Notes under the pieces: model-generated
Told to the model about the DNA's origin: nothing
The model's input: only the letters and a program-made list of their open reading frames with translations
The model's database searches: none
Program-made: the position numbers and the translations under genes
Assembly (NCBI GenBank): GCA_035550055.1
Contig: DASZRO010000035.1
Coordinates: 1-64,000 of the forward strand
Source of the DNA: Mycobacteriales bacterium
GTDB taxonomy: Bacteria > Actinomycetota > Actinomycetes > JAFAQI01
Length of the DNA stretch: 64,000 nt
Direction: 5' to 3'
Part shown: piece by piece, positions 1 to 64,000 of the stretch
Numbering within the stretch: the first letter of the stretch is position 1
Layout: each line of letters begins with the position of its first letter

Positions 1-227
1 TCGGCGCCGGCGTACATCACCGCCGCGTGCAACCGCGCCGGATAAGGAACCGGCCCGCTGAACGTCGCCAGCGTGCGCGGATACACGTATTGCCAACGAC
101 CCGACTCCACCAGCCAGCGGACCTTCTTGGCTGACATGCCCGCTGCCCTGCAGGCCGCGAGGTCGACGATCCCCTCGGTGTCGCGACCTAGATAGGCAAG
201 ACCGGCATCACGCAGCGGGTTGAGCAC
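1..227 (-). CDS. AbiEi-antitoxin-like protein, N-terminal fragment
   Basis: Only the first 75 or so codons lie in the window; the gene continues past the left edge. Read on the minus strand, the frame gives a winged-helix-like start with the pattern GIVDLAACRAAGMS, then VRWLVESGRWQYVYP and a TFSGPVP-PARLHAAVMYAG tail. This order is typical of the N-terminal domain of the type IV AbiEi-family antitoxins, which in actinobacteria are often solitary and fused to a DUF559 (Vsr-like) nuclease domain. The C-terminal part needed to decide that is outside the window. The GTG at 227 is the start I prefer; an in-frame TTG at 251 is an alternative. No partner toxin is visible upstream. Confidence 0.6.
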   Translation of the reverse strand, partial: MLNPLRDAGLAYLGRDTEGIVDLAACRAAGMSAKKVRWLVESGRWQYVYPRTLATFSGPVPYPARLHAAVMYAGA

Positions 228-304
228 GCGCCCACGGTCGGCGGCGCGCAACGCCGCCCGTCCCGTCGAGCAGCCAAGTGTGGATGCATCCCGGGCCGAA
301 CGGT

Positions 305-352
305 GGTTGTGAAGGGCGAACGCCCGGGGGACGACGGAAACCCTTCACGACC
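305..352 (-). terminator. hairpin after ligase operon
   Basis: Two 12-base arms (305-316 and 341-352) are inverted repeats with one mismatch, separated by 24 bases. The hairpin starts 15 bases after the stop codon of the ligase gene on the minus strand. There is no T-run, as is common for actinobacterial terminators. It could equally be a transcript-stabilising stem. Confidence 0.45.
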
Positions 353-367
353 GAGTGGGAACCGAGG

Positions 368-1840
368 TCAGCCGCCGCGAGCCTCGACCATCGCGCCGCG
401 GCTGACCTTGGTGGCCGCGCTTCGCGGGATGGCGTCGACGAACTCGACGGTCTTGGGCACCTTGTAGCCGGCGAGCTTGCCCTTCGCGTACGCGATGACA
501 TCGGCCTGCGTCGGTGGCGCGGCGTGGTCCCTCGCCTCGACGACCGCGTGCACCCGGCGGCCCCACTGCTCGTCCTTCAGCCCGATCACGACGACATCGG
601 CGATCTCGGGGTGGTCGATGAGCGCGCTCTCGACTTCGGCGGGGAACACGTTGGCCCCACCCGTGACGATCATGTCGACGCGACGGTCGGCGAGGTAGAG
701 GTAGCCGTCCTCGTCGACCCGGCCGATGTCCCCCGCCGTACCGAACCCGTCCTCGGTCATCGGCAGCAGCGCCGCGCCGCCCCGGTAGTCATAGGAGCCG
801 GTCAGCGGCGAGCGCATATAGATGTCACCGAGCTCGCCGACCGGGACCGGGTTGCGGTTCTCGTCGAGGATGCGGATCTCGGTGTCCCGGAAGCCGCGCC
901 CGACGCTTCCCTCGTGCGCCAGCCATTCGTCGCCGCGCAACGAGGTGAGGCCGAGCTGCTCGGTCATCCCGTACGCCATCACGACCTTCTCGGGCGCGAG
1001 CAGGTCGAACCAAGTGCGCAGCAGCGACGGCGGCATCATCGCCGCGCCCTGCAGGATCCACTCGACCGTCGACAGATCGCGGTCAGCTACGCCTTCGACG
1101 TCGGCGATGCGCTGCAGCATCGTCGGCGTCGCGGTGAACGTCGTCACCTTGTGCCGCTCGATCGCATCGAGGGCAACCCTCGCGTCGAACTTCTCGAGGA
1201 TCACCAACCGGTCGCCACCGAGCAGGAAGTTGAGCGTCGCGAAACCGTTCGTGTGGTACATCGGCGCCATCACGAGGATGACCTGCGGGCGGGTGCAGCC
1301 CTGCCAGTTGGAGATGAACGGGTCCGACAGGCTCGGCAGCCATTCCGCCGGGCGGGTGCTCATGATCACCTTCGGCGTACCCGTCGCGCCGCTGCTACAG
1401 ATGCCGTTGATCTGCGGCGCGACGACCTCCGGCATCGGGCTTTCGTCTGCCGCCGCGACCTCGGCGCGCATCGCGTCCAGGTTGTCGCTGGACACCGTGA
1501 CGGCCGCATCGATGACCGCGAGGACGCGGTCGCGCTCCCAGTCGGGCAGGTCCCAGCGCACCGGGATCGGGACGGCACCGGCCTTCCAGCAACCGAGCAG
1601 CGCGCAAGTGAGGTCGACCGAGTTCTGTACGGCGACGGCGATCCGGTCACCCACGCCGGCGCCGTGCGCCTGAAGCACTCGCCCCCACCGGTTGGCGCCA
1701 CGATCCAGCTGGGACCAGGTGAGAAAGGTGTCGGCGCCGTCGAGGGAGACCAGGACCGCGCCGATGCCGTCGGGATCAGCTTCGGCCAGCTGCTGCAACT
1801 TGGTGCCGAAAGGGATCGGTGTCATCTCCGGGGCGGTCAT
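368..1840 (-). CDS. acyl-CoA ligase / AMP-binding enzyme
   Basis: A 490-residue member of the ANL superfamily, expected to adenylate a carboxylic acid and transfer it to CoA in the cytoplasm. The phosphate-binding loop at about 149-158 reads SSGATGTPKV, with Ala in place of the usual second Thr. The adenine/Mg motif YGMTE is at 290-294, the hinge Asp in GDIGR near 371, and the C-terminal catalytic Lys is in the SAATKVSR segment (Lys478). It is the last gene of a minus-strand operon: its ATG overlaps the stop of the upstream dehydrogenase gene (ATGA). The substrate is not deducible; a ring- or terpene-derived acid would fit the neighbours. Confidence 0.88.
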   Translation of the reverse strand: MTAPEMTPIPFGTKLQQLAEADPDGIGAVLVSLDGADTFLTWSQLDRGANRWGRVLQAHGAGVGDRIAVAVQNSVDLTCALLGCWKAGAVPIPVRWDLPDWERDRVLAVIDAAVTVSSDNLDAMRAEVAAADESPMPEVVAPQINGICSSGATGTPKVIMSTRPAEWLPSLSDPFISNWQGCTRPQVILVMAPMYHTNGFATLNFLLGGDRLVILEKFDARVALDAIERHKVTTFTATPTMLQRIADVEGVADRDLSTVEWILQGAAMMPPSLLRTWFDLLAPEKVVMAYGMTEQLGLTSLRGDEWLAHEGSVGRGFRDTEIRILDENRNPVPVGELGDIYMRSPLTGSYDYRGGAALLPMTEDGFGTAGDIGRVDEDGYLYLADRRVDMIVTGGANVFPAEVESALIDHPEIADVVVIGLKDEQWGRRVHAVVEARDHAAPPTQADVIAYAKGKLAGYKVPKTVEFVDAIPRSAATKVSRGAMVEARGG

Positions 1841-2562
1841 GACTGCTGCTTCGCCTTCGCTGCGGGAGGGAGCAGCGGCGGCGGCGCCAGCGGTCCCTCG
1901 GGGTTGGCGTACATGAAGATCTCCGGTACGACGACGCGCGGGTGGAGGCTGTCGAGGAACAGCACCGCGTCGACGACGTCGCTCGACTGCAGCGCCACCA
2001 TCTCGAAGGTGACCTCCTCGAGGATGTCGGTCTCGACCGGCGCCGGGATCACCACGTTGACGTTGATCCCGTCGCGGCTCACCTCACGGCGCAGCGCCGA
2101 CGCGAACGCGTCCAGCCCTGCCTTGGACGCCGAGTACGCCGTACGGCCCTTCATCGGCTCCTTGCTCGCCGACGAGCCGATGTAGACCAGCCGACCACCG
2201 ACCGGCATCTTCGCCAGCACCGCCTGCGTCGTCACGAACGCCGATCGCAAGTTGGCGCTCAGCACCTGGTCGAGGTCGTCGAGGGAGAGCTTGCGAAGGA
2301 ACGTGCCTTTGAGGATGCCCGCGGAGTGCACGAGCAGATGCACCTCGTCGACCGCGTCCGCCACCGCGGACATCTGCTGCTCGTTCGCGCCGTCGGCTAC
2401 GACGTAGCGGGCGCCGATCTTCTCGGCGGCGGCGCGCAGCCGGTCCTCGTTGCGGGCCGTGATGACGACGTCGTACCCGCGTCCGACCAGCCCTTCGGCG
2501 ATCGCAAAGCCGATGCCGCCGCTGCCGCCGGTCACGATGGCGGTGCGCTTCTGCTCAGTCAC
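1837..2562 (-). CDS. short-chain dehydrogenase/reductase
   Basis: A 241-residue classical SDR. It shows the Rossmann motif TGGSGGIG at 11-18, a HSAG variant of NNAG near 79-82, the active-site Ser near 130 and the YxxxK pair Tyr143/Lys147. The family oxidises or reduces hydroxyl or keto groups with NAD(P); in this operon a 3-hydroxyacyl-CoA or ring alcohol is a likely substrate. The GTG start at 2562 overlaps the end of the upstream ligase by 8 bases and removes a non-homologous N-terminal extension of the open frame. The C-terminus is Pro/Ala/Lys-rich (about the last 20 residues), which is unusual and may be a flexible tail. Confidence 0.85.
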   Translation of the reverse strand: MTEQKRTAIVTGGSGGIGFAIAEGLVGRGYDVVITARNEDRLRAAAEKIGARYVVADGANEQQMSAVADAVDEVHLLVHSAGILKGTFLRKLSLDDLDQVLSANLRSAFVTTQAVLAKMPVGGRLVYIGSSASKEPMKGRTAYSASKAGLDAFASALRREVSRDGINVNVVIPAPVETDILEEVTFEMVALQSSDVVDAVLFLDSLHPRVVVPEIFMYANPEGPLAPPPLLPPAAKAKQQS

Positions 2563-4069
2563 CCTCGACACTCTCCAGCAGCTCGACCAAACCGGTACGC
2601 ACGACCTTGCCCATAGCGTTGCGGGGCAGCGCGTCGACCACCGCGATCCGCTCCGGGATCTTGTAGTCCGCCAGCTGCCGCCGGCACGCCGCCAGCAACG
2701 CATCGACATCGACCTCGCCAGCGGTCTCGACGAGCGCGGCGACGCGTTCGCCCATCCGCTCGTCCGGCACGCCGAACACGGCGGCGCCGGCGACAGCCTC
2801 CTCGGCGACCAGCACGCGCTCGACCTCTGCCGGGTACACGTTCGCCCCGCCGCGCACGATCAGCACCTTCAACCGGTCGAGGACGGTCAGCCAGCCTTCG
2901 GAGTCGACGACGCCGTAGTCACCGGTCGGGACCGGCACCGTCGGCTGGTCGACCACCTCACCCTCGCGCCACACGCCGAGGTAGGGCGTCCAGCGACCCG
3001 TCCACTCACTCTCCGAACGCGGGGACAGGCACAGCTCGCCCTCCGCGTCTCGCGGCAGCAGCGTGCCGTCGTCACGACGCGCCTGTACCCACAGGTGTGG
3101 CAGCACCCGGCCACTGGCGCCCGGCCGCCGCTCCCCGCCGACCGGGTCGATCGACACGACGGTCGGGGCCTCGGTCAGGCCGTACGTCGCGCGGATCGGC
3201 AACCCGTAGAGCTCGGCGAACCGCGCCCGCAGCTGGTCGGGGCAGTCGCCGCCGCCGCTCCACACCTCACGCAGCGACGCGAGCCGCGCCGGGTCGACCT
3301 GCTTGCGGGTGACGAGGTCGTGCAGCTGAGCAGGCACACCGTTCCAATGCGTGACCTGCTCACGCTCGATCCATTCGGTGATGCCCTCGGCGTCGCGGCG
3401 GTCCATCACGACACAACAACCCTGCGCCTGCGCGGTCAGCAGCGTGGTCAGCACCATGAGGTTGAGGATCGTGAGTGGAAGGCAGTCGCCCTTGCGCAAC
3501 GACGGACCCCACCCGCGGCTCGCGACGAGCACCTCCCCGGGCAGCAACAGGTTGTGCTGCGAATGCACGATTCCCTTCGGTACGCCGGTCGTGCCACTCG
3601 TGTAGGCGATGCCGGCGGGGGCATGCGGGTCGATCGTCACCGTCGGCGGCTGTCCCGCCGAGTCGGTCGCGGCACGCAGCTCCTCGGCCGTCACGCCGCG
3701 GCCACCGACCGACCGCAGCGCGTCGGCGCAGTCCGCGACCGCGGCGTCGCCCGCCAGCAGCAGCGTCGGGGCGCAGTCACGGAGCAGGTGCTGCTTCTCG
3801 GGCACGGCCAGCGCCTCACCGACGCCGACCCAGATCGCGCCCAGCCGCATCGCGCCGTGGAAGGCGAGTACGACGTCGATGTCGTTCGGCAGGCTCGCCG
3901 CGAGCCGATCGCCAGGACGCAGACCCAGCTCCCACAACGCCGCAGCGGCGCGATCGGCTGCCGCGTCGAGCTCGGCGTACGTCAGTCGGGCCGAGCGCGC
4001 GATGACCGCCGTCGCGTCCGGCCGGTCCCGCAGCGCGGCGTCCAAGACGCCGGGGATCCCCGTCCTCAT
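2555..4069 (-). CDS. acyl-CoA synthetase (FadD-like)
   Basis: A 504-residue ANL-superfamily ligase with complete motifs: YTSGTTGVPKG at 156-166, YGLTEAPT in the middle, GDYG at the hinge, RGGANVYPAEVE, and the catalytic Lys488 in PRNAMGKVVR. It should make an acyl-CoA from a free acid, ATP and CoA. Its ATG overlaps the stop of the small acyl-CoA dehydrogenase gene, so translation is probably coupled. It is the second ligase of the same operon and diverges clearly from the last one (different P-loop and C-terminus), suggesting two different acids or two successive activation steps in one pathway. Confidence 0.9.
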   Translation of the reverse strand: MRTGIPGVLDAALRDRPDATAVIARSARLTYAELDAAADRAAAALWELGLRPGDRLAASLPNDIDVVLAFHGAMRLGAIWVGVGEALAVPEKQHLLRDCAPTLLLAGDAAVADCADALRSVGGRGVTAEELRAATDSAGQPPTVTIDPHAPAGIAYTSGTTGVPKGIVHSQHNLLLPGEVLVASRGWGPSLRKGDCLPLTILNLMVLTTLLTAQAQGCCVVMDRRDAEGITEWIEREQVTHWNGVPAQLHDLVTRKQVDPARLASLREVWSGGGDCPDQLRARFAELYGLPIRATYGLTEAPTVVSIDPVGGERRPGASGRVLPHLWVQARRDDGTLLPRDAEGELCLSPRSESEWTGRWTPYLGVWREGEVVDQPTVPVPTGDYGVVDSEGWLTVLDRLKVLIVRGGANVYPAEVERVLVAEEAVAGAAVFGVPDERMGERVAALVETAGEVDVDALLAACRRQLADYKIPERIAVVDALPRNAMGKVVRTGLVELLESVEGD

Positions 4070-4992
4070 GAAGAGAACAGCGTCTCGAACTCGCCGTTGC
4101 GGACCGCCGGCACGAGCCGCAGCGCCAGGGACTCGCCGGAGAACGGCTCCCGGAGCAACGGCTGGAGGTGCCGGTCGATCACCGACACGTCGTGCTCGTC
4201 ACAGAACCCGATCGCGCCGAGCAGCTGGTGGCAGGTACGCATCACCGACCGCGCGGTGTCCACGGCATGCAACCGCAACGCCACCGCGTCAGCCCGGCGC
4301 TTCGACGGTTCAGCGGCGGCGAGCCGCCACGCGGTGTAGCGGGCGAGCTCGTCGAGCCCGACGAGCGCAACGTTTGCGTCGGCGATGCCGAACCGCACTA
4401 CCTGGAACTGCGCGAGCGCCTGGTTGAACTGCTTGCGCGCCTTGACGTGCTCGACCACCTGAGCGAACGCGGCCTGCAGGCCACCGAGGATCCGCCACGC
4501 ACCGAGGACGAGATGCCGGGCGACGTCGTCGCCGGCGACGGGGTCGACCGGCTCGCCGAGGCCGGCCGGCACGAGGAACGGGCCGAGTTTCGCCCGCGCC
4601 GGTAGACCGCCGATCGTCAGGAGGTGAGCGGCTCCGTCGAGATCGGACCCGATCCACTCGCCGGGCAGGTCGCCGTGATCGACCCGTGGAGCAGCCGGTG
4701 AGATCAACGCGAGGCGCCGCCCGTCGACCTGCAACAGCGTCTCGACGACCGGAAGCGGCAGGCACAGCGCACCGGCCGCACGGCACAGCTCGGCGGCAGC
4801 GAGGAACTGGTCGAGGTCGTCGCGCACGTCGAGCTCGAACGCCCCGAGCTCGTCGAGTGCCTTGACGGCATCGTCGCGCAGCCCGCGCTCCGTTTCGGCG
4901 CGCAGCCCGAACTCGACCCCACCGAGTCGTTCCAGCCGGCCGCGCACCGCCTCGCCGTACGCAACGGCGTCCTCCGGCAGCGCGGTGTTCAC
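4066..4992 (-). CDS. acyl-CoA dehydrogenase, small subunit
   Basis: A 308-residue acyl-CoA dehydrogenase-like protein, shorter than the usual 380-400. Recognisable C-terminal-domain features are ARKQFNQALAQFQVVR, the HQLLGAIGFCDEHD helix region and a terminal LRL-PAV segment; the N-terminal part is degenerate. Paired, unequal acyl-CoA dehydrogenase genes of this type form alpha2beta2 heterotetramers in actinobacterial steroid side-chain oxidation (FadE28/FadE29-type). I infer the same here because the partner gene is immediately upstream with a GTGA overlap. The GTG at 4992 is chosen for that overlap. It probably contributes part of a shared FAD/acyl-CoA site and passes electrons to electron-transfer flavoprotein, which is not encoded in the window. 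Confidence 0.82.
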   Translation of the reverse strand: MNTALPEDAVAYGEAVRGRLERLGGVEFGLRAETERGLRDDAVKALDELGAFELDVRDDLDQFLAAAELCRAAGALCLPLPVVETLLQVDGRRLALISPAAPRVDHGDLPGEWIGSDLDGAAHLLTIGGLPARAKLGPFLVPAGLGEPVDPVAGDDVARHLVLGAWRILGGLQAAFAQVVEHVKARKQFNQALAQFQVVRFGIADANVALVGLDELARYTAWRLAAAEPSKRRADAVALRLHAVDTARSVMRTCHQLLGAIGFCDEHDVSVIDRHLQPLLREPFSGESLALRLVPAVRNGEFETLFSS

Positions 4993-6143
4993 CGCGACGA
5001 CCCGAGAACCGACCGGGCGACCAGCATCCGCTGCACCTCGATCGTGCCGGAGGCGACGGTGGCGGCCTGCGCGTAGCGCCAGTGGTCGTCGATCGAGCCG
5101 TGCAGGATGGCGTCGGGACCGGCGTCGAGCGCACCGGCTCCCACCGCGTCGACGAGCACCTCGGCGACGGTCTGGTCGCACATCGTCGTGACGATGCGAG
5201 CGGTCGACGCGGCCGAGGGGTCGATCCCGGCGCCGTCACCGACCGCGCGGTAGGCGAGCAGCCGGGCGACGCGCAGGTCGACCAGAGCGCGTACCCATCG
5301 CGCGTGCAGGGCCGGCGCCAGCGACTCCCACGCGCCGGCGTCGACGTCGAGCACCTCGAGCAGGCGCTGCATGAGCGATTCGCACCGGGCGTACCGCGCG
5401 ATGCCGACCCGCTCGTAGGCGAGCGCGTCGCGCATCACCTTCCACCCGGCGCCGACCTCGCCGAGCACATCTTCCGGACCGACTCGCAGCCCGTCGATGA
5501 ACACCTCGTTGAGGTGGTGCGGCCCGAGCATGGACGGGATTGGGCGTACCTCGATGCCGTCCCGATCCATCGGGACGAGGAACAGCGTGATGCGTTGCTC
5601 GCTCGGCGCCTCAGGGTCGGTGCAGGTGGCGAGCACGCACCACTGCGCCATGAGCGCGTACGACGTCCAGACCTTCTGGCCGGTGACGACCCAGCGGTCG
5701 CCGTCCTTGACTGCACGAGTGCGGAGCGACGCGAGGTCGCTGCCGGCTTCGGGCTCGGAGAACCCCTGGCACCAGATCACCTCACCGGCCGCGATCGGCG
5801 GCAGATGCTTGTCGCGCTGGGCCTGGGTGCCGTGACGCATCAACGCAGGGCCGACCCAGTTGACGCCCATGTACTGCGGGCCGCGCGGCTCGTGGTGAGC
5901 CCACATCTCCTCGCGGACGATGGTCTGGTCCCACGCCGAGCCGCCACCGCCGCCGTACTCCTCCGGCCAGGCCAAGCAGAGCAGACCTTGCTCGGCGAGG
6001 ATGCGGCAGAACTCGTTGCACAACTCGAGGTCGGCCGGGTCGTCGGTGCACGCCCCTTGGAAGGTCTCGGGGATGTGAGTGTGGATCAGCTGACGCAGCC
6101 GCGAGCGAAGCGCAGCGGCGTCCGCACCAAGGTCATAGTCCAC
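4989..6143 (-). CDS. acyl-CoA dehydrogenase, large subunit
   Basis: A 384-residue acyl-CoA dehydrogenase with the three expected domains. Signatures include EEYGGGGGS, WCQGFSEPEAGSDLASLRT (the FAD-contacting loop), VTGQKVWTSYA and the C-terminal VASGTIEVQR. The last corresponds to the YEGTSEIQR motif of canonical enzymes, so Ser occupies the place of the usual catalytic Glu; in heteromeric enzymes the base can come from elsewhere. It is the first gene of a five-gene operon. The GTG at 6143 is preferred: a TATGCT -10 box ends eight bases before it, so the mRNA may be leaderless. Confidence 0.88.
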   Translation of the reverse strand: MDYDLGADAAALRSRLRQLIHTHIPETFQGACTDDPADLELCNEFCRILAEQGLLCLAWPEEYGGGGGSAWDQTIVREEMWAHHEPRGPQYMGVNWVGPALMRHGTQAQRDKHLPPIAAGEVIWCQGFSEPEAGSDLASLRTRAVKDGDRWVVTGQKVWTSYALMAQWCVLATCTDPEAPSEQRITLFLVPMDRDGIEVRPIPSMLGPHHLNEVFIDGLRVGPEDVLGEVGAGWKVMRDALAYERVGIARYARCESLMQRLLEVLDVDAGAWESLAPALHARWVRALVDLRVARLLAYRAVGDGAGIDPSAASTARIVTTMCDQTVAEVLVDAVGAGALDAGPDAILHGSIDDHWRYAQAATVASGTIEVQRMLVARSVLGSSR

Positions 6144-6151
6144 GACGCAAG

Positions 6152-6157
6152 AGCATA
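6152..6157 (-). promoter_or_regulatory. -10 box of acyl-CoA dehydrogenase operon
   Basis: TATGCT on the minus strand fits the actinobacterial TANNNT -10 consensus. It lies eight bases before the GTG start, predicting transcription start at or next to the first codon. The adjacent palindrome covers the -35 area. Position and consensus are seen; function is inferred. Confidence 0.5.
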
Positions 6158-6163
6158 TGAACC

Positions 6164-6231
6164 CCCGCCGAGCCCAACGTTCTTGGTCTCTCAAGGGGGG
6201 TTGAAAGACCAACAACGTTGGGCTCGGCGGG
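6164..6231. promoter_or_regulatory. long palindrome between divergent genes (candidate operator)
   Basis: Arms 6164-6194 and 6201-6231 are 31-base inverted repeats with two mismatches, separated only by six G. Each arm also contains a 13-base dyad: 6174-6186 (CCAACGTTCTTGG, one mismatch) and 6209-6221 (CCAACAACGTTGG, perfect). The palindrome fills the space between the two divergent -10 boxes (6152-6157 and 6235-6240). A repressor or activator bound here would touch both promoters. No regulator gene is adjacent. A cruciform or a hairpin repeat element are the alternatives. Confidence 0.6.
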
Positions 6232-6234
6232 AGG

Positions 6235-6269
6235 TAGGGTTCGGCGCCGAGGCGCTCGCCGTTGGAGGA
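6235..6269 (+). promoter_or_regulatory. -10 box and ribosome binding site of HD gene
   Basis: TAGGGT at 6235-6240 fits TANNNT. A strong GGAGGAT ribosome-binding site follows at 6264-6270, eight bases before the ATG at 6278, giving a leader of about 30 bases. The -35 area lies inside the palindrome's right arm. No convincing TTGACA-like box is present. Confidence 0.45.
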
Positions 6270-6277
6270 TTGGCAAC

Positions 6278-6862
6278 ATGACTCAGGTAAGTGATCGCGC
6301 GACGTTCCACGACATGGCACAGAGCACGCAGCAGGACTGGCAGATCATCGCCACGCACCAGGCCAACTACATGGTCGATCTTCCGAGCCGGGTGCTGGAC
6401 CACCTGCGTCTGCTCGACGGCGACTTCTGCGGGTTCGCGGTGGACCGACTGACGCACTCGCTGCAGACGGCGGCTCGCGCCGAGCGGGCCGGCCGCGACG
6501 ACCGCTACGTCCTGGCCGCGCTGCTGCACGACATCGGTGACACCCTCGGTTCGTTCAACCACGCCGACATCGCAGCCGCAATCGTGAAGCCGTTCGTGAG
6601 CCCCGAGATCCACTGGATGGTCGAGCACCACGCCGAGTTCCAGGGCTACTACTTCTTCCACCACCTCGGCCTGGACCGGGACATCCGCGAGAAGTACCGC
6701 GGCCAGCCGGAGTTCGACCTGACCGCGGAGTTCTGCGCCGAGTACGACTCGCCCGCCTTCGAGCCGGCGTACGACACCCCGCCGCTCGAGCACTACGAAC
6801 CGCTGGTCCGCTCGCTGATGAGCAGCCCCATCCGATCCATCTACATGCGTGACGGGGACTAG
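6278..6862 (+). CDS. HD-domain protein, PhnZ/MIOX-like oxygenase candidate
   Basis: A 194-residue all-helical HD-domain protein. Candidate metal ligands follow the family order: His60 (LTHSLQTA), His84-Asp85 (LLHDIGD), His95 (NHAD) and His117/118 (VEHHAEFQG). Many HD proteins of this length are phosphohydrolases. The extra His in NHAD and the small single-domain size also match the mixed-valent di-iron oxygenases PhnZ, TmpB and myo-inositol oxygenase, so an oxidative C-C or C-P cleavage is possible. The choice is inference. The start is fixed by the GGAGGAT site. It is a single-gene unit sharing a bidirectional control region with the acyl-CoA dehydrogenase operon. Confidence 0.75.
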   Translation: MTQVSDRATFHDMAQSTQQDWQIIATHQANYMVDLPSRVLDHLRLLDGDFCGFAVDRLTHSLQTAARAERAGRDDRYVLAALLHDIGDTLGSFNHADIAAAIVKPFVSPEIHWMVEHHAEFQGYYFFHHLGLDRDIREKYRGQPEFDLTAEFCAEYDSPAFEPAYDTPPLEHYEPLVRSLMSSPIRSIYMRDGD

Positions 6863-6910
6863 CCCCACTCCGTGTCGATCCGGCCACCCGCCGAAGACCG
6901 GTTCGAGTGC

Positions 6911-7345
6911 TCAGCCGAAGGAGACGGCCTGGTCGAGCAGCTCGACCATCACCCCGTCGGGGTCGACGACCATGGCGGAGAGCTTGCCGGCCGGCGTCGG
7001 CATGATGCGAGGCGTCCCGCCGAGGCCGAGGTCGGCGAGCCTGGCCAGGGTCTGCTCGACCGGCCTGATGAAGGACACCAATGTCAGGCCTCGCTGCGGA
7101 TAGCCCGTCCTCGGCCCGTCGACGCCGTCACCCGGAAAGAGCTGCATGAGCTCCAGCCGTGCCGATCCCGGAGTGGCCCGATCAGCGAGGAAGCAGGTCC
7201 GCACCGAGTCGGTGCGCACCCCGAGCAGGTCGTACATGTCGCCGCGAAGCGTGACGTCGAAGACGACCTCGAGGCCGATGCCGTCGACGTAGAACCGCAG
7301 CGAGGCGTCGAAGTCGGCCGGGCACAGCCCGACGTGGTCCATCAC
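6911..7345 (-). CDS. VOC-family (glyoxalase-fold) protein
   Basis: A 144-residue vicinal-oxygen-chelate protein with the paired beta-alpha-beta-beta-beta units. It opens with MDHVGLCPADFDASLRFY (metal-ligand His near residue 4) and ends with DPDGVMVELLDQ, which carries the usual C-terminal Glu ligand. The family includes glyoxalase I, extradiol dioxygenases and methylmalonyl-CoA epimerase; length and pattern are nearest the epimerase/lyase group, but no activity can be assigned. It starts two bases after the hydantoinase A stop (GTG at 7345, or ATG at 7342) and is the third gene of that operon, so it probably acts on a substrate or product of the hydantoinase pair. Confidence 0.78.
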   Translation of the reverse strand: MMDHVGLCPADFDASLRFYVDGIGLEVVFDVTLRGDMYDLLGVRTDSVRTCFLADRATPGSARLELMQLFPGDGVDGPRTGYPQRGLTLVSFIRPVEQTLARLADLGLGGTPRIMPTPAGKLSAMVVDPDGVMVELLDQAVSFG

Positions 7346-7347
7346 CG

Positions 7348-9387
7348 TCAGAGGTCGATCAGGATGTCGCCCTCGGGCGTCGCTTGCGCGCGCTCGCCCG
7401 GCCCGACGATGACGGTAGTGAACGGGCCGGTGATCGCGGCCGGCCCGGTGAGGGTGACGCCCGGGCGCATCGACGCCATGTCGTACACCGCCACCTCGTC
7501 GTGCCAGGAGTCGCCGATGTACATCCGCCGCGAGCTCGCCGGCTCGATCGACGTCGCGCGTTCCAGCACCAGGTCGATCGGCTGCGCGACCTCACCGACG
7601 GCGACGAGCCGTACGCCGCGAAGGATCGGGTCCTGCGCGCGCGCCTCGATCAACCGTGCCTCGGCGTTGCGGCGGTGGAACTCGTTGACGGCGGCGTCGA
7701 CGTCGGCGGGGTGCTCGACCGGGATCGAGACGTCGAAGGTCTGGCCCGGATAGACCAGCAGCAGCGACCACTCGAGCTTGATCCGCTCGTCGGGGACGTT
7801 GGCGACCTTCAGCTCGGCACGCGCGTTGGCCTCGAGCTCGGAGGCCAGGGCGCCCAGATGCGTCAGGTCGACCTTCGCGATCGGCGAGATGTAGCCGCGG
7901 GAGTCGTCGATCACGTGGTTCGCCGACAGCAGGCCGAGCGCGGAGAACCCTGCCGCGGCGGCCGGTACGACGCAGCGGCGCATCCCCAGCGCGCGCGCCT
8001 GCACCGTCGCGTGCACGCCGCCCATCCCGCCGAACGCGACCAGGTTCAGCTTGCGCGGGTCGGCGCCGGCGAGGGAGAGCACCCGGCGTACCGCGTCGGT
8101 CATGTTGGCGTCGACGATCCGTACGGCGGCGGCCGCCACGTCCTCGACCGACATCCCGACGCGCTCGCCGACCTTGGCGAGCGCATTCCGCGCGGCGTCG
8201 ACGTCGAGGGTCATCCGGCCGTTCGCGAAGCCGTCCGGCGCCAACCGGCCGAGCACCAGATCGGCGTCGGTGACCGTCGGCTCGGTCCCGCCCCGGCCGT
8301 AACACACCGGACCGGGCTGGCTCTGCGCCGACTGCGGGCCGACGTGCAGGACGCCGCCCTCTTCCCAGACGATCGAACCGCCGCCGGCGCCCACCGACGG
8401 GATGTCGATCATCGGGATGCCGATGCAGTAGCGATGGAACCAGTTCCAATCCATCTTGATCTCGGGCCGGCCGTCGCGGATCAGGCAGACGTCGTAGCTC
8501 GTCCCACCCATGTCGACGCTGACGACGTCACCGAGCTCGGCCTTGCCGGCGACCTTGGCCGACGCGGTAACACCGCCGGTCGGTCCGGAGCCGATCGTCG
8601 CCACCGCTCGGCGCGCTGCCGCATCGGCCGTCGCCACCCCGCCCGACGAGGTCGCGACGAGGAGCTCGTGGGCGTACCCCGCCGCGGCGAGCCGAGAGGT
8701 CAGGCGGCCGAGATAGCGCGCGATCGGCGGGCCGACGTATGCGTTGACGAGCGTGGTCGAGGTCCGCTCGAACTCCGGCGGCTTCGGCAGCACCTCGTGG
8801 GACAGCGACACCATCTCCACGTCGGGGTACTCGTCGAGCACGATCTCGCGCGCCCGCAGCTCGTGCGCGTGGTTGAGGTAGGAGTGCAGGAAGCTGATCG
8901 CGATCGAGGTGATACCGAACGCGCGCAGCCGTGCCGTTGCTTTGCGCACGCCCTCCTCGTCGAGCGGCGTCTCGACCTCGCCCTCGGCGGTCATCCGTTC
9001 GTCGACCTCGAGCCGCACCCGACGTCGGGCGATCGGGTACGGCGCCGGCAGCGACGGGTCCCAGATGTCCTCCTTGTAGCAACGGCGGAACTCGATCTCG
9101 TCGCGGAAGCCCCTCGTGACGATCAGCCCGGTCGGCGCGCCGGTCATCTGGATCATCGTGTTGTCGCCGGTGGTCGTGCCGTGCACGATCGTGTCGGTCC
9201 GGCCGAGCAGCTCGTGGAGGCTGAGCCCTTCCGCCGCGGCGGCCTGGGTCAGCGCGTTGACGACGCCGTCGCTCTGGTCGGCGGGGGTGGTCGGCGACTT
9301 CTCGAGCAGCAGGCTGCCGTCGGGCCGCATCACGACGCAGTCGGTGAAGGTGCCGCCGACGTCGACACCGATTCGATAACCCGCCAC
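7348..9387 (-). CDS. hyuA: hydantoinase/oxoprolinase family, subunit A
   Basis: A 679-residue HyuA-type protein. The N-terminal Hydant_A_N domain starts with GVDVGGTFTD, a sugar-kinase-like ATP-binding turn. The second such loop is VSVDMGGTSYDV in the middle of the chain. The family comprises ATP-dependent N-methylhydantoinases, 5-oxoprolinases and the large subunits of acetone/acetophenone carboxylases; with HyuB it either hydrolyses a cyclic amide or carboxylates a ketone. No acetone-carboxylase gamma subunit is nearby. The GTG start lies four bases after the HyuB stop. The setting among CoA ligases slightly favours a carboxylase-type role on a ketone, but that is inference. Confidence 0.88.
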   Translation of the reverse strand: MAGYRIGVDVGGTFTDCVVMRPDGSLLLEKSPTTPADQSDGVVNALTQAAAAEGLSLHELLGRTDTIVHGTTTGDNTMIQMTGAPTGLIVTRGFRDEIEFRRCYKEDIWDPSLPAPYPIARRRVRLEVDERMTAEGEVETPLDEEGVRKATARLRAFGITSIAISFLHSYLNHAHELRAREIVLDEYPDVEMVSLSHEVLPKPPEFERTSTTLVNAYVGPPIARYLGRLTSRLAAAGYAHELLVATSSGGVATADAAARRAVATIGSGPTGGVTASAKVAGKAELGDVVSVDMGGTSYDVCLIRDGRPEIKMDWNWFHRYCIGIPMIDIPSVGAGGGSIVWEEGGVLHVGPQSAQSQPGPVCYGRGGTEPTVTDADLVLGRLAPDGFANGRMTLDVDAARNALAKVGERVGMSVEDVAAAAVRIVDANMTDAVRRVLSLAGADPRKLNLVAFGGMGGVHATVQARALGMRRCVVPAAAAGFSALGLLSANHVIDDSRGYISPIAKVDLTHLGALASELEANARAELKVANVPDERIKLEWSLLLVYPGQTFDVSIPVEHPADVDAAVNEFHRRNAEARLIEARAQDPILRGVRLVAVGEVAQPIDLVLERATSIEPASSRRMYIGDSWHDEVAVYDMASMRPGVTLTGPAAITGPFTTVIVGPGERAQATPEGDILIDL

Positions 9388-9391
9388 GGAG

Positions 9392-11149
9392 CTAGCCCTT
9401 CGCCGCGCGCGCGGCGCGTTCCTTCTGGGTGGCGTCCTCGTCGAGCGCGAGCGTCATGTCCTCGAGCGATCCGGTGATGACGACGCCGTAGTCGCGCTTC
9501 GCCGCCTCGATCGAGACGTACTCGTCCCACACGTCGTCGAGCACCGCCTGCGGGTCGCGCAGGAGCGGGTCGCCCCAGCCCCCACCGCCGCCGAACTTGT
9601 AGTCCAGCCGGTCGCCGGTGTCGAGCAGTACGCCGGACACCGCGGTCTCGACCTTCGTCTCCCCGACGTAGCAGATGTCGGGAGACCCGTCATGGCCGCC
9701 GGCGATGCCCGGGTGGGTGTGACGCTGGTTGACGACGTACTGGTTGATCTGGGTCGGAGTACGCACCTCTTTGATGAAGTGGCTGCCGCAGCCGCCCCGC
9801 CACTGACCGGGGCCTCCCGAGTCGGTGATGAAGTTGCGGCCGCGCAGGATGTGCGGGAACAGCTGCTCGTTGATCTCCGCGCTCGCCTTGATGAGGTTGC
9901 CCATCGAGGCCGCGAGCGCGCCCCAGCCGTCGGTGCCCTTGACCGCGCTCACCCAGCCGGCACTGACCTCGCCGCCGTGGTCGAAGAACGGGCGTCCCGT
10001 GCGCGGGTCCACGTCGCCCCACATCTGGCGCGGGCTGCCGAACTTGTAGCTCTGCGGGCAGCACCGGTCCGGGAGGATCTTGCTCATCGCGATGGCGATC
10101 GCGTCGCCGACCTCCACCCCTGGGTGATGGGTCCCGCTCGAGACCGGCTTGCCCTCCGTCGGGTTGAGACAGCACCCCTCCGGCACCCGCAGGTCGATGC
10201 AGTTGAAGAAGCCCTCGTTCTTGGGGATCGTCGGGTCGACCAGGCTCGCCAGCTGCGCGATGACGTTGCCGCGGGTGTTGCCGAACGTCGACCACGCCTG
10301 GATGTGGGGCCGGGTGTCGGAGCCCTCGAAGTCGATGATCAGCCGATCACCGGTCACCGTGATCTCGCAGTGCACGTGGATGTCGGTGTTGCCGGCCGGA
10401 TCGTGGTCGCAGTAGACGTCCGCGGTGTAGGTGCCGTCGGGCCAGCTTGCGATCTCCTCGGAGAACCGACGCGTCGCGTCGGCGATCGTCCAGTCGACGG
10501 TCCCCTGCAGCGCGGCCGCGCCGTACTCCTCGATGATCTCGGTCAGCCGCCGGGCGCCGAGCTGCGCGGCGCCGACCTGCGAACGCAGGTCGCCGATGAA
10601 GCCGGGCAGCCGACTGTTCGACCGCATCATCAGTACGACGTCTCGCCGCTCCACGCCGCGCTCGACGAGCTTGAGCACCGGGTAGCGGACGCCCTCGCTC
10701 CAGATGTCCTTGGCGAACACGTTGTAACCGCCGGCCATCGCGCCGCCGGTGTCGCCGTGGTGGCACTGGATGGAGGCGAACAGCATCAGGTTGCCGTCCG
10801 GGTCGAACACCGGCGCGAAGACGTTGACGTCGGGCAGGTGGCCGCCGCCGTGGTAGGGGTCGTTGGCGATCAGCACGTCGCCCGGGTAGAGCTCGCCGTC
10901 GAAGAACTCGCTGGCGAAACGGACCGGCAGCGTCGAGGAGAGCATGAACTGCGGGATGCCGACCGACAGCGCCGCGAGCCGGCCGTGGGCGTCGAGGATG
11001 GTCGCGTTGCGCTCGTTGGACTGGTTGAGGATGGGCGTCGTCGCGGTGCGCGACACGTACGTCGCCATCTCGAAGCAGATGGTCTCCATCGCCGAGCGGA
11101 TCACCGTCGCGGTGACCGCGTCGACCCCTGGGCTGGCCTCGATCGTCAC
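9392..11149 (-). CDS. hyuB: hydantoinase/oxoprolinase family, subunit B
   Basis: A 585-residue HyuB-type protein with the family hallmarks NQSNERNATILDAHGRL near the N-terminus, NDPYHGGGHLPDV, HCHEITVTGDRLIIDFEGSD-type core segments and the Gly-rich FGGGGGWGDP near the end. It pairs with HyuA encoded immediately downstream, as in hydantoinases and acetophenone carboxylases. The GTG at 11149 is chosen because a GGAGG ribosome-binding site lies seven bases upstream; the open frame extends further but without homology. It leads a hyuB-hyuA-VOC operon divergent from the ligase operon, with shared control DNA between. Confidence 0.87.
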   Translation of the reverse strand: MTIEASPGVDAVTATVIRSAMETICFEMATYVSRTATTPILNQSNERNATILDAHGRLAALSVGIPQFMLSSTLPVRFASEFFDGELYPGDVLIANDPYHGGGHLPDVNVFAPVFDPDGNLMLFASIQCHHGDTGGAMAGGYNVFAKDIWSEGVRYPVLKLVERGVERRDVVLMMRSNSRLPGFIGDLRSQVGAAQLGARRLTEIIEEYGAAALQGTVDWTIADATRRFSEEIASWPDGTYTADVYCDHDPAGNTDIHVHCEITVTGDRLIIDFEGSDTRPHIQAWSTFGNTRGNVIAQLASLVDPTIPKNEGFFNCIDLRVPEGCCLNPTEGKPVSSGTHHPGVEVGDAIAIAMSKILPDRCCPQSYKFGSPRQMWGDVDPRTGRPFFDHGGEVSAGWVSAVKGTDGWGALAASMGNLIKASAEINEQLFPHILRGRNFITDSGGPGQWRGGCGSHFIKEVRTPTQINQYVVNQRHTHPGIAGGHDGSPDICYVGETKVETAVSGVLLDTGDRLDYKFGGGGGWGDPLLRDPQAVLDDVWDEYVSIEAAKRDYGVVITGSLEDMTLALDEDATQKERAARAAKG

Positions 11150-11227
11150 GGCGGAGCCTCCGTAAGAGAATCTGGACGGCGCTGGAGGAGAACGCTGCTC
11201 TCCTACGTGTGGAAGTCTGTCACAGCG

Positions 11228-11248
11228 GAGCGAATGGCACATCCGCTC
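11228..11248. promoter_or_regulatory. 21-bp dyad, copy 1 (candidate operator)
   Basis: Nine-base arms GAGCGAATG and CATCCGCTC around a GCA centre form an inverted repeat with one mismatch. A second copy is centred 61 bp away (about six helical turns). Both sit between the divergent hyuB and ligase genes, which suggests a dimeric regulator binding twice. No regulator gene is adjacent. Confidence 0.55.
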
Positions 11249-11276
11249 TCGCACGTCGGCCGAATGGAAGATTGCT

Positions 11277-12956
11277 ATGGCTAGAGGGGGGCGGATGGCA
11301 CATCCGCTCTACGAGGGTCCGCCGTTCGATCCCGACGCGTTCATCGCCTCCGGCCGGCCGCTCACGATGGGCGGCTTCCTGCTCGAGATCGCCCGCCGGT
11401 ACGCCGCCAACGAGGCGCTGGTCTTCGACGACCCGCTGCGAGGCGGCGAGACGATCCGCTGGACGTACGCCGACCTCGAGCGACAGGCACGCGACGTCGC
11501 TCGCGCCCTCATCGCGCGCGGGGTCAACCCGGGCGAGCGCGTCGCGACACTGATGGCCAACCGGCCCGAGGCGGTCGCGGCCTACTTCGGGGCGGCCCTC
11601 GCCGGCGCGGTGATCGTGCCGCTGTCGACGTTCGCGACGAAGCTCGAGCTGGCCACGTTGCTGGAGGCCGCCGCGCCCAGCGCGCTGCTGCTGCAGACGT
11701 CGATGGGCAACCGCAGCTTCGCCGCTGACATCGCCTCGCTACAGGACGACGACGCCGCGGTGCCGGCACTGGTCGTCGCCCTCGGGCCGGAGGAGGACCG
11801 GCACGGCATCGAGGGCTGGGAGTCGTTCCTCGGCGACGCCGACGAGACCGACGACGGCGTGATCGGCGCAATGGTCGCGGTCACCGATCCCGGCGACACC
11901 GGACTGATCATGTTCAGCTCCGGTACGACGTCGACGCCGAAAGGCGTCGTGCACCACCACCAGGCGCCGACCCTTCAGTTCTGGATCCAGGCCGAGCTGT
12001 TCGGTCGCCACGAGCAGACCCGGATGTGGACTGCGCTGCCCATCTTCTGGACCGCCGGGATGAACACCGCAATGGGTGCGACGTTGGCCGCCGGCGGCAC
12101 CTGGGTGATGCAGGAAGGGTTCGACGCCGGCATCGCGCTGGCACTGATGCAACGAGAGCGGGTGACCGAGGCCTACACCCTGCCGCACCAGGCGCGCAGC
12201 CTCGCCGAACACGGCGACTGGGCGAGCACCAACCTGTCCAGCCTGCGCAGCGTGTTCGGCAAGGCGGTGTTCGCGAAGCACCCGAGCGTGACCAACCCCG
12301 ACCCGGACTGGCAGATGCCGGTCGGCTGGGGCATGTCGGAGACCTGCGCGTTCATCTGCGCCTACCCGTCGAGCAGCTCGCGCGAGCTGATGCGCTCGAG
12401 CCTCGGCGTACTGCTGCCGGGCAACCAGCTGCGCGTGGTCGACCCGGAGACCAACGAGCCGGTGCCCGCCGGCGAGGAGGGCGAGCTGCTCATCAAGGGC
12501 CCGACCCTGATGCAGCACTACCTCGGCAAGACCCCGCAGCAGTGCTTCGACGCCGACGGCTGGTTCCACACCGGCGACGTCGGCCACGTCGGCGAGGACG
12601 GCGGCGTCCACTGGAGCGGGCGGCGCGACGAGGTCATCAAGACCGCCGGGACGCTGGTGTCCCCCGCCGAGATCGAGGTGGCGCTGCGGGCGTACCCGCC
12701 CGTCAAGCTGGCCCGGGTGCTCGGTGTGCCCGACGAACGGCTGGGCCAGCTCGCGGTGCTGTGCGTCGAGCTGCGCGACGGGGCCACCGAGACGGCAGCG
12801 GACGTGCAAGGCTTCCTGCGCGAGCGGATCGCGGCGTACAAGGTGCCCAAGCGGGTGGAGTTCTTCGGCGCGGGCGAGATCCCGCTGACCGCAAGCAAGA
12901 CCAAGGTTCGAGACGACGAGCTGCGCGCGCTGCTCGAAGCAAGGGAGAAGGCATGA
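11277..12956 (+). CDS. acyl-CoA ligase / AMP-binding enzyme
   Basis: A 559-residue ANL-superfamily ligase. Motifs seen: MFSSGTTSTPKGVVH (P-loop, Ser replacing the usual Gly after TT), GWGMSETCAF, WFHTGDVGHV and the C-terminal ASKTKVRDDE, which carries the catalytic Lys. The ATG at 11277 has GGAAG seven bases upstream; a second ATG at 11295 also has a purine-rich site and lies inside an operator-like dyad, so the first six residues are uncertain. It heads a six-gene operon (ligase, dehydratase, crotonase, ligase, hydrolase, oxygenase) that reads as acid activation followed by hydration steps. Its stop overlaps the next ATG (ATGA). Confidence 0.88.
   Translation: MARGGRMAHPLYEGPPFDPDAFIASGRPLTMGGFLLEIARRYAANEALVFDDPLRGGETIRWTYADLERQARDVARALIARGVNPGERVATLMANRPEAVAAYFGAALAGAVIVPLSTFATKLELATLLEAAAPSALLLQTSMGNRSFAADIASLQDDDAAVPALVVALGPEEDRHGIEGWESFLGDADETDDGVIGAMVAVTDPGDTGLIMFSSGTTSTPKGVVHHHQAPTLQFWIQAELFGRHEQTRMWTALPIFWTAGMNTAMGATLAAGGTWVMQEGFDAGIALALMQRERVTEAYTLPHQARSLAEHGDWASTNLSSLRSVFGKAVFAKHPSVTNPDPDWQMPVGWGMSETCAFICAYPSSSSRELMRSSLGVLLPGNQLRVVDPETNEPVPAGEEGELLIKGPTLMQHYLGKTPQQCFDADGWFHTGDVGHVGEDGGVHWSGRRDEVIKTAGTLVSPAEIEVALRAYPPVKLARVLGVPDERLGQLAVLCVELRDGATETAADVQGFLRERIAAYKVPKRVEFFGAGEIPLTASKTKVRDDELRALLEAREKA
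11289..11309. promoter_or_regulatory. 21-bp dyad, copy 2 (candidate operator)
   Basis: Arms GGGCGGATG and CATCCGCTC around GCA form an inverted repeat with one mismatch, and share the 16-base direct repeat ATGGCACATCCGCTCT with copy 1. This copy overlaps the possible ATG at 11295 of the ligase, so a bound protein would block its transcription or initiation. A separate AGGAGA/TCTCCT dyad lies nearby at 11186-11204. Confidence 0.55.
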
Positions 12957-14158
12957 CCGATACGGACTCCACTGATGCAGGCGAGGGGTTGGACGTCTCC
13001 GACCTCGCCCGGCACATGGGCGTGCCGATCATGCCCGGCGAGCTCAAGGACCCGATCGCCCTGAACGACATCAGGCGCTGGGTGCAGGCGATGCACTACC
13101 CGAACCCGCTGCACTACGACGAGAAGTACGCCGCGGAGAGCCGGTTCGGGCGGATCGTCGCGCCCCAGTCCTTCACCGTGGCGACCGACACCAGCCACGG
13201 CTGCGCACCGGCGCAGGTCGGCCGGATCCCCGACTCGCACCTGGTCTTCGGCGGCGACGAATGGTGGTTCTTCGAGGCTCGCCTCGAGCCCGGCGACAAG
13301 GTGCTCTGCCACCGGATGCCCTATGACTACAAGGTGTCGGAGACCTCCTTCGCCGGCCCGACCTGCTTCCAGCGCGGCGACACCCTCTACATCACCGACA
13401 AGGGGGGCCGCGTCGCGCTGCAGCGCTCGACCGCGATCCGCTACAAGGTCCGTAAGGCGAAGGAGAAGGACCTCTACAACGCCGACTCCGAAGCCGGCGA
13501 CGCCGAACCGGAGTGGACCGAGGAGAAGATCGCGGAGCTCGACGTCATCAAGGGCGAGTTCATCGACGCGGTGCAGGCACTCGGGCACGACAAGCGGCTG
13601 CTCGGCTCGGTGAAGGAAGGCGACACGTTGCCGCGCAACGTCCTCGGCCCGCACACCCTCGCCAGCTTCACCACCGAGTGGCGCGCCTACCCGATGACCA
13701 CGTGGGGCGCGATGGCGAAAGGCCCGACGTCGGTCAAGGGCATCGACCTCGGCTACACGAAGGAGTTCGCCGGCAACGAAGGCGACCGCAACCTCGAACG
13801 CCGCGACCCCGAGCGCACCGACGGTGCGTACTACGGGCCGTCACGCGGTCACCTGCAGCCGCAGTGGGCGAAGAAGATCGGGATGGCACGCGGCTACGGG
13901 TACGGCGCGTCGATGGGCGCGTGGGTGCTCGACTACGTCGCGGCCTGGGCCGGCGAATGGGGTCACATCACCCACGCCGACGTGAAGTACCGCTCCCCCG
14001 CGCTGACCGGCGACGCCAGCTTCATCACCGGCACGGTCACCGGCGTACGCGAGGAGCGCCGTCGGGTGCATGTCGCCGACGTCGACGTACGCATCGTCAA
14101 CCAGGACGACCAGGTCCAGGCAAAGGGCTCGGTCTCGGTCCAGCTCCCGCTCGAATAG
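12953..14158 (+). CDS. FAS1-like / MaoC dehydratase
   Basis: A 401-residue double hot-dog protein. The N-terminal half carries YPNPLHYDEKYAAES, the His/Asp hydratase motif of FAS1-like dehydratases, and IVAPQSFTVA. The C-terminal half has the MaoC-like WGHITHADVKYRSPALTGD segment. Such proteins add water to 2-enoyl-CoA or remove it from 3-hydroxyacyl-CoA, (R)-specific when MaoC-like. A Lys/Glu-rich insert (about 165-200) separates the halves. The ATG overlaps the ligase stop by four bases. A crotonase is encoded just downstream, so the operon has two structurally unrelated hydratases, suggesting two hydration steps or stereochemistries. Confidence 0.85.
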   Translation: MTDTDSTDAGEGLDVSDLARHMGVPIMPGELKDPIALNDIRRWVQAMHYPNPLHYDEKYAAESRFGRIVAPQSFTVATDTSHGCAPAQVGRIPDSHLVFGGDEWWFFEARLEPGDKVLCHRMPYDYKVSETSFAGPTCFQRGDTLYITDKGGRVALQRSTAIRYKVRKAKEKDLYNADSEAGDAEPEWTEEKIAELDVIKGEFIDAVQALGHDKRLLGSVKEGDTLPRNVLGPHTLASFTTEWRAYPMTTWGAMAKGPTSVKGIDLGYTKEFAGNEGDRNLERRDPERTDGAYYGPSRGHLQPQWAKKIGMARGYGYGASMGAWVLDYVAAWAGEWGHITHADVKYRSPALTGDASFITGTVTGVREERRRVHVADVDVRIVNQDDQVQAKGSVSVQLPLE

Positions 14159-14169
14159 AAGGAAGAACA

Positions 14170-14991
14170 GTGCCCATTCACTACGAGGTCGGTGCGCGCG
14201 ACGGCGCCGAGCGCGTCGCACTCATCACGATCGACCGGCCCGAGGCGAAGAACGCCTGCGACCTCGAACACTTCCACGCGCTGGCTCAGGCGTGGAAGCG
14301 CTTCGGCGAGGACGACGCGGCGTGGGTCGCGATCATCACCGGCGTCGGCCGCAACTTCATGTCGGGGGCGGACCTCAAGACCTACATCCCCGAGGTCACC
14401 AAGCTTGCCAAGCGGATCCAGGCGGGCGAGACCGACAAGATCGGCGACTACTCGCTGTCCGACGGCACCGACGCGGTGCTGCGCGGCAGCAAGATCTACA
14501 AGCCGATCATCGCCGCCATCAACGGCCCGTGCGTCGCGGGCGGCATGGAGATGCTGCTGGGCACCGACATCCGCATCGCGACGGACAACGCGAGCTTCGG
14601 CGTGCTCGAACCGGCACGCGGCCTGTTCGCGGGTGGCGGCTCGACGGTGCGGCTGCCCCGCCAGCTGCCGTTCGCACTCGCGCAGGAGTTCCTGCTGTGC
14701 GCCGACCGCATCGACGCGAGGCGCGCGCATGAGATGGGGCTGATCAACGAGGTGGTCGCGGAGGACGACCTGCTCGACGCGGCGTTCCGCATGGCGGCGC
14801 GCATCACCAAGAACGCCCCGCTCGCGGTCCAGGCGACCAAGCGCAGCGTGATCGAAGGACTGAAGACGGACATGCGCGCGGCGTACAAGCTGGAGTCGGC
14901 CATCTCGCAAGAGGTCTTCGCCACCGAGGACGCCAAGGAGGGGCCACAGGCGTTCGCGGAGAAGCGCGAACCGAACTGGCAGGGTCGGTAG
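14170..14991 (+). CDS. enoyl-CoA hydratase (crotonase family)
   Basis: A 273-residue crotonase. The oxyanion-hole segments are SGADLKTY and GPCVAGGMEML. The two catalytic Glu of classical hydratases are both present: one in GGMEML and one twenty residues on, in SFGVLEP. It is therefore likely a true 2-enoyl-CoA hydratase rather than an isomerase or hydrolase. The GTG at 14170 is preceded by an AAGGAAG-type ribosome-binding site, and the frame before it is non-homologous. It lies 11 bases after the MaoC-type gene in the same operon. Confidence 0.88.
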   Translation: MPIHYEVGARDGAERVALITIDRPEAKNACDLEHFHALAQAWKRFGEDDAAWVAIITGVGRNFMSGADLKTYIPEVTKLAKRIQAGETDKIGDYSLSDGTDAVLRGSKIYKPIIAAINGPCVAGGMEMLLGTDIRIATDNASFGVLEPARGLFAGGGSTVRLPRQLPFALAQEFLLCADRIDARRAHEMGLINEVVAEDDLLDAAFRMAARITKNAPLAVQATKRSVIEGLKTDMRAAYKLESAISQEVFATEDAKEGPQAFAEKREPNWQGR

Positions 14992-15010
14992 TGAAGGAGT
15001 CACTGAGCAG

Positions 15011-16537
15011 GTGAGCGGCGAGTTCCACCCCTCGGTCCACGCGGCCAACGCGCCGGACCGCCTCGCGGTCGTGATGCCGTCGACCGGCGAGAGCCGGACG
15101 TACGCCGAGATGGAGGCGAACTCCAACCGGATCGCCGCAATGCTGCGCTCGCGCGGGCTGGAGCACGGCGACGTGGTCGCGGTCGTCATGCCCAACGACG
15201 TGGCGTGGTTCGAGATCGTGTGGGGCGTCCAGCGCTGCGGGCTCTACCTGGTGCCGGTCAACTGGCACCTGACGCCGAAAGAGGCGGCCTACATCGTCGC
15301 CGACTGCGAGGCGAAGGCGCTGATCGCCTCTGCCGCCCTCGCCGACACCGTCGCCGCCTTGGGCGAGGCCGCCGACAACGTCTCGCTGCGCTTCTCGATC
15401 GGCGGCTCACTCCCGGGTTTCGAGTCACTCGAGGACGCGACTGCCGGGCAGCCGGAGGTCGCCTCGGCCGACGACGTCGAGGGCAGCTGGATGTTCTACT
15501 CCTCGGGGACGACCGGCGTACCGAAGGGGATCAAGCCGGCGTTGCCGACGATCGAGCTCGGGGCGATGAACCCGCTCGTCGGGCTGATCAGCGGGCTCTA
15601 CGGGTTCACCCCGGAGTCGGTCTACCTCTCCCCCGCGCCGCTCTACCACGCGGCGCCGGCCGGTTGGACCACGACAGTCCACCGCATCGGCGGCACCGTC
15701 GTCGTGATGGATCGGTTCGATCCGCTGGACTGGATGCAACTGGTCGCCGACCACAAGGTCACCCACACCCAGATGGTCCCGACCTACCTCGTCCGGCTGC
15801 TCAAGCTGGCCGAGACGACCCGCGCCCGCTACGACCTGTCGAGCCTGCAGGTCGTGGTCCACGCCGCGGCGCCGTGTCCGCCGGAGGTCAAGCGCGCCGC
15901 GATCGACTGGCTCGGACCGATCGTCTACGAGTACTACGCGGCGAGTGAAGGCACCGGCTTCTGCGCGATCGGCCCGCAGGAGTGGCTCGATCATCCCGGC
16001 TCGGTCGGCAAGTCGCTGCTCGGCGCGGTGCACATCCTCGACGAGGACGGCAACGAGCTGCCGGTCGGCGAAGAGGGCGAGATCTGGTTCGAGGCGATCC
16101 ACCGTTTCGCCTACCACGGTGATCCGGAGAAGACCGCGCGCGCGTTCAACGACAAGGGATGGAACTCGATCGGCGACATCGGGCGGCTCGACGAGGAGGG
16201 CTACCTGTATCTCACCGACCGGGTGTCGAACATGATCATCTCGGGCGGGGTCAACATCTATCCGCGGGAAGCCGAGGACGTGCTGATCCTGCACTACGCG
16301 GTGGAGGACGTCGCGGTGATCGGTACGCCGGATGAGGTGATGGGCGAGCAGGTCACCGCATTCGTCCAGCTCCGCGAGGGCGAGCCCGCTTCGCCGCAGC
16401 TCGCCGAGGAGCTCGTCGAGTTCTGCCGCGAGCGGCTGTCCCACTTCAAGTGCCCGCGTGAGGTCCGCTTCGTCGACTCGCTGCCACGCCTCCCGAACGG
16501 CAAGCTCCTCAAGCGCCTGCTGACGTCCTCGAAGTAG
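15011..16537 (+). CDS. acyl-CoA synthetase (FadD-like)
   Basis: A 508-residue ANL-superfamily ligase with the canonical MFYSSGTTGVPKGI loop, YYAASEGTG, the hinge in SIGDIGRLDEEGYLYLTDR, and the catalytic Lys in PRLPNGKLLKR. It opens directly with the substrate-domain fold (GTG start, AAGGAG 12 bases upstream). It is the second ligase of this operon and keeps the ordinary FadD motifs, unlike the first. A separate substrate, perhaps a side-chain acid released later in the pathway, is a reasonable guess. Confidence 0.88.
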   Translation: MSGEFHPSVHAANAPDRLAVVMPSTGESRTYAEMEANSNRIAAMLRSRGLEHGDVVAVVMPNDVAWFEIVWGVQRCGLYLVPVNWHLTPKEAAYIVADCEAKALIASAALADTVAALGEAADNVSLRFSIGGSLPGFESLEDATAGQPEVASADDVEGSWMFYSSGTTGVPKGIKPALPTIELGAMNPLVGLISGLYGFTPESVYLSPAPLYHAAPAGWTTTVHRIGGTVVVMDRFDPLDWMQLVADHKVTHTQMVPTYLVRLLKLAETTRARYDLSSLQVVVHAAAPCPPEVKRAAIDWLGPIVYEYYAASEGTGFCAIGPQEWLDHPGSVGKSLLGAVHILDEDGNELPVGEEGEIWFEAIHRFAYHGDPEKTARAFNDKGWNSIGDIGRLDEEGYLYLTDRVSNMIISGGVNIYPREAEDVLILHYAVEDVAVIGTPDEVMGEQVTAFVQLREGEPASPQLAEELVEFCRERLSHFKCPREVRFVDSLPRLPNGKLLKRLLTSSK

Positions 16538-16575
16538 CACGACAAGTTCTCGGAAGGGCCGGAGATGATGCTGCC

Positions 16576-17376
16576 GTGACCGATGCTTTGAGTGACTTCA
16601 CGCGCGAGCCCTTCACGGCCGACGGCAAGACCAAGGACATCTACCGCAAGGGCGACGGCCCGGCGGTGATCGTCATCTCCGAGATCCCGGGCATCACGCC
16701 GAAGGTCGCCGACTTCGCCCGCATGGTCGTCGACCGCGGCTGTACGGCGGTGATGCCGCACCTGTTCGGCGAGCCCGGCAAGGACATCTCGATGGGGTAC
16801 ACGCTGAACACGCTGGCCAAGCTGTGCATCTCCAGCGAGTTCACCAAGATGGCGACGAAGCAGTCGGGCAAGGTCACGACGTGGCTGCGGGCGCTCGCCC
16901 GCTCGGAGCACGAGCGCTGCGGCGGGCCCGGGGTAGGCGTGGTGGGCATGTGCTTCACCGGCGGCTTCGCGCTCGGGATGATGGTCGACGCACCGGTCGT
17001 CGCGCCGGTGTTGAGCCAGCCGTCGGTGCCGTTCCCGTTCGGGTCACGCCGCAAGGCCGACCTCGGGATCTCTGACGCGGAGCTGGCCGTGGTCAAGCAG
17101 AAGGTCGCGCAGGGCGGTTGCGTCATGGGGCTTCGCTTCACCGGCGACCCGATGGCGCCGGCGGACCGGTTCGCGACATTGCGTCGCGAGCTCGGTGACG
17201 GCTTCATCGGGGTCGAGCTCGACTCTTCGGAGTCGAACCCGCACGGGCACCCGAAGGGCGCACACTCGGTCCTCACCGAGCACCTGGTCGACCAGCCTGG
17301 TACTCCGACCCGAGAGGCGCTCGACCAGGTGCTCGACTTCTTCACCGACCGTCTCGGCGTAACCGCAGTCCGATGA
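16576..17376 (+). CDS. dienelactone hydrolase-family protein
   Basis: A 266-residue alpha/beta hydrolase of the dienelactone hydrolase group. The nucleophile is Cys126 in GMCFTGG, as in true dienelactone hydrolases; the acid is probably the Asp in FTGDPMAPADRF and the His lies in GHPKGAHSVL. The family opens lactone or enol-ester rings, for example after catechol cleavage, and relatives act on bulky esters. No ring-cleavage dioxygenase is obvious in the window, so the substrate is unknown. The GTG start follows a 38-base gap after the ligase; the stop overlaps the next gene (ATGA). Confidence 0.82.
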   Translation: MTDALSDFTREPFTADGKTKDIYRKGDGPAVIVISEIPGITPKVADFARMVVDRGCTAVMPHLFGEPGKDISMGYTLNTLAKLCISSEFTKMATKQSGKVTTWLRALARSEHERCGGPGVGVVGMCFTGGFALGMMVDAPVVAPVLSQPSVPFPFGSRRKADLGISDAELAVVKQKVAQGGCVMGLRFTGDPMAPADRFATLRRELGDGFIGVELDSSESNPHGHPKGAHSVLTEHLVDQPGTPTREALDQVLDFFTDRLGVTAVR

Positions 17377-18173
17377 GCGACGTCGTCGCCGCCGTACAGC
17401 GGGACGGCTACGCGATCATCGAGAACGCGTTCCCGACTGATCTCGCCGACGAGCTGCGCGAAGACCTCGATCGTCTCGAGCACGAGCTCGGTGTCGTTGC
17501 GTCGGACAACGACTTCGAAGGATTGAAGACGCTACGGATCTACAACCTGTTGGCGCGCGGCGCGCTGTATCGACAGATCCCGACGTGGTCCACCGTGCTG
17601 CCGATCGTCGAAGGCGTCCTCGACGCCGGTTGCCTGATCTCCTCGCTGTCCTCGATCGTCATCTGCCCCGGGGAGACGGCGCAGCCGATCCACAGCGACG
17701 ACATCCTGATCCCGCTGCCGAAGCCGCACCCGCCGCTGGTCTGCAACACGATGTGGGCCATCACAGACTTCACGGAGCAGAACGGCGCCACCCGCCTCGT
17801 ACCGGGATCGCATCTCGAACCGAGCCCGACGTACGGCGGCGACTACCCCACGATCCCGGCCGAGATGGCGAAGGGCAGCGTGCTCGTGTGGGACGGCGCA
17901 CTCTGGCACAACGGTGGCGCGAACCGCAGCGGCGAGCGGCGCTACGGCATCGCGATGAACTACTGCGCCGGCTACATCCGCCAGCAGGAGAACCAGCAGC
18001 TCGGGCTGCCCGCCGACCTCGTCCGCACGTTCTCGCCGCGCCTCCAGGAGCTGGTGGGATACGGCGTCTACAGCGGCCTCATCGGTCACATCGACAAGCA
18101 ACGCCCAGCCGACCTGCTCGCCGGCGACCGGCTACCCGACGCGATGGTCTGGGACGCGACCAGCAAGCGCTGA
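17373..18173 (+). CDS. phytanoyl-CoA dioxygenase-like (PhyH) oxygenase
   Basis: A 266-residue Fe(II)/2-oxoglutarate oxygenase of the PhyH family. The iron facial triad is visible as His107-x-Asp109 (PIHSDD) and His179 (LWHNGG), followed by a conserved RSGERRYG segment that binds 2-oxoglutarate. PhyH enzymes hydroxylate C-alpha of branched acyl-CoAs; bacterial relatives hydroxylate many small molecules. It is last in its operon, starting within the stop of the hydrolase gene, and is followed by a convergent gene only a few bases away. Confidence 0.82.
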   Translation: MSDVVAAVQRDGYAIIENAFPTDLADELREDLDRLEHELGVVASDNDFEGLKTLRIYNLLARGALYRQIPTWSTVLPIVEGVLDAGCLISSLSSIVICPGETAQPIHSDDILIPLPKPHPPLVCNTMWAITDFTEQNGATRLVPGSHLEPSPTYGGDYPTIPAEMAKGSVLVWDGALWHNGGANRSGERRYGIAMNYCAGYIRQQENQQLGLPADLVRTFSPRLQELVGYGVYSGLIGHIDKQRPADLLAGDRLPDAMVWDATSKR

Positions 18174-18178
18174 GCCGG

Positions 18179-19048
18179 TCACGCCATGACCTCGGCGAGG
18201 CGGTGAAACCGGTTCAACGCACCCGCCTCGCCGACCGGAGGCTGCTGCGGGGAGCGCCCGGTCAGGGAGTCGACCAGATCTCCGGCACGACCTGACACAT
18301 GTGACGTTGCCGCCCTCGGCGCGAAGCCGGCTGTGGCCGAGCCGTCGGCCGCGCACTCGACGTGCATCGTCTGGTCCAGATCGCTGATGTGCACGTCGTA
18401 CGCCGCCGCCGGATCGGTGGCAGCGTCCGCCTCCCGTGCGACACAGGCAAGAGCCAGAACGTAGCCGGTGACCACGGAAGCCTCGACCGGATCGCTGACC
18501 GGCGTCTCGGTCATCGGCAGCAGCAGGTCGCGCTCGTGCACCCAGGAGTCGAACAGGAAGTGGTTGAGGGACAAGTAGGCAGGCACGTTGCCGGCGGGCG
18601 CTTCAGCCAACCTGTCCCACCCGGTTTCGGCCAGCACTTCGCACTCCCGTTGCACCCGCTCATCCATGCCGGCCAACCGGTCGAGCAGGTCGCGTTGCGA
18701 CAGACCTCGGAACTGCTCCGCCGTCACTGCGGGTGTCTGCTGCGGGTCGAACCCTTGCAGCAAGCGGCTGGCTTCGCCCTTGCCGGCGAGATGGAGTGTG
18801 TACCCGAGGAACTGCGCTCCCGAGATCAGGTGCTGCACCAAGCCGGTCACATCCCACGCGGAGCACCGGGTCGGCGTCGACCACCGCGACGCCGGGAGCT
18901 CGCCGAGCCAGCCCCGCAGCCGGGCACGATGGGATCGCCAGGCGGCCTCGATCTGGGCAGGTTCGTTGGCGACGCGCATCGGCACACCGGCATCGCCGTA
19001 GTACTGCATGACCCGGGTCACGAAACCCCCAAAGCTGCGCGACGGCAC
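18179..19048 (-). CDS. DinB-fold mycothiol-dependent isomerase-family protein
   Basis: A 289-residue protein of the maleylpyruvate isomerase / mycothiol-dependent enzyme family. The N-terminal DinB four-helix bundle contains the typical WSTPTRCSAWDVTGLVQHL start and the metal-ligand His in SWVHERDLLLP; a small C-terminal sterol-carrier-like domain follows. These proteins usually use mycothiol as cofactor, supporting an actinobacterial host. The substrate is unknown. The start could be internal: Met at about 19009 or 18979 would fit the family better than the first codon. Convergent with the PhyH gene and divergent from the next one. Confidence 0.72.
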   Translation of the reverse strand: MPSRSFGGFVTRVMQYYGDAGVPMRVANEPAQIEAAWRSHRARLRGWLGELPASRWSTPTRCSAWDVTGLVQHLISGAQFLGYTLHLAGKGEASRLLQGFDPQQTPAVTAEQFRGLSQRDLLDRLAGMDERVQRECEVLAETGWDRLAEAPAGNVPAYLSLNHFLFDSWVHERDLLLPMTETPVSDPVEASVVTGYVLALACVAREADAATDPAAAYDVHISDLDQTMHVECAADGSATAGFAPRAATSHVSGRAGDLVDSLTGRSPQQPPVGEAGALNRFHRLAEVMA

Positions 19049-19116
19049 GAAGGCCCCCGCAGGCTATGCCCGCAGCGACCGCGGCTGTAGCGGGCTTCCC
19101 GCGTAGCGTTCGGAAA

Positions 19117-19509
19117 GTGGACGCACCCCTTGATCTTCCCGAGGAGTTCGTGAACCACGTCCGCGAGATCTGCCTTGCGCTACCGGAGGTGGCGACACGG
19201 GTCGACGAATCGCAATCCCCGGCGCGGTCGACGGCGTACGTGTTCGATGTCCGCCGGAGGCCGTTCTGCACACTCATCGCTGCGCAGAACCGCAACGGGC
19301 GAGCGAGGACGATGGTGGTCCTTCGAGCTCGCCCGGGTGAGCGAGCGGCGCTTATCGCCGCCGGCGCGCCGTTCTTCGCACCCCGAGGCGCGCCGGATCG
19401 GCTCGGCATCCTCGTGTCCGCCGGCACTGACTGGATGGAAGTGCGTGAGCTCGTCACCGAGAGCTACCGGCTCATCGCGCCGAAGAAGCTCACGGCCCTC
19501 ATCGACTAG
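19117..19509 (+). CDS. MmcQ/YjbR-family protein
   Basis: A 130-residue MmcQ/YjbR-like protein (CyaY-like fold). It opens with the typical EEFVNHVREICLALPEV segment and ends with ESYRLIAPKKLTALI. The family has a double-wing fold and is often annotated as DNA-binding, without a firm function. The GTG at 19117 starts at the conserved region; an ATG at 19066 would add 17 residues without homology. It appears to be a single gene between a divergent and a convergent neighbour, unrelated to the surrounding catabolic operons. Confidence 0.7.
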   Translation: MDAPLDLPEEFVNHVREICLALPEVATRVDESQSPARSTAYVFDVRRRPFCTLIAAQNRNGRARTMVVLRARPGERAALIAAGAPFFAPRGAPDRLGILVSAGTDWMEVRELVTESYRLIAPKKLTALID

Positions 19510-19539
19510 CGCCTCAGGCGGCTGCAGCGCCCACCGCGA

Positions 19540-19950
19540 CTACATGTCGGTCGGCAGGACCCAACCGGCGGACTGCTTCGTCATGGTGCGAGTTGCGACC
19601 ACGGCCTCGACGGGGAGGGCGCCATAGATGTGCGGGTATCGCTGCGACCCTCCCTCGAGGTTTTCAATCCGGATCTCCGACGGCACGAGAGTCGAATCGA
19701 TCTCGAGGAGCAGCAGCTCTTGGTCCCAGTCCCCATACACAACGTTCGCCACGCTGACGACCTGGTCGGCAAAGGAGCAGTGGATATAGCCGACATCGGC
19801 CAACGACTTGCCCCGGGTCGACTCGGTGAAGGTTCCGGCCCGCGTCGCCGTTCGCCAGGTGGTCGGCTCCGTGATGTGAAAGATGCGACGACCTGCCAAC
19901 ACCGCATCGCGGCTAGCCGCCGGTGGATCGATGTCCAAGAACCCCATCAC
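19540..19950 (-). CDS. DUF952-family protein
   Basis: A 136-residue protein with the DUF952 signature: RRIFHITEPTTW, then GYIHCSFADQVVSVAN, and EGGSQRYPHIYGALPVEAV. The function is unknown; relatives sit at the end of glutathione-transferase-like proteins or stand alone. The start is GTG 19950 or ATG 19947, with GAGGG upstream. The 196 bases between this gene and the next plus-strand gene hold a short CCGCC/GGCGG hairpin and the next promoter, and no convincing coding frame. Confidence 0.75.
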   Translation of the reverse strand: MMGFLDIDPPAASRDAVLAGRRIFHITEPTTWRTATRAGTFTESTRGKSLADVGYIHCSFADQVVSVANVVYGDWDQELLLLEIDSTLVPSEIRIENLEGGSQRYPHIYGALPVEAVVATRTMTKQSAGWVLPTDM

Positions 19951-20132
19951 CGCCCTCGATCTCTACTGACCGGAATCGCAACAGCTCGCGAAAGCCCGCC
20001 TTCGTGGGCGGCGATCAGCTCAGCGCAGCGACCGACATCCTCGACCCGCGCTGGGCGGACAACAAGCACAGCTCAGTATCGAAGCGCCGCGGTGCGGAAC
20101 GGTCCTGGCTGGAAATGAGAACGGCGCTCCCC

Positions 20133-20138
20133 TAGGGT
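20133..20138 (+). promoter_or_regulatory. -10 box of ligase-kinase operon
   Basis: TAGGGT fits TANNNT and ends eight bases before the GTG start codon, so the seven-gene transcript is probably leaderless. No TTGACA-like -35 box is clear, and no purine-rich ribosome-binding site precedes the GTG, which agrees with leaderless initiation. Confidence 0.5.
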
Positions 20139-20146
20139 TCCACGGT

Positions 20147-22789
20147 GTGACCGATGCGGCCGTCGTCGGGGTCGCCGAGCTTGTGGTCGCCCGCGCAGAC
20201 GACGGCGACGTCGGACTGCTGTACGGCGACCAGACGTGGACGTGGCGAGAGGTCGTCGCGGAGGCCAGCACCCGGGCCGCCTGGCTGCTCGCCACCCTCG
20301 ATCCGTCGAGGCCGCTCAACGTCGGACTGCTGCTCGACAACACCCCCGATTTCGTCTTCACGTTGTTCGGCGCCGCGCTCGCGGGAGCGAGCGTCGTCGG
20401 CATCAACTCGACCCGCCGCGGCGCCGAGTTGCAGCGCGACATCGACCACACCGACTGCCAGCTGGTGCTCACCGACCGCAGGCTCGCCGAGCTGCTCGAC
20501 ACGGCGCATCTACTGGTCGAGGACGTACCCTGGCGCGAGCACGCCGGCGCGCCGCTGCCCGCTGAGCTCCCGAACCCGTCGACGTTGCTGCTGCTGATCT
20601 TCACCTCAGGCTCGACGTCCGCGCCGAAGGCGGTCCGAAAGTCGTCCGGCCGGATCGCCGCCGACGCCAATCTCGGGTTCCCCAAGACCGACACCCTCTA
20701 CATCTCGATGCCGCTGATCCACGGCAACGCGTTGTTCGGTGCGCTGTTCCCCGCGCTGGCCGCCGGGGCGCGGATCGCGCTGCGCGACCGGTTCTCGGCC
20801 AGCGGCTGGCTCGACGACGTACGGCGCTACGACGCGAACTTCACCACCACCGTCGGTCGCGCACTGTCCTACCTCCTGGCGACCCCGCCCCGCCCGGAAG
20901 ACCGCGACCACAAGCTGCGCATCGTCCTCGCCCCGGAAAGCTCGCCGCGCGACGCGAGCGACTTCACCGCCCGGTTCGGCGTACCCGTCGTCACCGGCTA
21001 CGGCCAGAGCGAGGGCGGCATCACGTTGCTGCCGAGCCGCCGTCACGGCGCACTCGGCCGCGCCCCCCAAGGCACCGACATCGCGGTGGTCGACCAGGCG
21101 ACGGGCGAGGAGAAGGCAGTCGCCGACCTCGACGAGAACGGTCTGCTGCGCAACCCCGAGCAGGCGATCGGCGAGCTGGTACGCCGCGACTCGACCGGGG
21201 CCTTCGAGGGCTACTGGGCCAACTCCGAGGCGGACCGCAGCCGGCTCCGCGACGGCTGGTACTGGTCGGGAGACCTCGCCTACCGCGACGCCGATGGGGT
21301 GTTCTTCTTCGCCGGCCGCGCCGGCGACTGGATTCGCGTCGACTCGGAGAACTTCGCCTCCGCGCCGGTCGAGCGGATCATCGACCGGTACGACGACGTC
21401 GCCGCCGTCGCGGTCGTAGGGGTAGCCGACGCGCACAACGGCGACCAGGTGCTCGCCGCCATCCAGCTCGTCGACGGCGCCGAGTTCGACCCGGCGACGT
21501 TCGGCAAATGGCTCGCCGCGCAGCCCGATCTCGGCACGAAGTGGCTGCCGAAGTTCGTCCGGGTCTGCCGCACCCTGCCGACGGTGGCCCACGACAAGAC
21601 CGACCGGCAGCGCATCAAGCGCGAAGCGTGGGCGACCAGCGACCCGGTGTGGTGGCGACCGGACCGCGAGGCGTCCTACCAGCGGTTGACCGATGACGAC
21701 CGGACCGCGCTGTACGCCGAGTTCGAGGCGAACGACCGGCTCTCGCTGGCGCCGCAGCGACCTGCCGCGTCGCGCAGCCGGAAGGCGCTCGCCGCCGGCT
21801 TCGCGGCGTGGTTCGCCAGTCGCGACGGCGCCGCCCCGCAGGTCAGCGTCGAGCGACCGCAACCGGGGCTGTCCAGCGACACGCTGTTGCTCGAGGTCGA
21901 CGACGGCGTCGACGCAAGGAAGCGCTACGTCGCCCGGCTGCCACCGCAAGGCCCGGGCCTGTTCCCCGACTACGACCTCGCCCGGCAGGCGCACGTGCAA
22001 CGCGCGGTGCGCGACGCGGGCATCCCGGCGGCGCCGCTCATCGCGATGGAGACCGACCCGACGTGGGTGGGCTCGCCGTTCCTGCTGATGCCACGCGTCG
22101 CCGGTCGGACGCTCACCACCAGCCCGCCGTACCTCACTCACGGCTGGCTCGCTGAGGCGAGCCCGGGCGAGCAGGCCGCGACGTTCCGCCGGTTCGTGGA
22201 CATGCTGGCGCGCATCCACCAGCTCGACCTCGCCGTCGTCGCGGACGCGACGACCGGCGGCGGCCCGGACCTGGCGAGCGTCGTGGACTACTGGGAGGCC
22301 TACCTCGACTGGGCCACCGACGACGCCGACGGCACCGCGATCTACCGGGAGGCGATCGCGTGGTGCCGCGCCAACCTCCCGGCGACCACCCCGCCGACCG
22401 TCGTGTTGTGGGGCGACCCCCAGCTGCAGAACCTGGTCACCGGCGACGACGGCGAGATCGCGGCGGTGCTCGACTGGGAGATGTCCGGGCTCGGCCCGGC
22501 CGAGCTCGACGTCGCGTGGTTCCTGACACTGCACGAGCACGCCGCTGAGACTGCCGGCACCGACCTGCCCGGCTACCCGGGACGCGCGACGATCATCGAC
22601 TGGTACCAGGAAGCCGCCGGGCGCGAGCTCGCCGACCTGCACTTCTACGACGTCCTCGCCAACCTCCGCAGCGGAGCGATCGTCCAGCGCATCGGGGCGA
22701 TCATGGCGATGGCCGGCCACCCCGCGACCTGGACCGCCCACGTGCCACAGCCGCGCCACCTCCCGCACCTGATCGGCGTCGCGCCGTGA
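20147..22789 (+). CDS. acyl-CoA ligase fused to APH-like kinase
   Basis: An 880-residue two-domain protein. Residues 1 to about 530 are an ANL ligase: IFTSGSTSAPKAV (about 150-162), GYGQSEGG near 284, WSGDLAYRD near 373 and the catalytic-Lys region DKTDRQRIKRE near 482. Residues from about 560 to the end are an aminoglycoside-phosphotransferase/choline-kinase fold: a Brenner-type loop WGDPQLQN (about 755-762, Trp replacing the usual His) and LDWEMSGLGP (about 775) as the metal site. Relatives of this kinase domain occur in ACAD10/11, which phosphorylate 4-hydroxyacyl-CoAs, so a hydroxy acid activated and phosphorylated on one chain is a sensible inference. GTG start; stop overlaps the P450 gene (GTGA). 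Confidence 0.85.
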   Translation: MTDAAVVGVAELVVARADDGDVGLLYGDQTWTWREVVAEASTRAAWLLATLDPSRPLNVGLLLDNTPDFVFTLFGAALAGASVVGINSTRRGAELQRDIDHTDCQLVLTDRRLAELLDTAHLLVEDVPWREHAGAPLPAELPNPSTLLLLIFTSGSTSAPKAVRKSSGRIAADANLGFPKTDTLYISMPLIHGNALFGALFPALAAGARIALRDRFSASGWLDDVRRYDANFTTTVGRALSYLLATPPRPEDRDHKLRIVLAPESSPRDASDFTARFGVPVVTGYGQSEGGITLLPSRRHGALGRAPQGTDIAVVDQATGEEKAVADLDENGLLRNPEQAIGELVRRDSTGAFEGYWANSEADRSRLRDGWYWSGDLAYRDADGVFFFAGRAGDWIRVDSENFASAPVERIIDRYDDVAAVAVVGVADAHNGDQVLAAIQLVDGAEFDPATFGKWLAAQPDLGTKWLPKFVRVCRTLPTVAHDKTDRQRIKREAWATSDPVWWRPDREASYQRLTDDDRTALYAEFEANDRLSLAPQRPAASRSRKALAAGFAAWFASRDGAAPQVSVERPQPGLSSDTLLLEVDDGVDARKRYVARLPPQGPGLFPDYDLARQAHVQRAVRDAGIPAAPLIAMETDPTWVGSPFLLMPRVAGRTLTTSPPYLTHGWLAEASPGEQAATFRRFVDMLARIHQLDLAVVADATTGGGPDLASVVDYWEAYLDWATDDADGTAIYREAIAWCRANLPATTPPTVVLWGDPQLQNLVTGDDGEIAAVLDWEMSGLGPAELDVAWFLTLHEHAAETAGTDLPGYPGRATIIDWYQEAAGRELADLHFYDVLANLRSGAIVQRIGAIMAMAGHPATWTAHVPQPRHLPHLIGVAP

Positions 22790-24006
22790 GCCCGGCGGCG
22801 GAAACGGATGCGGCCGCGGTCCTGGACCCTGACACGTGGACGTCGGGCGCACCGTACGACGCACTCGCGCGGCTGCGTGCCACCGCTGCGGTCCACCGCG
22901 TCGAGCTCCCCGAGCTGCCATCGATCTGGCTGCTGACCCGGCACGCGGACGTGGTCCGGGTCAGCCGCGACGACGCCACGTTCAGCTCCTCGACCGGCAA
23001 CACCTTTGTCGAGGTGCCGGCCGCGGCGGACTCCGCGATGCTGCCCAGCCTCGACCCGCGGCGGCACACCACGATCCGCCGCCTGGTCAACCAGGCCTTC
23101 ACCGCGCGCAACGTCGCCCGGCTCGAAGACCGGCTGCGCACCACCGCGGCCGCGATCGTCGACCGGGTGCTCGACCTCGGCGAGTTCGACGCGGTTCCCG
23201 AGATCAGTGCCGAGATGTCGCTGCAGGTCATCGCCGAGGTGTTGGGCATCCCGCAGGAAGACCGGTTGCGGATCTTCGACTGGAGCAACGCGATCGGCAG
23301 CCTCGGCATCGAGGACCCCGACTACGCGCCCACGCCCACCGCCCTCGCCGAAGCGGGCATGGCGATGTTCGCCTACTGCCAGGAGCTCGTCGCCGAACGC
23401 CGGAAGGCGCCTCCGCGCGACGACATCATCGGTGCGCTGCTCGCCGCGCGGGTCGACGACGAGGCGCTCACCGACGCCCAGCTCAACGACTTCTTCCTGC
23501 TGCTGGCCGTCGCGGGCAACGAGACCACCCGCAACACACTCAGCCACTCGATCCACGCGCTCTCCCAGCACCCCGAGCAGCGCGAGCAGCTGGCGAACCG
23601 CGGCGCGACGACGCCGGCCGTCGTCGACGAGCTGCTGCGGTGGTCGACCCCGGTGCTGCACTTCCGCCGTACCGCCGCGGTCGACACCGAGATAGGCGGC
23701 GAGCACATCGAGGCGGGAGACTGGGTCGTCATGCACTACCTGTCGGCGAACCGCGACGAGCGGGTGTTCGACGACCCGCAACGCTTCGACGTCAACCGCG
23801 AACCCGGGCCGCACGTCGCCTTCGGCGGCCTCGGCACCCACTTCTGCCTCGGCGCCCAGCTGGCGAAGCTGGAAATCGCGGTGATGCTCGACGAGCTCTA
23901 CACCCGGGCGCCGCACCTCGTCGCGACCGAGCCCCCGAAGCGGCTGCGGTCGGCGTTCTTCCACGGGATCAAGTCGCTGCCGTGCCGCATCGAAGGAGCA
24001 GGATGA
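22786..24006 (+). CDS. cytochrome P450
   Basis: A 406-residue soluble class I P450. Seen: the I-helix AGNETT at 243-248, with Asn-Glu where many have Asp/His-Glu; the K-helix ExxR (Glu282-Arg285); and the haem-ligand loop FGGLGTHFCLG with Cys354. The WSTPVLHFRRTA segment resembles the actinobacterial sterol and terpene hydroxylases (CYP125/CYP142/CYP123 relatives), but the exact family cannot be fixed. It needs a ferredoxin and reductase; none is adjacent, and the only candidate reductase in the window is the FprA-like gene 35 kb away. The GTG overlaps the previous stop, and the stop overlaps the next ATG. Confidence 0.92.
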   Translation: MSPAAETDAAAVLDPDTWTSGAPYDALARLRATAAVHRVELPELPSIWLLTRHADVVRVSRDDATFSSSTGNTFVEVPAAADSAMLPSLDPRRHTTIRRLVNQAFTARNVARLEDRLRTTAAAIVDRVLDLGEFDAVPEISAEMSLQVIAEVLGIPQEDRLRIFDWSNAIGSLGIEDPDYAPTPTALAEAGMAMFAYCQELVAERRKAPPRDDIIGALLAARVDDEALTDAQLNDFFLLLAVAGNETTRNTLSHSIHALSQHPEQREQLANRGATTPAVVDELLRWSTPVLHFRRTAAVDTEIGGEHIEAGDWVVMHYLSANRDERVFDDPQRFDVNREPGPHVAFGGLGTHFCLGAQLAKLEIAVMLDELYTRAPHLVATEPPKRLRSAFFHGIKSLPCRIEGAG

Positions 24007-25460
24007 CCAGCACCGACCTCGTGGTCGTCGGGGTCGCGCAACAGACCGTCCGGCCACCGGGCCCGGCCCCCGAGCCGCTCGAGTGCTGGGAGCAGGTGGC
24101 GCGCGCCGCGGCCCAGGACGCCGGCGTCCCCGACCTGCTGGCCGCGATCGACTCGATCCAGATCGTGTACTGCCAGAGCTGGTCCTACGACGACCCGGTG
24201 GCGCGGCTGGCCGAACGGCTGGGCGCGTCACCGAAGCACCGGGTGTACTCCGGGATCGGCGGGACCGTCCCTCAGCTGCTCGTGTCGCAGACCGCCGAGG
24301 CGATGCGACGTGGCGAGCTCGACAGCGCGCTGATCGTCGCGGCGGAATGCCTCGCCACCAAGAAGGCGCTCAAGCGTGCCGGCGAGAAGCCGGCCTGGTC
24401 GCACCGGGAGACCGAGCGCTCCGCGTTCCCGTGGACGCCGCCGCCGGCGGTCGAGCTCGCCCATGAGGTCTTCCAGGCGTGGGAGACGTTCCCGCTGTGG
24501 GACACCGCGCGGCGCGCGGCGCGCGGAAGCGACCTCGGGTCCTACGCCCGGGAGATGGCCGAGGTCATGGCCGCGATGACGCCGGTCGCCGCGGCCAACC
24601 CATACGCCTGGAGCCCGGAAGAGCTCACCGTCGAGCAGGTCGAGACCGTCGACGCAAGCAACCGTTTCGTCGGCTGGCCCTACACCAAGTACGAGGTGTC
24701 GGTCATGGACGTCGACATGGCGGCGGCGCTGCTCGTCACGACGGTCGAGAAGGCGGACTCACTCGGCATCCCGCAGGACCGGCGGGTCCACCTCGCCGGC
24801 AGCGCGTACGCCGAGGACCCGGCCGGCATCGCCGAGCGGGAGGACATGTCCGCGTCCGCGGCCATGCGGGTCACCGGCCGCACCGCCCTCGACGCCGCGG
24901 GGATCACCCTCGCCGACGTCACCTGCTTCGACCTCTACTCCTGCTTCCCGTCGTCGCTGACGCTCGCTTGCGACGCCCTCGGCCTCGACCCGCTCGACCC
25001 GCGTGGGCTGACCGTCACCGGCGGGCTGCCGTTCGCCGGGGGCCCCGGCAGCGGGTACGGCGTACACGGCATCGCGACCGCCGTCGAACGGCTGCGCGCG
25101 GACGGCGGCCGCGCGTTCGTGACCGGCGTCGGCATGCACCTCCAAAAGCACGTCGCCGCGGTCTATCGCAGCGAGCCCGGCTGGACTCCGACGCCCGACG
25201 TCCAGCCAGAGGTCGATGCCGCCCAGGCACGGCGAAGCCTCGTCGACGCCTACGAAGGGCCCGCCACGGTTGCGGCATACACCGTCGCCCACGACCGCGA
25301 AGGTGCGCAGAACGCGCTGCTCGTCCTCGACGTGCCCGGTGGCCGCACCCTCGCCCGCGCGTTCGAGGCCGAGCTGCTCGACGACGCCAAGTCCCGCGAG
25401 CTGGTCGGCGAGACGGTCGCCGTCATCACCGACGGCAAGAAGAACACGGCGACCTGGTGA
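24003..25460 (+). CDS. thiolase-like protein (TLP1 type)
   Basis: A 485-residue thiolase-fold protein of the SCP2-thiolase-like group. The usual nucleophilic Cys loop is replaced by SGIGGTVPQ (about 82-90), with no Cys. The GHP loop region reads GGPGSGYGVHG, and the terminal CxG motif of thiolases is replaced by GVGMHLQKH. The final 70 residues (from YEGPATVAAY) resemble the additional C-terminal domain of mycobacterial thiolase-like protein 1. A normal thiolase reaction therefore seems unlikely; retro-aldol cleavage, acyl binding or a structural role are alternatives. ATG within the P450 stop. Confidence 0.82.
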   Translation: MTSTDLVVVGVAQQTVRPPGPAPEPLECWEQVARAAAQDAGVPDLLAAIDSIQIVYCQSWSYDDPVARLAERLGASPKHRVYSGIGGTVPQLLVSQTAEAMRRGELDSALIVAAECLATKKALKRAGEKPAWSHRETERSAFPWTPPPAVELAHEVFQAWETFPLWDTARRAARGSDLGSYAREMAEVMAAMTPVAAANPYAWSPEELTVEQVETVDASNRFVGWPYTKYEVSVMDVDMAAALLVTTVEKADSLGIPQDRRVHLAGSAYAEDPAGIAEREDMSASAAMRVTGRTALDAAGITLADVTCFDLYSCFPSSLTLACDALGLDPLDPRGLTVTGGLPFAGGPGSGYGVHGIATAVERLRADGGRAFVTGVGMHLQKHVAAVYRSEPGWTPTPDVQPEVDAAQARRSLVDAYEGPATVAAYTVAHDREGAQNALLVLDVPGGRTLARAFEAELLDDAKSRELVGETVAVITDGKKNTATW

Positions 25461-25482
25461 ACCGCTGCGTCATGGGCGACCG

Positions 25483-26622
25483 ATGACCCGCGACGAGCTC
25501 ATCGACGTGATGCGGCGGGCGGTGAAGCTGCGCGCCGAGAACACGACGGACCTGATGCCGGCCGAGCGACTCGAACCGGCCCGGCACTACACCGACGAGG
25601 AACGGCACACGAGAGAGAAGTCACTCGTCGCGGCGGCGCCGCAGCTGGTCGGCTACTCCGGCGAGCTGTCGAAGCCGGGATCGTTCGCGACCAAGGACGT
25701 CATGGGTGTGCCGGTGCTGCTCACCCGCGCGAAGGACGGCAAGGTCCGCGCCTTCCACAACATCTGCAAGCACCGGCAGGCACCCGTCGCAACCGGCTGC
25801 GGTTTCGCCCAGCGGCTCGCCTGCCCGTACCACTCATGGACCTACGACCTCACCGGCCTGGTGACCGGAGTGCCCGGAGACGAAGGGTTCTCGCCGGACC
25901 GGTCGACGCAGGCGAAGCTTGCCGAGCTACCGGCTGCGGAGTACGCCGGGTTCCTGTGGGTCGGCCTCGACCCGGCCCGCCCGCTGGACGTCGCCGCCCA
26001 CCTCGGTGAGCTCGGTCCGCAGCTCGCGGCGTGGGACTTCGGCTCGTGGGCGCCGGTCGGCGAGAAGCGACTCGACGCGAAGATCAACTGGAAGCTGGGC
26101 CTCGACACCTTCGCCGAGAACTACCACTTCGCCACGGTGCATGCGTCGACGTTCGCGACGGTCGCGCACAGCAACTGCACGGTGTTCGACAGCTTCGGCC
26201 GTCACCATCGACTGGTCTTCCCGCTTCGCGCGATCGACGACGCCGCGGACCGCCCCGAGGACGAGTGGGTGCCGCTCGACCGGCTGGTCGTGATCTACGC
26301 GATCTACCCGAACGTCGTGTTGTCGGTGACCGCGGTCAACGGCGAGATCTTCCGCGTCTATCCGGGTGACAGCGCGGGCGAGTCGACGACGTATCACCAG
26401 AACTCCTGGCGCCTCCCGATCGACGACGTCGCGACGCGGGAAAGCGCCGAGGCGGTGTTCGAGTACGCCCACCACACCGTCCGTGACGAGGACTACGCGC
26501 TCGCCGAGCGGCTCCAGGCGAACCTCGCGACCGGCCTGTCGCCCCACCTGGTGTTCGGCCGTAACGAGCCGGGCCTGCATCATCGTCATGCGGTACTCAG
26601 CCACGAGCTAGGAGAGAAGTGA
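25483..26622 (+). CDS. Rieske non-haem iron oxygenase, alpha subunit
   Basis: A 379-residue oxygenase component. The Rieske [2Fe-2S] ligands are Cys95-x-His97 (NICKHR) and Cys114-x2-His117 (CPYHSW). The mononuclear iron site shows the bridging Asp208 and His215/His220 in ENYHFATVH. The family hydroxylates or demethylates aromatic rings, steroids or quaternary amines with electrons from a reductase; none is adjacent, and no beta subunit follows, suggesting an alpha-only type. It starts 22 bases after the thiolase-like gene and ends inside the next GTG. With the P450, this operon has two oxygenases, consistent with degradation or tailoring of a hydrophobic skeleton. Confidence 0.9.
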   Translation: MTRDELIDVMRRAVKLRAENTTDLMPAERLEPARHYTDEERHTREKSLVAAAPQLVGYSGELSKPGSFATKDVMGVPVLLTRAKDGKVRAFHNICKHRQAPVATGCGFAQRLACPYHSWTYDLTGLVTGVPGDEGFSPDRSTQAKLAELPAAEYAGFLWVGLDPARPLDVAAHLGELGPQLAAWDFGSWAPVGEKRLDAKINWKLGLDTFAENYHFATVHASTFATVAHSNCTVFDSFGRHHRLVFPLRAIDDAADRPEDEWVPLDRLVVIYAIYPNVVLSVTAVNGEIFRVYPGDSAGESTTYHQNSWRLPIDDVATRESAEAVFEYAHHTVRDEDYALAERLQANLATGLSPHLVFGRNEPGLHHRHAVLSHELGEK

Positions 26623-28094
26623 GCATCACCCTGCTGCTCGACCTCGCGGTCGGGATCGTGCCGGACCGGGTCGCGGTCGGCACGCGCGAGGCCGGTATGA
26701 CCTTCGTCGACCTCGACCGCTTGGCGCGCAACGCCGCCGCCCGGATCCAGGCCGAGGGAGCCGGGACGCTCGCCTACGTCGGGTTGTCGGGCCCGGCGTT
26801 CCACGCCTCGCTGTTCGCCGCCGCCCACGCCGGGGTGCCGGCTGCCCCGCTGAACTACCGGCTCGCCGACGACCAGCTCGCCGACCTGATCCGCCAGCTC
26901 GACGCGCCACTGGTCGTCGCTGACGAGGCCTACCTGGCACACCTGCCGGCCGGTGTCGCCACAATCACGACGACGGACCTGCTCGCGCTGCCCGACGCGG
27001 AGCCGGAGTTCGTGGACGTCCCCGACGAGTCGACCGCTGTGCTGCTGTTCACCAGCGGTACGACGAGCGCCCCGAAGGGCGTGATCCTGCGCCACGAGCA
27101 CCTCGTGTCCTACGTGCTGCAGACCGTCGACCCCGGCTCCGCCGACGAGGCGGACGCCGCGCTGGTGTCCGTCCCGCCGTATCACGTCGCGGGCGTGGGG
27201 ACGGTGCTCACCAACACCGCCGCCGGCCGGCGCGTGGTCCACCTGCCCGACTTCGCCGCGGACGGCTGGCTCGACGTCGTCGCCGCCGAGGGCATCACCA
27301 ACGCGATGGTGGTCCCGACGATGCTGTCGCGCATCGTCGACCATCTCGACGGTGCCCAGGCGAACGTCCCCTCGCTGCGCTCGATCGCCTACGGCGGCGC
27401 GCGCGTCAGCCACCCGGTGCTCGCAGCCGCCTTGAAGGCGTTTCCGGAGACGGGCTTCGTCAACGCCTACGGCCTCACCGAGACCTCCAGCACCATCGCA
27501 CTGCTCGACGCCGACGACCACCGCGCGGCGCTCACGAGCGACGACCCGGCCGTCCAGGCGCGGCTGTCCAGCGCCGGCAAGCTGATCCCCGGGATCGAGG
27601 CGCAGGTCCGCGACGACGACGGCGCCGTGCTCACCCCCGGCGAGGCCGGCGAGCTGTGGGTCCGCGGCCCGCAGGTATCAGGTGAGTACCTCGGCAAGGG
27701 CAGCGTGGTGGACGCCGACGGCTGGTTCCCGACCCGCGACCGGGCATGGATCGACCCCGAGGGCTACCTGTTCATCGAGGGCCGCACCGACGACACGATC
27801 ATCCGCGGCGGCGAGAACATCGCACCGGCCGAGGTCGAGGACGTGCTGGTCGAGCATCCGGACGTGCACGAGGTCGCCGTCGTCGGTGTGCCCGACGACG
27901 AGTGGGGCGAGTGCATCGTTGCCGTCGTGGTCGCCCACCGGGAGGTCGACCCGGAGGAGCTGCGGGCGTTCGCGCGGAAGTCGCTGCGCGGCAGCCGTAC
28001 GCCGGACCGGATCGTCTTCCGCGACGAGCTGCCGGTGACCGCGACCGGCAAGCTGCTGCGGCGTGTCCTCGTCGACGAGCTGACGGCGGGCTAG
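26619..28094 (+). CDS. acyl-CoA ligase / AMP-binding enzyme
   Basis: A 491-residue ANL ligase with LLFTSGTTSAPKGVIL (P-loop with Ser-Ala), AYGLTETSST, WFPTRDRAWIDPEGYLFIEGR (Arg in place of the usual Gly before the hinge Asp), RGGENIAPAEVE, and the catalytic Lys in TATGKLLRR. The N-terminus is slightly short for a FadD. GTG start overlapping the Rieske stop. It shares the TSA/T-PK variant of the P-loop with the ligases starting at 11277 and 20147, so these three may form a subgroup, though I could not compute relatedness. Confidence 0.88.
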   Translation: MSITLLLDLAVGIVPDRVAVGTREAGMTFVDLDRLARNAAARIQAEGAGTLAYVGLSGPAFHASLFAAAHAGVPAAPLNYRLADDQLADLIRQLDAPLVVADEAYLAHLPAGVATITTTDLLALPDAEPEFVDVPDESTAVLLFTSGTTSAPKGVILRHEHLVSYVLQTVDPGSADEADAALVSVPPYHVAGVGTVLTNTAAGRRVVHLPDFAADGWLDVVAAEGITNAMVVPTMLSRIVDHLDGAQANVPSLRSIAYGGARVSHPVLAAALKAFPETGFVNAYGLTETSSTIALLDADDHRAALTSDDPAVQARLSSAGKLIPGIEAQVRDDDGAVLTPGEAGELWVRGPQVSGEYLGKGSVVDADGWFPTRDRAWIDPEGYLFIEGRTDDTIIRGGENIAPAEVEDVLVEHPDVHEVAVVGVPDDEWGECIVAVVVAHREVDPEELRAFARKSLRGSRTPDRIVFRDELPVTATGKLLRRVLVDELTAG

Positions 28095-28100
28095 CCGCTG

Positions 28101-28865
28101 ATGCTGCGCAGCGCCGCCCGCAAGGCGAGCGGGGTCCCGCACTCGGTCCGTCTCGCGTGCTGGCGGTTGGGGACGACCGCGAAGCTTCGGCTGCTCGGCT
28201 TCGACTGCCGGATCCACCTCGGCCACAACGTCACCTTCGACCGGCTGCCGATGTTCAAGGTGCGCAACGGGCCGCGCGGCGGCGCCCTGTTCATCGACGT
28301 CGGTGACGACGTCGACCTCGGCAGCGCCCTGATCATCGACGTACGCCGCGGCGAGTCCTCGTCGCTGACGATCGGGCCGCGGTCGCAGCTCGAACACGCG
28401 GTGCGGTTGCAGCTGTGGGCCGGGTCGATCTGCATCGGCGTGCAGGGCGAGGTCCGCGACAACGCCGTGCTGAAGGTGTCCTCGCCGCAGGCGCACCTGC
28501 ACCTGCACGACCAGGTCAAGGTCGGGCGCGGGGCCGCGGTGCACTGCCACGAGTCGGTCGTCGTAGGCGGCCGCTCCACGATCGCCGAACGGGTCACCGT
28601 CGTCGACTCCTTCCACGACGTCGACGGCAGCGACGTGTGGACGATGGAGCAGCCACTCGGGTCCGCCCCGGTGGTCATCGGCTCCAACGTGCTGCTGCTC
28701 AGCGGGGCGGTCGTCGTACACGGCACGACCATCGCCAACAACTCGGTCGTGTGCGCCAACGCACTGGTCGGCACCGGCAGCTACGGCGCGGGCGTGGTGC
28801 TGCTCGGCAACCCGGCGCGCGCGGTGCGCAAGCTGAGCCCGCAGCAGCGGGAGGCCGCCGGATGA
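28101..28865 (+). CDS. left-handed beta-helix acyltransferase
   Basis: A 254-residue protein with irregular hexapeptide repeats (VKVGRGAAVHCH, VVVGGRSTIAERVTVVDS, VVIGSNVLLLSGAVVVHGTTIANNSVVCANALV) ending in LLGNPARAVRKL, the classic end of maltose/galactoside O-acetyltransferase-type proteins. Such trimers transfer acetyl or other acyl groups from CoA to hydroxyls. The His in SFHD is the likely base. It starts six bases after the ligase stop and overlaps the methyltransferase ATG, so it belongs to the oxygenase operon. Acyl transfer plus methylation looks more like tailoring than plain catabolism. Confidence 0.82.
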   Translation: MLRSAARKASGVPHSVRLACWRLGTTAKLRLLGFDCRIHLGHNVTFDRLPMFKVRNGPRGGALFIDVGDDVDLGSALIIDVRRGESSSLTIGPRSQLEHAVRLQLWAGSICIGVQGEVRDNAVLKVSSPQAHLHLHDQVKVGRGAAVHCHESVVVGGRSTIAERVTVVDSFHDVDGSDVWTMEQPLGSAPVVIGSNVLLLSGAVVVHGTTIANNSVVCANALVGTGSYGAGVVLLGNPARAVRKLSPQQREAAG

Positions 28866-29698
28866 CCGGCGGCGGCTACGACCCGCGCACCCACTACGAC
28901 CACGTCACCGACGCGTGGTCGCTGCTGCTGGGCGCCGACCTCCACTACGGCGTGTTCGACACGCCCACCGAGCCACTCGCCGTCGCGACCGCGCGCCTGA
29001 CCGACGCGATGATCGAGGCGGTCCGACCGGAGCCCGGGCTGTCGGTGCTCGACGTGGGCTGCGGGACCGGGCACTCGGCGTGCCGACTGGCAGCGGAGCA
29101 GGACGTGGCGGTGCTCGGCATCACCCCGAGCACAATCGGCATCCATCGCGCCACCGCGCGCGCCGCCGCCGCCGGCCTTTCGGAGACGGTTCGGTTCGAG
29201 GCCCGCGACGGGATGGCCAACGGGCTGCCCGACGACAGCACCGACCGAGTGTGGGTGCTCGAGTCGTCACACCTGATGCGCCACCGCGACCGGCTGATCA
29301 GCGAGTGCGCTCGGGTGCTTCGGCCGGGCGGGCGGATCGCGCTGTGCGACCTGATGCTGGCGCGGCCGATGCCGTTCGAGGAGGTACGCCGGCTCCACAA
29401 GCCGCTCGGCACCCTGCGAGATGCGTTCGGCGCGGCGCGGATGGAGACCCGCGACCGCTACGAGCAGCTGTTCGCCGACAACGGGATCGACGTCGACGTC
29501 TCACTCGACCTCACCGAAGCGACCCGGCCGACCTTCGACGCCTGGCGGCGCAACGCGGCGCTTCACGAGGCCGCGGTGGTCGCCCAGATCGGGCGCGACG
29601 GGCTCGACGCGTTCCTCGCGTCGTGCGACATCCTCGACGGGTTCTGGGGTGACGGGACGATGGGCTACGGCCTGATCGCGGGCCGCCTCACGCCGTGA
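28862..29698 (+). CDS. SAM-dependent methyltransferase
   Basis: A 278-residue class I methyltransferase. The N-terminal LLGADLHYGVFDTP-type lid helix is typical of natural-product O/N/C-methyltransferases of the RebM/UbiE-like group. Motif I is VLDVGCGTGHSACRLA; the post-I acidic residue is replaced by a Gly-Ile-Thr-Pro turn, and the motif IV/V region is RVWVLESSHLMRH followed by RVLRPGGRIALCD. The ATG overlaps the acyltransferase stop. It is last in the operon and overlaps the convergent reductase gene by 11 bases at the 3' ends. Confidence 0.87.
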   Translation: MTGGGYDPRTHYDHVTDAWSLLLGADLHYGVFDTPTEPLAVATARLTDAMIEAVRPEPGLSVLDVGCGTGHSACRLAAEQDVAVLGITPSTIGIHRATARAAAAGLSETVRFEARDGMANGLPDDSTDRVWVLESSHLMRHRDRLISECARVLRPGGRIALCDLMLARPMPFEEVRRLHKPLGTLRDAFGAARMETRDRYEQLFADNGIDVDVSLDLTEATRPTFDAWRRNAALHEAAVVAQIGRDGLDAFLASCDILDGFWGDGTMGYGLIAGRLTP

Positions 29699-30422
29699 GG
29701 CCGCCGTCGACGACGAGCACCTGGCCGGTGATGAACTTCGCCGCGGGTGAGACGAGGAACATCACCGCGTCCGCGATGTCCGCCGGCTCGGCCAGCCGCC
29801 CGAGCGGGGTACGCCGGACGATCTGCTTCAGGTCTTCGGCAGTGAGCCCGTGCGACATCTCGGTGGCGACGTAGCCGGGCGCGACCGAGTTGACGGTGAT
29901 GCCGCGCGAGCCCAGCTCGCGCGCCAGGGCTCGGGTCATGCCGTCGAGTGCGGCCTTCGTTGCGCTGTAGACGGCGAGGCCGCGGTAGCCCGACAGCCCG
30001 ACCACCGACGAGACGTTGACGATCCGACCGTCGCCCTGGCGCAGCATGCGGCGTACGACGGCCTTGGTGACGGTGAGGGTCCCGCGCAGGTTGAGGTCGA
30101 TCACCTGGTCGACGTCGTCGTCGGCCATCGTCGCGAGCACCCCGTCGTTGGCCATCCCGGCGTTGTTGACGAGCACGTCGATCCGGCCGCGCTCGGCGAC
30201 GACCGCATGCACGAAGGCCTTCACGGCCTCCCGGTCGGCCAGGTCGACCGGCGTGTAGGAGAACCGGCCGGCGTTGCCCGCGTCGGACTCCCACCGGTCG
30301 ACCAGATCGGAGCGGCTGCGGCTGCACGTCGACACCGTGTCGCCGGCGGCGAGGAACGCCTCGACCAACCCCGCTCCGAGGCCGCGGCTGCCGCCGGTGA
30401 TCACCACGGACCGACCGCTCAT
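29688..30422 (-). CDS. SDR, FabG-like ketoreductase
   Basis: A 244-residue classical SDR with TGGSRGLG (9-16), NNAG (86-89), the Ser139/Tyr152/Lys156 triad (VSS, VYSATK) and the C-terminal ITGQVLVVDGG, a pattern usual in 3-oxoacyl-ACP reductases. An Arg/Ser-rich loop after beta-2 suggests NADPH. As the third gene of an ACP-ligase-reductase operon, it is likely to act on an ACP- or CoA-bound keto group. Its ATG overlaps the ligase stop (ATGA). Confidence 0.87.
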   Translation of the reverse strand: MSGRSVVITGGSRGLGAGLVEAFLAAGDTVSTCSRSRSDLVDRWESDAGNAGRFSYTPVDLADREAVKAFVHAVVAERGRIDVLVNNAGMANDGVLATMADDDVDQVIDLNLRGTLTVTKAVVRRMLRQGDGRIVNVSSVVGLSGYRGLAVYSATKAALDGMTRALARELGSRGITVNSVAPGYVATEMSHGLTAEDLKQIVRRTPLGRLAEPADIADAVMFLVSPAAKFITGQVLVVDGGLTA

Positions 30423-31750
30423 CCGGTGCCCTCCTGACCGCTGCGTCGAACCTTGGAGTTGGCGATGTCGAGGTTGTCGACCAGCCGGATCCGCCGCGGC
30501 CGCTGGGCCGGCGGCAGTGAGCCGGTCGCCTCGCGGATGGCGGTCTTCAAGGCGTCGGCGTCCGTGCCTTCGGCGGCCACCACGTCGACCGCGACCACGG
30601 CACCGGTCACCGGGTTCGGGTGGCCGAACACCGCGGCGGCGACCACGCCGGGCACGGTCGCGACGGCCGCCTCGATGGGCAGCGGGTGCACCTTCACCCC
30701 ACCGACGTTGATGACCTCCGTCGTACGCCCGACGAACCGGATGCGGTCGCCGTCCACCTCGACCAGGTCGCCGGTCGGGTGCCAGCCGTCGTCGCGGTCC
30801 TCACCGGCGTAGTAGCCCCGCATGCCGATCGCGGACCTGGCGTGCAGCTCGCCGTCGACGATCCGGAACTGCACCGGCGCCTCGGCAGGCCGGTCGAGCA
30901 CGGCCAGCGGCAGGCCCGCACGGCCGTCGGTCACCGACACGCTCGACCCGAACTCCGACGACGCGTAGACCTGCGAGATCTGCGCCCGCGGGAACAGCCG
31001 CCGCAGCCCGGCGAGCAACGCTTCGCCGACCGCCTCACCGCCCAGCGTGATCTGCTCGAGTGCCGGCAGCGGCTCGTCCGGCCGGTCCAGCAGGTGCAGC
31101 GCGAAGCGCCAGAACGTCGGTGTGGCGCTGACGTGGGTGACGCCGTAGGCGCGCATTGCGGCGACGCCATGGCGGGGCTGCGGCGACTCGGGCAGCACGA
31201 GCGTGTCCTGGCTGCCGATGACGTGGAGCAGCACCTGGATTCCGGCGTACTGGTTGAGGTTGTACGCCAGCAGCCAGCGCCGCGGCGAAGCACGGCGCTC
31301 GGGGTGCGCCGCGGCCAGCAGCCGCGACCACTGGTGGCGGGTCCCCTTCGGCCGCCCGGTGGTGCCGGAGGTCAGGATCAGGACCGGGTCACCGGGCGCC
31401 GGTGGCAGCTCCCCGCCGGCGCCGCGGTCGAAGTCCGCGAGCGTCGCGGTCGCGCCGAACACCACGTGGTGCCCGAACTCGGCGGCGAGCAGCTCGGTGT
31501 TGGCGAGATCGCACCGCGGGTAAACGCACGGCTCCACGCCGACCGCGGACGCCGCGATCAGTACGACGATCGTGTCGACCGCGCTCAGCTCGGCCACCCC
31601 GAAGCGCTCCACCCCGGCCCTCGCCAGACCGTCGGCCACGACCCGGCTGCGCGCCGCGACCTCGGCGTAGGTCAGGGTCCCCGCGTCGCTGACGAGCAGT
31701 GGCCGGTCCGGATCGGCCGAACCGACCGCCTCGACCAGGTCGAGCAACAA
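30419..31750 (-). CDS. short adenylate-forming ligase (ACP-loading candidate)
   Basis: A 443-residue ANL protein, about 60 residues shorter than the FadD ligases in this window. Motifs: LILTSGTTGRPKGTRHQW, YASSEFGSS, the hinge PTGDLVEVDGD, INVGGVKVHPLPIEAAV and the C-terminal Lys in IANSKVRRSG. The N-terminal fold is trimmed. The start is TTG (31750 or 31747), one base after the ACP stop, so translation is probably coupled to it. Position next to a free-standing ACP suggests that it adenylates an acid and loads it on the carrier rather than on CoA; that is inference. Confidence 0.82.
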   Translation of the reverse strand: MLLDLVEAVGSADPDRPLLVSDAGTLTYAEVAARSRVVADGLARAGVERFGVAELSAVDTIVVLIAASAVGVEPCVYPRCDLANTELLAAEFGHHVVFGATATLADFDRGAGGELPPAPGDPVLILTSGTTGRPKGTRHQWSRLLAAAHPERRASPRRWLLAYNLNQYAGIQVLLHVIGSQDTLVLPESPQPRHGVAAMRAYGVTHVSATPTFWRFALHLLDRPDEPLPALEQITLGGEAVGEALLAGLRRLFPRAQISQVYASSEFGSSVSVTDGRAGLPLAVLDRPAEAPVQFRIVDGELHARSAIGMRGYYAGEDRDDGWHPTGDLVEVDGDRIRFVGRTTEVINVGGVKVHPLPIEAAVATVPGVVAAAVFGHPNPVTGAVVAVDVVAAEGTDADALKTAIREATGSLPPAQRPRRIRLVDNLDIANSKVRRSGQEGTG

Positions 31751-31751
31751 C

Positions 31752-31988
31752 TCAGTCGAAGAAGCCGACGAGCTCGCCGACCGTCTGGGGCACCAGGCCC
31801 TCGGAGTACGGGTCCTTGCCGAACTCGTCCTCGAGCAGGACCGAGAGCTCGGCCACCTCCAGGGAGTCCATCTCGAGCTCGTCGTAGATGCGCGTGTCGT
31901 CGGTGATGGCCACCGCGACCCCGTCGCCGTCGCGCCGGCTCAACAGGTCCGCGATGGCACGATGGACCGTCTCCTGGGCAGCGGACAC
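31752..31988 (-). CDS. acyl carrier protein
   Basis: A 78-residue carrier protein of normal ACP length. The phosphopantetheine Ser42 sits in EMDSLEVAELSVLLEDEFG, a classic DSL motif at the start of helix II; the chain is acidic. GTG start; a TACGAT -10 box ends six bases upstream, so the mRNA is probably leaderless. It is first in an ACP-ligase-FabG operon, separate from any fatty-acid synthase gene, which points to a dedicated carrier for one pathway. No phosphopantetheinyl transferase is in the window. Confidence 0.9.
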   Translation of the reverse strand: MSAAQETVHRAIADLLSRRDGDGVAVAITDDTRIYDELEMDSLEVAELSVLLEDEFGKDPYSEGLVPQTVGELVGFFD

Positions 31989-31994
31989 GCAGGC

Positions 31995-32014
31995 ATCGTA
32001 CTTGCCGCTAGCGT
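31995..32014. promoter_or_regulatory. divergent leaderless promoter pair
   Basis: Two TANNNT -10 boxes face away from each other, eight bases apart: TACGAT on the minus strand (31995-32000), six bases before the ACP GTG, and TAGCGT on the plus strand (32009-32014), seven bases before the crotonase GTG at 32022. Both predict transcription start at the first codon. The -35 region of each promoter would lie inside the other transcription unit, so the two may compete for RNA polymerase. Confidence 0.5.
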
Positions 32015-32021
32015 CGCGACC

Positions 32022-32729
32022 GTGACCATGGCGGCCGCGGTGCTGCGCGACGTCCTTCGCGTGACGGCGTCGTTGGAGGTCGTCGACGCACTGGTCGTCG
32101 AGTCCCTCGGCTACTCGACGTTGCAGGCGGGACCGGAGCATCGGGAGTGGCTGGCGTCCCGTCAGCCTCGTGAGCAGCTGAGGGTGGCCGACCCCGTCCT
32201 GGTCAGCCGCGACGACGACGTGCTGACCATCCGGCTCAACCGTCCCGAGCGGCGCAACGCGATCGACGCCGCGACCCGCGACGCGCTGCTCGACGCGTTC
32301 GCGATCGCCGACGCCGACCCTGGCCTCGCGGTCGTGCTCTCCGGCGTCGGCCCTGCGTTCTGCGCCGGCGGTGACCTCGACGAGTTCGGCACGGTGAGCG
32401 ACCCGGCGAGCGGTCATCTGATCCGTACGACGCGCAGCCTCGCCGCCGCGATCCACCGGCTGCGCGACCGGACGACCGTGCACGTGCACGGCGGCTGCGC
32501 GGGCGCGGGCGTCGAGCTTCCCGCCTTCGCCGGTCACGTCGTTGCCGACGCGGCCACGACGTTCCTGCTGCCCGAGCTGGCCATGGGGCTGATCCCCGGA
32601 GCCGGGGGGACGGTGAGCCTGCCCCGGCGGATCGGGTCGCGGCGTACCGCCGAGCTCGCCCTGTCCGGTGAGCCGATCGACGCGGCGACGGCACTCGACT
32701 GGGGCCTGATCGATGAGATCACCCGATGA
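32022..32729 (+). CDS. crotonase-family protein, apparently permuted
   Basis: A 235-residue crotonase. The core begins near residue 55 (DDVLTIRLNRPERRNAID) and has the oxyanion segments FCAGGDLDEF and GGCAGAGVELPAF and both hydratase Glu (GVEL and LLPE). The chain stops directly after LDWGLIDEITR, so the normal C-terminal 50-60 residues are missing. Instead, the first 50 residues, with VESLGYSTLQAGPEHREWLASR, resemble that missing C-terminal helix region. The order of parts therefore looks circularly permuted. The GTG at 32022 is supported by a -10 box; an ATG at 32028 is possible. The stop overlaps the CoA-transferase ATG. Confidence 0.8.
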   Translation: MTMAAAVLRDVLRVTASLEVVDALVVESLGYSTLQAGPEHREWLASRQPREQLRVADPVLVSRDDDVLTIRLNRPERRNAIDAATRDALLDAFAIADADPGLAVVLSGVGPAFCAGGDLDEFGTVSDPASGHLIRTTRSLAAAIHRLRDRTTVHVHGGCAGAGVELPAFAGHVVADAATTFLLPELAMGLIPGAGGTVSLPRRIGSRRTAELALSGEPIDAATALDWGLIDEITR

Positions 32730-33910
32730 GCCCGCGCGACGAGACCGACCCCTGCGCAGAGATCCGCCGCTGGGCGTCCAGCGGGGCGATGGCGTTGACC
32801 GGCCATCGCGACGGCCCGCCGCAGCTCGTCGCCGGCGCCCCCGCAACCGCCGTCCGTGAGTCGCTGCGCGCGCTGTCCACGACCGCCACCGCGATGGGCC
32901 TCGACACGACGCGACTGCCGGACGAGCGGCTGATCGGCGAGCGCGCCGCGGCGATGGGCCTGACGCGCGGCGGCCGCGTGTCGCCAGGCGGCGCATGCCG
33001 ACTGCTCGATGCCGCAGACGGCACCGTCGCACTGACCCTGTCACGCCCCGACGACTTCGCGTCGCTGTCCGCTCTGCTGTCTCGAGACATCGACGACGAA
33101 CCGTGGGCGGCCGTCACCGCGTGGTGTCGCGACCACAGCGCCGACGACATCGTCGACCGGGCAACGCTGCTCGGCCTGGCCGCCGGGACGGTCGACCACA
33201 CCCTGCCCGGGACACGACCGCCGCGGGCCGAGCCGCGCCCCGGGACCCGGACCGGCCCGCCGCTGGTCGTCGACCTGTCGTCGCTGTGGGCGGGCCCGCT
33301 GTGTGCCCACCTGCTCTTCTTGGTCGGCGCGCACGTGGTTGACGCGAAAAGCACGACGCGCCCTGATCCGGGCGCCGAAGCCGCTCCCGCGTTTCACGGC
33401 TTGCTCCGCGACGGCACCCGGCGATGGACGACAGACTTCACCACCGCAGCCGGCCGGTCGAAGCTCCGGGACCTGCTGCTGCAAGCCGACATCGTGATCG
33501 AGGCGTCGCGGCCGCGGGCGCTCGAGCAGCTCGGGATCGACGCGGCCGCGATCACCGCCGAGTCGGGCGGCACCTGGGTGTCGATCACGGCGTACGGCCG
33601 GGCGCACAACCGCATCGGCTACGGCGACGACGTCGCGGCGGCGGCGGGTCTGCTCGGCGACGGGCCGGTGTTCGCCGCCGACGCGATCGCCGACCCGCTC
33701 ACGGGCTGCCACGCCGCCGCGGCCGCGCTCGACGCCTGGAGCGCCGGCACGTCGGGTGTCGTCGACATCTCGATGTACGACGTCGTGCGGTCGACGCGTG
33801 CTCCTCTGCCCGATGCGCAGGTCGTCCGCGACGGGGACGGCTGGGCGGTCGATCTCGGTGACCGACTGGTCCCGGTCGCCGAACCTGCAACACGTCAGGC
33901 GAGCAGATGA
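32726..33910 (+). CDS. family III CoA-transferase (CaiB/BaiF), rearranged
   Basis: A 394-residue protein. From about residue 178 it matches the N-terminal half of CaiB/BaiF CoA-transferases: VVDLSSLWAGPLCAHLL, a DIVIEASRPRAL segment, VSITAYGR, and the catalytic Asp in AIADPLTG. The first 170 residues (SSGAMALTG-DGPP, then GRVSPGGACRLLDAADGTVALTLSRPDDF and WAAVTAWCRDHS) look like middle and C-terminal segments of the same family. The usual C-terminal half is absent after residue 370. The order thus seems permuted or assembled from two half-copies. The reaction would be CoA exchange between acids. Overlaps both neighbours by ATGA. Confidence 0.75.
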   Translation: MSPRDETDPCAEIRRWASSGAMALTGHRDGPPQLVAGAPATAVRESLRALSTTATAMGLDTTRLPDERLIGERAAAMGLTRGGRVSPGGACRLLDAADGTVALTLSRPDDFASLSALLSRDIDDEPWAAVTAWCRDHSADDIVDRATLLGLAAGTVDHTLPGTRPPRAEPRPGTRTGPPLVVDLSSLWAGPLCAHLLFLVGAHVVDAKSTTRPDPGAEAAPAFHGLLRDGTRRWTTDFTTAAGRSKLRDLLLQADIVIEASRPRALEQLGIDAAAITAESGGTWVSITAYGRAHNRIGYGDDVAAAAGLLGDGPVFAADAIADPLTGCHAAAAALDAWSAGTSGVVDISMYDVVRSTRAPLPDAQVVRDGDGWAVDLGDRLVPVAEPATRQASR

Positions 33911-35220
33911 CCCTCGTCCGGCACGCGGAGGTCGATCGCAAGATCGTCGACGTCCGCTTCGACGGTCGCGTCGTACGTCAGGTCTCACCCCACCCCCTCA
34001 CCCCGCTCGACGACGAGGAAGTAATCGACGGTGGCCGGTGTGCCTTGCTTCCCGGCCTGCACGACCACCACATCCATCTGCTCGCCACAGCGCGCGCGGC
34101 GACGTCGATCGACGTCAGCAGCGGGGTCGACGCACTCGCCGCCGCGCCCGCGACGGGCGGTTGGCTGCGGGCGGTCGGTGGCACGGACGACCTCGACGCC
34201 GCCGCGCTCGACCGGGTCGTGACCAACCGGCCGGTGCGCGTCCAGCACCACAGCGGCGCGATGTGGGTGCTCAACTCGGCGGGCCTGGCCGCGGTCGGCT
34301 CCGCGGAGGCAGCCGAGGACGGCATCGAACGTGACGCGTCCGGGTCGCCGACCGGCCGGTTGTGGCGGCTCGACGACTGGCTCGGCTCGCGGGTCGACGA
34401 CGATCCGCCCGACCTCGGTCCGCTCGGGCGCCGGCTGTCGGACCACGGGATCACCGGGGTCACCGACGCGACCCCTCACCTGGGTGCGGGGGCCGAGCTC
34501 ATCGCAGCGGCGACGCTGCCGCAACGCATCCACTTCCTCGCCGCCGACGCTCCTGCATGGGGCGTCACCGGGCCACGCAAGATCGTGCTCGAAGACCACG
34601 ATTTGCCGTCGTACACCGAGCTGCGGGAGACCATCGCGGACGCCCGCGTGCTCGGCCGGGCGGTCGCGGTGCACTGCGTCACCCGCGAGTCGCTGCTGTT
34701 GCTGCTTGCGGTGCTCGACGAGATCGGCGCCGTCACCGGCGATCGGATCGAGCATGCGTCGATCGCTGATGCCACCACCGTCGAGCGGATCGCGAGGCTC
34801 GGGGTCGCGGTCGTCACCCAGCCCGGATTCATCTGCCAGCGAGGCGATCGCTATCTCGCCGACGTCCCCGCCGACGACCTGCCCGACCTCTACCGCTACT
34901 CGTCGCTGGTCGAGGCGAAGGCGTGCGTCGTACCCAGCAGCGACGCGCCTTACGGTCCGCTGGATCCCTGGACCATCATGCGAGCGGCACGCGACCGCCG
35001 CAGCGAGAGCGGCGCCCGGGTCAACGTGAAGGAGTGGGTCGCGGCGGCGATGGTGCTCGACGGCTACCTGCGTCACCCGGATGCGCTTCACGCGCCACGG
35101 CGGCGGATCACGCCGGGCGCGCCGTCCGATCTGATCCTGCTGCAGCTACCGCTCGCCGAGGCCCTCGACGACCCACGCGCCGAGCTGGTCCGGCGTACCT
35201 GGCACGCCCGTCACCGGTAG
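33907..35220 (+). CDS. amidohydrolase-family metal-dependent hydrolase
   Basis: A 437-residue TIM-barrel amidohydrolase of the Amidohydro_3 type. Metal-site residues visible: HDHHIH after strand 1, His in AVHCVTRES, His in IEHASIAD and Asp in SSDAPYG; a short N-terminal beta-sandwich precedes the barrel and GAPSDLILL closes it. Relatives hydrolyse amide or cyclic-amide bonds, N-acyl groups or aromatic ring amides, and some hydrate double bonds. Third gene after the crotonase and CoA-transferase, with an ATGA overlap; no further gene belongs to this operon. Confidence 0.82.
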   Translation: MTLVRHAEVDRKIVDVRFDGRVVRQVSPHPLTPLDDEEVIDGGRCALLPGLHDHHIHLLATARAATSIDVSSGVDALAAAPATGGWLRAVGGTDDLDAAALDRVVTNRPVRVQHHSGAMWVLNSAGLAAVGSAEAAEDGIERDASGSPTGRLWRLDDWLGSRVDDDPPDLGPLGRRLSDHGITGVTDATPHLGAGAELIAAATLPQRIHFLAADAPAWGVTGPRKIVLEDHDLPSYTELRETIADARVLGRAVAVHCVTRESLLLLLAVLDEIGAVTGDRIEHASIADATTVERIARLGVAVVTQPGFICQRGDRYLADVPADDLPDLYRYSSLVEAKACVVPSSDAPYGPLDPWTIMRAARDRRSESGARVNVKEWVAAAMVLDGYLRHPDALHAPRRRITPGAPSDLILLQLPLAEALDDPRAELVRRTWHARHR

Positions 35221-35276
35221 GGCCCCTGTCCACACCCCTGTGGATGATTTTTCCTTGATTTGCAACGGAATTCCTG

Positions 35277-35305
35277 TTGATCTTGTCGCCGCGTGCGGCT
35301 ATCAT
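35277..35305 (+). promoter_or_regulatory. sigma70-type promoter of HNH gene
   Basis: TTGATC (35277-35282) and TATCAT (35300-35305) are separated by 17 bases, the ideal spacing for a housekeeping promoter. Transcription should begin near 35312, inside the SOS box that directly follows the -10 box. Confidence 0.65.
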
Positions 35306-35321
35306 TCGAACATACGTTCGA
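35306..35321. promoter_or_regulatory. SOS box (LexA operator)
   Basis: TCGAACATACGTTCGA is an exact match to the actinobacterial LexA site TCGAAC-N4-GTTCGA. It touches the -10 box and covers the predicted transcription start, so LexA would repress the following gene until DNA damage. Confidence 0.85.
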
Positions 35322-35334
35322 CTATGGGGAGACC

Positions 35335-36516
35335 GTGCTCGACCAGACGACGCAAGTCCTCATGGAGGACGTCGCGCGCCTGGTCGCACAAGACCCGCAC
35401 GACCTGCCCGACTCACTGCTGTTGGCCTCCACCGAGGCGCTGCTGACCGCCCGCCGTCGCCTGGACGGGGTGCTGGCGCGTCGGCTTCAGGTGATGGACA
35501 CCCGGCAGGCCACCACGACGGAGTGTGGCTGCTCGACCCGTGCCTGGCTGGTCGAAGAACAGCAGCTGTCGCAGACGGACGCCTGCGCCCGGTTGGCGGT
35601 CGCGCGCTCGTACCCAACCCGGCCGGCGATCGTAGAAGCGATGCTCGCCGGCGAAGCGACCCAGGACCAGGCGAAAGTCATCACGGCGTTCCTGCCCAAA
35701 CTGCCTTCGGCGCAGACTCGGGACCACGCCGAGAAAGAGCTCCTCGACCTGACCCGCTACGCCGACCCCACCCTGATGACCCGGGGGTTGCGCGAGCTTG
35801 CCGACAAGCTGTGCCTCAACGAGACAGCCGAGGAGCGCGCGGTGCGGCGTTACGAAGGCCGCTACCTGACCTTCACCGACACCATCGAGGAAATGGTCCG
35901 CATCGACGGGATGCTCGACCGGACCGGCGCCGCCATCCTGCGCAAAGCGCTCTACCCGCTGTCGGCCAAAGCCGGGCAGGTCGACGAGCGCACCCCGACC
36001 CAACGCAACGCCGACGCCCTCGTCGAGCTCGCCACCCTCGCCATGAAAGCCGGCGAGCTGCCCGACACCGCCGGCGAACCCACCCAGGTGACCGTGCTCA
36101 CCCACCTCGCCGACCTGACCGCCCGCCTCGAGGCCGGCGACACCTGCCACGCGACGCTCGAAGACGTCCCGATCACCCCGAACACCGCCCGGATGCTCGC
36201 CTGCGACGCCGGCATCATCCCGGCAGTGCTCGGAGGAGCTTCCGAAATCCTGGACCTCGGCCGATCCACCCGGACCTGGAGCCGAGCACAACGCCGAGCC
36301 GCGAAGATCCGCGCGAACGGGCACTGCGAATCACCCAAATGCCAGACCGCCATCGTCCGATGCGACCTCCACCACGAGGACTACTGGGAGCACGGCGGTC
36401 ACACCAACCTCAACAAGGCCATCTACCTGTGCCCCTACCACCACTGGCTCGAACACCACACCGACTGGCATCACACCCGAAACAAAGACGGCACCGTCGA
36501 GCTTCGAAGAACCTGA
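35335..36516 (+). CDS. DUF222/HNH endonuclease-like protein (13E12 type)
   Basis: A 393-residue protein with an N-terminal DUF222 helical domain and a C-terminal HNH nuclease motif: CESPKCQTAIVRCDLHHEDYW (two Cys and the catalytic HH), NLNKAIYLCPYHHWLEHH. This is the architecture of the 13E12 repeat family of mycobacteria, several members of which are LexA-regulated. The role is unknown; a DNA-damage-induced nuclease is inferred. The GTG at 35335, with GGGGAG upstream, lies after the SOS box; an earlier GTG at 35293 would put the promoter and operator inside the coding region. It stands alone and is not linked to transposase genes. Confidence 0.87.
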   Translation: MLDQTTQVLMEDVARLVAQDPHDLPDSLLLASTEALLTARRRLDGVLARRLQVMDTRQATTTECGCSTRAWLVEEQQLSQTDACARLAVARSYPTRPAIVEAMLAGEATQDQAKVITAFLPKLPSAQTRDHAEKELLDLTRYADPTLMTRGLRELADKLCLNETAEERAVRRYEGRYLTFTDTIEEMVRIDGMLDRTGAAILRKALYPLSAKAGQVDERTPTQRNADALVELATLAMKAGELPDTAGEPTQVTVLTHLADLTARLEAGDTCHATLEDVPITPNTARMLACDAGIIPAVLGGASEILDLGRSTRTWSRAQRRAAKIRANGHCESPKCQTAIVRCDLHHEDYWEHGGHTNLNKAIYLCPYHHWLEHHTDWHHTRNKDGTVELRRT

Positions 36517-36518
36517 AG

Positions 36519-36543
36519 CGAGAGATCGACCTGACCGCTCTCG
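36519..36543. terminator. weak hairpin between convergent genes
   Basis: CGAGAG (36519-36524) and CTCTCG (36538-36543) pair around 13 bases in the short space between the HNH gene and the convergent GNAT-like gene. The stem is only six pairs and no T-run follows, so termination is a tentative reading. Confidence 0.25.
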
Positions 36544-36561
36544 GTACGCGTCGTCGATGCG

Positions 36562-37035
36562 CTAGTCGAGGAGCGGCTCGTATCGAGGGCGAGCGAACGG
36601 CCAGTCGTCGCCGACCAGCCACGCCGCGAGGTCACGCCGGAACGCCTCCTCATGTGCCGCCTTGGACTCGCGCAGCCACGACTGAACGTAGGCATCGTGG
36701 ACGCCGTCGGTGTCCGGGAAGATGTAGACACAGCCGACGACGTCGTCGTCGCTGTCGAGGACGGTATAGGTGAATCCGCGCTTCTCGGCGAACTCGCGGG
36801 CGTGGCGTTCGAGATGACTGAGGTTCTGCTCCAACGGCAGCTCCTCGGGCCAGCGCCCGTCCGGGAAACCCGGCAGGGAGCGGATGTAGTCGATGCTCGA
36901 CATCCACGCCGCGTAGTCCCGGTCGTTGTGCTGCGGACCGAGGGGCTCGAGCCGAAACGGCCCGATCGTCAGATGCGTCACGGGCTCGAACCCGGCGGGC
37001 ACGAACCGGCGTTCGTCGGCCACGGCGGTTCGCAC
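36562..37035 (-). CDS. GNAT-like acetyltransferase
   Basis: A 157-residue protein resembling a trimmed GNAT fold: LTIGPFRLEPLGPQHNDRDY at the start, then TYTVLDSDDDVVGCVYIFPD (beta-4 and acetyl-CoA-loop region) and a terminal LAAWLVGDDWPF. The usual Q/RxxGxG/A pyrophosphate loop is not clear, so catalysis is uncertain. GTG 37035 follows the LivF stop by two bases, while GTG 37023 is better placed relative to GGAG. It may be cotranscribed with the importer but shows no functional tie. Confidence 0.6.
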   Translation of the reverse strand: MRTAVADERRFVPAGFEPVTHLTIGPFRLEPLGPQHNDRDYAAWMSSIDYIRSLPGFPDGRWPEELPLEQNLSHLERHAREFAEKRGFTYTVLDSDDDVVGCVYIFPDTDGVHDAYVQSWLRESKAAHEEAFRRDLAAWLVGDDWPFARPRYEPLLD

Positions 37036-37037
37036 TC

Positions 37038-37748
37038 CTACAGGTAGCTGATGCCCGATCCGGCGCCTTGCAGCTCCGCCGGCTCACCGACGAACGTGAA
37101 GGTGCCTTTCGCCATGACATAGCAGATGTCGGCCAACCGCAACGCATATTGCGTGTACTGCTCGACGAGCACGATCGTCATGCCGTCGCCCTTGAGGTGC
37201 TCGACCGCGTCGTAGAGCGTCTGGACGATCAGCGGCGCCAGGCCCGCCGAGATCTCGTCCATCATGAGCACCTTCGGGTTGGCCAGGAACGCCCGGCTCA
37301 TCGCCAGCATCTGCTGCTCGCCGCCGGACAGCGTCCCTGCCCGCTGACCTTGCCGGTGGGCGATGGCGGGGAACATCTCGTTCACCCGGGCGAGCTGGCG
37401 GCGCCGCCAGGCCTTGTCGACCCCCTGCGCGGACTCGGCGGCGAGCTCGAGGTTCTCCCCCACCGACAGGCCGGGGAACACCCCGCGTCCGTCGGGGATC
37501 AGCGTCAGGCCGCGCTGGGCGCGATAGTAGGTCGACAGACCGTCGATCCGCCGCCCGAACAGGCGTACCGAACCCGCCGTCGTCGCGACAGTTCCGGTGA
37601 GCGCGCCGAGCGTGCTCGTCTTTCCCGCACCGTTCGGTCCGAGCAGCGCAACCGTCGCGCCCTCCGGCACCGCCATCGACAGGTCGTGGACGACGGTGAC
37701 CTTCCCGTAGCCCGCCGAGAGGCCTTCGGTCTGCAATGCGAGCGTCAC
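37038..37748 (-). CDS. livF: branched-chain-type ABC importer ATPase LivF
   Basis: A 236-residue ATPase with Walker A LLGPNGAGKTST, ABC signature LSGGEQQMLAM, Walker B VLMMDEISAGLAP and the H-loop region replaced by VEQYTQYA, the Gln/Tyr variant typical of LivF. It forms the cytoplasmic motor with LivG. The GTG start overlaps the LivG stop (GTGA). Ligand type cannot be read; in catabolic regions such importers often take up aromatic or dicarboxylic acids, amides or small lipophilic acids rather than leucine. Confidence 0.92.
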   Translation of the reverse strand: MTLALQTEGLSAGYGKVTVVHDLSMAVPEGATVALLGPNGAGKTSTLGALTGTVATTAGSVRLFGRRIDGLSTYYRAQRGLTLIPDGRGVFPGLSVGENLELAAESAQGVDKAWRRRQLARVNEMFPAIAHRQGQRAGTLSGGEQQMLAMSRAFLANPKVLMMDEISAGLAPLIVQTLYDAVEHLKGDGMTIVLVEQYTQYALRLADICYVMAKGTFTFVGEPAELQGAGSGISYL

Positions 37749-38545
37749 GCGTCCACCACCGCATCCTCGTCCAGGTCGGCGCCGAGATAGGCCGCTCGTA
37801 CGACGGGATCCTGGCGGACCTGCGCGGGCGTGCCTTGCGCGATCATCCGGCCGAAGTCGAGCACGTAGATCTGGCTCGACAGCGCCATGACCAGCTCGAT
37901 GTCGTGCTCGACCAGCAGGATGGTCAGCCCGAGGTCGGCCAGCGAAGCGAGCACGGAGTGCAGCCGCTCGGTCTCGGCGTTGGACAGGCCGCTGGCCGGC
38001 TCGTCGAGCAGCAACACCTTGGGTTCGGTGCACAACGCCCGGGCGAGCTCGACCAGCCGCGACAACCCGGTCGGCAGCGAGCCGGCGGGCCGATCGGCGA
38101 GATCGGCGATCCCCACCAGGTCCATGGCCTCGCGCACTCTGCGCAACACCGCCGGGTTGTCCGGGTGGCGCAGCGAGAACAGGTCGCGCCAGATGTGCTG
38201 GCTGGCCCGGCCCTCGACGGCGACCTGGAGGTTCTCGGCGACCGACAGTCCGGAGAACAGCTCGAGGATCTGGAACGTCCGTGCCATGCCGGCCCGGGCG
38301 CGCTTGTCCGGCGTCATGCCCTTGAGGCTTCGGCCGTCGAGATAGGCAGCGCCGCCGTCCGGGTTCAGGATCCCGCTGATCGCGTGGAACATCGTCGTCT
38401 TGCCGGCGCCGTTCGGCCCGATCAGCGAGGTGACCTGGCCCGGGTGCGCGGTGAGGCTCGCGTCGTTGACCGCGACGAAGCCGCCGAAGCGCACCGTGAT
38501 GTCACGCGCTTCGAGGACCGCGCCGCGCAGGTCGTTGCCGCTCAC
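37745..38545 (-). CDS. livG: branched-chain-type ABC importer ATPase LivG
   Basis: A 266-residue ATPase: Walker A LIGPNGAGKTTM, signature region LPTGLSRLVELARAL (Gly-Gln replaced, as usual in LivG), Walker B VLLLDEPASGL, and the H-loop in LVEHDIELVMAL. The C-terminal QDPVVRAAYLGAD tail is the characteristic LivG ending. GTG start within the stop of the permease gene. Partner of LivF. Confidence 0.92.
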   Translation of the reverse strand: MSGNDLRGAVLEARDITVRFGGFVAVNDASLTAHPGQVTSLIGPNGAGKTTMFHAISGILNPDGGAAYLDGRSLKGMTPDKRARAGMARTFQILELFSGLSVAENLQVAVEGRASQHIWRDLFSLRHPDNPAVLRRVREAMDLVGIADLADRPAGSLPTGLSRLVELARALCTEPKVLLLDEPASGLSNAETERLHSVLASLADLGLTILLVEHDIELVMALSSQIYVLDFGRMIAQGTPAQVRQDPVVRAAYLGADLDEDAVVDA

Positions 38546-40749
38546 GAGTCACCCCCTGCGAGCAGACGCTCGGCGAACGCCGAGGGCTGCAGGTCGTGGC
38601 CCGGTGGCGGCGCGTGCTCGACCGCGGCCCGTCGCGCCGCGAACGCCGCGAGGCTCCGCTGCGCCGGCGACGGGCCGACGCCGTCGCCCCGGACGTAGCG
38701 CAGCACCGTTCCGATCAGACCGCCCGGCAGGTAGCCGACGAGGACGGCGATGCCACCGATCACGATCAGGCTCGACCCGGTCTTGCCCGTGGCGACGTCG
38801 ACCGCGACGTAGAGCGTCGCGGCGAGGATCGCGCTGGACCGGTAGGACAGCCCGAAGACGACGACCGCGCCGAACCAGTAGAGGCTGAACAGCGGGGAGA
38901 ACGGACCGTCCGGGTTGACGTTGAGGGTCCCCTGCTGCTGCACGATCAGGCTGCCGCCGATCGCGGCGATGAAAGCGCTGGCACCGAAGATCAGCAGCTT
39001 GTAGCGGCGCAGCGAGATGCCGACGCTGACCGCGCCTCGCTCGCTGTCGCGCATCGCGCCGAGCACCCGGCCGAGCGAGCCGCTGCGCAGGTTGCGGACG
39101 AGCAGCAGCACGAGGCCGAGCACGGCGAGCTCGTAGTACAGGAACGTCCGGTCGCCCGACAGCGACCAGCCGAACAGGTTCGGCCGGTTGCTGTTGCGCC
39201 CGCTCGTCCAGCTCGGGTTCTGGAAGATGAACGCGTCCACGCACTGCGCGAACGCCAACGTGATGAGGCCGAGGATCAGGCCGCGACGGCGCAACGCCGG
39301 GTAGCCGACGATCACGCCGATCGGGATCACGACGAGCGCGCCCACGATCATGGCGAGGATCACCGGGAAGTGCGGAATGGCGGTGTTGTACGGCAACGGC
39401 AACAGGCCGTTCTGCAACCGCGCCGTGATGTAGGCGCCGAGGCCGGCGAACGCGGCGGAGGCCAGCGACAGATGGCCGCTGAAACCGGTGATGGCCACGA
39501 TCGAAAGGAACGCCACCGAGTAGGCGACGACCTGCTGGGCGGTGACCAGGTTCTGCCCCGACAGCAACGCCGGTACGACGATCGCCACCAGCCCGGCGAC
39601 CAGCACGCCTTGCAGGGTCGCCGCGGTGCTGCGCCGGCCGATCCGGCTGAACGTCGCCGTCACGACACCCGCGGTGCCGCCGCTACCGGACTCGTCGAGG
39701 TTGCGGTAGATCAGCAGGAACACCACGGTGGTGAGCACCGGGATCTGGACGACGATGTCGGAGTTGACGCCGGGCAGCCAGTTCAGCCAGTGGGGGTAGT
39801 GCGGACTGACCAACGCCGAGCCGAGGCTGCCGACCAGCCCGAGGCCGAGGCCCGCCGCGACCGCCGTACCGATGTTGCGCAGCTTCGCGACCACCGCGAC
39901 GCCGATGATCTGCAGCACCTGGAGCGCGAGCGCGCCGTTCTGCAGGCCGACGGTGGGCGAGTCCAGCACCCCGGCGAGCGAAGCGAAGCCCGCGGCGATC
40001 GCCCACGACAGCATCGAGATCCGGTTGGCGTTGACGACGAAGAGCTCGGCCAGCTCGCGCCGGTCGACGACGGCACGCACCTGCCGGCCGAGCCGGGTGA
40101 AACGGAAGAGCAGGAGCAGGCCGCCGGCTGCGCCGGCGATCATCGCGACGTTGCCGACGACGGTCCACGACACGGACACCGCGCTGTTGCCGCTGCCGAT
40201 CTGGAACGCCTGACCGAGGGAGAAGACGTTCTTCGGCTGGTAGCTGTTCTCGCCGTAGATGACCCCGCCGATGCCGAGCAGCAGGATCAGTACGCCGAGG
40301 TTCGCGACGAGCTTCTCCGCTGTCCCCGCCGACCGGCGTTCCAGCGGCCGGAACACGATCAGGTCCACCAGCGTGCCGATCGCCGGACCGATCAGCAGGA
40401 CGACCATCAGCAGCGACAGCCAGACCGGAATGCCGTCGTGGCTGGTGAACTCGTACATGATGAACGCGCAGGCGGTCGCAATGCCGGCGAACGCGAAGTT
40501 GAACACCCCGGTCGCTCGGTAGGCGACGACGAGGCCGGTCCCACCGAGGGCGGCAACCGCGCCGATCGACAGGCCGGCGACGATCTGCTGGCCGTAGAAA
40601 GACCAGTCGTTCGGGTCGGCGGCGTAGACCCAGAGCAGGAACAGCACCGCGACCGGCACGCCCCAGTGACGCAGCCGCGCCGGGACGGCGGCGGGCAGCC
40701 GGCTGGCCGACGGACCGGCGGCGCCTGCCAGCCGTGGGTCGAGGGTCAT
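38542..40749 (-). CDS. fused LivH-LivM permease
   Basis: A 735-residue protein joining both membrane subunits of a LIV-type importer. The first half is LivH-like, with GGTGLVVAYRATGVFNFAFAG and about eight hydrophobic segments. The second half, from about residue 370 (GLVAIVVPALLSGQNLVTAQQV), is LivM-like, with SVAFLSIVAITGFSGHLSLASAAFAGLGAY and RDSERGAVSVGISLRRYKLLIF, the loop that contacts the ATPase. A charged linker joins them. The fusion fixes a 1:1 ratio. The tail, after the last helix, is about 50 residues of cytoplasmic extension. Its stop overlaps LivG's start; the zinc-motif membrane gene is upstream. Confidence 0.92.
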   Translation of the reverse strand: MTLDPRLAGAAGPSASRLPAAVPARLRHWGVPVAVLFLLWVYAADPNDWSFYGQQIVAGLSIGAVAALGGTGLVVAYRATGVFNFAFAGIATACAFIMYEFTSHDGIPVWLSLLMVVLLIGPAIGTLVDLIVFRPLERRSAGTAEKLVANLGVLILLLGIGGVIYGENSYQPKNVFSLGQAFQIGSGNSAVSVSWTVVGNVAMIAGAAGGLLLLFRFTRLGRQVRAVVDRRELAELFVVNANRISMLSWAIAAGFASLAGVLDSPTVGLQNGALALQVLQIIGVAVVAKLRNIGTAVAAGLGLGLVGSLGSALVSPHYPHWLNWLPGVNSDIVVQIPVLTTVVFLLIYRNLDESGSGGTAGVVTATFSRIGRRSTAATLQGVLVAGLVAIVVPALLSGQNLVTAQQVVAYSVAFLSIVAITGFSGHLSLASAAFAGLGAYITARLQNGLLPLPYNTAIPHFPVILAMIVGALVVIPIGVIVGYPALRRRGLILGLITLAFAQCVDAFIFQNPSWTSGRNSNRPNLFGWSLSGDRTFLYYELAVLGLVLLLVRNLRSGSLGRVLGAMRDSERGAVSVGISLRRYKLLIFGASAFIAAIGGSLIVQQQGTLNVNPDGPFSPLFSLYWFGAVVVFGLSYRSSAILAATLYVAVDVATGKTGSSLIVIGGIAVLVGYLPGGLIGTVLRYVRGDGVGPSPAQRSLAAFAARRAAVEHAPPPGHDLQPSAFAERLLAGGDS

Positions 40750-40762
40750 CGAGATCGAGGCC

Positions 40763-41305
40763 TCAGGCTTGATCCGGGTGGCACATCCGGCACGGCTTCA
40801 GCCCGCGGCTGGTGACCTCGCCGCGGCTGATCTGGTCGGCCTTCTTGCCTTCGACCATCGCGCAGTCGGGGAGGTGGTAGCTGGCGCCTCGGGCGACCGC
40901 GCGGAACGGCTTCGCCGCGGCGCGCGCCCCGGGCGCCGGTACGTCGGCGACGGCGTCGCTGCGGGCGAGCAGTACGGCGTGCAGCTCGGCGACCATCTCC
41001 TCCAGCCGGTCGAGGCGGCCCGAGTCGCGGCGCAAGTCGTTGATCATGAAGATCCGGTTGCCGATCGCGACGAGCACGATGCCGAGCAGCCCGGCGCTCG
41101 CCAGATACGGCAGCTGCTTGGCGACGAGCGACTCGCCCGAAACGCCATACCAGCCGACGAACAGCGCGACCAGCCCGGCGGCCACGAACAGGTAGCCGAG
41201 GTAGGGCCGGACGCCCTCGACCAGCCAGGCGAAGCCGACCGACGGTGTGACCTCGACCCGATCAGGGTCGGGCGTCCTCGTCGAAATGGCGCGAGCGGAT
41301 GCCAT
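40763..41305 (-). CDS. small membrane protein with Cys-rich C-terminus
   Basis: A 180-residue protein with two membrane segments (about 37-57 and 70-88), a coiled segment (RRDSGRLDRLEEMVAELHAVL) and a C-terminal YHLPDC-x(22-24)-GLKPCRMCHP motif. That Cys pattern matches the small zinc/Ada-like metal-binding module that appears at the ends of assorted envelope proteins. The ATG at 41305 follows GGAGAC. It lies between the secreted-protein gene and the permease gene in the same orientation. The function is unknown; a regulatory or assembly partner of the importer is a guess from position. Confidence 0.75.
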   Translation of the reverse strand: MASARAISTRTPDPDRVEVTPSVGFAWLVEGVRPYLGYLFVAAGLVALFVGWYGVSGESLVAKQLPYLASAGLLGIVLVAIGNRIFMINDLRRDSGRLDRLEEMVAELHAVLLARSDAVADVPAPGARAAAKPFRAVARGASYHLPDCAMVEGKKADQISRGEVTSRGLKPCRMCHPDQA

Positions 41306-41322
41306 CGTCTCCAGTCCCTTCG

Positions 41323-42807
41323 TCAGACCTTCGGGAGCCGAGCGGGTGAACGGAACCGTCCGAGGACGGACAGGACACAAACGAACAACAACGGGAAGAA
41401 CCACAGCAGCCGGTGACTGGCGCCCTCGAGCTGATCGGCAGCTTCGGCCTGGTTGCCTGCGACCATCGGCGGCTGCGAGCTGCCCGGCGCGGGACTCGTC
41501 GTCACCCCCGGTCCGGTCGGGATCGGGCCGGTGGAACCGGGTCCGACACCGGGGCCGCTCGACGGGCTCGTCGCGGGAGTGGAAGTGGTCGGCGTCGGGA
41601 TCGTCGAGGACGCGCGAGGGTTGGCCAGGCTGACGACGCCGACCTGACCGAGCGCCACCTGGCCGTGGTAGGCGGCATCGAGGCTGAGGCTGACGCCGGC
41701 GCACGGGTCGATCGGCAGCGCGGCGAACTGCGGCGGGCACGGGATGCCGGTCGGCGGCGCGATCACGATCGGCTTCACGCCGGTGACGGTGTGGTCGAAG
41801 GTGATCAGCAGCCCGGCCGCCTTGACGGTGCGTCCGGTGTCGCCGTTGCTGCTCTTGGCCTCGGCGATCGAGACATGGATGCCGGCGGCACCGAGGATCT
41901 TGTCGAGCAGCGTCTCTGCGGTGGCGACCAGGTTGCCCGGCAGCGCCTTGCCGTCGATGTGGATGCCCGAGTGGTCGATCGTCGCCGGGAGGCCGAGCGC
42001 CTTCACGTCGGTGAGGACGGTGGAGGTCGTGTCCTTCGCCGGCTTGCCCGGGACCGACACGACCGTCGTCGAGGACTTCAGCGTCCCGATGCTGAGCAGC
42101 TTGCCGCCGAGGTCGATGTCGGAGACCGCCGTCGTCGCGGTGGTGGTCAGGCCGTCCGCGGTCGCGTTCTGCGTGGTCGACGCCGTGGCCGAGCCGATCG
42201 AGAGCGCCCCGGCGATCCCGAGGTTCTGGTCGTTGACGGTGGCGGAGGTGTTGTACTGGTTCGCCGTCGAGTTCGCGGTCGCCGCGCCCAGGCTGAACCC
42301 GCTGGAGTCGAACGACGCCTGCGCGGCGTGCGTGCCGATCACCGGCGCCTTCGCCGTCGGGTTCTGCGGGTAGACCGCGGCGGCGTCGAGCGGGTCGGGC
42401 GGCGGGAAGCTCTGGATCAGTCCGCCGGTCAGCGTGCCGATCGGGATCTCCGCGCAGGCCGCGGCGCCGGCCAGCAGGCAGATCAGGCCTGGGATGCCAC
42501 CGAGCCCGTTGAGGTTGGCGATGTGGCCGTCGGCCTGGGAGGTGCCGAAGCTGTCGAGCTCACCGTCGGCCTCCGGCGTACGCACGTCGAACGGGTCCGG
42601 CAGCGAGGACAGCTCGGGGTTCTGCTGGAAGGCGACCTGGATGCCGATCGCAGTCGCATCGGTCGAGAAGTTGTACGCCGGCGGCGCGGGCGGGTTGTCG
42701 GCGCCGGCGGACCCGGCTCCCGCGACACCCGCGATCGTCATGCCGACCGCGGCGAGCCAGGCAAGGACACGACCCCGCCTGCGGAGCGCGAGGCTCGTCG
42801 CCGTCAC
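41323..42807 (-). CDS. secreted, membrane-anchored protein of unknown function
   Basis: A 494-residue protein with an Arg-rich signal peptide (LAWLAAVGMTIAGVAGAGSAGAD), a large Ala/Ser/Thr-rich beta-type ectodomain, a Pro/Ser/Thr/Gly linker from about 405 and a C-terminal membrane helix (LLWFFPLLFVCVLSVLG) followed by Arg/Lys. No LPXTG motif. It resembles the actinobacterial surface proteins with mixed anchors found near LIV-type importers, but I cannot name a family with certainty. The GTG at 42807 is chosen for its GAGGGGG ribosome-binding site. It is first in the importer operon and divergent from the binding-protein gene. Confidence 0.75.
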   Translation of the reverse strand: MTATSLALRRRGRVLAWLAAVGMTIAGVAGAGSAGADNPPAPPAYNFSTDATAIGIQVAFQQNPELSSLPDPFDVRTPEADGELDSFGTSQADGHIANLNGLGGIPGLICLLAGAAACAEIPIGTLTGGLIQSFPPPDPLDAAAVYPQNPTAKAPVIGTHAAQASFDSSGFSLGAATANSTANQYNTSATVNDQNLGIAGALSIGSATASTTQNATADGLTTTATTAVSDIDLGGKLLSIGTLKSSTTVVSVPGKPAKDTTSTVLTDVKALGLPATIDHSGIHIDGKALPGNLVATAETLLDKILGAAGIHVSIAEAKSSNGDTGRTVKAAGLLITFDHTVTGVKPIVIAPPTGIPCPPQFAALPIDPCAGVSLSLDAAYHGQVALGQVGVVSLANPRASSTIPTPTTSTPATSPSSGPGVGPGSTGPIPTGPGVTTSPAPGSSQPPMVAGNQAEAADQLEGASHRLLWFFPLLFVCVLSVLGRFRSPARLPKV

Positions 42808-42950
42808 GTGGCCCCCTCGCTGGACTTGCCGTGTGGCGAGGCTCACAATACTCGATCATGCCGCGTCTGACGTCTCTGTCTAGCCCGACACTCCAGGCGG
42901 GACCGCAACGCGGTTTCACACCGAAGGGCAGGCGTCGGCGGCGAACTGAC

Positions 42951-44489
42951 GTGCGTGTCACACGGCCGCTCGTAGCGGCGGTCACGCTGCTCGTCCTCAC
43001 CGGCTGCGGCACCCGCCTGTCGGACTCGGCGTTCAGCCAGTACACGGTCAACCCGACCGCCAGCTCCCTGCCCGGCGCCGTCGCGCCGGTGCAGACCCCA
43101 GGGGCGCCGTTGCCGAGCAGCGAGCCCGGTGGCGTGTCCCCGATCACTCCCCCGACCGGCGTGGGCACCGGCCCGGTGCAGCCGACCGGGTCCGGCCACG
43201 GCGGGCCGGCCTCGTCGGGGCCCAGCACCGCCCCGTCCAGTGGCGGCGGCCAGGCCAACTTCGCCTCTGACACCGGTGTCACGGCGAACAGCATCACGCT
43301 GTGCAACGTCGTCACCGAAGGTGGCCCGTTCGGCCCGTACCAGTTCACTCCCAGCTACTACGGCGCCGCGGCGTACTTCGCCTACCTCAACGCACACGGC
43401 GGCATCGACGGGCGACAGGTCACCTTCGACACCCACCCCGACGACGGCTCGGACTCCGGTGACCTGGAGGAGATCCACACCTGCATCGACACCGACCACG
43501 CGTTCGCGTTCGTGGCGAACAACATCTACGAGTACGCCGGCGCGCCGTACGTCTACCAGAAGGGCGTGCCGGACATCGGCAGCCAGCCGATCTCGACGTA
43601 CTACTACAAGTACCCGAACCTGTTCTCGATCGACGGCCTCAACCAGATGGGCAACGGCAAGACGCTCGGCGACAACAACATGGCCTACCGGTGGGACGAG
43701 GAGGCGACCTACTTCAAGCAGAAGGAGCACATCACCCACGCCGGCGTCGTCTACTACGACCAGGCCAGCTCGCGGTACGGCGCGAACGAGCTCATCGAGG
43801 ACTTCGAGCACGCCGGCGTCAAGGTCAGCCAGTACCAGGTCAACCTCGGCCTGCCGAACTTCGCCTCCGCGGTCGCGCAGATGAAGGCCGACGGCGTCGA
43901 CCTGGTCGCCGACGCGGTCGACCTCAACGGCACTCAGAAGCTGTGCCAGGCGATCGAGCAGAACACGCCGTTCCTCAACCAGATGAAGGTCCACCTGTCG
44001 ACCATCTCCGACTGGGCGCAAAGCCTCGGCAGCGACTTGTCAGGCACGCCCGGATGTCTCGGCAAGAGCTGGAGCGACGGCTACACGCTGAACTTCGACG
44101 ACACCTCCAACCCGGAGGTCGCGAAGTTCCAGGCCGCGATGAAGCAGTACTTCCCGAGCGACCTGGTGCACAACCACGAGTGGGCCTTCGAGGGCTGGAT
44201 CGGCGCCGAGTGGTTCACCGAGGCCGCCGAGTCCTGCGGCGCCGACCTCACCCGCAAGTGCGTCATCAAGTACATGGACACGAAGAAGGACTTCGGCGGC
44301 GACGGCGTGACCGTGCCCTACGTCAGCTTCGTCCACTACCCGCCGAGCTTCTACGCCAAGGCGACGAGACACTGCGTGTCCGCGGCCCAGTGGTCGGTCA
44401 GCGAGAACAAGTGGGTCACCCGGGCCAACCCGGCGACCACCTGCTTCATGGTCAAGGGCTACGGCTTCCAGCTCACCGAACCTACGTAG
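42951..44489 (+). CDS. LivK-like substrate-binding lipoprotein
   Basis: A 512-residue periplasmic-binding protein type I. The lipobox is LVLTGC (lipidated Cys19 from the GTG at 42951, or Cys17 from 42957). A Pro/Ser/Gly-rich linker of about 100 residues precedes the fold, which starts at TGVTANSITLCNVV. Core segments are YYGAAAYFAYLNAHGGIDGRQV and HAGVVYYDQASSRYGAN. It carries paired Cys, likely disulfides outside the cell. It should deliver ligand to the divergent fused permease. An ATG at 42858 would place 30 residues before the signal peptide, so it is less likely. The 143-base gap to the divergent gene holds an imprecise TATTGT -10-like box at 42845-42850 on the minus strand. Confidence 0.87.
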   Translation: MRVTRPLVAAVTLLVLTGCGTRLSDSAFSQYTVNPTASSLPGAVAPVQTPGAPLPSSEPGGVSPITPPTGVGTGPVQPTGSGHGGPASSGPSTAPSSGGGQANFASDTGVTANSITLCNVVTEGGPFGPYQFTPSYYGAAAYFAYLNAHGGIDGRQVTFDTHPDDGSDSGDLEEIHTCIDTDHAFAFVANNIYEYAGAPYVYQKGVPDIGSQPISTYYYKYPNLFSIDGLNQMGNGKTLGDNNMAYRWDEEATYFKQKEHITHAGVVYYDQASSRYGANELIEDFEHAGVKVSQYQVNLGLPNFASAVAQMKADGVDLVADAVDLNGTQKLCQAIEQNTPFLNQMKVHLSTISDWAQSLGSDLSGTPGCLGKSWSDGYTLNFDDTSNPEVAKFQAAMKQYFPSDLVHNHEWAFEGWIGAEWFTEAAESCGADLTRKCVIKYMDTKKDFGGDGVTVPYVSFVHYPPSFYAKATRHCVSAAQWSVSENKWVTRANPATTCFMVKGYGFQLTEPT

Positions 44490-45090
44490 CGGCGAAGATC
44501 AACCGTGCCGCCGTCGCAACCGCCAGATCGACCGGTACGTCATCACGCAGGTAGGAGCTCAGCCGCTCCAGCATCGACAGCAAGCCCAGGCCTGCGACCC
44601 GGCCGTCGACCTGCTCGGCGAGTGTCGGGTCGATGAGCGCGGCCAACGCCTGCGCGAGCGGCCCGAGCGCGTCGCTGGCCAACGCCTGCATCAACGGGTC
44701 GGGATCCCGGTCGTCGAGCCAGACCCGGATCACGGGACCGTCGTCGTGGTAGGCCGCGACGAACTCGCCGACCCACGACTCGAGGGTGGCGCGCTCGACC
44801 GGCCGTGGCAGTGCGACCAGGGCGCCGGTGAGGCCCCGCAACCGCTCGGCGGTGCCGACGGCGAGCCGGTGCAGCAGGTCCTCCTTGTTGCGGAAGTACA
44901 GGTAGAACGCGCCGTGCGACGTACCTGCGACCGCGACGATGTCGTCGATGCGGGCCGCCGCGTAGCCGTAGCGGCGGAAGCACTCCCGCCCGGCCGCGAG
45001 GATGCGTTGCACGGTGTCCTCGCCACGCCCGCGGCCCGGGCGCACCACGTCTCGGTCGCCCGGCGGAAGCCATGCGGGCGCCTGCGCCAT
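44482..45090 (-). CDS. TetR-family regulator
   Basis: A 202-residue TetR-type repressor: helix-turn-helix ARIDDIVAVAGTSHGAFYLYFRNKEDLL after a basic N-terminus, then a ligand-binding bundle. The ATG at 45090 is preferred because a TACGCT -10 box ends six bases upstream (leaderless); a start at 45126 would overlap the divergent TetR gene. It overlaps the 3' end of the binding-protein gene by 8 bases. Targets are unknown; the importer or the divergent TetR are candidates. Confidence 0.85.
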   Translation of the reverse strand: MAQAPAWLPPGDRDVVRPGRGRGEDTVQRILAAGRECFRRYGYAAARIDDIVAVAGTSHGAFYLYFRNKEDLLHRLAVGTAERLRGLTGALVALPRPVERATLESWVGEFVAAYHDDGPVIRVWLDDRDPDPLMQALASDALGPLAQALAALIDPTLAEQVDGRVAGLGLLSMLERLSSYLRDDVPVDLAVATAARLIFAAT

Positions 45091-45096
45091 CGCAGC

Positions 45097-45102
45097 AGCG
45101 TA
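45097..45102 (-). promoter_or_regulatory. -10 box of TetR gene
   Basis: TACGCT on the minus strand fits TANNNT and lies six bases before the ATG at 45090, predicting a leaderless transcript. It sits in the 25-base gap between two divergent TetR genes, so each regulator could control both. Confidence 0.4.
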
Positions 45103-45115
45103 ACCAGAGGCGACG

Positions 45116-45718
45116 ATGGCGGTCATTGATCCGATCGCCGCCCCGGCCGGAGTCGACCGTCGCGACCAGCTGCTCGAACAGGCCCTGGTCGTGTTGTCGC
45201 GGCGCAGCTATGCCGACACCCGCGTCGAGGACATCTGCAGCTGCGCAGGTGTCTCCCGCGCGACGTTCTATCGCTATTTCGAGGGCAAGGACCAGCTCTT
45301 CGACGCCCTGGTCGACCGCATGATGACCGAGGTCCTGGAGACCGCCGAGCACCTCGGTGCGGTCACGCCGGACGCCGCCGGCCGCGCGACGCTCGCACGC
45401 TGGCTGGCCGACCTCGTCTCGATCACCGAGCGCTGGGGGCCGTTGGTCGACGAGGTCAACATGCTGCGGGCCGGCAACCCCCAGGCGCGCGCCCGGGCCG
45501 TCGTCCTCACCGGCCGGTTCGCGGACCTGCTCGGCGAACGGTTCGCGGCCGGAGGCGTCAGTGACGTCGACCCGAGGACGGCCGCACTGGCGATCATCGC
45601 GATGACCGACCGCACCGCCCATCAGGTGCGCACCTGGCACGTCGACCTCGACCGTACGGCGGTCGTCGATGCGCTCGCGACCTTGGCCATGCGGATGCTC
45701 CACCCCGCGCAGAAGTGA
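45116..45718 (+). CDS. TetR-family regulator
   Basis: A 200-residue TetR-type regulator with helix-turn-helix RVEDICSCAGVSRATFYRYFEGKDQLF. The GAGG seven bases before the ATG acts as ribosome-binding site. It precedes a crotonase gene on the same strand by 20 bases, so it may control fatty-acyl-CoA metabolism, as many paired TetR-crotonase genes do. It is divergent from another TetR gene; the two differ in sequence and are not recent duplicates. Confidence 0.85.
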   Translation: MAVIDPIAAPAGVDRRDQLLEQALVVLSRRSYADTRVEDICSCAGVSRATFYRYFEGKDQLFDALVDRMMTEVLETAEHLGAVTPDAAGRATLARWLADLVSITERWGPLVDEVNMLRAGNPQARARAVVLTGRFADLLGERFAAGGVSDVDPRTAALAIIAMTDRTAHQVRTWHVDLDRTAVVDALATLAMRMLHPAQK

Positions 45719-45738
45719 ACGTGGCAGGCTGACGGGCT

Positions 45739-46524
45739 ATGGCCGGTTGCGAGCACGCCCCGATCACCGAGCAGGACGGCATCCTGACCGTCACGTTCAA
45801 CCGGGTCGAAAAGCACAACGCGATCACGCCCGAGATGACCGCCGCGCTCTGGGAGGCCCTCGACCTGTTGTCGATGCGCGATGATCTGCGCTGCCTTGTG
45901 ATCACCGGGACCGGCAAGTACTTCACCGCGGGGATGGACCTCTCGACGCAGGTCGGGTCGAGCCCGGGCAACCCCGACACCGAAGGCCAGCACCCCGGCT
46001 GGAACTTCCGGCGCAACTACCGCAGCCATCATCTGCTCTACGACGAGATCGAGTCGATCGAGAAGCCGGTGGTCATCGCTTGGCAGGGCATCGCGCTCGG
46101 GGCAGGCGTCGAGATGGCGGTGTCGTGTGACTTCCGGTTCTGCACGCCGCAGGCGCAGATGGGACTGCCCGAGGTCAACATCGGGGTGATGGCCGGCAGC
46201 GGCGGGACCAGCCGGCTCACCCGGATCGTCGGGCCGGCGTGGGCGAAGTACATCGCGATGGCCGGCATACGGGTCGACGCCGATCGCGCGCTCGCCATCG
46301 GCCTGGTCCACGACATCTTCCCGGCCGAGACCTTCCTCGACGACGTCTACGCGTTCTGCCGGAAGCTGACCGCGATCTCCCCCGACGTACTCGGCGTCGC
46401 GAAGCTCGCGATCGACATGTACGCCGACGTCGACCGCACGACGCAGCGGCACATCGATCGGATCGCGGTGCACGGCCTGGTGCAGTCCGGGGAGTTCGAC
46501 AAGGCGCGCGAGCGCTTCAACTAG
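45739..46524 (+). CDS. enoyl-CoA hydratase (crotonase family)
   Basis: A 261-residue crotonase of ordinary order. Oxyanion segments are FTAGMDLSTQ and GIALGAGVEMAVSCD; both catalytic Glu of hydratases are present (GVEM and GLPE). The C-terminal helices end in GEFDKARERFN. It may act on a long or cyclic enoyl-CoA; nothing is specific. It follows the TetR gene closely, probably cotranscribed. Confidence 0.88.
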   Translation: MAGCEHAPITEQDGILTVTFNRVEKHNAITPEMTAALWEALDLLSMRDDLRCLVITGTGKYFTAGMDLSTQVGSSPGNPDTEGQHPGWNFRRNYRSHHLLYDEIESIEKPVVIAWQGIALGAGVEMAVSCDFRFCTPQAQMGLPEVNIGVMAGSGGTSRLTRIVGPAWAKYIAMAGIRVDADRALAIGLVHDIFPAETFLDDVYAFCRKLTAISPDVLGVAKLAIDMYADVDRTTQRHIDRIAVHGLVQSGEFDKARERFN

Positions 46525-46621
46525 AGGCAGCCGTCGTCCGGCATAGCCACGCTTGCACCGGCAATAAGATCACCACAAATGGGGATCGACCATCGCTAGC
46601 GGGGCGAGCATCGCGATCGCG

Positions 46622-47512
46622 GTGCCTTGCGGCGTGGGTGCGGCCATCACCTTCGCGATCGCGAACGTCGAGCAGATGCGCGCCGCGCGTCGTACCGAAG
46701 CGCCGGCCGAGGTCAGCACAACACTGCTCGTCCGGCTGGCCAAGGACCGCAGCTGGCTCATCGGGCTCGCCACGTCCGTCGGGGGCTACGGCCTGCAGGC
46801 GATCGGGCTGTTCCTCGCGCCGGTCGTCCTCGTGCAGCCGCTGATCGTCAGCGAGCTGCTGTTCGCGTTGCCACTCGCCGCCTGGTACGCGGGTCGCCGG
46901 CTCGGCCGTCGTGAGTGGACGGGCGCGGTGCTGGTCGCCGCCGGGATCACGACGTTCGTGCTGATCGGCAACCCCTCAGGAGACAGCAGTCACATCACGA
47001 CGACGGCGACCTTCGCCATCAGCGTCTTCACCGGCGCGGGGGTGGCGATCGTCGTCGCGGTGGCCGAGACGTTCGCGAACCGGCCGATGATCCGGGCCAG
47101 CGGTCTGGCACTCGCATCCAGCGCCTGCTTCGGCATGCTCTCGGTGATGACCAAGGTCGTGGGACGGCAGTTCCAGCACGACGGCATCCGCACGCTGTTG
47201 CACTCGCAGTGCTACCTGCTCGCCGTCTTCGCGATCACCGGGCTGTTGTTGTCGCAGACGGCGTTCCGGATCGCGCCGCTGTCGGTGTCCTTGCCGATGA
47301 TCGACATCGGCGAGCCTGCCTTCGGGTCGCTGCTGGCCATCCTCGCGCTGCACGAGCACCTCGCTCTCGGGTCAGGCACCGCCGTGGGTGTCGCCTTGTC
47401 CGCGACCTGCGCCACGCTCGGCGTGGCCGTGCTGAACTCCTCGCCGCTGGTGCACGCTGCTCAGGCGCAGGTGACCGCCCAGGTGGAAGCGGTCACCATC
47501 AAAGGCTGCTAG
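46622..47512 (+). CDS. DMT/EamA-like multispanning membrane protein
   Basis: A 296-residue protein with nine or ten hydrophobic segments and internal repeat character, resembling DMT-superfamily transporters: an N-terminal VGAAITFAIANVEQ helix, SVGGYGLQAIGLFLAPVVLVQPLIVSELLF, and a C-terminal half with GEPAFGSLLAILALHEHL (the second-half PxxxxxGxL-type motif). The substrate is unknown. The GTG start has no clear ribosome-binding site and may be leaderless or mis-assigned. The 97 bases before it show nothing else. Confidence 0.72.
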   Translation: MPCGVGAAITFAIANVEQMRAARRTEAPAEVSTTLLVRLAKDRSWLIGLATSVGGYGLQAIGLFLAPVVLVQPLIVSELLFALPLAAWYAGRRLGRREWTGAVLVAAGITTFVLIGNPSGDSSHITTTATFAISVFTGAGVAIVVAVAETFANRPMIRASGLALASSACFGMLSVMTKVVGRQFQHDGIRTLLHSQCYLLAVFAITGLLLSQTAFRIAPLSVSLPMIDIGEPAFGSLLAILALHEHLALGSGTAVGVALSATCATLGVAVLNSSPLVHAAQAQVTAQVEAVTIKGC

Positions 47513-48508
47513 TCAGACCGCGATCGCGGCGAGCTTCGCGCGCAGGTAGTCGGCGGCGACCACCGGTTCGTGCTCGACGATCCCGACCGGCGGTGGGACG
47601 CTGCGGATGACGGCGGCCGGGTCCGCCTCGTGGAAGTAGACGAGCGACATGAGGTCCTCGTCCGGCGCCGACGCGTCCGGAGCGAGCACCCGATGGCGGT
47701 TCGACAGCCAGCGGTCCCCGCTCCACCGCGCCATCAGGTCGCCGATGTTGATGGTGAACGCGCCGTCGACCCAGGGGGCGTCAGCCCACTCGCCGTCCTT
47801 GCCCAGCACCTGCAGCCCGCCGGTGCCGAGCTGGCGGTCCAGGATGGTGAACGTCCCGAAGTCGGTGTGGGACCCGATCCGCAGCTGCCCAAGCGCAGGC
47901 TCGCCGATCTCGCGAAGGGCGGGGTACCAGTGCGTGTAGAACGACCACGTCGGATGACCGGCCTGGTCGAGGAAGTGACGGTCCGGCAGACCGAACGCGA
48001 CGGCAGCGATCTCGAGCAGCTCGTCGACCAGGCCGCGCATCTTCTCGACGTACGCCGTGACCGCCGTCCGGTACTCGGGAACCTCGGCCGGCCACACGTT
48101 GTCGGTGAACCACTCGCGGTCGATCGCCGGGTCGCCGGTGGGGGTGAAGCAGGCGATGTTGAACGACTCCTTCAGATCCGGCGGGGCGGTCACGCCCTCG
48201 TCGGAGTTCGCGTTCGCTTCCGCGCCCATCGGGGTCCAGCCGCGCGGCATCCAGGTGTCGCCGCCGACCTGCGAGCGGTAACGCTCCTTCACCGAGGCGG
48301 GCAACCGGAAGAAGCTACGCGACGTCTCACGGACCGCGTCGCGCAGCGACACATCGACGCCGTGATTCACGATCAGCAAGAACCCGATCTCGCGCAGCGC
48401 CACGTCGACCGCGTGGGCGACCTTCGCGCGGCCGTCAGCAGTTCCCTCGAACCACGGCGCCAGGTCGATCACCGGTACGGCGGAGCAGACAGCCACGATG
48501 CGGACCAT
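47513..48508 (-). CDS. isopenicillin-N-synthase-like 2-oxoglutarate oxygenase
   Basis: A 331-residue Fe(II)-dependent oxygenase. The N-terminal DIOX_N region begins VPVIDLAPWF; the iron triad is His-x-Asp in GSHTDFGTFT and the His in SNRHRVLAP; the 2-oxoglutarate region reads LMSLVYFHEAD, with Ser kept. Bacterial members hydroxylate or desaturate amino acids, nucleosides and small secondary metabolites; the substrate is unknown. The ATG at 48508 is chosen because upstream sequence in the frame is Arg/Ser junk. It abuts the membrane gene 3' end to 3' end and is divergent from the esterase gene. Confidence 0.85.
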   Translation of the reverse strand: MVRIVAVCSAVPVIDLAPWFEGTADGRAKVAHAVDVALREIGFLLIVNHGVDVSLRDAVRETSRSFFRLPASVKERYRSQVGGDTWMPRGWTPMGAEANANSDEGVTAPPDLKESFNIACFTPTGDPAIDREWFTDNVWPAEVPEYRTAVTAYVEKMRGLVDELLEIAAVAFGLPDRHFLDQAGHPTWSFYTHWYPALREIGEPALGQLRIGSHTDFGTFTILDRQLGTGGLQVLGKDGEWADAPWVDGAFTINIGDLMARWSGDRWLSNRHRVLAPDASAPDEDLMSLVYFHEADPAAVIRSVPPPVGIVEHEPVVAADYLRAKLAAIAV

Positions 48509-48549
48509 ATCGGGAGGTTCGTTCGTCACCTGCGTCGAAGTTGGCGAGC

Positions 48550-50784
48550 ATGAAGCGACGCCCGGCCATTGCGGTCGTGACTGTCTTGATGACCGCAACC
48601 GGAGTCGGTGCCGCGGCCGCCTCCAACGCGACATCGAGCCCGACCGGCATCAGCCGGGCGGCAACAGCATGGGCCCTCGCCGACTCGTTGCCTCACGTCA
48701 GCAGTGGGCACCGGCCCGGGCCGGACATCCTCTACGCGAAGCCGGCGGTCGCACCTCAGCTCGACAACCGCGGGATCTGGAAGGCCCCGCCGATCCTGGT
48801 CTCCGGGACGTCGGCGTACCGCGACGGCGAGTGGATGTACCAGGACTACCTCTACGACGACCACGGCGCGCTCGGCGTCCTCGACCCGACGACGCCGTAC
48901 AAGCTGGTCGACTTCCTGTTCTCCTCGACCGCCGGCACCTACACGTACCCGACCGCGAAGAAGTACGCCGACAACGCCGCCGACCTCGTCGAGTTCCGGA
49001 CCAAGCCACTCGCCGACGCAACCGCGTTCCGCGTCACCCTCAACAGCCTCACCGACCCCTCCCTCGTCGGGTTCACCATCGCGCTCGGCGACTCGGCGCA
49101 ACCGCGGGCGTGGCCGTACGGCGCGGGGGTCAGCTCACCCGCGGCGTACTTCGTCACCGTTCACGGACGGACCGCGACGATGACCGACGCCGCGACCGGC
49201 AAGGCCGTGACGCCCGCTCCGAGGGTGTCGGTGAGTGTGCGCCGCCACCAGTTCACCGTGGAGGTCCCGCACGCGGCGTGGAACCCGGGCGAGAGCACCG
49301 TGCGGATGACCGTCGGCGTCGGCCTGTGGGACGCCGCGCACGACGCCTACTTGAAGCCGGCGCTCGGTCCGGCGACCGCGACCACGCCGGGTGGCGCCGG
49401 GCCGACGGCGGCCGCGATCGTCAACGTCGGGCCGCGCTACCACGAGCCGTGGCCGGACATCCACGCTCCGACCGAGACCATCGCCGACACCGCCGCCGGC
49501 GGCTTCGTGCAGGGTGCGATGTGGCGCGAGCACGAGCAGGCGAGCGAGCTGGCGCTGGGGACCGTCACGCCGTTCCACGCCGAGGTCAGCTTCGCCAAGC
49601 TCCACCACGACGTGACGGACAACTCCGGCGTACCGACCTCCGGGTCGATGGACCGCATCCTCGCCAGCCACTACGCGTTCGGCCAGGGCCTGAACCCGGG
49701 CGGCGTCTGCAGCGAGCTGGTCGGCGGCGTCGACCTGGGCGCCGCCTGCAAGGGGCGCTTCGTCGGCAACCTGCAGCCGTACAACGTCTACGTTCCGCCC
49801 AGACCGGCGCCGGCGACCGGGTACGGACTGACCCTGCTGCTGCACTCGCTCTCGGCGAACTACAACCAGTTCGCGACGAGTGCCAACCAGAGCCAGCTCG
49901 CCGATCGCGGTGCCGGGTCGATCGTCATCACGCCGAACGGGCGCGGCCCCGACGGCGGCTACGCCGGCATCGCCGAAGCCGACACCTTCGAGGTCTGGAA
50001 CGCGGTCGCCCACCTCTACCACCTCGACCCGAGCTGGGTCGACGTCAGCGGCTACTCGATGGGTGGCTTCGGGACCTACCGCCTCGCCGAACGCTGGCCG
50101 GACCTGTTCGCGCGTGCGTTCTCGGTGGTCGGCGAGGCCAGCCCGGCGTCGGGGCTGCCCTCGCTGCGCAACGTCCCGGTGCTGGCGTGGAACGCGACCG
50201 CCGACGAGCTCGTACCGATCGACGAGACGCTGCAGAACACCGCCCAGATGACCAAGGACGGGTTGCGCTACGTCGAGGACGTGTTCACGGTGTCAGACCA
50301 CCTGACGCTGGCAACCAACGACCAGTACGGACCCGGCGCGCAGTGGCTCGGCACGCATCGCGTCGACCGCAACCCGGCACACGTCACCTACGTCGTCGAC
50401 CCGTCGGGCGACTCGGCCCTGGGCAAGGTGGTCGCCGACCACGCGTACTGGCTGTCCGGGCTGAAGGTGAGCAAGCCTGGCGCGATCGGGACGATCGACG
50501 TGCGCTCTGAAGGCTTCGCCGGCGGCGACCCGACGCCGTCGGGGGAACGCTACGGCGCCGGCGTACTGACCGGCGGCACGAAGGTGGCCATTCCCTACGT
50601 GCAGTTCAGCCAGACCTGGGGCGCGGCGCCGAAGACCGCCCGCCGCGACGTACTCGACGTGGCGGCGACCAACATCGCGCGCGTCGTCATCGACGTACGA
50701 CGGGCCCACGTCGACTGCAACGCGAAGGTGCACCTGACCAGCGACGGCCCGGTCCACGTCACCCTCGCCCCCTGCTCGAAGTAG
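48550..50784 (+). CDS. large secreted esterase / PHB-depolymerase-like hydrolase
   Basis: A 744-residue exported protein: basic start, signal helix VVTVLMTATGVGAAAAS, then a 380-residue N-terminal region whose WKAPPILVSGTSAYRDGEWMYQDYLYDD and ending-like beta segments resemble a glucodextranase-type C-terminal binding module. An alpha/beta-hydrolase domain follows, with VPPRPAPATGYGLTLLLHS and the nucleophile in GYSMGGFG (Ser near residue 500). A shorter C-terminal beta domain ends in two Cys. Polyester or carbohydrate-ester hydrolysis outside the cell is the likely role. The ATG at 48550 is clean; the divergent oxygenase starts 42 bases away. Confidence 0.8.
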   Translation: MKRRPAIAVVTVLMTATGVGAAAASNATSSPTGISRAATAWALADSLPHVSSGHRPGPDILYAKPAVAPQLDNRGIWKAPPILVSGTSAYRDGEWMYQDYLYDDHGALGVLDPTTPYKLVDFLFSSTAGTYTYPTAKKYADNAADLVEFRTKPLADATAFRVTLNSLTDPSLVGFTIALGDSAQPRAWPYGAGVSSPAAYFVTVHGRTATMTDAATGKAVTPAPRVSVSVRRHQFTVEVPHAAWNPGESTVRMTVGVGLWDAAHDAYLKPALGPATATTPGGAGPTAAAIVNVGPRYHEPWPDIHAPTETIADTAAGGFVQGAMWREHEQASELALGTVTPFHAEVSFAKLHHDVTDNSGVPTSGSMDRILASHYAFGQGLNPGGVCSELVGGVDLGAACKGRFVGNLQPYNVYVPPRPAPATGYGLTLLLHSLSANYNQFATSANQSQLADRGAGSIVITPNGRGPDGGYAGIAEADTFEVWNAVAHLYHLDPSWVDVSGYSMGGFGTYRLAERWPDLFARAFSVVGEASPASGLPSLRNVPVLAWNATADELVPIDETLQNTAQMTKDGLRYVEDVFTVSDHLTLATNDQYGPGAQWLGTHRVDRNPAHVTYVVDPSGDSALGKVVADHAYWLSGLKVSKPGAIGTIDVRSEGFAGGDPTPSGERYGAGVLTGGTKVAIPYVQFSQTWGAAPKTARRDVLDVAATNIARVVIDVRRAHVDCNAKVHLTSDGPVHVTLAPCSK

Positions 50785-50858
50785 CACACAACCCCGCCCA
50801 CGAACCGGACACGACGCCGCAACTCCGGCAAAAGGACCGGGGTTGTGTGCTACTTCGA
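50776..50858. repeat. perfect 21-bp inverted repeat
   Basis: Arms 50776-50796 and 50838-50858 are exact reverse complements over 21 bases, with a 41-base spacer. The left arm includes the stop codon of the esterase gene; the right arm ends 71 bases before the SCO1 start. It could be a terminator for the esterase gene (no T-run) or a remnant of a small repeat element. I saw no third copy in the window by eye. Confidence 0.6.
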
Positions 50859-50929
50859 ACCCGGGGCGGGCGTCAGGGCGGCGGCAGGCCGGGCCCGGCC
50901 GCGTGGGACCATTCGATGGGGCGAACGCT

Positions 50930-51601
50930 ATGAGGCACGAGATCCGGATGAGACGACTTCGCGGTACGGCGGCGGCCGCCGTAACTGCCCTCGCCGTACT
51001 CGCCGGCTGCTCCTCCGGCTCCGGGAACACCCCCGTCGCGATCATCGGCGGAGGCACCCAGGCGAGCTTCGCCGGCGACCTGCTCCAACCGCCCACCCAC
51101 GAGCCGTCGTTCACCCTCGAGGACACCTCGGGCCACCAATACGACCTCCGCGCCCGGACCGCCGGCAAGATCGTGCTCGTCTACTTCGGGTACACGCACT
51201 GCCCGGACATCTGCCCCACCCTCATGGCCGACATCGCCCAAGCCCTGCGCGAGTCGAGTACGGCGGTACGCCGCCACGTCAAGGTCGCCTTCATCAGCGT
51301 GGATCCGGTCCGCGACTCGACCACGGTCATCCGCACTTGGCTCGACCACTTCGACCCATCGTTCATCGGGCTGCGCGGCAGCATCCGCCAGATCATCGCG
51401 GTGCAGCACGAACTCGGGGTGCCGGCCAGCCAGGTGCGCCCGCACAGCAAGCACGGCTACACCGTGGAGCACTCCGCGGAGATCCTGGCGTTCACCCCGG
51501 ACCACCTCGCGCATCTGCTCTACACCGAGGGACCGACCACGATCCAGGACATCAAGGGGGATCTCGCCGCCCTGGTGAAGGAAGGCAAATGGGGCGCGTG
51601 A
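50930..51601 (+). CDS. SCO1/SenC copper chaperone lipoprotein
   Basis: A 223-residue lipoprotein: lipobox LAGC (Cys27), thioredoxin fold with the copper-binding Cys91-x3-Cys95 (THCPDICP) and the conserved His181 (VEHS). SCO1 delivers copper to the CuA site of cytochrome c oxidase or acts as a thiol reductase. The ATG at 50930 gives a compact Arg-rich signal peptide; an ATG at 50948 is possible. Its end overlaps the PCuAC-CtaG gene, and the two are probably cotranscribed as an oxidase copper-loading unit. Confidence 0.92.
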   Translation: MRHEIRMRRLRGTAAAAVTALAVLAGCSSGSGNTPVAIIGGGTQASFAGDLLQPPTHEPSFTLEDTSGHQYDLRARTAGKIVLVYFGYTHCPDICPTLMADIAQALRESSTAVRRHVKVAFISVDPVRDSTTVIRTWLDHFDPSFIGLRGSIRQIIAVQHELGVPASQVRPHSKHGYTVEHSAEILAFTPDHLAHLLYTEGPTTIQDIKGDLAALVKEGKWGA

Positions 51602-53190
51602 GGCGGCGCCGCCTGGTTCCCGTGCTGCTCGGCCTCGTCTTTGCGGCGGCGGCCTGCGGCGGCGCCTCGTCCGGCTCCCTTCAGGTCACCGACACCTCCC
51701 TGGACGTGACCGGCGGTCACGCGCGGGTCGGCCCGCTGTCGATCACCCACGCCTACATCCCGGCGCCGGCGACCGCCTCGCTGGCCGCGGCGTACTTCAC
51801 CGTGACGAACAGCGGCTCGACATCCGACCAGCTCCTACGGGTGACGTCGAGTGACTTCGCCAGCGCGACGCTGCACCGCTACGCGACCACCTCTGACGGC
51901 GCCGAGCAGATGGTGATGCTGCCCGGCGGCGCGGTCGTCCCCGCCCACGGGCAGCTCGTCCTCACGCCCGGTTCCTACCACCTGATGCTTCAGCAACCGG
52001 CCAAGGCGCTACGCCGGGGCATGGTCGAGCAGCTCACCGTCGTCTTTGCGAAGGCGGGCAGCGTCAACCTCACCGTTCCGGTCGTCGCCGACACCGGCCT
52101 GCCCGGGTCCCCGACCAGCTCGGCCGACCAGATGCCGGGCATGTCGATGCCCGGCATGTCGGTCGGCGCCACGACGACCGGCCGGTCGCCGCCGTCCGCA
52201 CTGGCGCTACCGAAGCTCACCGCGTCCCGGCTGTTCTCGATGTGGTCGTTGCACGTCTGGTCCGCGCTGGCCGCGGCGCTGCTCCTGATCGGCTACCTGA
52301 TCGCCCTCGCGACCGCTCGACGGCGCGGCGCGTCCTGGCAGCACCGGGCGACCGCGTCCTGGCTCGGCGGGGTCGCGGTGCTCGTCTTCACGACCCAGGG
52401 CGGTCCGCGCGTGTACGACGACGCGTTGTTCTGGGTGCACATGGTCGGGCACCTGCTGCTCGTGATGGTGGTGCCGGTGCTGCTGGTCGCGGGCCGCCCG
52501 CTCGACCTGACCAGCGCCGCACTGCCGACCACAGCGAGGGAACGGTTCGACCGCGCGTTGCGCGGCAGGGCGGTGTCACTCGTCACCAATCCCGGCGTCG
52601 GGCTGGCGCTCTACGCCGCGGTGATCGTCGGGACGCACCTCACCGGCTTCATGAACCAGATGATGCTCCACCCGTGGCTGACCGGCGTCGAACAGCTGAT
52701 GTACGTCGTCGCCGGCACGCTGTTCTTCCTGCCGCTCATCGGCGACGCGCCGATCCGCTGGAAGCTGTCGGCGCCGTTGCGCATGGCGATGCTCGTCGTC
52801 GCGATGCCCGTCGACACCTTCACCGGCGTGGTGCTGGGCCAGACCAACTCCTACCCCTGGCCGATGATGGCCGCGATGCACCCGGCGTGGGCACCGAGCC
52901 TGCTCACCGACCTCCACGCCGGCGGTGCGGTGATGTGGGTGGGCGGCGACGCGATCATGGCTGTCATGTTCGGCGTGGCCGCGGTCGGCTGGGCGCGGGC
53001 CGCCGGCACGGGTGCCACCTCTGACCTGGGCGGCTGGCTCGACTCGGCGCGGGCGAACTACCAGCACGACCTGGTCGGCGCGCGGCCGGTGAACGACGGC
53101 GAGCCGGCACCGACCGCCGATCCGGACAGCGACGAAGCCCTCGCGGCGTACAACGACTACCTGCAGCGGCTCGGGGACCGCAGGCGCTGA
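51589..53190 (+). CDS. PCuAC-CtaG fusion protein (copper delivery)
   Basis: A 533-residue fusion. It starts with a signal peptide with lipobox FAAAAC (Cys23). Then comes a periplasmic copper chaperone PCuAC domain (about 35-165) with His96, Met108/Met110 and the HxM pair His131/Met133, and a Met-rich linker (about 182-191, MPGMSMPGM). The C-terminal half is a seven-helix CtaG-like membrane domain with conserved His/Met (LFWVHMVGHLL, FMNQMMLHPWL, LHAGGAVMWVGGD). Together with SCO1 it should hand copper to the oxidase. The ATG has AAGGAAGG four bases upstream; a GTG at 51598 overlapping the SCO1 stop is an alternative. Confidence 0.88.
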   Translation: MGRVRRRRLVPVLLGLVFAAAACGGASSGSLQVTDTSLDVTGGHARVGPLSITHAYIPAPATASLAAAYFTVTNSGSTSDQLLRVTSSDFASATLHRYATTSDGAEQMVMLPGGAVVPAHGQLVLTPGSYHLMLQQPAKALRRGMVEQLTVVFAKAGSVNLTVPVVADTGLPGSPTSSADQMPGMSMPGMSVGATTTGRSPPSALALPKLTASRLFSMWSLHVWSALAAALLLIGYLIALATARRRGASWQHRATASWLGGVAVLVFTTQGGPRVYDDALFWVHMVGHLLLVMVVPVLLVAGRPLDLTSAALPTTARERFDRALRGRAVSLVTNPGVGLALYAAVIVGTHLTGFMNQMMLHPWLTGVEQLMYVVAGTLFFLPLIGDAPIRWKLSAPLRMAMLVVAMPVDTFTGVVLGQTNSYPWPMMAAMHPAWAPSLLTDLHAGGAVMWVGGDAIMAVMFGVAAVGWARAAGTGATSDLGGWLDSARANYQHDLVGARPVNDGEPAPTADPDSDEALAAYNDYLQRLGDRRR

Positions 53191-53205
53191 GACAGCAGAG
53201 CCGCG

Positions 53206-54708
53206 TCATCGCCGGTACTCGGCATGCGCCGCGGCGGTCGCCACGTCACGTGGGTAGGTCCGCATCGCCTTGAACAGATAGAACGCGCTCGCGACGAGCG
53301 GCACCAGCATCACGAGGAACGTCCAGCGCAGCGCGCCTTTGCCGCCGCCGAACACGACGTCGGACACCACGCCGAACAGCATCGGCGCCAAGGCCTGCGC
53401 AGCCGTGCGCAGGAACGTGCGGATGCCCTCCGCGCGCCCCCACAGCGGCGCCGGCATGATGTCGAGCCGGGCGGCGTTGAGTGGCGGATTCTGCGCCGAC
53501 AACCCGAACGCGGCAAGGATCAGGTACGGCAGCGCCCGCATCGGGTGGTGCGTCATCAGCGCCGGAATGAACGCCCCGGCGGCGATCGCCGAGCCCACCG
53601 CGGCGACGAAGACGCGTGAGTTCAGGAACTTCCGCTTCAGCATTCCGTCGCCGAGCCGGCCGCCGATGAGGACACCTGCGACCGCGCCGATCCCGACGAC
53701 CAGGATCAGCAGGTTCGCGAGCGCGGTGTTCACGCCGTACTGGTTCTGCGCCATCTCGACGCCGAAGGTCTGCACCCCGGTCAGATAGAAGTAGCCGCAC
53801 GCGCTGGCGATGATCATCACGACGTTGGTACGGATCGACATGATGTAGCGCGTCGCCTGCCAGAAGCCCATCAACCGCGGATCCATGTCGAGCACCTGGT
53901 CGTGCTCCGGCTCGATTCCCTTGTGGCGGGAGACGTCGTGCGCCACGTTGTCGACCGTCTCCTCGACCACGTCGAGCGGCTCGTCGATCACCAGCGCTCG
54001 GCGCGGGATCTCGGTGGCACCGTCGGGGATCATGCCGGCGCCGCCGCGCATCGGCTCGGGCAGCCGCAGCACCATGCGCCCGAGCAGGAACGCGGGCACG
54101 GCCAGGAGCAGGAAGGACAACCGCCAGGACAGAGCCGACACGTCACCGGTCACCGCGAAGCCGACGCCCCCGCCGAGCAGCTCGCCGGCCAACACGTAGC
54201 TGTAGATCCGGCCGCGTTCCCCGCTCGGGAACCAGTCGCCCAGCATCGACGCGATCACCGGCCCGGCAGAGGCCGTCACCACGCCGAGGGCGAGCCGGGC
54301 GATCAGCAGGTGGGTGAACGAGTGCACCAGCGCGCTCCACACCATGCACGCCCCCCACAGCAGGATCGACAACCCGAGCAGCCGGGTGCGCTTCATCCGG
54401 TCGGCGAGGGCGCCGAACGGCAGGCTCGCGATCGCCGCCACGACGCAGTTCACCCCGACCAGCAGGCCGATGTCGGAGTTGGAGATGTGCAGGGCGTTGC
54501 GCAGCGGCGTCGCCGACGCCCCCACGGTCGCGGTGTCCGCGCTGGACAAGGCGAGCACCCCGCCGAGTACGACGACGACCTGTGTGCGCGCGGGACCGCC
54601 GAAGAACCTCTCGATGCGCCGCCACGTCCACCTGGCGACCCGCGCCGGCACGCCGCGCTGAGGGGGTGGCACGCCGCGCTGCCGCTCCGGCAGCGGGATC
54701 GTGCTCAC
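53206..54708 (-). CDS. MFS transporter
   Basis: A 500-residue major facilitator with about twelve helices. The motif A region is FGALADRMKRTRLLG between helices 2 and 3; a cytoplasmic loop of about 75 residues (EIPRRALVIDEPLDVVEETVDNV) separates the halves; the second half has its own GGRLGDGMLKRKF. The extra-long acidic central loop is unusual. The family is wide (drug efflux, metabolite or metal-complex transport). Its place between copper proteins invites, but does not prove, a metal role. Convergent with the PCuAC-CtaG gene. Confidence 0.85.
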   Translation of the reverse strand: MSTIPLPERQRGVPPPQRGVPARVARWTWRRIERFFGGPARTQVVVVLGGVLALSSADTATVGASATPLRNALHISNSDIGLLVGVNCVVAAIASLPFGALADRMKRTRLLGLSILLWGACMVWSALVHSFTHLLIARLALGVVTASAGPVIASMLGDWFPSGERGRIYSYVLAGELLGGGVGFAVTGDVSALSWRLSFLLLAVPAFLLGRMVLRLPEPMRGGAGMIPDGATEIPRRALVIDEPLDVVEETVDNVAHDVSRHKGIEPEHDQVLDMDPRLMGFWQATRYIMSIRTNVVMIIASACGYFYLTGVQTFGVEMAQNQYGVNTALANLLILVVGIGAVAGVLIGGRLGDGMLKRKFLNSRVFVAAVGSAIAAGAFIPALMTHHPMRALPYLILAAFGLSAQNPPLNAARLDIMPAPLWGRAEGIRTFLRTAAQALAPMLFGVVSDVVFGGGKGALRWTFLVMLVPLVASAFYLFKAMRTYPRDVATAAAHAEYRR

Positions 54709-54726
54709 GACCGACAGTCTTGCGCG

Positions 54727-55389
54727 TCAGCCAGCTTCCCAGCGCCGGAGCAGCGCAAAGCCCGCGACGACCAACGAGAGGGCGCCGAGGGCGAGTCCCG
54801 CGATCGCGAGCCCCCGGTTGAGGTTCTTCGAGGAGTGGCCGCCCGCTGCGGTCGATGCGAGGTGTCGAGGCAGGTGAAGGGTCGGCGCGGGAAAGTCCGG
54901 CTCCGGGCCGCCCTTGGGCGCCGTCTCGATCCAGCGCACGACCTTGCCGTTGCTGTAGGTCTGCAACGCCTTGAACGTCAGCGACGGCACCTTCGGCAGG
55001 TCACTCACGTCGATGTCGAAGTCCTGGTAGCCACCCACCGGGATGTGGCCGCCGGTCCACGTCACCTCTGAGACGGCCTGAGTGATCGGCCCGTCATCGG
55101 TCTGGACCGGCTTGTTCAGCGTGATGTTCTTCACCGCGAACTGCCAGCCGTCCAGCGGCTGCACCAAGACGCCGAGCAACGGCGTGTCCGTCGGCAGGAA
55201 CACCTGCAGCTTCACCGTCGTCGCGTTGTCCATCTCGTTCGGCGTGCGGAAGGACAGCACCGCGTCGCTGCCGCCACGCACCGCGTCGTACGAGTGCACC
55301 GTGACGTGGGCAGAGGCCGGCAGCGCTGCGGCCAGTACGACGATCGGCGCAACCACCACCACGGTGGCCAGCCGGCGAAGGCGAAGCAT
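54727..55389 (-). CDS. YcnI-like copper-binding protein (DUF1775)
   Basis: A 220-residue exported protein: signal peptide ending ASA, so the mature chain starts with His28 (HVTVHSYDAV), as in YcnI proteins that bind Cu(II) through the N-terminal His. The DUF1775 domain shows SFRTPNEMDNATTVKLQVFLP and WTGGHIPVGGYQDF, with a Trp available for the site. A C-terminal membrane helix (IAGLALGALSLVVAGFALL) anchors it. GAGGAG precedes the ATG at 55389. It lies 20 bases downstream of CopC-CopD in the same direction. Confidence 0.87.
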   Translation of the reverse strand: MLRLRRLATVVVVAPIVVLAAALPASAHVTVHSYDAVRGGSDAVLSFRTPNEMDNATTVKLQVFLPTDTPLLGVLVQPLDGWQFAVKNITLNKPVQTDDGPITQAVSEVTWTGGHIPVGGYQDFDIDVSDLPKVPSLTFKALQTYSNGKVVRWIETAPKGGPEPDFPAPTLHLPRHLASTAAGGHSSKNLNRGLAIAGLALGALSLVVAGFALLRRWEAG

Positions 55390-55408
55390 CGGGTCTCCTC
55401 TGCTGGAG

Positions 55409-57028
55409 CTATTCGATAGGGACGGTAGCGGTGACCGCGACCTCGTTGATCGGCGAGGTCTGGATGTCGAGCTGGACCTGCCACGAGCCCCGGTCCGGGA
55501 ACACGACGGTCGCGAGCTCACGGCCGGTCCCGGCGGGCCGGAACGTGATCGGAAGCGGGCCGACCGACGGATCGACCTCGGTGAGCGAGCCGGTGATCTT
55601 GTCGATCCGCTGTGCTGCGCCGTCGAGCCGGCGGGTCGACGCGACCAGATCGACGCTGCCCACTCTGGTGTGGTCGAGGTGAACGGTGACGACGATCCCG
55701 CCGTCGGTCGCCGACTGCGTGTACGGCGGGGCGTAGACCTCGTAGGCCTGGGCGGTGCCGGTGAGTGCGGCGGTCACCCCGAGAATCGCCACGGCCACGG
55801 CGAACTCCGCAGCGACCGACCTGCGCAGCCGGGACACCTGTCGCGCCGCGAGCCGACGGGAGATCACCGCGATCGCGATCACCACCACCACGATCGCGGT
55901 CTTCACCAGCAGCAGCACGCCGTACCTCGTCGCGGTGAACGCACCCCAGTGCCGCACGTTGCGCCAGGTGGCGAACAACCCGGTGGCGACGATCAGCGCG
56001 ACGGCCGCGAGCGCCCAGTCCGAGAACCGGGCCACCACCGCAGCAGCGGCGTCGTCACCCACGCTGAGCACACCGACAACGAGCAGCAGCAGTCCACCGA
56101 GCCAGATCGTCATCGCGGCGACGTGGGCAAGGTCGGCGATGAACGCCAGCGGCACCAGCGACCCGGTCGAGGCGTGACCGGCGTAGGGCCAGGTGGCGGC
56201 AAGCGCCAGCGTCACCCCGGAAGCCGCGTAGCGCCTGGCCCGCTCGTGGTCGCGGGTGATGAGGAAGATGTCGGCGAGCACCACGACGAGGGCGAGCCGC
56301 TCCATGCCGGCCCTGCCGAAGCGACCGTCCGTCCCGAGCCGCAACACCGAGCGGTGCAAGGCGTGGGCGAGCGGTACCCCGGCGGCCAGCGCACCTTGCA
56401 CGACGAAGCCGGCGAGGGTCACCACGGCCAGACCGATCCCGCCGCCGAGGATCGTCCAGCGCACCCGCCGCAACGCCAGGCCGGCCGGCCACAGCCACAG
56501 CGCAGCGACGAGCAGTCCGGGGCCGGCCACCAGTCCGAGGTAGCCAAGGCCGCGGATCACTCCTGATGCGCTCAGCGTCGCGGGATCCTGCCGGACGGTC
56601 GGCGGGGCGCCCGTCACCTTCGTCCGGTGCCCGATCGAGAACTCGAAGCTGCCCGACACGATGTGGGTGTCGGCGGACGTCACCCGCCAGGTCACCGTGT
56701 ACGTGCCGTCGGCGAGCCCCGGCGGCAGCGTGGTCTCGACCGTGTCGCCGCGGCCGTTCGGATGGGTGGTGGGCCCCACCTGCACCGCACGCAGCTTGTC
56801 GTCGTACACGCGCAGTGCGTCGCTGGCGGTGACGACCGTCTCGTCGTAGGTGAGGACGACGACGGGCGGCTCGGTCTTGACGACGCTGTCCGCCGCGGGC
56901 GAGCTGTGTTCGAGGACCGCGTGAGCGCTCGCCGGGAACGCGACCGCGATCAGGAAGCCGAATGAGGCGCAGGCGACGAAGGCGCCGCGGGAAAGGCACC
57001 GCCATCGGTTCCCGCCAACGGCCAGCAT
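55409..57028 (-). CDS. CopC-CopD fusion copper protein (YcnJ-like)
   Basis: A 539-residue fusion: signal peptide ending ASA, mature N-terminal His36, and a CopC domain with Asp120-x-His122 (SADTHIVSG), which together with His36 forms the Cu(II) site. An eight-helix CopD domain follows, then a C-terminal extracytoplasmic beta domain after YEVYAPP. It should bind copper outside and pass it inward. It is first of a copC-copD/ycnI pair and divergent from the amine oxidase gene. CopC-CopD fusions are common in actinobacteria. Confidence 0.9.
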   Translation of the reverse strand: MLAVGGNRWRCLSRGAFVACASFGFLIAVAFPASAHAVLEHSSPAADSVVKTEPPVVVLTYDETVVTASDALRVYDDKLRAVQVGPTTHPNGRGDTVETTLPPGLADGTYTVTWRVTSADTHIVSGSFEFSIGHRTKVTGAPPTVRQDPATLSASGVIRGLGYLGLVAGPGLLVAALWLWPAGLALRRVRWTILGGGIGLAVVTLAGFVVQGALAAGVPLAHALHRSVLRLGTDGRFGRAGMERLALVVVLADIFLITRDHERARRYAASGVTLALAATWPYAGHASTGSLVPLAFIADLAHVAAMTIWLGGLLLLVVGVLSVGDDAAAAVVARFSDWALAAVALIVATGLFATWRNVRHWGAFTATRYGVLLLVKTAIVVVVIAIAVISRRLAARQVSRLRRSVAAEFAVAVAILGVTAALTGTAQAYEVYAPPYTQSATDGGIVVTVHLDHTRVGSVDLVASTRRLDGAAQRIDKITGSLTEVDPSVGPLPITFRPAGTGRELATVVFPDRGSWQVQLDIQTSPINEVAVTATVPIE

Positions 57029-57035
57029 CGCGCCT

Positions 57036-57041
57036 TATTCT
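57036..57041 (+). promoter_or_regulatory. -10 box of amine oxidase gene
   Basis: TATTCT fits TANNNT and lies five bases before the GTG start, predicting a leaderless or nearly leaderless transcript. It lies in the 18-base gap to the divergent copC-copD gene. Confidence 0.4.
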
Positions 57042-57046
57042 GCCTC

Positions 57047-58690
57047 GTGCTCAGTCGCCGGGCGTTCCTGGGTGCTGCTGCCGGAGCCGGGGTGATGTTG
57101 CCGGCGCAGCTGCGCGCCGCTCCGTTGCTCGTCGACACCGGCGCCGCGCACGGTCTGGCCGGAACCCGCACCACCGACGTCGTCATCGTCGGGGCAGGTC
57201 TCGCCGGGCTGACCGCCGCACGCCGGCTGGTCGCCAAGGGGGTGCGCGTCGTCGTCCTCGAAGCCCGCCACCGCGTCGGCGGGCGCACGCTGTCCTACGA
57301 ACTGCGGGACGGGCGCGTCCTCGACGTCGGCGGGCAGTGGGTCGGCCCGATCCCGGGCGAGACCACCTCGTCGACGATCCCCGGCCAAGCCGTGCAGCGG
57401 ACTCAGCACCGCATCTTCGATCTCGCCAAGTCGGTGGGCGTCCACACGTTCAAGACCTACGACTCGGGCTCCTACGTCAACGAGACGGTGTCAGGGCTTC
57501 GTACGACGGACAGCGGCACCCGGCTCCCGATCGACCTCGGCGACGTCGGCGGCGCGGAGACCCTGCTGCTGTGGAACGAGCTGGCCAAGCAGGTCGACCC
57601 CACCCATCCCTGGGACTCGCCGAGCCGCGAGCAGGCGCTCGAGTGGGACTCGATGACGGTGGACACCTGGATGCGCCAGAACCTGGTCCCGCCGGGCCAG
57701 GGTCCCGAGTCCGAGCTCTACGCCCTCACCGCGCTCGCCGCGCAGTCGGTCAGCGGCCCGTGCGATCCGCGGGACATGTCCTTCCTCGACATGCTCGTGG
57801 CGATCGCCACCGCCGGGACGATCGACAACATGATCAACACCGGCGGCGGCGCCCAGGACAGCCGGTTCATCGGCGGTGCGCAGCGGGTCTCGATCAAGGT
57901 GGCGGCGCAGCTCGGCGACCGGGTCGTGCTGGGCGCGCCCGTCCGCTCGATCTCTCAAAACCGGCGCGGCGTGGCCGTGGCCGGCGACGGGTTCGCCGTG
58001 ACGGGCAAGGCGGTGATCGTCGCGCTGCCGCCGACGTTGACCGGGCGCATCCACTACGACCCGCCGATGTCGCAGTTCGACGGTGGCACCCGCGACCAGC
58101 TCGTACAGCGCACCCCGATGGGGTCGACCATCAAGGTCCAGGCGTTCTACCCCCGGCCGTACTGGCGCGAGCAGGGGCTCGCCGGGCAGGCGACCAGTGA
58201 TCGCGGCCCGATCAAGAGCACGTTCGACAACACTCCGTTCACAGCAGACGCCGCGACCACGAGCTCGCACGACGTGTCGCCCGGTGTCCTGGTGGGGTTC
58301 ATGGATGCCGGCGACGCCCGCGAGTGGGCACGCAAGACGATGGCGCAGCGCCGCGAGGCGACCGAGTCGACCTTCGCCCGGCTGTTTCCCGGCGGCCCTG
58401 AAGCGATCGGCTACCTGGAGATGAACTGGTCGCTGGAGACCTACACCGGCGGCTGCTACGGCGTGTTCTTCGCCCCCGGGGTGTGGACGTCCTACGGGCC
58501 GGCGCTGGCTCGACCGGTCGGGCGCATCCACTGGGCCGGCAGTGACATCTCGCCGGTATGGAACGGCTACATGGACGGCGCGGTGTACTCCGGGGAGGTC
58601 GCCGCCGCCGAAGTGCTCGAGCAGCTCGGGCACCACGGGGTCGCGTTGCGCGACGAGCCGCCGGGCCCGAAGTCGACCGGGCGGCAGTAA
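57047..58690 (+). CDS. Tat-exported flavin amine oxidase
   Basis: A 547-residue flavin amine oxidase. The N-terminus SRRAFLGAAAGAG is a twin-arginine signal, so it is exported folded with FAD. The FAD site is VVIVGAGLAGLTAARRLVAKG with the VLEARHRVGGRT continuation; the C-terminal FAD-binding segment is RIHWAGSDISPVWNGYMDGAVYSG. A small-amine, polyamine or amino-acid substrate is likely; the exact one is open. GTG start with a -10 box immediately upstream. It faces the convergent FprA gene. Confidence 0.88.
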   Translation: MLSRRAFLGAAAGAGVMLPAQLRAAPLLVDTGAAHGLAGTRTTDVVIVGAGLAGLTAARRLVAKGVRVVVLEARHRVGGRTLSYELRDGRVLDVGGQWVGPIPGETTSSTIPGQAVQRTQHRIFDLAKSVGVHTFKTYDSGSYVNETVSGLRTTDSGTRLPIDLGDVGGAETLLLWNELAKQVDPTHPWDSPSREQALEWDSMTVDTWMRQNLVPPGQGPESELYALTALAAQSVSGPCDPRDMSFLDMLVAIATAGTIDNMINTGGGAQDSRFIGGAQRVSIKVAAQLGDRVVLGAPVRSISQNRRGVAVAGDGFAVTGKAVIVALPPTLTGRIHYDPPMSQFDGGTRDQLVQRTPMGSTIKVQAFYPRPYWREQGLAGQATSDRGPIKSTFDNTPFTADAATTSSHDVSPGVLVGFMDAGDAREWARKTMAQRREATESTFARLFPGGPEAIGYLEMNWSLETYTGGCYGVFFAPGVWTSYGPALARPVGRIHWAGSDISPVWNGYMDGAVYSGEVAAAEVLEQLGHHGVALRDEPPGPKSTGRQ

Positions 58691-58718
58691 CGATTTGCGG
58701 AACTGTTGCGCGCGGCGA

Positions 58719-60035
58719 CTACCCGGCCTGGGCTTCCGCGGCGGCGAGCAGCTCCTCCCACAGCGACAGCTTCACCCTGGCGTTGCCGCGCACTCCGCCG
58801 CGGGCGACCTCGGCGGCGTCGATCGCGTTCCAGCCGGCAAGCACGACAGGGGACTTCCCGCGCTCGGCGATGCGCTCCAAGGCGGTACCAGGGGTGACGT
58901 CGCGCGCCATGAGCCGGTCGTGGTCGGCGAGCAGGGACGCGACCGCGCCCTTCGCGTCGCTGCGGTTGGTGCCGATCACCCCGGTCGCGCCTCGCCCGAT
59001 CCAGCCGCAGGCGTACTCCCCGACCTCGACCCTGCCTCCGACGACGCGGTGCTCCTCGTTCGGGATCACGTTGTTGTCCTCGTCGAACGGCACGCCCGGC
59101 ATCGGCGTCCCGATGTAGCCGACCGAACGGAACACCAGCTGCGCCGGGATGTCGTACGTCGAGCCGTCCGGGCGCTCGCAGCGCAGCGCCTCGACGTGGT
59201 CGGTGCCGACGATCGCGGCGGGGCGGGAGTGGAAGTGCACGTGGAGCCGCCGCTTCGCGCCGGTCGGGGCACGGTGGGCCCACTCCTTGAACACCTCGAG
59301 GTTGCGCTTGACGTCCTTGTCGTCGGAGTCGACGCCGTCGACCTGCGCGGGGTCCACGACCACGTCCACGCCGGCGAGCTCCCCCATCTCCCGCAGCTCC
59401 TTGATCGTGAACTTCGCGTGCTCCGGGCCGCGCCGCCCGACGATGTGTACATCGGTGAGGGTCGACGCCCGCAACACCTCGAGCACGTCGTCGGGCACGT
59501 CGGTGGTGGCCATCTCCTCCGGGTCGCGGACGATCACCCGCGCGACGTCGATCGCGACGTTGCCGAGCCCGATGACGACGGCGCTGGTGGCGGCGAGCGA
59601 GTACGACGTGAAGAAGTCCGGGTGACCGCTGTACCAGTTCACGAAGGCGGTCGCCGCGACGCTGCCGGGAAGATCCTCGCCGGGGATGCCGAGCTTGCGG
59701 TCGATCGCTGCCCCGTAGGCGTAGACGACCGCGTGATAGTCCGCGAGCAGCTCCGCGACCGTCACGTCCGTCCCGACCTCGACGTTGCCGAAGAACCGTA
59801 CGCAGTCGTGTTCGAGGATGCGCTGCAGCGTCGAGGCGAGGTTCTTCATCTTGACGTGGTCCGGAGCGACGCCGTAGCGAAGCAGGCCGAACGGCGCCGG
59901 CAACCGGTCGATGATGTCGACCCGCACGGGGTGGTCGGGCTGCGAACAGAGCGCGTCAGCGACGTAGATGCCGGCTGGGCCGGCACCGATCACTGCAACT
60001 CTGAGGTCGTTTTCGGCGCTCGTCACGGCGTCCAT
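58719..60035 (-). CDS. ferredoxin-NADP reductase, FprA type
   Basis: A 438-residue adrenodoxin-reductase-like flavoprotein: FAD motif VAVIGAGPAGIYVADAL, then GVAPDHVKMK, the NADP motif VVIGLGNVAIDVARV, and GYACGWIGRGATGVIGTNR, typical of FprA. It moves electrons from NADPH to a ferredoxin; the P450 and Rieske oxygenase in this window would be possible clients, though no ferredoxin gene is present. ATG start; divergent from the DUF445 gene by 58 bases. Confidence 0.9.
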   Translation of the reverse strand: MDAVTSAENDLRVAVIGAGPAGIYVADALCSQPDHPVRVDIIDRLPAPFGLLRYGVAPDHVKMKNLASTLQRILEHDCVRFFGNVEVGTDVTVAELLADYHAVVYAYGAAIDRKLGIPGEDLPGSVAATAFVNWYSGHPDFFTSYSLAATSAVVIGLGNVAIDVARVIVRDPEEMATTDVPDDVLEVLRASTLTDVHIVGRRGPEHAKFTIKELREMGELAGVDVVVDPAQVDGVDSDDKDVKRNLEVFKEWAHRAPTGAKRRLHVHFHSRPAAIVGTDHVEALRCERPDGSTYDIPAQLVFRSVGYIGTPMPGVPFDEDNNVIPNEEHRVVGGRVEVGEYACGWIGRGATGVIGTNRSDAKGAVASLLADHDRLMARDVTPGTALERIAERGKSPVVLAGWNAIDAAEVARGGVRGNARVKLSLWEELLAAAEAQAG

Positions 60036-60093
60036 TCTGCAAAACTCACCCCGTCCGGCATCGGAGGGTCGTCAGCAGGGAGGCGGACGGGCG

Positions 60094-61362
60094 TTGTCCG
60101 AGCACCTCCTGAAGCTGCTGACCATCCCGCTGTTCACCGGGGTCATCGGCTACGTCACCAACTGGAGTGGCGTGGTCATGCTGTTCTATCCGGTGCATTT
60201 CCGGGGCGTGCGGGTGCGTCCACTCGTGCCGCTGGTCGGGCTGTTGCCGCGCAAGATCCAGCAGATTCCCGGCGTCATGCAGGCGGGCCTCGGCTGGCAA
60301 GGGATCATCCCGTCCCGGGCAGCCAAGATGGGCTCGATCGCCGTCGACAAGGGGATCTCGAAGCTCGGCAGCCCGCGCGAGTTCTACGAACAGCTGGAGC
60401 CGGACAAGATCGCCGAGCAGATCCTGGTCAACTCACGCCAGGACGTGCACGACCTCGTCGACCGGATCCTCGAACGAGAGCACGGCCAGCTGTGGCGCGA
60501 CCTCCCGCCGCGAGCGCGCGCCGCCATTCACGACCGGGTCGACCAGCAGCTGCCCCAGGTGGTCCGTCAGGTGACGACCGAGATCGGTGAGCACATCGAC
60601 CAGCTGCTCGACATCAAGCTGATGGTGATTCGCCGCATCAGCGCTGCGCCGGAGCTGGCCAACCGGATCTTCCTCGACGTCGGGCGCAAGGAGCTGAAGT
60701 TCATCCAGAACTTCGGCTTCGTGCTCGGCCTGCTCCTCGGCGTACCGCTGGCCTTCGTCACCGACGCCTTCCCGTACTGGTGGCTGCTGCCGATCGGCGG
60801 CGTGATCATCGGCTACATCACGAACCTGGTCGCGATCCGGATGATCTTCGAACCGGTCGCGCCACGCCGCTTCCTCGGCATGACCTTCCACGGCCTGTTC
60901 ATGCGTCGCCAGCCGGAGGTCGCCGACGTCTACGCCGCCATCATCGCCAACGACATCGTCACGATCGCGAACATCGGCGACGACCTGATGCACGGACCCC
61001 GCGCGGACCGCACCAGGGCGCTGGTCGAGAACGCGCTACGCCCGGCGGTCGACGACGCGCTGGGACGCGCGTCGGGACTCGTCCGGGTCGCGATGGGCTC
61101 GAAGACCTACGACGCGATCCGCGAGTCGCTCGCGACCGAAGCCGTCGCCTACACCATGACCCCGTTCAACGACCCGGAGTTCGGCGCGCGACAGAACAAG
61201 GCGATCTTCAACCTGCTCGCCGCGCGGATGCGCACAATGGCACCGCACGACTTCGCGGAGATGCTGCGGACGGCGATCAAGGAGGACGAGTGGCTGCTCT
61301 ACCTGCACGGCGCCGTCCTCGGCTTCGGGGCGGGCCTCATCCACCTCGCGATCTTCGGCTGA
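60094..61362 (+). CDS. DUF445-family membrane protein
   Basis: A 422-residue DUF445 protein. Hydrophobic segments occur at the N-terminus (LLTIPLFTGVIGYVTNW), in the middle (FGFVLGLLLGVPLAFV and LLPIGGVIIGYITNLVAI) and at the end (HGAVLGFGAGLIHLAIFG). The two G-Y-x-TN repeats are the family hallmark. The soluble part is rich in charged helices. Function unknown. The TTG at 60094 is chosen from a CAGGGAGG site ten bases upstream. It runs with the Abi-alpha and PPOX genes, with gaps of only 4 and 9 bases. Confidence 0.8.
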   Translation: MSEHLLKLLTIPLFTGVIGYVTNWSGVVMLFYPVHFRGVRVRPLVPLVGLLPRKIQQIPGVMQAGLGWQGIIPSRAAKMGSIAVDKGISKLGSPREFYEQLEPDKIAEQILVNSRQDVHDLVDRILEREHGQLWRDLPPRARAAIHDRVDQQLPQVVRQVTTEIGEHIDQLLDIKLMVIRRISAAPELANRIFLDVGRKELKFIQNFGFVLGLLLGVPLAFVTDAFPYWWLLPIGGVIIGYITNLVAIRMIFEPVAPRRFLGMTFHGLFMRRQPEVADVYAAIIANDIVTIANIGDDLMHGPRADRTRALVENALRPAVDDALGRASGLVRVAMGSKTYDAIRESLATEAVAYTMTPFNDPEFGARQNKAIFNLLAARMRTMAPHDFAEMLRTAIKEDEWLLYLHGAVLGFGAGLIHLAIFG

Positions 61363-61366
61363 CGAG

Positions 61367-62167
61367 TTGACCCGACAACCGCTGGTGCCCGACGTCGTCG
61401 AGCCTTCCGACGTGTCCGCGGTCCTTCGAGCGGCACCGTCGCTCGCCCGGTTCGCCGTCGCGGCGTGGTGGCGTACGACGGAGTGGACCATCGCCGCATC
61501 CATCAACACCGGCAACCGGGTGTTCCACGCCGCACTGTCCGGCCAGTCGCCGGCGGTGGTGCTGGCGACGCTGGGCGGCGAGCTGCGCACGAGCATCCGC
61601 GGCGTGCTCGGGATCGGCGACACGCCGTCCTATCCCGGCGTCGGCGTCCTCAACCGGGTGATCCCCGCCGAGCCGGTCGCCACGGTCGTCGAGCGTCCGC
61701 TCAAAGAGCTCGGCGCCGAGCTGCTCAAGCGCTCCAGCGACCTGTCGGTCGACGACGACCTCCATCCGGCGTACGTGCGGATCCTGAGCGAGCTCGCTCC
61801 CGACGAGGGCCGCATCCTGCGGCTGCTCGCCATCGAAGGACCGCAGCCCTCGGTCGACGTGCGCACCGCCCGCCCGCTCAACGTCGCGAGCCAGCTGATC
61901 GCGCCGGGCCTGACGATGATCGGCGCCCAGGCCGGGGCGCGGCACGTCGACCGGGTGCCGGCCTATCTCAACAACCTGTTCCGGCTCGGGCTGATCTGGT
62001 TCTCCCGGGAACCGGTCAGCGACCGGCTTCGCTACCAGGTGCTCGAAGCGCAGCCGGACGTGTCGGCCGCGATGAAGTCCGCCGGTCGCGGCCGCACGAT
62101 CCGCCGCAGCATCGAGCTGACGCCTTTCGGTGAGGACTTCTGCCAGACCTGCCTTCCGCTGAACTGA
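61367..62167 (+). CDS. Abi-alpha (DUF4393) family protein
   Basis: A 266-residue protein whose middle and C-terminal sequence match the Abi-alpha family: DLHPAYVRILSELAPDEGRILRLLA, DVRTARP and the terminal IELTPFGEDFCQTC. The N-terminal 70 residues (AAPSLARFAVAAWWRTTEWTIAAS, then AALSGQSPAVV) look membrane-associated. The family was named from an abortive-infection context, but most chromosomal members have no tested role. TTG start four bases after the DUF445 stop. A phage-defence or envelope-stress role is open. Confidence 0.75.
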   Translation: MTRQPLVPDVVEPSDVSAVLRAAPSLARFAVAAWWRTTEWTIAASINTGNRVFHAALSGQSPAVVLATLGGELRTSIRGVLGIGDTPSYPGVGVLNRVIPAEPVATVVERPLKELGAELLKRSSDLSVDDDLHPAYVRILSELAPDEGRILRLLAIEGPQPSVDVRTARPLNVASQLIAPGLTMIGAQAGARHVDRVPAYLNNLFRLGLIWFSREPVSDRLRYQVLEAQPDVSAAMKSAGRGRTIRRSIELTPFGEDFCQTCLPLN

Positions 62168-62176
62168 GAGAAGGGA

Positions 62177-62707
62177 ATGACGATGGACGTCATCAACCTG
62201 GGTGAGGCCGACGGCCTGCCGCCCGTGGACTGGGTCGCGATCGTCAGCAAGCTCGAGGCGGACTCGGCGCCGGATCCTGAGGCGCACAACGCCAAGTCGA
62301 AATGGTTGACCACCCTCAACGAGGACGGCAGCCCGCACGTCACGCCGGTCGGCGCCATCTGGCTCGATGGCACGTTCTGGTTCCAGACCGGCGAACGCAC
62401 CCGCAAGGCCCACAACGTGGCCCGCGACCCGCGGTGCTCGCTGGCACTGTCGATCCGCGACGCCGACGTGGTCGTCGAGGGCGAGGCCACGAGGGTAACC
62501 GACGCGGAAACTGTCGCGCGAGCCGCGCAGGCGTGGGCGGCCGGCGGATGGCCGGCTGAGCCACACGAGAGCGGGACGGGGATCACCGCGCCGTTCAATG
62601 CGCCCGCGCAGGGGCCGCCGCCGTGGAACGTGTATCGCATCCAGCCGCGCTCGGCGACGGTAACGCTAGGTGTCGAGCCCGGCGGGCTGACCCGCTTCCG
62701 CTTCTGA
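62177..62707 (+). CDS. PPOX-class flavin/F420 split-barrel protein
   Basis: A 176-residue split-barrel protein: KWLTTLNEDGSPHVTPVGAIW, FQTGERTRKAHNVARDPR and VVVEGEATRVTD are the hallmarks of the pyridoxamine-phosphate-oxidase-like / F420-dependent oxidoreductase group. An F420 or FMN cofactor is possible; sequence alone cannot settle it. Relatives reduce quinones, fatty acids or biliverdin-like compounds. ATG 62177 or 62183. Third of the DUF445-Abi-alpha-PPOX series; its 3' end overlaps the convergent transglutaminase gene by 42 bases. Confidence 0.8.
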   Translation: MTMDVINLGEADGLPPVDWVAIVSKLEADSAPDPEAHNAKSKWLTTLNEDGSPHVTPVGAIWLDGTFWFQTGERTRKAHNVARDPRCSLALSIRDADVVVEGEATRVTDAETVARAAQAWAAGGWPAEPHESGTGITAPFNAPAQGPPPWNVYRIQPRSATVTLGVEPGGLTRFRF

Positions 62708-64000
62708 CCCCACCGTCACGAGCGAGTCGAGCGCCTCGATGGCCGCCGTGGTCATCGCCTCACTCGGCGGGCCTTCGCCGTACAGCTCCTGCTCGAGCGC
62801 CAGCACCGCCACCTCCATGCGTGACGTCGCGCCGCCGACTCGCCCGAGGTACTGCCGAGCCGTCTCCGCCGCCGCGCGTGGCGGTGGGCCGTGCCGGCTC
62901 GCAGTGACGCGCAGGTACGCCGCGAGCACCGGACCCGGCGGTGACCCCCTGGTACGCCGGCGCCGCCGGCGCAGGTCGAGCCCCTCGCCGGTGACCAGGC
63001 TGCGCACCACCCACCCGACGACGACGAGCACGGCGGCACCGACCACGGCCAGCGACAACCGACCGCCGGGCACCGCGGCGGCCACCGCGTCGAACGCGCG
63101 CGACAGCACGGAGTCACCGCCGCTGGGCCCGGGTGCGATCGGCACGCCGGCGGTCGGGTCGGCCGGCACCCAGCCGACCCCCGGGTAGTAGACCTCGACC
63201 CAGGCGTGGGCGTTGGAGGCGGTGTAGAGCCGTTGGGCGCCGTCCGGCTGCCCGTAGGCGAGGCCGCTCACCAGCCGGGTCGGCACCCCCAAGGTGCGCA
63301 GCATCACGGCCTCGGCGGAGGCGAACAGCTCGCAGAAGCCCAGATGCGTGTGGAACAGGAAGTCGTCGACCGCGTCCTTGCCCGACGACGGCACCGGAGC
63401 GTCGAGGGTGTAGGTCTCGTGGCTGCGCAGATACTGCTCGAGCTCGACGACCTGCTGGTAGCGGTTCGTGGCCCCGGCGGTGATCCGGTGCGCCAGCGCC
63501 GACACCTCGGTGGGCAGCTCCGATGGCAGCGCCGTCCACACCGGGTTGCCCGGGTCGGCTCCGCTCGCCGTTTCGAGCCGCCGCGCCGACGCGTCGGGAA
63601 CGACCGAGGTGACGGTGTAGCCGCCGACGGCGCTGGTGGAGAACACCCGGACGTTCTGACCGGTGCGCACGATCCGGCGGACCTGGTCGGGTGAGCCGCT
63701 GATGCGAATCGGTACGCCGGGCGCCCAGATCAGCCCGCCCTCGGCCCCCGGCTCCACCACGACCCGGTCGCGGCGCGTGGTGCCCCCGATCGGGACCGGG
63801 TCGTCGGGGATCGGTGGGATCGCGGCCGACGGACCGTCCTCCTCGATCGTCGGCGACTCGCCGTCGTTGGCCCAGGAGCTGCCGGTGTAGGTCCGGAAGA
63901 ACGTCCCTCGCCACAGCGAAGGGGAGCTCAGCGGCACCTTCAGCAGCGGGGTGTCCGGCAGGTCGCCACGCACCAGCAGGCTCAGGTCACCGAACCCCTC
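62666..64000 (-). CDS. TgpA-like transglutaminase-domain membrane protein, C-terminal part
   Basis: The last 444 codons of a larger gene that enters from the right edge. The fragment begins in an extracytoplasmic region (GDLSLLVRGDLPDTPLLKV) and contains the transglutaminase domain: the nucleophile Cys in HLGFCELFASAEAVM, the His in SNAHAWVEVYY and the Asp in WVPADPTAG. A membrane helix (LSLAVVGAAVLVVVGWVV) and an Arg-rich cytoplasmic tail follow. Full-length relatives have about 750 residues with several N-terminal helices, and occur beside DUF58 and MoxR genes; these would lie outside the window. Probably cell-envelope associated. Confidence 0.87.
   Translation of the reverse strand, partial: EGFGDLSLLVRGDLPDTPLLKVPLSSPSLWRGTFFRTYTGSSWANDGESPTIEEDGPSAAIPPIPDDPVPIGGTTRRDRVVVEPGAEGGLIWAPGVPIRISGSPDQVRRIVRTGQNVRVFSTSAVGGYTVTSVVPDASARRLETASGADPGNPVWTALPSELPTEVSALAHRITAGATNRYQQVVELEQYLRSHETYTLDAPVPSSGKDAVDDFLFHTHLGFCELFASAEAVMLRTLGVPTRLVSGLAYGQPDGAQRLYTASNAHAWVEVYYPGVGWVPADPTAGVPIAPGPSGGDSVLSRAFDAVAAAVPGGRLSLAVVGAAVLVVVGWVVRSLVTGEGLDLRRRRRRTRGSPPGPVLAAYLRVTASRHGPPPRAAAETARQYLGRVGGATSRMEVAVLALEQELYGEGPPSEAMTTAAIEALDSLVTVGSEAEAGQPAGLDT

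Follow-up and report, generated by a model that had tools for sequence, protein, structure and literature searches.

A family III CoA-transferase with its small domain relocated to the N-terminus, encoded beside a similarly rearranged crotonase in actinobacteria

In a 64,000-nucleotide stretch of contig DASZRO010000035.1 (hereafter, the window), a crotonase, a family III CoA-transferase and an amidohydrolase family protein are encoded one after another on the forward strand (Table 1). The crotonase and transferase ORFs overlap by 4 bases, as do the transferase and amidohydrolase ORFs, and the placing of the first two enzymes in one gene cluster by the initial annotation was borne out. That annotation, which was made from the sequence alone, had also proposed that the transferase carries exchanged halves and that the crotonase upstream shows the same kind of rearrangement; all of the transferase motifs that it quoted were found. 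The real start of the crotonase probably lies further in than listed, at GTG 32025 or ATG 32031, since the listed stretch 31962-31991 runs into the start of an acyl carrier protein gene on the opposite strand. Upstream of the transferase ATG the frame is open for 3 more codons only, and hence, a hidden N-terminal Rossmann domain ahead of this ORF is excluded.

Table 1. Coordinates in the window of the three-gene module, its domains and surrounding genes
Feature	Position	Strand	Basis or remark
880-aa open frame	20147-22789	+	AMP-binding acyl-CoA ligase first; end resembles an aminoglycoside-phosphotransferase-type kinase (by eye)
443-aa AMP-binding ligase, shortened N-terminal region	30419-31750	-	Weak match to 2-oxoglutaryl-ACP ligase AmcH; divergent beside the trio
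Small acyl carrier protein	31752-31991	-	Divergent beside the trio
Rearranged crotonase (enoyl-CoA hydratase/isomerase) ORF	31962-32729	+	255 aa as listed; Pfam ECH_1 on residues 85-253 (profile positions 4-173 of 251)
Equivalent of the C-terminal helical domain, ahead of the crotonase core	32031-32171	+	hhalign to canonical crotonase 193-266 of 271
Crotonase core, containing the FCAGGDL oxyanion-hole segment, E185 and E205	32196-32720	+	NCBIfam EchA19 79-253
Rearranged family III CoA-transferase (P0001)	32726-33910	+	394 aa, ATG start
Front segment, including the part equivalent to canonical alpha6-alpha8 and its surroundings (SGAMALTG..DGPP; no Asp at the catalytic position)	32774-33193	+	hhalign 17-156 to canonical 170-342
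Small domain holding the candidate glycine loop (SPGG), part of the front segment (span of the whole segment given)	32774-33193	+	Same hhalign match
Pro/Arg-rich linker, length highly variable among homologues	33194-33247	+	Homologue alignments
Rossmann half, canonical 30-231	33248-33793	+	hhalign 175-356; Pfam 181-357
Catalytic Asp D323 codon, in IADPLTG	33692-33694	+	Homologue alignment
Amidohydrolase family protein (Amidohydro_3), third module member	33907-35220	+	Pfam
407-aa protein, HNH-like C-terminus (CESPKCQT...CDLHHEDYWEHGGHTN)	35293-36516	+	Downstream of the amidohydrolase; probably actinobacterial DUF222/HNH type (by eye)
735-aa protein	38542-40749	-	UrtB match 54-309, UrtC match 396-680; a single-chain fusion of two branched-chain/urea-type ABC permeases

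Pfam and NCBIfam recognised a family III CoA-transferase solely in residues ~180-365 of the transferase, and did so as the N-terminal half of the family. The Pfam match to CoA_transf_3 (77 bits; cut-off 23) was restricted to residues 181-357 and corresponded to profile positions 6-202 of 366, which places the N-terminal half of the family at the C-terminal end of the protein. Four homologues showed a like placement of this profile, and matches to PDB sequences were likewise confined to the rear, N-terminal-half-type part. Because the front part was unseen by Pfam, we built our own profiles from homologues, 15 at first and later ~40. Profile-profile comparison with hhalign aligned front residues 17-156/167 with canonical residues 170-342/353 of 421 (E 4e-8, improving to 3e-9 once more sequences were added to the profile) and rear residues 175-356 with canonical residues 30-231 (E 8e-38). 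The best of 30 column-shuffled front-segment profiles reached only E 0.14, which rules out an unrelated first domain, and a control comparison of the front-segment profile with crotonases gave no match. We conclude that the changed order proposed in the initial annotation is real and far beyond chance.

Read from its sequence, the chain runs small domain, linker, Rossmann half and tail, with one domain relocated. The small domain stands ahead of the Rossmann half in every homologue examined, and simple tandem half-copies were not seen among them; the same rearranged order was seen instead. The transferase possesses a Rossmann half that matches the family profile, a catalytic Asp within (A/G)D-x-x-(T/A)G and a small domain, the strand/helix order of which also appears in the predicted model; the ring topology, in which the small domain is inserted between the Rossmann half and the C-terminal tail, was not found. 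The Asp that had been assigned to IADPLTG is D323; this position is Asp in 22 of 22 aligned family members, and the catalytic Asp also occurs in all 7 second copies of tandem double proteins (see below) and in 9 of 10 single ones. Front and rear segments overlap on ~60 canonical residues (170-231), so that both hold the surroundings of the catalytic loop; the Asp is in the rear copy only, and the front segment includes helices past the catalytic position without it. A strict motif recovers the canonical C-terminal tail (...LGADTDAVLRELG; ...G.ADTDAVLRELG) at the end of 23 of 35 homologues, and reading by eye adds others; the window's own transferase no longer has it. Because the segments overlap and many homologues retain the tail at the C-terminus, a clean circular permutation is ruled out: the order has changed, as was claimed, but the halves have not simply been exchanged. 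Direct comparison of the N-part with the C-part of the transferase gave no internal repeat (Prob 0.6). Monomer models were of low confidence (pLDDT 61 and 67), because the alignments behind them had three sequences, and confirmed the fold class, nothing beyond that.

The sequence of the neighbouring crotonase also supports a rearrangement, in agreement with the original proposal. The complete core (residues 79-253) contains the oxyanion-hole segment and the two acidic residues E185 and E205, which are spaced by 20 and invariant in alignments, and nothing follows it; the ORF stops where the C-terminal helical domain would start, and no such domain was found after the core. The first ~70 residues, together with the corresponding parts of homologues, gave a weak match in the right place to canonical crotonase residues 193-266 of 271 (E 0.003) and no match to CoA-transferase controls. 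Compared with EchA8 and PaaF of the crotonase superfamily, with which the core, the oxyanion-hole segment and both Glu residues are shared, the window crotonase thus has its C-terminal helical domain ahead of the core. The segment before the core is longer in most homologues. Two of these (L057 6828-7877 and L083 10822-11928) have ~90 extra N-terminal residues that by eye resemble a decayed crotonase core; this ~90-residue extension is absent from the window's genus.

The rearranged transferase was present in 56 and the rearranged crotonase in 59 of the 297 genomes of the class, and 55 carried both (Fisher p 7e-54, shared ancestry being ignored). The amidohydrolase was present in 44 of the same 297 genomes, 43 of which also carried the rearranged transferase (Fisher p 5e-39, shared ancestry again being ignored). 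Among 60 relatives, strong matches to the rearranged transferase and crotonase were confined to exactly the same 14 genomes. The three genes are neighbours in many genomes, often with a divergent crotonase gene; some genomes have the crotonase at a distance of 24-50 kb. A contig search with one query protein named Actinomadura madurae and, from the window's own genus, a Frankiaceae MAG among the carriers. In a 199-genome sample of the phylum, 3 genomes had the rearranged order outside the class. Plasmids carrying the rearranged transferase were found in Rhodococcus, Streptomyces, Sphingobium and Sphingomonas, with the whole trio on Rhodococcus plasmids. Because the order recurs in more than 50 genomes and on plasmids of other taxa, a frameshift or assembly artefact of a single genome is ruled out. 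Many actinobacteria have inherited the rearranged transferase and crotonase jointly, and the changed order is an ancient, conserved character of the family within a fixed three-gene module.

The genes around the trio in the window and in a sister genome encode an acyl-CoA ligase, a Rieske oxygenase, a P450 and a branched-chain-type ABC transporter, in addition to a thiolase-like protein near the trio in the window. Neighbours in other genomes include flavoproteins similar to KstD and 4-oxocyclohexanecarboxylate dehydrogenase, as well as acyl-CoA dehydrogenases. In two genomes of one group (L030 and L032, group f5), the crotonase gene adjoins an acyl-CoA ligase gene, and the ligase of L030 is FadD4 by curated score. 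Our best guess is that the trio serves in the catabolism of a cyclic (aromatic or alicyclic) acid, where the transferase, rearranged crotonase and amidohydrolase would process an acyl-CoA.

Tandem duplication with subsequent reciprocal loss would, in our view, best account for the relocation of the small domain. The ancestor would have been a head-to-tail duplicated protein, N1-C1-N2-C2, and loss of Rossmann domain N1 and small domain C2 would have left C1-N2-tail. Tandem double CaiB/BaiF proteins (750-870 aa; L039-L043, L046 and L051) do occur in the same genomes as the rearranged transferase; they share with it the FWAGP and ES-RPDG motifs of their second Rossmann domain, and keep the order N1-C1-N2-C2, whereas the transferase has C1-N2-tail only. 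The catalytic position is Glu instead of Asp in the first copy of 6 of these 7 proteins and Asp in the second copy of all 7. With the Asp mostly gone from the first copy, the dead site of the doubles is the one built by the parts missing in the rearranged transferase. A tree of Rossmann domains joined the rearranged family to the second copies and to one of the groups of singles, and separated it from the first copies (0.999); in a tree of small domains, the rearranged family branched alone, with no clear placement relative to the first copies of the doubles. Possible vestiges of a lost Rossmann domain at some N-termini were weak: compared with 200 shuffles, and with no multiple-test correction, 4 of 8 ranked in the top 1-4%.

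Described family III members are dimers with inter-subunit active sites, the chains of which form interlocked rings (for the mechanism of the family, see PMC9813914). The window transferase shares with Frc, YfdW, Rv3272 and Mct the Rossmann half with its catalytic Asp and the small-domain fold, with matches to E 1e-24. Its small domain is N-terminal, whereas theirs is inserted between the Rossmann half and the C-tail, its two segments overlap by ~60 residues, and a closed ring is impossible from connectivity alone. The benzylsuccinate CoA-transferase BbsEF (9fn0) likewise has the family III fold; it consists of two separate chains, BbsE and BbsF, of ordinary order, in contrast to the one rearranged chain described here. 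The rearranged chain would carry exactly the two parts of one active site, in addition to both sets of interface helices (alpha7/alpha8). From the presence of one small domain, one Rossmann domain, a single linker and two interface-helix sets, we infer that one former pseudo-dimer site may have come to lie on one chain. D323 from the rear segment and the glycine loop from the front segment would form this site, and such a single-chain, non-threaded transferase would use the usual aspartyl-CoA mechanism. As read from its sequence, the connectivity argues against threading into an interlocked dimer, and the transferase may therefore be a single-chain, non-interlocked enzyme. We lean, with modest confidence, towards the view that it represents an old conserved subfamily that moved its small domain to the N-terminus, arose from N1-C1-N2-C2 by loss and acts as a single-chain, non-threaded enzyme in a cyclic-acid route. 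More tentatively, and short of thinking it probable, we propose that this natural non-interlocked enzyme is one active-site 'half' of a (pseudo)dimer, and that it and the crotonase beside it, with its like relocation, moved in parallel from inter-subunit to intra-chain architecture by duplication and reciprocal loss.

The rearrangement could also be mechanically neutral: two chains would pair in the usual way, each placing its N-terminal small domain against the Rossmann domain of the other by domain swapping, and connectivity alone would set the protein apart from an ordinary family III enzyme. The flexible linkers, which range from 20 to more than 60 aa across homologues, would permit an ordinary swap of this kind, and the described members are, as noted, dimers with inter-subunit sites; nevertheless, a single chain already has the two halves of a site, and the interface helices are present in it twice; we regard such a dimer as rather unlikely. 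A change of catalytic role seems less likely still. The fold is common to racemases, and both profile and model match them, so that the protein might be a racemase, epimerase or other non-transferase member of the superfamily, similar to alpha-methylacyl-CoA racemase, and might act jointly with the crotonase, the substrates being branched or cyclic acyl-CoAs. The catalytic Asp is present in racemases too. Racemases match far more weakly than transferases do (1.7e-9 versus 1e-24), however, and the family alignments have G-Y/F-G-D-D where the catalytic His of racemases (H126, in the GHD motif) is expected; this His was not found there. A racemase or its like is accordingly improbable.

It is conceivable that the pair lost catalysis on rearrangement and was kept as a structural scaffold, given that the Asp is gone from the front copy of the active-site region and that deletions have occurred. 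To this we attach hardly any weight, as the catalytic Asp is found in 22 of 22 sequences, both crotonase Glu residues are invariant, and conservation is strong across large distances together with co-inheritance of the three genes.

No report of a permuted family III CoA-transferase or a permuted crotonase was found in the literature searched, nor any relevant report of the three-gene module, and a sequence search found no solved structure with the rearranged order for either enzyme. The rearrangement has been hidden because standard annotation reads only 'CoA transferase' or 'enoyl-CoA hydratase/isomerase family protein'. The rearranged transferase and crotonase are new, conserved, co-inherited versions of two known enzyme families. 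A natural family that is unable to close the ring offers a direct test of how interlocking evolved and whether catalysis needs it, and two adjacent, co-inherited enzymes with like relocations provide a clear example of tandem duplication followed by reciprocal loss of domains. The relocation suggests a route from an enzyme of two interlocked chains to a single-chain enzyme.
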